Source: a virus. From it: a DNA stretch of 20,163 nt. The notes beneath the pieces are model-generated. The model was not told where the DNA came from and made no database searches. It saw nothing but the letters and a program-made list of their open reading frames with translations. Position numbers and translations under genes: made by a program. Numbering within the stretch: the stretch's first letter is position 1; each line of letters begins with the position of its first letter. The stretch is from positions 1 to 20,163 of IMG/VR virus record IMGVR_UViG_3300025325_000480. The stretch is one strand, 5' to 3'. Of the stretch, positions 1 through 20,163 are shown piece by piece.

Positions 1-485
1 GAGTCCGTTTCCGCCGTGGCGAGCGTGGCGGTAAAGGTATCGTCCAGCCCGTCGCCGTCCTCGTCGGAATAGACGAGGGATGCGCCTGCGGTCGTGACCG
101 TCCCGGCCAACGTCAGACTCTCGACGCCGATAGCCTGGACGTGGCCGCTGCCCCACGGCAGGCGCGGCGCGATGAAGAGTCCCTGTGTATCCCAATTGGC
201 GACGCGGGTTTCGGCGCGATTGAAGTAGCGCGGCCACGGTATCGTTTCTTCACGGTAGCGCGGGGCCACGTCGTAGCCCAGATAATTTCTGAGCATGGTT
301 TCCGCCGATTCGATGGCATCCGCGATCTCCGCCCGTCCCGCGCGATCCGTTCCCTGCCAGGCATACTGCCTCAGGATCGTGTTGCAGTTGGACGTGACCG
401 GGACGGTAGCATTCGCCAATCCCCAGAAGTGGAAGGGGTTGTACGACATGCTGCGCCGGAAGTCTTCGAGCGGGAGCAGGTTCAC
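1..485 (-). CDS. Head-tail connector/neck-like protein (3' end cut by window)
   Basis: An open frame runs from a GTG at 485 to the window edge without a stop, giving about 161 residues. The GTG overlaps the TGA of the upstream gene (GTGA), which indicates translational coupling and supports this start. The N-terminal third is predicted alpha-helical, with a NLLPLEDFRRSMSYNP start and an AEIADAIESAETMLRNYLGY helix. That layout resembles head completion or connector proteins of the gp6/gp15 type, which start with a helical bundle binding the portal ring. The rest is beta-rich and contains an acidic DEDGDGLDD stretch. The position after the capsid and accessory head genes fits a connector. The family assignment is inference from context and secondary-structure pattern; no diagnostic motif is visible. 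Confidence 0.7.
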   Translation of the reverse strand, partial: MNLLPLEDFRRSMSYNPFHFWGLANATVPVTSNCNTILRQYAWQGTDRAGRAEIADAIESAETMLRNYLGYDVAPRYREETIPWPRYFNRAETRVANWDTQGLFIAPRLPWGSGHVQAIGVESLTLAGTVTTAGASLVYSDEDGDGLDDTFTATLATAETD

Positions 486-760
486 GCGATGACCTTATGC
501 ACGATCACGACCCCGCCCGCGATGGCAAGCGCGTGAAGCGCGTACTCACTCACGTTCGCATAGGGCACGAGCAGCGCCGCGCCCCACGCCAGCCAGAATG
601 ACAGGCACAATACGCAGCCCAGCCCGCGCCCCAGCCACGATTTTTGACCCGCCCAATCCCGCAATGTCGAGAAGATGTCAAAAGGCCCGTCTTCAATCGC
701 GATCATGCGCGCGACGCGGTAGGCGGCCAATACTCCGAGGAAGAATTGCAACGCGGTCAC
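482..760 (-). CDS. Small membrane protein, DUF1360-like
   Basis: This 92-residue protein starts at GTG 758-760, which overlaps the TGA of the preceding gene (GTGA). Its own TGA overlaps the GTG of the connector gene. An ATG at 964 would extend the frame, but that extension is arginine-rich and lies antiparallel-free within the upstream gene, so I reject it. The sequence has an N-terminal hydrophobic helix, the pattern YRVARMI, then DIFSTLRDW, a CVLCLSFWLAWG segment with a CxxC pair, and a second hydrophobic helix near the C-terminus. This order of elements matches the DUF1360 family of short phage and spore proteins, whose function is unknown. It lies between structural genes, so it may be a virion or membrane-assembly factor. 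The family call is from memory of the pattern. Confidence 0.7.
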   Translation of the reverse strand: MTALQFFLGVLAAYRVARMIAIEDGPFDIFSTLRDWAGQKSWLGRGLGCVLCLSFWLAWGAALLVPYANVSEYALHALAIAGGVVIVHKVIA

Positions 761-1299
761 GCGGGCGTCTCCGGGAGTTCGCGCAGTTCGGTTCCCTTGA
801 CTATTTTTGTCGGCCCCTTGCGCGCGCGCTTGACGACGCCCTCCGCCGTCTGGATGGCCTGAACGGGCGCAGCGGGTTCCAGTGCGGGCGCGGGTACAGA
901 TGCGATCACAGATGCGGGCGCGGGCATCGGCTCGTCGCCGGAGAGGACGCCCACCACGCGCCAATGCCCGGTCGCCGCGAGCATCGCCACGTCGTCCGGG
1001 TGGGCGTTGATGTAGCGGTGCATGGTAGTATTGCCGCCCTGGTAGGCGCGCCCGGCCTTCCCGCGATATGTCACGGCTCCCGTGCGCGTCCCGGTGAATT
1101 CCAGGCGCACGGGCTGGATAGTCGGCGCGGGCGCTCCCGCCGTCGCCCCGCTCGTCTGCGACATGGACGGGTTGAGCGTCGTTCCGCGCGCGGTAATCCT
1201 GAGGCTGAGTCCGGTTTTGGCGTTGGGGGTTTCATCCCACGCTTTTTTTGCGGCCATGATCGCATCTCCGTTCCCCCCACAGCACGACTTGGTTGCCAT
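757..1299 (-). CDS. Nested/alternative product: small CCGG-start structural-type protein
   Basis: The last 180 codons of the glycosyltransferase gene can be translated alone from ATG 1297-1299. CAGGAG lies eight bases upstream, a better ribosome binding site than the one before the full-length start. The predicted protein opens MATKSCCGG, has an MAAKKAWDET helix, then a beta-type segment (VRLEFTG, AVTYRG, KAGRAYQG) and an Ala/Pro-rich, basic tail. It resembles short accessory proteins found between capsid and connector genes in many phages. No stop codon separates it from the glycosyltransferase, so both a fusion and a separate protein may be made. Its function is unknown. The internal start is inference from the Shine-Dalgarno and the abrupt change of domain type. 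Confidence 0.55.
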   Translation of the reverse strand: MATKSCCGGNGDAIMAAKKAWDETPNAKTGLSLRITARGTTLNPSMSQTSGATAGAPAPTIQPVRLEFTGTRTGAVTYRGKAGRAYQGGNTTMHRYINAHPDDVAMLAATGHWRVVGVLSGDEPMPAPASVIASVPAPALEPAAPVQAIQTAEGVVKRARKGPTKIVKGTELRELPETPA

Positions 1300-3627
1300 T
1301 GGGTCTACTCCTGAAAAACGTTCCTTGAGTTTCATTAACAGGGATTCGCGTTCGCGCATCGCGTGCGCCGTGCGCGTCCCGGTCGTGCGCCGCACGACGA
1401 TGAGCGGCTCGGCCACGCGCTGGCCCTGGATGCCTGCCAACGCGCAGCGCGCGAAGAAATCCCAGTCCTCCCAGACGATCAGGTCTTCCGCGAACTTGAC
1501 GCGCCGCGCATCCTCGGTCGCCATGAGCACGGCGGTGAGATGCTTTCCGCCCAAGTCGGAAAAGTCCAACCATGCTCCGGCGTGATAGTCCGGGCTTTTC
1601 TGTTCGCGCGTCCCCTGCGCATCCTGCTCGTACCAGTCCGGGTACACGTAGCGTCCACCCGCGTTGGCATAGGCGCGGCATAGATGCGCCAGCGCATCCC
1701 GATGCAGGTAATCGTCCGCGTCCAGAAAGAAGGCGAGCGGGGCGTGGGCGTGGGCGAGTCCTACGTTGCGCGCCTTACCTGCGCCCAGCTCCGGGCCATC
1801 CGGCGCGTCATTGGCGATGTAGGTCGCGAACGGATAAGGCTTTAGAACGTGGTCTAATTCGATTCCGGCATCGTTGACCACAATCACTTCCCAATCCCGC
1901 ATCGTCTGACCCAGCAGCGAATCGAGCGCGAGCGGGAGAGTGGTTGCGTGTCCCGGCCCGACCGGGATAATCACGCTCACGCGCGGGTCGGAATAGGAAC
2001 GCACGGGCGGGGCGCTCGCCGAGGGCGCGGCCAATGGGTATTCCCGGTCACGCATCCACGGCGAGAAATCATCCGTGGGGACGTAGGCGCGCGTCTTGTG
2101 CGCGCCGTCGCCGTGGTCGCGGTAGATCATCCAGGGTGAGTCCGTCACCTGCGCCGCGGTGAATCCAACTGACAGACCGCGCGTGTAGAATTCGGCGTCC
2201 TCGCCCGGCGCATAACGCTGCCGATAACCGCCGCACCGCTCCCATAGCGAGCGCCGGAACATGGCCGCCGTGGGGATGGTCGTATTCGGCGGCACGACCG
2301 GCGAGGCCTGCCACTCCCAATCGAAGCCGCCCGTCCAGACGTTCCCGGTTGTCTGCCGTCCGGGGCGCATCCACGCCATGCCGGTGTAGGCCACGCCTAA
2401 TCCCCGGTCGCGCATCATCGCCTGGCGGCAGACTTCCACGTAACGCGGCGCGAGCATATCATCTGCATCCAGGCAGACCAGATAAGGCGCTTTGGCTTCC
2501 GCCACGCCATTGTTGCGCGCCGCCGCCACGCCCTGATTGCTCTGGCGCAAAATCTTTATCCTATTCTTGTAGCGCGCCAGGATGCTTTCCGATTCGTCCG
2601 TCGAGCCGTCGTCCACCACGATGACTTCATCCGCTTTGTAGGATTGCGCCAGAACGCTCTCGATACACTCTGCCAGATAACGAGCATAATTATGATTGGT
2701 AATGACGATTGCGACGCCGTGCGTCTCGGCCCGCGCTTCCCCCGCTATTCGCGCGTATAATTCAGCGTATTGGCGCATTGCCTTTTCCCAGGTAAACTCG
2801 CGCGCGCGAATGCGGCAATTCGTCGAAAGCGCCTCACGGTGACGGCGGATGTAGTCCAGTCCGGTCATTAGCCCGTCCCCGTCTCCGGGCTGTACGAGAT
2901 ACCCGTCCAACTCATGCCGCACGATGTCCCGCGTTCCGCCCCAGGCGTAGCCCAGCACCGGCACGCCGCAGGCCATCGCTTCGAGCGTCCCGATCCCGAA
3001 CGTCTCTTTGGTCGTCGCCAGATAGACCGCCGCGCCCCGGATCGTCTCGCGCATCCGCTCCGCCGATTGAACGCCCGTGATGGTCATTGTCTCCGGCGCG
3101 GCTTTCCCTTTTGGCGCGAAGGTCGAGACGACGCGAACCTTGCGCCGCGCAAGTTCCCAGGCGGGAGACGGGTCGCAGACATCATCGCTGCCTCTGTTTT
3201 TATTCCAGAGCACATAGCCCGCGCTCAATCCCGGCTCCCATTCATCCGGCTCGATTCCGTGCCCGATGATGACCGGCGACACGCGCATGTCGCGGCGGAA
3301 AGGCAAGGCGACCCAATCGCTCGGCACGGTGATAGCGCGCGCGCGCCGGGCCGCCGCCGCGATGCGCGTGTTGGCGTCTGTATGCCATTGACTGTATTCG
3401 CCGCTGCCTACGTCTCCCAGCCAGTACAGCCCGTGGCAATGGAGCACGTCCAGGCGCGGGATCGCATTCTGCTGCGTGTGGCTGGCGATCACGTTCGCCT
3501 GCTCCGGCGTTCCGACGAGCGTCACGCCCAGGCGCGGGAGATATTTGTATTGCGCGTGGACAACGCGCCCGATACCGTGCGCGGCGGGATGCGTTTCAGG
3601 CGAGGGCCAGAGATAAACTTTAGTCAT
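757..3627 (-). CDS. Triple glycosyltransferase (GT4-GT2-GT2) fused to a C-terminal phage structural-type domain
   Basis: This 956-residue protein is read from ATG 3627, five bases past the stop of the methyltransferase gene; the 19 codons upstream overlap that gene and look unused. Residues 1-300 are a GT-B fold: an EX7E pair (E208, E216) lies in the TKETFGIGTLEAMACG segment. Residues about 303-511 are a GT-A family 2 domain with VVDDGS and a DADD metal-binding motif (D387, D389). Residues about 547-760 are a second GT2 domain with VIIPV, VVNDAG and DADD (D636, D638). From residue 777 the protein changes to a cysteine-start domain (ATKSCCGG) with proline/alanine-rich linkers, which has its own Shine-Dalgarno. 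It probably assembles a short glycan in the cytoplasm from nucleotide sugars, some made by the neighbouring genes. The acceptor is not known; capsid or tail protein is one possibility. Confidence 0.85.
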   Translation of the reverse strand: MTKVYLWPSPETHPAAHGIGRVVHAQYKYLPRLGVTLVGTPEQANVIASHTQQNAIPRLDVLHCHGLYWLGDVGSGEYSQWHTDANTRIAAAARRARAITVPSDWVALPFRRDMRVSPVIIGHGIEPDEWEPGLSAGYVLWNKNRGSDDVCDPSPAWELARRKVRVVSTFAPKGKAAPETMTITGVQSAERMRETIRGAAVYLATTKETFGIGTLEAMACGVPVLGYAWGGTRDIVRHELDGYLVQPGDGDGLMTGLDYIRRHREALSTNCRIRAREFTWEKAMRQYAELYARIAGEARAETHGVAIVITNHNYARYLAECIESVLAQSYKADEVIVVDDGSTDESESILARYKNRIKILRQSNQGVAAARNNGVAEAKAPYLVCLDADDMLAPRYVEVCRQAMMRDRGLGVAYTGMAWMRPGRQTTGNVWTGGFDWEWQASPVVPPNTTIPTAAMFRRSLWERCGGYRQRYAPGEDAEFYTRGLSVGFTAAQVTDSPWMIYRDHGDGAHKTRAYVPTDDFSPWMRDREYPLAAPSASAPPVRSYSDPRVSVIIPVGPGHATTLPLALDSLLGQTMRDWEVIVVNDAGIELDHVLKPYPFATYIANDAPDGPELGAGKARNVGLAHAHAPLAFFLDADDYLHRDALAHLCRAYANAGGRYVYPDWYEQDAQGTREQKSPDYHAGAWLDFSDLGGKHLTAVLMATEDARRVKFAEDLIVWEDWDFFARCALAGIQGQRVAEPLIVVRRTTGTRTAHAMRERESLLMKLKERFSGVDPMATKSCCGGNGDAIMAAKKAWDETPNAKTGLSLRITARGTTLNPSMSQTSGATAGAPAPTIQPVRLEFTGTRTGAVTYRGKAGRAYQGGNTTMHRYINAHPDDVAMLAATGHWRVVGVLSGDEPMPAPASVIASVPAPALEPAAPVQAIQTAEGVVKRARKGPTKIVKGTELRELPETPA
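1308..1313 (-). promoter_or_regulatory. Internal Shine-Dalgarno inside the glycosyltransferase frame
   Basis: On the minus strand CAGGAG is followed by eight bases and ATG 1299. It sits exactly where the second GT2 domain ends and the cysteine-start structural-type domain begins, so it probably permits separate translation of the last 180 codons. Confidence 0.55.
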
Positions 3628-3631
3628 CGGC

Positions 3632-4390
3632 TCAACCCAGCCAATAGTAGTTTCCCCGGATGTGGGGAATGTCGCGCCGCTCAAGTTTCAATTCCTGCGC
3701 TAGATTTCGCAGTGGGCCTCGGGTATCCTCCCCGTGCCATAGTCCATCGAGCGCGGAGGCGAGGACGTGACACGGGCGGATGAGTGACAGATACTCCGCC
3801 TGAATTTCGACGTTCATTTCCGAGAGCGACCATAGCGCCACGAGCAAATCGCATTCCAGCGGGGCGGGGGAGACGTGGATTTCCGCGCGCAGGTCAAAGG
3901 CGTCCAGATAGAAACGCTGCAAGAGCGCGAATTCCGGCAGGTCGAAAATCACATAGCGCCCAGTGAAGCCCGCACGCCGCGCGATTTTGCACAGCGCCCC
4001 ATATCCGCCGCCAATCTCTGCAATCGTTTCGAGTTCGGCAACCTTGCTCCCCGTCGCCTGCTCCCACTGCATCAGGTGATAAGCCTGATGTACCAGGTTC
4101 CCGGAAGTCCACGGCTCGCCCGGCAATCGCGTGGGATGGCCGAAGTCGTCCTCGCGGATGGCGTTTTCCCATCGTCCCCAACCGTCTGCCTTCAATTCCA
4201 CGAGTTCGCCTAATGTATAAGGCGCATGACCGACGAACATTGTTTGTACAATAGTCGGCCAGGTCAGGAACATTCCCGGATCGTCGTCGCGGACGTGCTC
4301 CCGGATGTCCCGGCGCTTGTCCGACCAGAAATCTCCCGACTCGATCTCTGGCAGCAAATCGAATTCGCGGCGCAGGTCGTCAGTTTTCAT
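3632..4390 (-). CDS. Putative sugar O-methyltransferase (SAM-dependent)
   Basis: This 252-residue protein starts at ATG 4390, inside the last codons of the aminotransferase-fold gene (11-base overlap). The longer upstream frame is an arginine-rich shadow of that gene and is rejected. The SAM-binding motif AEIGGGYGALCKIA is at residues 124-137 (EIGGGYG at 125-131), followed by a strand and VIFDLPEF (DLPE about 150-153), then YLDAF. EIGGGYG with DLPE is the signature I associate with the 'putative sugar O-methyltransferase' (NanM-like) family in polysaccharide clusters. The N-terminal 100 residues are a helical domain with several tryptophans. Its place between the ColD-like gene and the glycosyltransferase suggests that it methylates a hydroxyl of the sugar made or transferred here. 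The exact substrate is unknown. Confidence 0.75.
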   Translation of the reverse strand: MKTDDLRREFDLLPEIESGDFWSDKRRDIREHVRDDDPGMFLTWPTIVQTMFVGHAPYTLGELVELKADGWGRWENAIREDDFGHPTRLPGEPWTSGNLVHQAYHLMQWEQATGSKVAELETIAEIGGGYGALCKIARRAGFTGRYVIFDLPEFALLQRFYLDAFDLRAEIHVSPAPLECDLLVALWSLSEMNVEIQAEYLSLIRPCHVLASALDGLWHGEDTRGPLRNLAQELKLERRDIPHIRGNYYWLG

Positions 4391-5570
4391 AGACGAGTTC
4401 CGGTGAAGCGATGGGCCTTTTCTCAAAGTAAGCGCCAATCGTTTCGACAATGTGCGCCAGATCGTCTGCGCTAAGCGCCTGGTGGCAGCCCACGTAGAAT
4501 CCGCTCCGGTTGATCCAGGCCGCGACCGGGTAATCTGATTCCCGGAACATCCCGCGATAGCAGGGCTGGTTCGTGAGCGGCAGCATCTCGCGCGTCTCGA
4601 TCCCGTTCTCTTCCAGCCACGCGCAGAGTTCGCCTTTTGATTCATTCCGCAATACGAGCGGGTACATCATCCAGGAATGTTCGCCGCCATCACGCACGCG
4701 CGGGAGTTGCAATACGTCCGCATAGGGCGCGAGGCCGCGCGTGAGCGTTTCGGCGTTCTGTTGGCGCTGGCGTAGGATGTCCGGCAGGTCGTCCAGCTGC
4801 CCCAGGCCGAGCGCGGCTTCGAGTTCGGTAATGCGGAAGGAATGCCCCACGCGCTCGAAGCGGAAGCGCCGCGCGATGATCTCCCGCGTCGGCTGCTCGT
4901 CGTCGTCAATCGAAATGTAAATCCCATCGCGCCCGTGGTTGACCAGCGAACGCATGACACGCGCATATTCAGCGTCGTGCGTGACAGCCAGGCCGCCCAC
5001 GCCGGTCGTGAGCAGGTGCGCGGCGTAGGTCGAGAAGCAACCGATGTCTCCCCACGCGCCTACACTCAGACCGTGGTGCTTGACGCCCATGCACTCACAT
5101 GAATCTTCGATGACCTTGAGCCGGTGTTCGTGAGCGAATACGGCAACCTTGTCCATTTCGCACGGCTGTCCGAAAACGTGAACGGGGAGTATCGCGCGCG
5201 TGCGCTCAGTCAGCGCAGTTTTCAGCCAGCGCGGATCGAGCGTATAGGTTTCCGGGTCAACGTCCACCAGCACGGGCTTGAGACCGTTATGCAGCACGAC
5301 GTTGACCGTCGCCACGAAGGTCAGCGCGGGAACGATGACTTCATCGCCGTCGCGCCAATGGTGGATTTCCTTGAGCGTTTGCAGCGCCACCTGTAGGCTG
5401 GACGTGCCGGAGTTGGAGAGCACGGCGAAATAGGCCTGATGCATCTTTGCGAAGCGCCGCTCGAATTCCTGAGATATCGGGCCGTAAGTGATGCGGCCCG
5501 TGTCCAGCACTTCGCCCACGAGCGCGCGCATTTTTTCGGTGACGTTGAATGATCCCACGCCAATGGTCAT
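4380..5570 (-). CDS. DegT/DnrJ/EryC1-fold PLP enzyme with active-site His, ColD-like sugar 3-dehydratase
   Basis: This 396-residue protein has the DegT/DnrJ/EryC1/StrS layout: NSGTSSLQVAL phosphate-binding start, DEVIVPALTFVAT, VDVDPETYTLDP, and the PLP ring-nitrogen aspartate D156 in IEDSCECMG. Aminotransferases of the family have a lysine that binds PLP, in a K-x-I-T-T-G-E-G-G context. Here the segment reads FSTYAAHLLTTGVGG, so H185 takes the lysine position. The same Lys-to-His exchange is known in ColD (GDP-4-keto-6-deoxymannose 3-dehydratase) and in the E1 CDP-sugar dehydratase. EDxCExMG also resembles ColD. I see no clear iron-sulfur cysteine cluster as in E1. The likely role is C3 deoxygenation of a nucleotide sugar in the cytoplasm. 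The ATG overlaps the TGA of the upstream gene (ATGA-type), so the two genes are coupled. Confidence 0.85.
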   Translation of the reverse strand: MTIGVGSFNVTEKMRALVGEVLDTGRITYGPISQEFERRFAKMHQAYFAVLSNSGTSSLQVALQTLKEIHHWRDGDEVIVPALTFVATVNVVLHNGLKPVLVDVDPETYTLDPRWLKTALTERTRAILPVHVFGQPCEMDKVAVFAHEHRLKVIEDSCECMGVKHHGLSVGAWGDIGCFSTYAAHLLTTGVGGLAVTHDAEYARVMRSLVNHGRDGIYISIDDDEQPTREIIARRFRFERVGHSFRITELEAALGLGQLDDLPDILRQRQQNAETLTRGLAPYADVLQLPRVRDGGEHSWMMYPLVLRNESKGELCAWLEENGIETREMLPLTNQPCYRGMFRESDYPVAAWINRSGFYVGCHQALSADDLAHIVETIGAYFEKRPIASPELVYEN

Positions 5571-6280
5571 AATGGTTCCAGATAGTCCAATGCTTCAAGT
5601 TCCTGCCAGTCTTCAGCCCGGAGCGCAGCGGGCGGAACCTGATAGCCCCCGTCGAGTGTGACCTTGCCGTGTTGTATGGCGATGAGATAGCGCGTCGGCC
5701 ACTGGCGCGTTCCCAACACGCGCGCCCCGGCCTCATTCATACGCGCCGTACCATTGATCTCCGTCTGCCAGGGCGTCTCACCCGGAATCAGGTAGCGCAG
5801 CAGTTCGGAGCGCCGCCAAATCCCAGCCTGAAAACTGAGCAGGTAGGGCACGGGCAGGTTGTTGGTAATCAGGTCGAGCCATCCCAGCGCGCCGACTTCG
5901 CGCACATTGCCCGCATAGAGCCGATCACTGGACAGATCAACCCGCGCCACGTCCCGATGCTGCGTCATGTACTGCGCGACGAGTTCCACGGCTTCGGTAT
6001 CCACGTTCCTGAGTAACCAGAAATCTTCCATCCACCACAAGATGAGTTCGTCTGGCATATCCTTGAGCGCCTGGATAATTCCGTCGCTCCACCGTTCCAC
6101 CGGATAATCCGCGAATGCACCGATGCTGTACCAGTTGTGCGGCGCGGGCAGCGATAATTCCGGGCGCGTGTAGCCCGCGATAACGAGCGGCGGATGGGCG
6201 GGCCAGTATTTCTCCATCAGGTGTAGGCATGGCCTGAGCGCCCACAGGTGTTTGTCAGACGTGCTCAGGAAGATTCGCAC
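5567..6280 (-). CDS. Putative glycosyltransferase-like protein (GT-A type, MEDFW motif)
   Basis: I choose GTG 6280 (237 residues), which overlaps the end of the epimerase gene by 26 bases. The protein then opens VRIFLSTSDKHLWALRPC, a typical first strand and helix. A GGAG lies about ten bases upstream. An ATG at 6415 exists, but its extra 45 residues are an out-of-frame reading of the epimerase. Visible motifs are LILWWMEDFWLL (an acidic pair in a DxD-like position) and LLSFQAGIWRRSELL followed by PWQTEINGTAR. I recall this SxQxxIW...PWxxE pair from uncharacterised glycosyltransferase-like proteins in polysaccharide loci. Together with its neighbours it probably transfers or modifies a sugar. 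There is no signal peptide or membrane segment. The family is recognised only by pattern, so donor and acceptor are unknown. Confidence 0.6.
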   Translation of the reverse strand: MRIFLSTSDKHLWALRPCLHLMEKYWPAHPPLVIAGYTRPELSLPAPHNWYSIGAFADYPVERWSDGIIQALKDMPDELILWWMEDFWLLRNVDTEAVELVAQYMTQHRDVARVDLSSDRLYAGNVREVGALGWLDLITNNLPVPYLLSFQAGIWRRSELLRYLIPGETPWQTEINGTARMNEAGARVLGTRQWPTRYLIAIQHGKVTLDGGYQVPPAALRAEDWQELEALDYLEPL

Positions 6281-7217
6281 GCGACAGATACTCCGCGACC
6301 GTCTCGAATAGACCATCGGCCAATTGCGTCTTGAAGCGCCAGCCCAAATCAGCGCGTGCACGGCTTGCATCTGAGAATCGTTCCCGGTCTCCGCCGTTCC
6401 CTCCGGTGAATTCAACCGGCTTGTGTCCGGTGCGCGTCATGCGCTGGATTTCGGCCACGAGTTCCCGGATGGGGATGCACGTCTCGCCATCCGTGCCCAA
6501 ATTGTAGACCGCGCCGGGCGTGCCGTGTTCTAGCACCGCCATCATTCCCGCCATCCCATCCTCCACATACAGGAATTCGCGCCGTTCTTCCCCCGTTCCA
6601 TGTACCCGGATCACGTCATCGGTCAGGCATTTTTTTATCAGCGCCGGGATAACGTGCGCTCGCTCGTCATAGTAATCATGCGGCCCATATAGATTGCTTG
6701 GCCTGACGATGACGGCGTGGGGCAGACCTGACCATTCCACCGCGCGCTCACCCATGCGCTTGGCCCAGGCATAGCCCGAGTTGGAGTCGTCCGGTTCGCC
6801 CGCGTGCCCGCTTTCTTCTCGCGCGGGTGAATTGTAGCCATCGGCGTAGACGCATACGGACGAGATTTGCAGAAAGCGCGGTACGCCCGCTGTCTGCGCC
6901 GCGCGTACCGGGACGGTCTGTAAGAGCATATTGCGCTCGAACATTTCCAGCGCGTGCGCCTGGTTGTAGAGCACCCCCGCGACGTAGGCGGCCAAGTTGA
7001 AAACTGCGTCCGCGCCCTGAAAGACGCGCGCGCAGGCTAACATATCTCCCGCATCGCGCGCCTCGTATTCGATGCCCTCGACGAGGTTCTGTCCACGGCT
7101 GAAGTCGTCCATGACGACGGTGAACGCGCCCTCGTCGCGCAGGCGGCGCGTCAGGTGAACGCCCACGAAGCCCGCGCCGCCGGTGACGACTACTCGTTTT
7201 CCAGACCAAAAGGACAT
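6255..7217 (-). CDS. NAD(P)-dependent nucleotide-sugar epimerase/reductase, GDP-L-fucose synthase/ColC-like
   Basis: This 320-residue extended SDR protein starts at ATG 7217; the open frame upstream lies over the capsid gene and is rejected. The Rossmann motif TGGAGFVG is at residues 12-19 and the catalytic YAWAK (Y149, K153) with ISS (S119-S120) is in place. C122, two residues before the tyrosine of SSVCVY, aligns with the catalytic cysteine of GDP-fucose synthase. H188 in AHVIPALIKK aligns with its catalytic histidine, and NLYGPHD is also typical. These residues serve 3,5-epimerisation followed by NADPH reduction of a GDP-4-keto-6-deoxyhexose. ColC, the colitose-forming enzyme, belongs to the same group and works after ColD, whose relative lies two genes downstream. 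No clear Shine-Dalgarno precedes the ATG. It is the first gene of the sugar cassette, 59 bases after the capsid gene. Confidence 0.85.
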   Translation of the reverse strand: MSFWSGKRVVVTGGAGFVGVHLTRRLRDEGAFTVVMDDFSRGQNLVEGIEYEARDAGDMLACARVFQGADAVFNLAAYVAGVLYNQAHALEMFERNMLLQTVPVRAAQTAGVPRFLQISSVCVYADGYNSPAREESGHAGEPDDSNSGYAWAKRMGERAVEWSGLPHAVIVRPSNLYGPHDYYDERAHVIPALIKKCLTDDVIRVHGTGEERREFLYVEDGMAGMMAVLEHGTPGAVYNLGTDGETCIPIRELVAEIQRMTRTGHKPVEFTGGNGGDRERFSDASRARADLGWRFKTQLADGLFETVAEYLSRANLPEHV

Positions 7218-7226
7218 TGCGATTAT

Positions 7227-7260
7227 GCGGGGTGAACCGTCCGTAGACGATCCACCCCGC
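7227..7260 (-). other. Hairpin between capsid gene and sugar cassette
   Basis: The arms GCGGGGTG (7227-7234) and CACCCCGC (7253-7260) pair perfectly, with a second inner pairing CGTC/GACG. On the minus-strand transcript it lies after the capsid stop and before the epimerase ATG at 7217. No U-tract follows, so it is not a classical terminator. It may be an attenuator or an mRNA-stabilising end for the highly expressed capsid message. Confidence 0.5.
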
Positions 7261-7276
7261 GCTAGAAAAATCAGGG

Positions 7277-9004
7277 TTACGCGGTGGGCGAGAAGTACGA
7301 AGGCCCGCGCCCGTCGCGATCCGTGCCGCCGCCGTCCACGAAGTAGGACGTATTCGACGGATCCCACGACCGCTGATGCTTGACCGGCGTGTACTTCACG
7401 CTGTCCAACCGCGCCGCGATCTGCGGCGTTTCCAGGATCACGCGCCACTCGGTCTTGGCGAGCATCTGCACGCAGAAGTTCGTCGGCGGCTTCTTGTGCC
7501 ACAGGAATCGCCCGGCGTTGCTGGTGAAGTACGAGTCACCCGGCGCGAAAATCTTCGCCATCTCCATCGCGCCCATCGGCCCATCCCAGTTGACGTATTC
7601 CAGGAACGTCACCGGGCGATTGCCCAGGACGCGCGTCGGAACGAAGTAGAGCGTGGCGCTGAACGACTCGCCCGCCAGCACCGTCTCGGCAATGCCATCG
7701 TCCAGGATGACCGGCACGCGCTGGCCGTCAATGAGAAGATATTGCCCGGTGCGGGTGAAGATGTCGCCGCGCATGTCATCGCGCATCCGGTTCTGTTCCA
7801 TCAGGTCAATGACGCCCCGGTTGTTCTCGCCCGCGACCGTGCAGCGATAGGAGACGTAAGCACATGGCCAGACTTCCGTGAGTTCGTAGAACATCGCCCA
7901 AGGGACGACGATCACCCATGAGGCGGGGTCGAGGCCCATATGGGACGAGTTGTATTTGAGATTCCTGAAAATGCCGGTAATCTCGCGCACGTACCAGTCG
8001 CCGTTCGTGTTGATCTCGCGGCTGTTCGCATCGCGCACGATGGAGTCGGCGGCGGGGCAGGCGGTCCCCGTCTCCGCATCGCGATAGCCGTCGTTGATGA
8101 GGATGTCCAGGCCATACGGCTCCTTGTAGCCGTTGTTGGCCGTGTTGTTCGTCGGCGACCCGTCGTAGAGCACGGTGGCGAAGTCGCGCCCCCAGGCAGT
8201 CGCAAACTCGAACAGCGCCTTTGCGATCTCGGAACGCACGGCGAGCGCGGGGCTGGCATTGGCCGGGGCCTGCGGCGTGAAGAAGTTCCCCGCCACCGGA
8301 TCGCCGATGAGCGACAAGTCATTGAAGTCGCTCCGGTTGATGAAGCGCCCGGCGCGGTCAATGTCGAAGACGCGCGTCATGCGCGAGAAGCGACCCCACA
8401 CGAAGGCGTGGGTGCAGAGCTTCATTACAATTTGTTACTCGTACTTTCATACGGGTGAAACATTTCTGCTTCACTCTGCAAGTTTTTTTTCTTGCAGTTC
8501 AGACTATACCTTTACCCCAGAGGGGTACTCCGTTTCTAGTCGTTGCACCTTCCTGATTTACACAGCAGGCTTGGCTCAGTCTTGGCATTTCAGCGTTGAC
8601 TGAATTTACGGAGTGTTTCAATCCCAATTGCTTGAGAAAGGGGCCACAGCTAACCCTGCCACAGGCGGATCGTCGCATACGCCTGACGGCTCGCCGCCGG
8701 TCGAGGCCGTGACGCCGGTCATGATCCCGTACAGCGGATTGTCGTAGATGCTCGTGCGCGACGGGAGCATGTCGAGCAGCCCCAGGCGCGGCATGACCAT
8801 CGCGTTAACCAGGTCGGGTTCGAGTCCGGGATACGAGAACAGTCCGGCCACGCCCCCCGGCTGCGGGCCGGTGACGCCGTGTCCGTAGACCGTGGTCGGC
8901 GTGGACGAGACGGCCTTCTGCCGTCCGCCGTTCTGTGCCAACTGCGCGGCCAAAAGCGCCGAGGCGAGTTTCTGATAGTCGATGTCTTGAGTTTGAGTGG
9001 TCAT
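7277..9004 (-). CDS. Major capsid protein gene, split by a group I intron (exons 9004-8653 and 8427-7277)
   Basis: Two exons, 352 and 1151 bases, join into 500 codons when the intron at 8652-8428 is removed. The junction codon is T|TA (L118), giving VCDDPPVAG-L-MKLCTHAFVWGR. This run is continuous in homologous phage capsids as I remember them (CDDPPxAGLMKLCTH). Without splicing, exon 1 reads into the intron and stops at 8618. Exon 2 alone would start at an internal methionine (8425) without a good ribosome binding site. The start is taken as the second of two adjacent ATGs (9004; the first is 9007), six bases after AAGGA. The protein should form the icosahedral shell. Its place after the HK97-type protease/scaffold gene supports an HK97-like fold, though no fold-specific motif can be read. 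The exon 2 product ends about 60 bases before the sugar cassette. Confidence 0.88.
8428..8652 (-). ncRNA. ORF-less group I intron in the major capsid gene
   Basis: The 225-nt element shows the group I core on the minus strand. P1: exon GGGU plus intron U pairs with GGCCC (8645-8641), with U8653 opposite G8644 as the U-G splice pair. P3: ACTCCGT (8614-8608) with ACGGAGT (8533-8527). A P4/P5-region stem pairs TCAGTC with GACTGA, and P6 pairs CCTG with CAGG. P7: GACTA (8541-8537) with TAGTC (8506-8502). P8: ACCCC/GGGGT (8526-8514). P9: CTGCAAG/CTTGCAG with an A8 loop (8497-8476). A last hairpin is TTTCA/TGAAA (8460-8445). The R-like element GTGCAACGACTAGAAACGG and S-like element AAAGGTATAGTCT are diagnostic. 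The intron ends in G8428 (omega-G) and its removal keeps the frame. It is AT-richer than its exons and has no room for an endonuclease gene. Confidence 0.93.
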
Positions 9005-9016
9005 CATGATTCCTTT

Positions 9017-9535
9017 CTATTGCCCGGCCTGAGTCAGGCCCGGCGCGAGCGCGTTCAGGAACGGCGCGAGCGGGTCAGCCTGCGGGAACGCGGACTTGAA
9101 ACGCTCATCGGCGACGCTCTTGCCGTCCGCGCCCACGGCGACCGGCTTGCCTTCCTGAGAGGGCCGATAGAACGCGCGCGGCAGGTCGCCCTTGAGTTCG
9201 GACACTCCCGCCAGCGCCGCCGTTAAGCCGGTTTCTATCCCGGCCAGCCGGTCGTTGACGGCCTTCTCGCGTTCGGCCTGTTCCGCCGTGGCTTTTTCGC
9301 TTTTGCCCTCCCCGGCGGATTCGAGTTTGGTCAACCGTTCGGCCAACGGCGCGACCGCCTTTTCAAGCGCGGCCCCGAATTCTTCCTCGGTCATGTCGGA
9401 CATGCGCCGACTTTCTTTAGAGCGCAAGCCTGCGTCATCGGCCTCCTTCTGGCGCTTGTCGGCCTGCTCGATGACCGCCTGTGCCTGTTCTTTGCCCAGA
9501 AGTTTTTCCAGGGCTTCCTGCTTGTCCTTTTCCAT
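9017..9535 (-). CDS. Nested scaffold protein from an internal start in the protease gene
   Basis: ATG 9535 (residue 407 of the protease frame) is preceded by AAGGAGG with a five-base spacer, the strongest ribosome binding site in the window. Translation from there gives 172 residues: MEKDKQEALEKLLGKEQAQA, long charged heptad-like helices (to about residue 115), then a Gly/Pro-rich tail ending in FLNALAPGLTQAGQ. This matches the lambda C/Nu3 arrangement, where the scaffold is made both as the protease C-terminus and as a separate in-frame product. The free form would be made in excess and would guide capsid assembly. The internal start is inferred from the Shine-Dalgarno and domain boundary. 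Confidence 0.65.
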   Translation of the reverse strand: MEKDKQEALEKLLGKEQAQAVIEQADKRQKEADDAGLRSKESRRMSDMTEEEFGAALEKAVAPLAERLTKLESAGEGKSEKATAEQAEREKAVNDRLAGIETGLTAALAGVSELKGDLPRAFYRPSQEGKPVAVGADGKSVADERFKSAFPQADPLAPFLNALAPGLTQAGQ

Positions 9536-10753
9536 GTCAACCTCCTTGACGAGTAACTGCGTAACCGTGTTGCTGGCTTTGCCTTTGGGGAGCAGACTGC
9601 GCTCCTTGCGCCGGATCGTGTTGAATATCCCGTCCTTGTCCGGCTCGATTTCGGGATGCTTGAATCCGATTGAGATTTCCAGGTTATCCACCTGCGCCTT
9701 GACCGACTCGGCCACGACGTCGTTGGCGAACGTGCCCGACTCGACGAGTATTTTTTCCTGCATGGCGTTGTAATCGCACTCGCCTAGCACTGCGCCGGGC
9801 GTATGCCACCACAGAAGCGGGCCATAATCTTTTTCCTTATCCGCGCGCGCCACGTCCGCCGCGAGCGCCTTGCGGCTGATAATTTCTTTGTCGCGGTCTT
9901 CGTAGGCCGACGATGAAAATGATACCCAGCGATATTTCCCCGCCGCGTCCTTGAAAACAGTCAGGCTCGAATCTCGTCCGGTATACGCTTTGTCGCATTC
10001 CGCGCCGAGCGAGACGGCGTTATTGTGGATGGTTTGCAGCATCTCATTATCTTTGGACGAGTGGCGGCGGCCTTCCTTCCACCGCTCGAATGCGCCCGTC
10101 AGAGTTTCCATGAGAGAATCCACTACGGATTTAGAGCGGGGGGCCTCGAGGGTTTCCGGCGCGGGGGGTGTCTCGATTTCCTTTTTATCTTCCTGTTCGG
10201 ATTTCTCCGCCCGCGGTTCTTCCCGCACTTCCTTGAGCAGCGGCCCCGGATCATTCAAGAGTGCCTGCAACTCGCGCGCCGCCTTCGCAATCGCCGCGCC
10301 TTTGTCGGCCACGTCCTCACTCACCAGGATATTGTCCGTCACGGACTGGAATATCCAGGCCGCCTGACCGATGGCCGCCGCCTTCTCTTGCGCGTCCATC
10401 GCCGCCAGCGCATCGGCCAGCGTCAGCGCGCCGCCGTAGGGTGGCGAGGGGGCGTAGGCCATCTCCGGTTCGCCCCAATGTTTCTCAGTCTCCGGCTCTT
10501 CGGCTTCTTCGGCCTCGGCCAACGCCTGCTGCGCTATCGCGGCCTTGCTCTGCAAGTCGCGCAGACGGCGGCGCTCGGCGGCTTTCTGTTTGGCGATCTT
10601 GGAATTTGAATTTGGCATCGCGCGTTTTTCCTTGTTCAGACTGCTACAGCAAATCGCTATGGCGCTTGACTTCTCGTGGCCCTGCGCCATTACTTTTTCA
10701 ATGCAGGCGTCCATGAGTTCTGTTTGAAATTCACTAACACATGAATACGGCAT
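9017..10753 (-). CDS. HK97-type prohead protease fused to scaffold domain
   Basis: This 578-residue protein has three parts. Residues 1-45 hold a short helical module (DACIEKVMAQGHEKSSAIAICCSSL) that I know from the N-termini of phage head proteins. Residues 46-240 are a charged, Ala/Glu-rich helical region. Residues about 250-405 are the protease: H317 in LLWWHTPG and S361 in NLEISIGFKHPE match the His and Ser of the HK97 prohead protease (U35) family. Residues 407-578 are a coiled-coil scaffold-like region. The protein should direct capsid assembly inside the prohead and then cleave the scaffold. Start is uncertain: ATG 10753 has little Shine-Dalgarno, while the ATG at residue 46 has AAGGA ten bases upstream. 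The gene lies directly before the capsid gene. The -35 element of the divergent HNH gene touches its first codon. Confidence 0.85.
   Translation of the reverse strand: MPYSCVSEFQTELMDACIEKVMAQGHEKSSAIAICCSSLNKEKRAMPNSNSKIAKQKAAERRRLRDLQSKAAIAQQALAEAEEAEEPETEKHWGEPEMAYAPSPPYGGALTLADALAAMDAQEKAAAIGQAAWIFQSVTDNILVSEDVADKGAAIAKAARELQALLNDPGPLLKEVREEPRAEKSEQEDKKEIETPPAPETLEAPRSKSVVDSLMETLTGAFERWKEGRRHSSKDNEMLQTIHNNAVSLGAECDKAYTGRDSSLTVFKDAAGKYRWVSFSSSAYEDRDKEIISRKALAADVARADKEKDYGPLLWWHTPGAVLGECDYNAMQEKILVESGTFANDVVAESVKAQVDNLEISIGFKHPEIEPDKDGIFNTIRRKERSLLPKGKASNTVTQLLVKEVDMEKDKQEALEKLLGKEQAQAVIEQADKRQKEADDAGLRSKESRRMSDMTEEEFGAALEKAVAPLAERLTKLESAGEGKSEKATAEQAEREKAVNDRLAGIETGLTAALAGVSELKGDLPRAFYRPSQEGKPVAVGADGKSVADERFKSAFPQADPLAPFLNALAPGLTQAGQ
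9541..9547 (-). promoter_or_regulatory. Internal Shine-Dalgarno for nested scaffold
   Basis: AAGGAGG on the minus strand, five bases before ATG 9535, lies inside the protease frame just past the protease domain. It is stronger than the site before the full-length gene, so the free scaffold could be made in excess. Confidence 0.65.
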
Positions 10754-10781
10754 TGATTATTTTTCCGATATGCCATATAAT
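10753..10781 (+). promoter_or_regulatory. Sigma70-like promoter of the HNH endonuclease gene
   Basis: TTGATT (10753-10758), a 17-base spacer and a perfect TATAAT (10776-10781) precede the HNH ATG at 10796. Transcription would start near 10788, leaving a leader of only about eight bases. No Shine-Dalgarno is visible, so the mRNA would be nearly leaderless. Confidence 0.6.
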
Positions 10782-10802
10782 TACTTACAAACGACATGCC
10801 AA
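10774..10802 (-). promoter_or_regulatory. Possible minus-strand promoter for protease/capsid genes
   Basis: TTGGCA (10802-10797), 17 bases, then TATATG (10779-10774) face the protease gene. The two hexamers match the sigma70 consensus at 5/6 and 4/6. It overlaps the divergent HNH promoter. A promoter is expected here because a terminator lies upstream. This is a weak call by eye. Confidence 0.35.
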
Positions 10803-11533
10803 AGCGAAAGTTCACGTCCAACAAAGAAATAATCTATAAATATGTTGGGGGAAGAAACCGACCAGGAAAGTTTGTTGCTTGCCCATCTTGTCTATCTAAG
10901 AGATGGGTAAGTTTGGATAATCTATCTCGGTCTCGTGATTGTCTGAATTGCAAAAGGAATTCTGTCACTTGTATATGTCCAACCTGTCAAAAAGTATTTA
11001 CGAAACCGATTAGCCGTAGGCAAAAATTCTGTTCGCGTGAATGCTCAGATATACCCATACGATTAGAGATGATTCATTGTAAACATTGCAACAAACATTT
11101 TCAGCCACAAGGTTCAAAGACTAAATACTGTTCCAGAACATGCTACTTAGATTCAAAACTAAACCGAATTCCCAAGACCTGCGAAACCTGCCACAAGGGA
11201 TTCTGGGTTATTCCCTCCAACGTCAAGCGAAGATTCTGTTCACTTGCATGTCGAAATCAAAAAGGACAAAACAACCCAAACTTCAGAAACGGATTACACA
11301 TCAATAGACCTTTTCCTTATCCCTATGGAGGGAAGTGGCCCATAATTCGTAAATGGATATTAGAGAGAGACAATCATCAATGCCAATATCCAAGATGCGG
11401 AAAGTCGGTCACACTCCAAGTCCATCACAAAATAAAGTTTTCAAAGTTCAAGAGTAAATCAGAAGCAAACTCACAAGAAAATCTGATTACTCTCTGCGGA
11501 CTTCATCACCGAGAATTAGAAAAGTCGGCCTAA
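10796..11533 (+). CDS. Free-standing HNH (homing-type) endonuclease with zinc-finger repeats
   Basis: This 245-residue protein is encoded opposite to all its neighbours, is far AT-richer than they are, and has its own promoter; these are signs of independent transfer. The C-terminal HNH domain (about 185-245) shows ILERDNHQC, C196/C201, the HH pair H210-H211 in LQVHHKIKF, N229 in SQENLITLC and H237-H238. Before it are three similar cysteine modules of about 35 residues, each C-x2-C followed by (F/Y)CS-x2/3-C: C61/C64 with C79/C83, C95/C98 with C112/C116, C129/C132 with C148/C152. A further pair-type ribbon (C29/C32, C49/C52) is at the N-terminus. Such modules probably bind the long recognition site of a homing enzyme. 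It may make double-strand breaks or nicks that spread itself or the nearby capsid intron. Its target is not known. Confidence 0.88.
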   Translation: MPKRKFTSNKEIIYKYVGGRNRPGKFVACPSCLSKRWVSLDNLSRSRDCLNCKRNSVTCICPTCQKVFTKPISRRQKFCSRECSDIPIRLEMIHCKHCNKHFQPQGSKTKYCSRTCYLDSKLNRIPKTCETCHKGFWVIPSNVKRRFCSLACRNQKGQNNPNFRNGLHINRPFPYPYGGKWPIIRKWILERDNHQCQYPRCGKSVTLQVHHKIKFSKFKSKSEANSQENLITLCGLHHRELEKSA

Positions 11534-11534
11534 C

Positions 11535-11575
11535 AAAAACGGCGCGGCATTCCTGTCTCAGGAACGCCACGCCGT
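11535..11575 (-). terminator. Intrinsic terminator of the packaging/portal gene block
   Basis: Arms at 11539-11555 and 11559-11575 pair at 15 of 17 positions around a 3-base loop. On the minus strand the hairpin is followed directly by TTTTT (11539-11535, overlapping the outer pair). It lies 38 bases after the last small gene of the upstream block and just past the HNH stop on the other strand. No U-tract follows on the plus strand, so it should act on minus-strand transcripts. Confidence 0.8.
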
Positions 11576-11613
11576 AGCATGGTTGCGTTAGATATTCAGT
11601 TTTCCCGGCGGTT

Positions 11614-11835
11614 CTATTCGCCCGTCAGACCGTCAGGCACAACGCGCCAGAAGGCCCAGGTCGGGCCGCCCGGATTGACGAGTAGCATACAACCGCTCCC
11701 CTGTTCGCGCAAGTGGTCAAGTTTGGCTAGTAGCCGCGCCTGCCGGTGGGTCAGCCCCATCGCCTCATAGCGCGCCACGTCGTCCAGCATCGAGCGCGTG
11801 ACGGTGACGGTGTAGGGCGTTCGGGATTCGGTCAT
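11614..11835 (-). CDS. Small hypothetical protein, last gene before the terminator
   Basis: This 73-residue protein starts at ATG 11835, overlapping the TGA of the previous small gene (ATGA). A start at 12027 would lie inside two coupled genes and is rejected. The sequence has a TVTVTRSMLDDVARYEAMGL segment followed by a basic helix (THRQARLLAKLDHLREQG) and a beta-like end (CMLLVNPGGPTWAFWRVV). The helix pair could be a small DNA- or RNA-binding fold, but I do not recognise the family. Its stop is 38 bases from the terminator hairpin. Confidence 0.7.
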   Translation of the reverse strand: MTESRTPYTVTVTRSMLDDVARYEAMGLTHRQARLLAKLDHLREQGSGCMLLVNPGGPTWAFWRVVPDGLTGE

Positions 11836-11957
11836 CGTTTCACTTTTAGTCCACAACGTCGGCACGTCAACGGTATCCAGACTCCGCCCGCCGTCCAGTA
11901 TCCCGGCTCCCAATCGTGCTTCTTGAACTGGCAGACGAGCCAGCGGATGATATTCAA
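11832..11957 (-). CDS. 41-residue zinc-ribbon-like microprotein
   Basis: This gene starts at TTG 11957, which overlaps the TGA of the upstream gene (TTGA) and has GGGGAG eight bases before it. Its TGA overlaps the next ATG (ATGA). The protein has C9-x4-H14-D-W and later C32-x2-C35-G, the pattern of a small zinc ribbon of the kind often seen in phage genomes. Coupling at both ends makes it a real gene despite its size. It may help DNA or protein contacts during packaging; the function is unknown. Confidence 0.7.
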   Translation of the reverse strand: MNIIRWLVCQFKKHDWEPGYWTAGGVWIPLTCRRCGLKVKR

Positions 11958-12154
11958 TCCAGCAACTCCCCACAGCGCATACAGTTGCGTCGGCCATCTT
12001 CTCCCGGCTTGCCCGGTTTGTGGCCACCCGCCCGCGTCGCGCAGTTCAGGCGCGCGGCGGCCAGTCCAAAGACCAGGCGTGCGCGCAGCGTCCAGTAGAA
12101 CTTACGCGAGACGCTGCCGAAATACATCGAGACGAGGGCGCGCGGGCTAATCAT
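11954..12154 (-). CDS. 66-residue small protein with C-terminal cysteine pair
   Basis: ATG 12154 overlaps the TGA of the gp10-like gene (ATGA), and its TGA overlaps the next TTG. The N-terminal half is basic and aromatic (MYFGSVSRKFYWTLRARLVF, a helix). The C-terminal half has C38, a GGHKPGK turn with a histidine, and NCMRCGELLD (C-x2-C-G), which could form a zinc ribbon. I do not recognise a family. Because the next gene has the same C...H...C-x2-C scheme, the two may have related roles. Confidence 0.6.
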   Translation of the reverse strand: MISPRALVSMYFGSVSRKFYWTLRARLVFGLAAARLNCATRAGGHKPGKPGEDGRRNCMRCGELLD

Positions 12155-12630
12155 TTCGCGTGATATTCCTTCAAGACCCTCTTGAAGCGCGGCACGAGTT
12201 TCTTCTGGATGCGTTCCTGGATGATGATGCTGAATTCGCGCGGCTCAGTTCCCGGATGCGCCACGGCCCGCGCCGAAACCCAGACCGTCCCGCGCTTGCC
12301 GGGGCTGCTGGAAATAACGCGCGGGCGCGTCTTGGCCGAGCCTCCCACGGTGAAGACCAGCGGCCCCGGCCCGCGCGGGGTGATCGGATGCGCGCGCGTG
12401 CCGGTGTCTACGTAACCATAGATTTTACTGCGCGTCGAGATTGACCAGCCCGCGCGTGCCAGGCGCAACTCGAAACTTGGCTTGTGTTCCCAGGTCGCCG
12501 TCGTCTTCTCAAAGAGTTGTAGAGCCTCAATGGCTAGATCATCCTGGGCATCCTCGCGCGCCTGCTCGCCCTTCGGAACGTCAAAGAGTTTTTTGGGAAT
12601 GTTATTCTTGAGTCGGAATTTGACGGCCAT
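12151..12630 (-). CDS. HK97 gp10-like head-tail/tail-completion protein
   Basis: This 159-residue protein begins MAVKFRLKNNIPK and has an N-terminal helix (EQAREDAQDDLAIEALQLFE) and SFELRLARAGWSISTRSKIYGYVDTGTRAH. The VDTGTRAHPI segment resembles the 'vE.GT.pH.I' signature of HK97 gp10/minor tail completion proteins. A beta-hairpin and a long C-terminal basic helix (IQERIQKKLVPRFKRVLKEY) follow. It probably works at the head-tail joint. Its place after the gp7-like gene and before the terminator is unusual, because such genes normally lie after the connector. It starts four bases after the upstream stop. Confidence 0.7.
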   Translation of the reverse strand: MAVKFRLKNNIPKKLFDVPKGEQAREDAQDDLAIEALQLFEKTTATWEHKPSFELRLARAGWSISTRSKIYGYVDTGTRAHPITPRGPGPLVFTVGGSAKTRPRVISSSPGKRGTVWVSARAVAHPGTEPREFSIIIQERIQKKLVPRFKRVLKEYHAK

Positions 12631-12633
12631 GCC

Positions 12634-13290
12634 CTATGCCCCAATTGTAATTATCTCGCCCGCATCGGTTTCGAGATAACACTGACAACGATACCCGCCG
12701 CAATCCATCGCTGCGCCGGGCTTGCGTGGAATGTAATCGCGTTGCACATACCATTTTGCACTATGCCGTTGTTCGTCCAACTTGGCGCAGGTATCACAGT
12801 GATCCGTATCTCCATAATGCCAAGTAAGCATTTGATTCTTTTTCCCACGTAAAATCCCCTCAGCGTAAACAGCATCCAGCGTCGCCGCGTAGCCGTCCGC
12901 GCGCAACTGCGCTTCGGCGTCCGCGTCCACCGTCCCGCGCAGGTCACGCAGGGACGCGAATAGGTCGTCCAGGTAGCCTAGTTCCTCGTTCATGCGCCCC
13001 GTGAGCCAGCGTTCGTCGCCGTCTTCGACTTCTTCCGCGCCGCCCTCGGCATAGCCCACATAAAACGATTCCGGGAAATGGTCAATGACTGCGCGGCGCG
13101 CGGCGTTCTTCCAGCGCGTGATTGCGCCCGCGCTATCCAGGTAGCCCACGACCGCCGCGTAAATGGACAGGCGATACTCGCGGCGGACGGTCGGATAATC
13201 GCGCGTATCCGGGAGCGCGGCTTTAGCGCGATTCAGTTCCCGGATGGTTTCATGCTCAATCTCGTCCAGGAATGTTTCAAGCGTTGACAT
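12634..13290 (-). CDS. Phage head morphogenesis protein, SPP1 gp7/Mu F-like
   Basis: This 218-residue protein is mostly helical (residues 1-150) and ends in a cysteine/histidine module: HYGDTDHCDTCAKLDEQRHS, then PGAAMDCGGYRCQCYLE. A helical body plus a C-x2-C...C-x4-C-x-C end (CDTC, C-GGY-RCQC) is the pattern of the Mu gpF/SPP1 gp7 minor head family, which binds the portal and is carried into the prohead. It follows the portal gene directly and overlaps its end by 14 bases, the standard position for this family. Confidence 0.75.
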   Translation of the reverse strand: MSTLETFLDEIEHETIRELNRAKAALPDTRDYPTVRREYRLSIYAAVVGYLDSAGAITRWKNAARRAVIDHFPESFYVGYAEGGAEEVEDGDERWLTGRMNEELGYLDDLFASLRDLRGTVDADAEAQLRADGYAATLDAVYAEGILRGKKNQMLTWHYGDTDHCDTCAKLDEQRHSAKWYVQRDYIPRKPGAAMDCGGYRCQCYLETDAGEIITIGA

Positions 13291-14698
13291 GAACTTCCTT
13301 GCGTATGGCTCTCAATTCCGAGAGTATTCTTTCCAGGCGCACGATAGATTTTTCCGACGTGCTTTCAGGGATAGGTACGGCAGGCGCTTCCGGTGTCGGC
13401 GTCTCTGGCTGTTCTTCTTCCGGCTTCTCAATGTCCGAGAGCGTGTCGCCCGCCGTCGTATCGGCAGGAATAAACTCTTTGGGAAGTTGGTCGCGGTCAA
13501 CGCCGAGTTGCGCCGCCTGCGCCGGATTAATGCTCCCCATGTCCACCCAGGTCTTGACCGCCGCCGCCTCGTCCATGCGGACTTTCGCTTCCCGCTCCCG
13601 GTCGCGGATGTCGCGCTCGTGGAAATAAAACGTGGTACGGCTGTCGAGCACGTACTGATTGACCGCGTGTGTCCAGTCTTTGCGCCAGGCCGCCAGGCCC
13701 ATGCCCTTTGACGATTCGTCCAGCACCACCGTCTGCGCGCCTGTGCCGAGGCCCTGCCCCGATAGCGGCTGCAAATCCTGGACGGGAATGCCGATGGCGC
13801 GCGCGAACGTCAGAACAGCGATGTCGAATTCTTCCTTGCGGTTGAATCCATCCGGGAGTTCGGAAAGCGGGATACGCACGTGGTTGATCGGGGTATCTCC
13901 CATCAGCGCAATGATGACCGACCCCATGTACTGAATGACGCCCTTCGCCGCCTTCTCCGCGCTGGCGGCGGTCTTGGCGTCGTCGATCTGAGAATCGAGA
14001 ACGCCCTGGATGAAGTCCAACGCTAGCGCGCGCGAACCGCTCACCTTCTCGCGCACGTATCGCTCGATGGCTTCCAGTTTGAGAATAGCGTCATAGGCGC
14101 GCTCCGCCGCGGCGTGGCCCACGCCATACCACAAGTCGGCCTGGTCGGGATTGTCCGAGAGAATAAAAGCATCGTGCCAGCGCATCTCGTGCAGCGCGCC
14201 CAGCCGGTCACGATAGAGTAGCGGTATTTCGGGGTCTCCGGTGCGGATGGCACGGAACGTATCCAGCGGGATGAGGCCGAGTATCCGGCTCCCCGCCGCG
14301 CCGCTCGCGCGCACGATCTCCACCGGGCCGCCGTTGTCGGTGAGCAGGTAACCTTGCAGATGCTTGGATAGGCCGCCGACCCAGCCCCGATTAGAATCGA
14401 GCGACAGGAATAGTTCCTGCGCGCGTTTGGCCCGGAGTGGCACGTCCGACTCGACCTCGAATGATTGTGCGACGAGTTTCGTGATCGCAAGTGAGATAGC
14501 CGCCGCCCACATGGACGAGCGATAGAGTGTGTTGAATAGGACGTGATCGCGCGCGGGAGACCAGAACGCGGGCAGGTCGGGCGCGGTCGGGCTTCCCGGT
14601 AGCATGAAGTGAAAAATACCGGACAGCGGCGCGCGGTTGTAGTCCGACGCCGTGACGGATTTCTTGAGAACTTCTGCGCCCGAACCGTTGTCAGCCAT
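13277..14698 (-). CDS. Portal protein
   Basis: This 473-residue protein lies between the large terminase and the gp7-like gene, the normal portal position. It has an N-terminal variable part, a SSMWAAAISLAITKLVAQSFEV helix typical of portal clips, a wing-like beta region (IPLDTFRAIRTGDPEIPLLY), and a long helix with AAERAYDAILKLEAIERYVREKV. A GLGTGAQTVVLDESSKGMG segment follows, as in SPP1/HK97-type portals (G-x-G...). The C-terminus is Glu/Pro-rich and ends in a coiled-coil-like helix (RLERILSELRAIRKEV). Twelve copies should form the DNA gate at one vertex. AGGG lies about nine bases before the ATG. There is no single diagnostic motif, but the context is strong. Confidence 0.88.
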   Translation of the reverse strand: MADNGSGAEVLKKSVTASDYNRAPLSGIFHFMLPGSPTAPDLPAFWSPARDHVLFNTLYRSSMWAAAISLAITKLVAQSFEVESDVPLRAKRAQELFLSLDSNRGWVGGLSKHLQGYLLTDNGGPVEIVRASGAAGSRILGLIPLDTFRAIRTGDPEIPLLYRDRLGALHEMRWHDAFILSDNPDQADLWYGVGHAAAERAYDAILKLEAIERYVREKVSGSRALALDFIQGVLDSQIDDAKTAASAEKAAKGVIQYMGSVIIALMGDTPINHVRIPLSELPDGFNRKEEFDIAVLTFARAIGIPVQDLQPLSGQGLGTGAQTVVLDESSKGMGLAAWRKDWTHAVNQYVLDSRTTFYFHERDIRDREREAKVRMDEAAAVKTWVDMGSINPAQAAQLGVDRDQLPKEFIPADTTAGDTLSDIEKPEEEQPETPTPEAPAVPIPESTSEKSIVRLERILSELRAIRKEVHVNA

Positions 14699-14709
14699 TT
14701 ACATATACC

Positions 14710-14895
14710 CTAATTCTGATCCTGGGTCAGATAGCGCACACGATATACGAATCCGGTCTTTGACCATCCTACTCTATCATAGTCAAATTCTATTTTGACT
14801 TTACGAGCCATGAGGGCTTCATGAAGGCGTGGGAGTTCTTCCAACGGAATTGAATCGTAATAAATTTCTACCGGCCCCACTCGTTTATCAGCCAT
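14710..14895 (-). CDS. 61-residue hypothetical protein between terminase and portal
   Basis: ATG 14895 overlaps the end of the large terminase gene by eight bases, and the stop lies 11 bases before the portal start. The protein has a short beta strand (VGPVEIYYDSI), a helix (PLEELPRLHEALMARK) and a beta hairpin (KIEFDYDRVGWS, FVYRVRYL). Its DNA is less GC-rich than that of its neighbours. I recognise no family. Coupling to the terminase and conserved gene order suggest a real gene. Confidence 0.7.
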   Translation of the reverse strand: MADKRVGPVEIYYDSIPLEELPRLHEALMARKVKIEFDYDRVGWSKTGFVYRVRYLTQDQN

Positions 14896-16276
14896 GTCTC
14901 AGACTCCAGGCCAGATAGCGCACGCCGTCCGGCCCGTGGTCGTGCTCTTTGATGACCTTCCCCGAGGCCGGATCGCGCCGGTAACTGACCATCTCGCTCC
15001 GCAGATGCTTACAGCGCGGATGCACGCGGATGCGCCGCCAGCCGTTCGCGTCCGGGGACAGGAAGCGCCGCGCAACTTTGATTGTCTCCTCAACTTCTTC
15101 CTGGACTTTGCGCGTATAGACTCCCGCCGCGTGCAAGCGGCCCGTGAGTTCCGCGAAGCCCGGCCCGATGATAGCATAAGTCGGATCGGGATAACCGAGC
15201 GCCTTGACTTCCGAGATATGCACATCCGAGAGTTTTTTGACCGCGTAGGATTCCGCGAACACGTCTAGGTGGCCGTCCGGCTTGAGTTGCACGAGCAGGA
15301 ATGCGCGCGGGTGCGAGTCGGCGGTAAACTCGCCCGTGTGCGGCTCGAGCTGCCCAGCATAGCCATCGTCTACCACCCACAGCACGTCGCCCGCGTCCGC
15401 CTGATATTCCGCCGCCTCGATGACGTTGCCATCCGCCGCGCCGTCGCTCCACACGTCGAAGACTAGCCCGGAGGCCTGTACCCACTGGCCCTCCTTGAGC
15501 CGCGCGCGCTCAGCGCCGGTCAAGAGTTCGAGCGTGGCAAGGTATTCTAGCCCGGTCTGATTCCAATTTACGCCATCGTGGAATTTCGGGTTGTCCTTCA
15601 GGCGACTGGCGAGAAAAGGCATCCCGGAGAACTGACGTTGATAAAGCCAATGCAGCGGCGCGTCCGGGTTGCAGTCCGCGAGCATCTGTTGGAAAGGCAT
15701 ACGGTTATGCGACAGGCGTGTCAGCAGTTTGCTATATTCGCTCTCGCGCAGTTCGGTCGCCTCCGGCACGAAAATCATATCGTATTCGGTGGACATGATT
15801 TTAGCCTTCTGGTCTTTGTTGCTCTGCAAGAGTCCCGCCACGATGATCTCCGAACCGTTCGGATAAACGTAGGCGCGCCGGTTCTCGCGCCGCACCTCGC
15901 CGCCCAACGCCGGGTGATTTTCTCCCAGCACATCCTCTTCCAGTGTCACCAGCACCGATTCGCTCATGCTTTCGCGCGTCTTGCGGAGCAGCAGCATCCG
16001 GCAGCGCGGGTAGCGGCTGGCGTAGTGGTCGAGTTTCCACAGGCCCGCGAACGTCTTGCCCGTCCGCGCCGGGCCGTGGATGACGACCTCGCGCGCCGTG
16101 CTCTGGACGAATTCGAGCGCCGCGCCGCGAAACTCAGGCTCCGGCCTCGCCGCCGCCCCCGCCAGCCCCCGGCGGCGCAGTTCCGCCGCTATCGCCATCG
16201 CCCGCTCGCGCTCTTGCGGCGTGAATAAGGTCTGCGAATTCGTCAATGAGTTCGGCGTCGGGTTTGTTTGTAACAT
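14888..16276 (-). CDS. Terminase large subunit
   Basis: About 462 residues with both terminase domains. The ATPase has Walker A GPARTGKT (residues 68-75), MLLLRKTRESM, Walker B YDMIFVPEATE (165-175) with a catalytic glutamate, and the coupling motif MLADCNPDAPLHWLYQRQF (about 197-215). The C-terminal RNase H-like nuclease shows VVDDGY (D302/D303) and HDHGPDGVRYLAWSL near the end (D about 449). It drives DNA into the prohead and cuts concatemers. The first 48 codons overlap the small-subunit gene by 143 bases; a start at the ATG at 16198 (residue 27) would shorten the overlap. I keep 16276 because the N-terminal extension (TPQERERAMAIAAELRRRG) looks like a normal helix. Confidence 0.93.
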   Translation of the reverse strand: MLQTNPTPNSLTNSQTLFTPQERERAMAIAAELRRRGLAGAAARPEPEFRGAALEFVQSTAREVVIHGPARTGKTFAGLWKLDHYASRYPRCRMLLLRKTRESMSESVLVTLEEDVLGENHPALGGEVRRENRRAYVYPNGSEIIVAGLLQSNKDQKAKIMSTEYDMIFVPEATELRESEYSKLLTRLSHNRMPFQQMLADCNPDAPLHWLYQRQFSGMPFLASRLKDNPKFHDGVNWNQTGLEYLATLELLTGAERARLKEGQWVQASGLVFDVWSDGAADGNVIEAAEYQADAGDVLWVVDDGYAGQLEPHTGEFTADSHPRAFLLVQLKPDGHLDVFAESYAVKKLSDVHISEVKALGYPDPTYAIIGPGFAELTGRLHAAGVYTRKVQEEVEETIKVARRFLSPDANGWRRIRVHPRCKHLRSEMVSYRRDPASGKVIKEHDHGPDGVRYLAWSLRHG

Positions 16277-16619
16277 CTTCTACCGTCACGGCTTGAGTTA
16301 CCTTGCCCCATCCGTGCTCTAGTAATGCGATATGGTCAACTGCGCTTTTGCTGACAAACATTGAGCGTAGCATAATTTCGAGCCGCCTAGTATCTGGCCT
16401 TCCGCCCACCATCAACTCTTCGGCCATGTCCTGAATCAGTTCACGCAACTGTTCATGCGTGCGCGGCGGCCCCTTCATGTTCCGGCGCGGGTCTGGCCCT
16501 TTGGCAAACGGTTTGAGATTGGCAAGCGAGTTCGGATTCATCCGCCGCCGTTCTCTGGCAGGTCTCTGTTCGTCTGTGATTGCCGCCCGCTTCGCCCGCG
16601 CGGGCCGACGCGGGGTCAT
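16134..16619 (-). CDS. Terminase small subunit
   Basis: This 161-residue protein starts at ATG 16619, overlapping the TGA of the methyltransferase gene (ATGA). The segment SLANLKPFAKGPDPRRNMKG at about 31-50 matches the 'NLKPFKPG..GNPKGRP' signature of phage terminase small subunit-like (DUF5681-type) proteins. A helical body (EQLRELIQDMAEEL, RRLEIMLRSMFVSKS) and a Gly-rich C-terminal tail follow. It should bind the packaging site and recruit the large subunit. The 3' third overlaps the large-subunit gene in another frame. Confidence 0.8.
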   Translation of the reverse strand: MTPRRPARAKRAAITDEQRPARERRRMNPNSLANLKPFAKGPDPRRNMKGPPRTHEQLRELIQDMAEELMVGGRPDTRRLEIMLRSMFVSKSAVDHIALLEHGWGKVTQAVTVEDVTNKPDAELIDEFADLIHAARARAGDGDSGGTAPPGAGGGGGEAGA

Positions 16620-17860
16620 GCGCGCACCCGCTCAATCTCGATCCCCGGAAATGCCTGATTCATCCTTTCCAAACAGACCGCCGTATATGCTGGCGAAATC
16701 TCAATGGCGCGGCAACGATGGAATAAGTTCTCACAAGCGACGAGGGTTGTACCAGAGCCAGAGAAGGGTTCATAAATAATTTTGTCTCTGTCTATAAAGT
16801 TATTAACAATATACGCAATGGTTGGTAGCCAACGGGTTGCCGTGTTGATTTTGGCAAGCTCTTTATCTGGGGTTTTCTTAGTGATACTTGTTTCCGCTAA
16901 ATAAAAATCTCTTTGTCCAGCAGCAGATTTCTTTCCATTTTCGCCCCATATTAAAATCGGGTTGAAAGCATATTGCATAAATCCGCCAGTGTGTTGAACA
17001 AAGTTTTGACACTCCGCAAAGATGCGTTCTGTCATCGGAAACCACAAATGAAAGTGTTTGTAGTTCTTCATAGACATTGCGACAAAAAATAACTTCGCAC
17101 CCATCAGTTCTGCATTGGTGCGCCACTTGTCAGAAAACTCTTTATACTTCTCTGGCGTCAAACAATCATCGTATCCATCATATCGCCAGCCAACATTCCA
17201 GGGGGGGTCAGTCACCACCGCCCCAGCCTTCTCTCCCGCCATCACCCGCTCGACGTTCTCGCGCACGGTGCAATCCCCACACAACAACCGATGCTCATTG
17301 ATGCGCCATAGATCGCCAGTTTTGACTTTCCATTTCTTATTGAGTTCTTCTGCCCTGTCCATCTGCGGCTCGGCATCGGCCAGCGGTTGACTGGCCGCGT
17401 ACTCCGCCAGCGCCTTGAGTGATGCATTCTCCTGCCGCGCCAGGTCTGCGATAGCGGCATCGTCCGCCGCGAGTGCGGCCAGCAGTTCGCCGTCCCAATC
17501 CAGATTCATCGCGGGGACGGCATTTGCGGCATAACCTAGCCGCTTCGCGCGCGGATGTTTAGCATTGGGGATGTCCATGCGGCGGTTGACGATCAGGGTA
17601 TCTCCGACCGTATCCACGACTTTGATCTTCACATCCGGCATGAAGTCGGCCAGATTTTCAATCGTGCCGCTGCCATCGAATGACTCATTGTCCGCCGCGA
17701 CGGTGATCCCACCAATGAGTCCGTCGCGCTGGATGCTTTTCGCCTGAGCCGCCATTCCGCGCGGGGTATGCCGGTTCAAGTTTTTCACTTGTGGCCGGAA
17801 GGCGGAGAGTTTCTGGATGGGGTGCTTGCCGTTGCTATTCGGCTTTTTCTTTACGGCCAC
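16616..17860 (-). CDS. ParB/sulfiredoxin-like domain fused to beta-class DNA methyltransferase
   Basis: I choose GTG 17860 (414 residues); the 24 codons upstream are Cys/Arg-rich and lie over the 44-residue peptide gene. Residues about 15-120 look like a ParB-like nuclease/DNA-binding domain (KNLNRHTPRGMAAQAKSIQ, then GLIGGITVAADN). Next is a helical linker rich in Ala, and from about 180 the methyltransferase: HRLLCGDCT, motif IV DPPW (218-221) and motif I FSGSGTT (366-372), in beta-class order. It probably modifies adenine N6 or cytosine N4 in phage DNA, shielding it from host nucleases. It lies directly before the terminase genes and is coupled to them. The middle (about 16.78-17.17 kb) is AT-richer. 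Confidence 0.85.
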   Translation of the reverse strand: MAVKKKPNSNGKHPIQKLSAFRPQVKNLNRHTPRGMAAQAKSIQRDGLIGGITVAADNESFDGSGTIENLADFMPDVKIKVVDTVGDTLIVNRRMDIPNAKHPRAKRLGYAANAVPAMNLDWDGELLAALAADDAAIADLARQENASLKALAEYAASQPLADAEPQMDRAEELNKKWKVKTGDLWRINEHRLLCGDCTVRENVERVMAGEKAGAVVTDPPWNVGWRYDGYDDCLTPEKYKEFSDKWRTNAELMGAKLFFVAMSMKNYKHFHLWFPMTERIFAECQNFVQHTGGFMQYAFNPILIWGENGKKSAAGQRDFYLAETSITKKTPDKELAKINTATRWLPTIAYIVNNFIDRDKIIYEPFSGSGTTLVACENLFHRCRAIEISPAYTAVCLERMNQAFPGIEIERVRA

Positions 17861-17969
17861 GTTGCACCTGCACCAGCAGCGCGAGCACGAGCGCGCGCAG
17901 GAAGTCGAAGATCGGACGCCAGGCGCGCGCACAATAAAAAACGATCGACTCGAAAATTTCGATCCACAT
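17835..17969 (-). CDS. 44-residue single-pass membrane peptide
   Basis: ATG 17969 opens a 44-codon frame (MWIEIFESIVFYCARAWRPI start) with a hydrophobic leucine/valine helix (FDFLRALVLALLVQV) and a basic RGRKEKAE tail. It ends inside the methyltransferase gene, overlapping it by 26 bases. An aromatic, amphipathic N-terminus plus one membrane segment and a charged tail would suit a small holin, antiholin or other membrane peptide. There is no convincing Shine-Dalgarno, so the call is tentative. Confidence 0.45.
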   Translation of the reverse strand: MWIEIFESIVFYCARAWRPIFDFLRALVLALLVQVQRGRKEKAE

Positions 17970-18023
17970 TTGTATAATTAAGGAAACAAAATTAAGGAGT
18001 AACATCATACCTCTCAGTCATCA

Positions 18024-18056
18024 GGCCGGGGAGCGTCCCAACGCCGCCCCCCGGCC
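18024..18056 (-). other. Two-part hairpin between lysis and packaging genes
   Basis: GGCCGGGG (18024-18031) pairs with CCCCGGCC (18049-18056), and inside it GCGT pairs with ACGC. It lies 46 bases after the stop of the double-psi-barrel gene. No U-tract follows directly on the minus strand, so it is a weak terminator or a processing site. Confidence 0.4.
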
Positions 18057-18101
18057 TCGAGCGGGGCACGCCGTAGGAGAAGGACGGCGCGCGATGTCAT
18101 T

Positions 18102-18560
18102 CTATAGCGGATTCGCGCCGCACGCAACCGGGGATGATTGTACCGGGTACGGCCAGAAGAGCGGGTTGCGGTCGAGCGGCGGCTCGTCGAGCGTGAGACG
18201 TGGGGCATAGACCTGCGGCATACGCTCCCTGCGCGGCAGACACGCGCCGACATAGACCTGCCCACGCGCGCCGTTCACGATGCCCAGCGCCGCCAACGTC
18301 GAGTCGGTCAGTTCCGCAATCTCTCGCAGTTCATAAACGTAGTGGTGAAAATCTGTGCGCTTCGCCACGTCCACGGACAGGCACGGCCCGACCCATGCGC
18401 CTTTGTGTCTGACCCAGAACGTCTTACCCAAGTCGGAAGGCGACATGAGCGCGCCAGCGCAGGCGAAGCCGTCCAGAGAATAGCCGCGATAGTCTGCGTT
18501 GGCGCGGCCCAGATAGTCGGGGCCATAGCGCACCAGCCAGCCCTCCGCGAGCGCGGGCAT
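18102..18560 (-). CDS. Secreted double-psi-beta-barrel-like protein (probable lysis accessory)
   Basis: From ATG 18560 the frame gives 152 residues. The core (about 30-95) reads FACAGALMSPSDLGKTFWVR, then WVGPCLSVDVAKRTDF and YELREIAELTDSTLAALGI. A DLGxxxxV strand, a GPC-x4-DVAxR strand and a helix ending in ALGI recall the double-psi barrel of RlpA/barwin-type proteins; this is a pattern-based guess. Two cysteines could form a disulfide outside the cell. In the same frame upstream of the ATG lies a good signal peptide: KVRITAITLTV, hydrophobic stretch, then PMPALA/EG, but with no ATG, GTG or TTG before it. The true start may be non-canonical, or one base may be missing near 18613. The gene follows the unknown lysis-region protein. 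Confidence 0.6.
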   Translation of the reverse strand: MPALAEGWLVRYGPDYLGRANADYRGYSLDGFACAGALMSPSDLGKTFWVRHKGAWVGPCLSVDVAKRTDFHHYVYELREIAELTDSTLAALGIVNGARGQVYVGACLPRRERMPQVYAPRLTLDEPPLDRNPLFWPYPVQSSPVACGANPL

Positions 18561-18589
18561 GGGCGTGAGCCAGGTAGCGATTGAGACGG

Positions 18590-19111
18590 TCAGGGTAATG
18601 GCGGTAATGCGAACCTTGTCATGGCCTGAATCAGTCGGTCTTTCTCTGCCGTAGTCAGACCAGGCAGGTCTTCAATCGGCAGGCCGGAGTAATTCGACGT
18701 TCGGCTCTGAGCGATGCTCACCAGTTGCGCGCGAGTGAGCGCGTCAATGAACGCGGGTTGACCGTTGACCACTGTACTACCGAAGACGGTGTTGAACAGG
18801 TTGATAACCGTCTGGTTCGTCCCGGTCGGGAAGTGCTTGGGCGGGATAGCAGGTGGGGGGACTTCCAAGACTCCGACCTCCGCCTTCTCGAAATAGACTG
18901 TCGTCCCCGATTGGTCGAGCAGGTTGTGGATTTTGCGCCGCGCATCCTCAACTGAGTCGCCCACGGGCAGCATGAGTTTCAGAACGATGTCGCCTGAGGC
19001 CTGTATCTCCGTATCGGCCTCGTACCCGGCGTGCTTGGTCCAGGCCAGCGCCTGTTCAAGCGCGTTCTGCCATTCATAGTGATACAGGACGACCGTGGTG
19101 ATTTCGGCCAC
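18590..19111 (-). CDS. Hypothetical protein of the lysis region
   Basis: This 173-residue protein starts three bases after the stop of the holin-like gene. The N-terminal half (about 1-85) is an alpha/beta unit (TTVVLYHYEWQNALEQALAW, GDIVLKLMLPVGDSVEDARR). A proline-rich linker (VPPPAIPPKHFP) leads to a helical module: TNQTVINLFNTVFG, FIDALTRAQLVSIAQSR and LPGLTTAEKDRLIQAM. That module loosely resembles C-terminal repeats I associate with phage cell-wall proteins, but I cannot name a family. No signal peptide is visible. Confidence 0.65.
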   Translation of the reverse strand: MAEITTVVLYHYEWQNALEQALAWTKHAGYEADTEIQASGDIVLKLMLPVGDSVEDARRKIHNLLDQSGTTVYFEKAEVGVLEVPPPAIPPKHFPTGTNQTVINLFNTVFGSTVVNGQPAFIDALTRAQLVSIAQSRTSNYSGLPIEDLPGLTTAEKDRLIQAMTRFALPPLP

Positions 19112-19114
19112 GCT

Positions 19115-19525
19115 CTAGCGCGCCTGACTCGCGCGGAAGCCGTCCAGACCGCCGACCCCCAGCACGGCCAGCAGCAGGAAGTTCAATAGCGAATCGAGTG
19201 CGCCTTCCGGCAGTTCAATGCCCGCGCTGCCCGCCAACGAACCGGCGATGCTGGTTCCGATGCCGACGAGGAGAAGCCGAAATTTAGTTGAACGTAAGAG
19301 TTGCGCCAATCCCCCCGCATAGTCCGCGCCGCGGTATTTGCCCTCGAAAACCGCGCCGATGAAAACGGCCAGCGACAGGCCGACGATCTTGGCGAGCGCG
19401 TCCTGCGGAATTTCCAGACCGGCCCGCGTCGGCAGGCCGAGGGCGACCGCCGCCGCGACGAGCACGGCCACGGCGAGCGTGATGACTTCCGGGCGTTTGA
19501 GCAACGAAACGATGTCGAGTTTCAT
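19115..19525 (-). CDS. Holin-like membrane protein
   Basis: This 136-residue protein has about four hydrophobic helices (residues 13-30, 45-60, 82-100 and 108-126) and ends in a short charged tail. ATG 19525 has AAGGA seven bases before it, an ordinary site. Size, helix number and position beside lysis-type genes fit a holin or holin-like protein that permeabilises the inner membrane. It is the first gene after the minus-strand promoter. Small phage membrane proteins of other function cannot be excluded. Confidence 0.65.
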   Translation of the reverse strand: MKLDIVSLLKRPEVITLAVAVLVAAAVALGLPTRAGLEIPQDALAKIVGLSLAVFIGAVFEGKYRGADYAGGLAQLLRSTKFRLLLVGIGTSIAGSLAGSAGIELPEGALDSLLNFLLLAVLGVGGLDGFRASQAR

Positions 19526-19545
19526 GGAGCATTCCTTTCAGAGAG

Positions 19546-19606
19546 TGGGCAGGCGGCGAATTTTAGGTGCTTATTCACATTAGCCCGCGCCCGAACCGCC
19601 TGCCCA
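19546..19606. repeat. 11-bp inverted repeat upstream of the holin-like gene
   Basis: TGGGCAGGCGG (19546-19556) and CCGCCTGCCCA (19596-19606) are perfect complements separated by 39 bases. In the minus-strand leader it would form a long-loop hairpin ending 21 bases before the holin-like ATG. It could instead be an operator. Confidence 0.6.
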
Positions 19607-19625
19607 GGGAGCCGAGCGCGCGCAA

Positions 19626-19654
19626 ATTATAAGGCGGATTGTCAGGCGGCACAA
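19626..19654 (-). promoter_or_regulatory. Minus-strand promoter of the lysis/packaging block
   Basis: TTGTGC (19654-19649), a 17-base spacer and a perfect TATAAT (19631-19626) face the holin-like gene. The -35 matches only in its TTG, so strength is uncertain. It overlaps the plus-strand promoter. Confidence 0.5.
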
Positions 19655-19667
19655 GTGGGGGTACAAT
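19639..19667 (+). promoter_or_regulatory. Plus-strand promoter of the rightward membrane-protein gene
   Basis: TTGTCA (19639-19644), 17 bases, then TACAAT (19662-19667) match the sigma70 consensus at 5/6 each. Transcription would begin near 19674, inside the left arm of the interleaved repeats. Confidence 0.65.
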
Positions 19668-19671
19668 CGGT

Positions 19672-19730
19672 CTGCCTGGTCAATGAATACGCTCCCCCGC
19701 GCATACCCTGACCAGGCAGCGCGGGGGAGC
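19672..19730. repeat. Interleaved inverted repeats (A-B-A'-B') in the rightward leader
   Basis: CTGCCTGGTCA (19672-19682) complements TGACCAGGCAG (19709-19719), and GCTCCCCCGCGC (19691-19702) complements GCGCGGGGGAGC (19719-19730). The two pairings overlap, so only one hairpin can form fully at a time. The second right arm contains the only Shine-Dalgarno-like sequence (GGGGGAG) before the ATG at 19745. Confidence 0.75.
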
Positions 19731-19744
19731 ACCTGTTAACCGCC

Positions 19745-20163
19745 ATGCTCAAGATGCTCCGCTTCTCCTTCCGTTTCTACCTCGGCGCGGTCGCCGTCCT
19801 GTTCGTCGCGTCCGATAACCGGGACATGACGATCACGGCGAATCAAATCGTCCTTCTCCCGCTGGCCGCTGTGGGCGCAGTCTGGATTCTGTGGGGGCTG
19901 GCTGAGTTCGGGGATGAGCTGACAGGCGTCGCCGTGGGGACGGCAGAGATCACGCGGGCGGCGGTGGGGGCGTTGATCTATCGGGAGCCTGCTGAGTTGT
20001 CTGACATTCGACCCGCCGTAACTACTCCCCCCCGCACGATCCGGCTCAACGATGCGCGCGGGGCGCACAGCCTGACGCTGCCCGCCGCGGGCGAACTGCC
20101 GTACCGGGACCTCGTTGGGCATTTCGTCATTCGGGGCGCAGTGCGGGGGAGCTATACCGCGCG
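19745..20163 (+). CDS. Membrane-anchored hypothetical protein (3' end cut by window)
   Basis: The plus-strand frame from ATG 19745 runs to the window edge without a stop, about 139 residues. It has two hydrophobic segments: FYLGAVAVLFVAS near residue 12 and IVLLPLAAVGAVWILWGLAEF near residue 37. A soluble region follows (GDELTGVAVGTAEITRAAVG, then TIRLNDARGAHSLTLPAAGE). It is divergent from the late block, with its own promoter and a structured leader. I recognise no family. It could mark the start of the early or regulatory genes, but this is inference from orientation only. Confidence 0.65.
   Translation, partial: MLKMLRFSFRFYLGAVAVLFVASDNRDMTITANQIVLLPLAAVGAVWILWGLAEFGDELTGVAVGTAEITRAAVGALIYREPAELSDIRPAVTTPPRTIRLNDARGAHSLTLPAAGELPYRDLVGHFVIRGAVRGSYTA

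What the first reader, a model, noticed from the sequence alone, without database searches (positions are those of the whole stretch)
8428..8652. Minimal ORF-less group I intron in a phage major capsid gene
The capsid frame breaks after VAGL and resumes at MKLCTH, and the 225 nt between show P1, P3, P7, P8 and P9 pairings plus R- and S-like core elements. Splicing at U8653 and G8428 restores the frame with a U-G pair in P1. Group I introns are known in phage genes, but this one is very short and sits in the most strongly expressed structural gene. The standard gene call would give two false genes.
Basis: partly seen in the sequence, partly recalled or inferred. Interest (0 to 1): 0.9.

Follow-up and report, generated by a model that had tools for sequence, protein, structure and literature searches.

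The report
Self-splicing intron in phage capsid gene
A virus of bacteria carries a tiny RNA that very likely cuts itself out of the messenger for its main shell protein, and a near-copy of that RNA sits at a different spot in the same gene of a related virus, which suggests that such RNAs can hop to new sites.

Summary
The finding is correct. Window 8652-8428 (minus strand, 225 nt) is a group I intron: Rfam RF00028 scores 60.8 bits against a cut-off of 50. Thirty-six related phage capsid genes read straight through the junction (GL^MKLC or equivalent), and a model of the family shows the HK97 capsid fold. Phage capsid-gene group I introns, and short ORF-less ones, are already known, so the intron itself is a new member of a known kind.

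The surprise came from relatives. The capsid gene of a related phage (L004) is empty at this site but carries a 90%-identical ORF-less intron about 110 codons further on. Both introns follow GGGU, as the shared guide sequence GCCC requires. Gene-blind scans of IMG/VR found only one other close carrier, a virus whose unrelated capsid gene holds two more copies, again after GGGU. The two carriers of this capsid family are not sisters in the capsid tree, so the lineage has moved to new sites. Reverse splicing into abundant capsid mRNA is the tidiest explanation, but unproven; DNA-level movement helped by free-standing endonucleases remains possible. Splicing was not tested.

The parts
8653..9007 (-). 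Capsid gene exon 1 (codons 1-118 plus first base of codon 119); ends ...GCAGGGU
   Evidence: Translation and alignment with 36 uninterrupted relatives
8428..8652 (-). Group I intron, 225 nt, no ORF of note; first base U8652, last base G8428
   Evidence: RF00028 60.8 bits; exon continuity; longest stop-free stretch 57 codons
7277..8427 (-). Capsid gene exon 2 (rest of codon 119 to codon 501 and stop)
8651..8656 (-). P1 5' strand: exon GGGU plus intron UA; splice after U8653, in a U.G pair
   Evidence: Pairs with 8646-8641 UGGCCC
8641..8646 (-). P1 3' strand / internal guide sequence (GCCC)
   Evidence: the same guide is found in the L004 intron
8623..8636 (-). P2 hairpin with GCAA tetraloop
   Evidence: U.G in window is U-A in L004
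8608..8614 (-). P3 5' strand (pairs 8533-8527)
   Evidence: C-G to A-U two-sided change in L198A
8575..8604 (-). P4-P5 domain (P4 8604-8598 with 8581-8575)
8552..8569 (-). P6a hairpin
   Evidence: two pairs with two-sided changes
8537..8541 (-). P7 5' strand (pairs 8506-8502; helix that should hold the guanosine site)
   Evidence: A-U to U-A in L198A/B
8514..8526 (-). P8 hairpin
8476..8497 (-). P9 hairpin
8440..8474 (-). Two 3' hairpins (labelled P9.1 and P9.2 here); the second has a GNRA loop (GAAA; GAGA in L004)
   Evidence: substitutions between the two introns mostly keep pairing
10796..11533 (+). Free-standing HNH endonuclease ORF, 2.1 kb from the intron on the opposite strand; possible but untested helper
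   Evidence: phrog_1271 E 2.4e-25; PF01844; not in the record of the second carrier

Best explanation
The insert is an ORF-less self-splicing group I intron in the major capsid gene of an uncultivated tailed phage. In the pre-mRNA, exon GGGU pairs with the intron guide GCCC to form P1. A guanosine bound in P7 attacks after U8653, and the freed exon 1 then attacks after G8428, joining GGG-U|UA to restore Leu119 and one 501-residue capsid protein. The anatomy and exon continuity are shown here; the chemistry is inferred from the family. The intron belongs to a small lineage found at four sites in capsid genes, always after GGGU. It has moved between sites, and reverse splicing into abundant capsid mRNA followed by recombination is the most economical route, at about 0.4 on its own. 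The confidence given is for the identification as a splicing group I intron.
For: RF00028 above its gathering score for window and L004 introns. Exact exon continuity in 36 relatives. HK97-fold capsid model. Helices with two-sided changes across four introns. L004 carries a 90%-identical intron at a different site and is empty at the window's site, while exons are 69% identical in DNA and 54% at third codon positions. The two carriers are not sisters (AU p 6e-5); intronless L023 is L004's sister. L198 has two more copies after GGGGU in an unrelated major capsid gene. Gene-blind pattern scans found no close copy outside capsid genes.
Against: No RNA data: splicing and reverse splicing are untested. 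The P1 target is only 4-5 bp and GGGU occurs 5 to 9 times in the two capsid genes, so the shared motif is required for splicing wherever the intron lands and does not by itself show how it moved. P10 reads as good in L004 and L198A but weak in the window and L198B. Four sites are few, and pattern scans miss diverged copies. Endonucleases exist in these phages.
Confidence: 0.95

Rival explanations
1. The intron is as described, but it spreads at DNA level: a free-standing homing endonuclease (HNH here; others in relatives) cuts intronless capsid genes and repair copies the intron in (collaborative homing), with off-target cutting giving new sites.
For: HNH ORF 2.1 kb away in the window. Two HNH matches in L004's record. 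GIY-YIG genes just downstream of capsid genes in L025/L026 and the L198 group. Introns with endonuclease-like genes in L198. Collaborative homing is described for other phages (PMC3984707, PMC10448857).
Against: The window HNH has no homologue in the L004 record, and no single endonuclease is shared by the carriers in the searches made. Homing copies an intron to the same site, while here the sites differ; ectopic cutting needs illegitimate repair.
Confidence: 0.3
2. Vertical descent: an ancestor had introns at both capsid sites, and each phage lost a different one.
For: Both carriers fall within one supported clade of four capsids.
Against: Needs several precise losses (L023 and L024 are empty at both sites); introns are 90% identical while third codon positions are 54% identical.
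Confidence: 0.12
3. The insert is a decayed or non-splicing remnant, and the capsid is inactive or made as two proteins.
For: No transcript data; both ORFs have start codons.
Against: All core helices are intact, compensatory changes point to selection on the RNA, exon frame and sequence are preserved at both junctions.
Confidence: 0.03

Closest known systems
Group I intron of the mycobacteriophage LittleE major capsid gene (PMC3706429)
   Same: Group I-like intron in a phage major capsid gene; U before the 5' splice site and G at the intron end; splicing shown there by RT-PCR and protein sequencing
   Different: 819 bp with an endonuclease ORF; different phage; a near-identical 5' segment occurs in a tail gene of BAKA rather than at a second site of the capsid gene
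BAKA/Optimus tail-gene intron (PMC3706429)
   Same: Short (265 bp) intron without an endonuclease gene, related to one at another site
   Different: In a minor tail gene
Short group I introns of Jug phages (PMC12363816)
   Same: About 206 nt on average; splicing of 37 of 76 predicted introns supported by metatranscriptome reads
   Different: Huge gut phages; terL, nrdD and polymerase genes are the examples in the passages read; no relation by sequence tested
Fungal rDNA group I introns spread by reverse splicing (PMC1299323, PMC3984707)
   Same: Related introns at different sites explained by pairing of the guide sequence with short targets
   Different: Those are in ribosomal RNA genes; here a protein gene of phages

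Membership tests
Group I intron (RF00028) | Covariance model match above the curated score | tested here: met
   60.8 bits, cut-off 50
Group I intron (RF00028) | P3-P8 and P4-P6 core with the P3/P7 pseudoknot | tested here: met
   P3 7/7, P4 7/7, P6a 4/4, P7 5/5, P8 5/5 pairs; covariation across four introns. P5 is only about 2 standard pairs
Group I intron (RF00028) | U at the exon 1 end in a U.G pair of P1; G as last intron base | tested here: met
   U8653.G in P1; G8428; the same in L004
Group I intron (RF00028) | Removal restores an uninterrupted host gene | tested here: met
   36 relatives continuous
Group I intron (RF00028) | Guanosine-initiated self-splicing | not testable with these tools
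   Needs RNA work
Group I subgroup (IA-IE) | Subgroup-specific peripheral helices | tested here: inconclusive
   Only 3 nt between P7 and P3, so no room for P7.1/P7.2 of subgroup IA (read from sequence); no subgroup models were run
Tailed-phage HK97-fold major capsid protein (host gene) | HK97 fold | tested here: met
   Model of relative L023: VIA Z 20.4, rmsd 3.5 over 310 residues, to 7f38_A; HK97 itself Z about 14; no Pfam or PHROG hit
Collaborative homing system | Nearby free-standing endonuclease cutting the intron insertion site | not testable with these tools
   HNH present 2.1 kb away; cutting site unknown

The most novel reading that the evidence does not exclude
A lineage of group I introns specialises in phage capsid genes, hopping to new GGGU sites by reverse splicing into the abundant capsid mRNA, with no endonuclease of its own in three of its four known copies.
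Probability: 0.3. Interest if true: 0.72.

Novelty: new member of a known kind. Interest (0 to 1): 0.5.

Why it matters
[quoted passage not shown] Here are 90%-identical, ORF-less introns at two sites of one phage gene, with matching empty sites and a common guide sequence, which makes a direct test simple. It also shows that a capsid gene can be missed or split by standard gene calling.

Tried and rejected
Prokaryote genome scans by intron pattern and by capsid profile found nothing. Phage and plasmid collections gave only weak partial intron matches and no capsid match. Three of the 16-mer hits (L192, L194, L196) are chance matches in coding sequence. RF00028 at gathering score misses the L198 introns, so its silence in relatives does not exclude diverged introns elsewhere in those genomes. 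Co-conversion of exons around the sites was looked for between window, L042 and L023 and not seen clearly. A tandem pair of cores in L128 was looked at but its host gene was not resolved. Intein and sequencing-error readings were dropped: the insert has stops in the host frame and a full ribozyme core.

Full report
Observation. The window is an IMG/VR virus record. On the minus strand a 129-codon ORF (9007-8618) and a 382-codon ORF (8425-7277) are parts of one gene. The 225 nt between U8653 and U8427 match Rfam RF00028 at 60.8 bits over the full model, cut-off 50. No other family reaches its threshold in the window.

Exon continuity. A capsid search found relatives. In 36 of them the gene is one uninterrupted ORF through the junction; in the closer ones the residues are GLMKLC or close variants. 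The joined window protein has 501 residues and 69-71% identity to L023, L024 and L042. Pfam and PHROGs do not recognise the family. An AlphaFold2 model of L023 with 31 relatives (mean pLDDT 73) matches HK97-fold capsids: Z 20.4 to cyanophage A-1(L), and Z about 14 to HK97 itself.

RNA anatomy. P1 is GGGUUA/UGGCCC with the splice after the U of a U.G pair. P2 has a GCAA loop. P3, P4, P6a, P7, P8, P9 and two 3' hairpins pair completely in the window. P5 is very short. On an alignment of four related introns, P3, P4, P6a, P7 and P8 keep 97.3% of cells paired, with 6 pairs changed on both sides; the shuffled means are 90.4% and 3.5 pairs. Slid controls give 24-48% of cells paired and at most 3 such pairs. 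This points to selection on the RNA structure, with the caution that only four sequences are compared.

The second site. L004/L042 (IMGVR_UViG_3300010391_000155) has an intron at L004 6344-6562, 219 nt, 90% identical to the window's over 220 columns, RF00028 58 bits. It lies between GGG-U and AU-CGU, restoring INTG-Y-RDAETG, which is continuous in its relatives. The window's site is empty there (GCAGGGU|UGAUG), and L004's site is empty in the window (GGC-U). Exon DNA is 69% identical, third codon positions 54%. In the capsid tree L042 is the sister of intronless L023, and holding the two carriers together is rejected (AU p 6e-5). The intron therefore most likely changed site and lineage at least once; the alternative of two ancestral introns with several precise losses is kept as a rival.

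More copies. Gene-blind scans of IMG/VR with core patterns returned L004 and one other virus in four records (L193, L195, L197, L198). Three further hits of one scan were chance matches in coding sequence. In L198, two introns about 80% identical to ours over the core follow GGGGU and start at 12073 and 13159; a third, less similar one follows CCCAGU and starts at 9772. Joining the exons gives a 509-residue protein. It is 24-27% identical to proteins annotated as major head or capsid protein in Alicyclobacillus phage MMB025 and Arthrobacter phage Sonali, and its gene follows a head maturation protease. It has no detectable similarity to the window's capsid. Of the two close copies in L198, one (872 nt) holds an endonuclease ORF and one (247 nt) does not. 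All four close copies of this lineage, in two unrelated capsid families, are in capsid genes after GGGU.

Mechanism. Splicing is inferred from family knowledge; the anatomy leaves little doubt. Movement is open. Reverse splicing explains new sites that share only the guide target, and the concentration in what is usually a highly expressed late mRNA. By reading the sequences, intron 5' bases can pair with exon 2 (P10) well in L004 (CGAU with AUCG, one G between) and L198A (CAGGU with ACCUG), but poorly in the window and L198B. The rival is DNA repair after cutting by a free-standing endonuclease. The window has an HNH gene at 10796-11533 (+), 40% GC against 60% for the window, absent from the L004 record, which has other HNH matches. 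GIY-YIG genes lie just downstream of capsid genes in L025/L026 and the L198 group. Neither route is tested.

Comparison. Capsid-gene group I introns are known in LittleE (with an endonuclease ORF), and that paper cites one in lactococcal phage Tuc2009; it also reports a related 265 bp intron without an endonuclease gene in a tail gene (PMC3706429). Short introns are common in Jug phages (PMC12363816). Spread by reverse splicing is argued for rDNA introns, with no direct experimental evidence according to a 2014 review (PMC3984707). No paper found in the searches made describes this lineage. The intron is a new member of a known kind; the pair of sites is what deserves follow-up.

Noticed in passing
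window 10796-11533 (+): Free-standing HNH ORF with several Cys-pair motifs, AT-rich against its surroundings and opposite to the capsid operon; nearly absent from relatives.
   Followed up: partly
L198 9772-13405: A major capsid gene with three group I introns, two holding endonuclease-like ORFs; RF00028 at gathering score misses them all.
   Followed up: partly
L217 about 1975-2922 and L215 3304-4167 (-): GIY-YIG endonuclease genes with repeat tails directly downstream of capsid genes in two unrelated phage groups, one without introns in its capsid gene.
   Followed up: no
L128 5524-5850, also L115 and L173: Two group I core matches 278 nt apart, outside an obvious continuous ORF.
   Followed up: no
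L215 4446-6002 (-): Long ORF made of SPSVSPS-like repeats near the three-intron capsid gene.
   Followed up: no
window 757-7140 (-): Just downstream of the capsid, ORFs that by eye look like glycosyltransferase, aminotransferase and sugar epimerase genes, perhaps for surface or DNA decoration; not tested.
   Followed up: no
L063/L117 (IMGVR_UViG_3300028549_001062): A 181 kb phage contig with at least three group I core matches.
   Followed up: no
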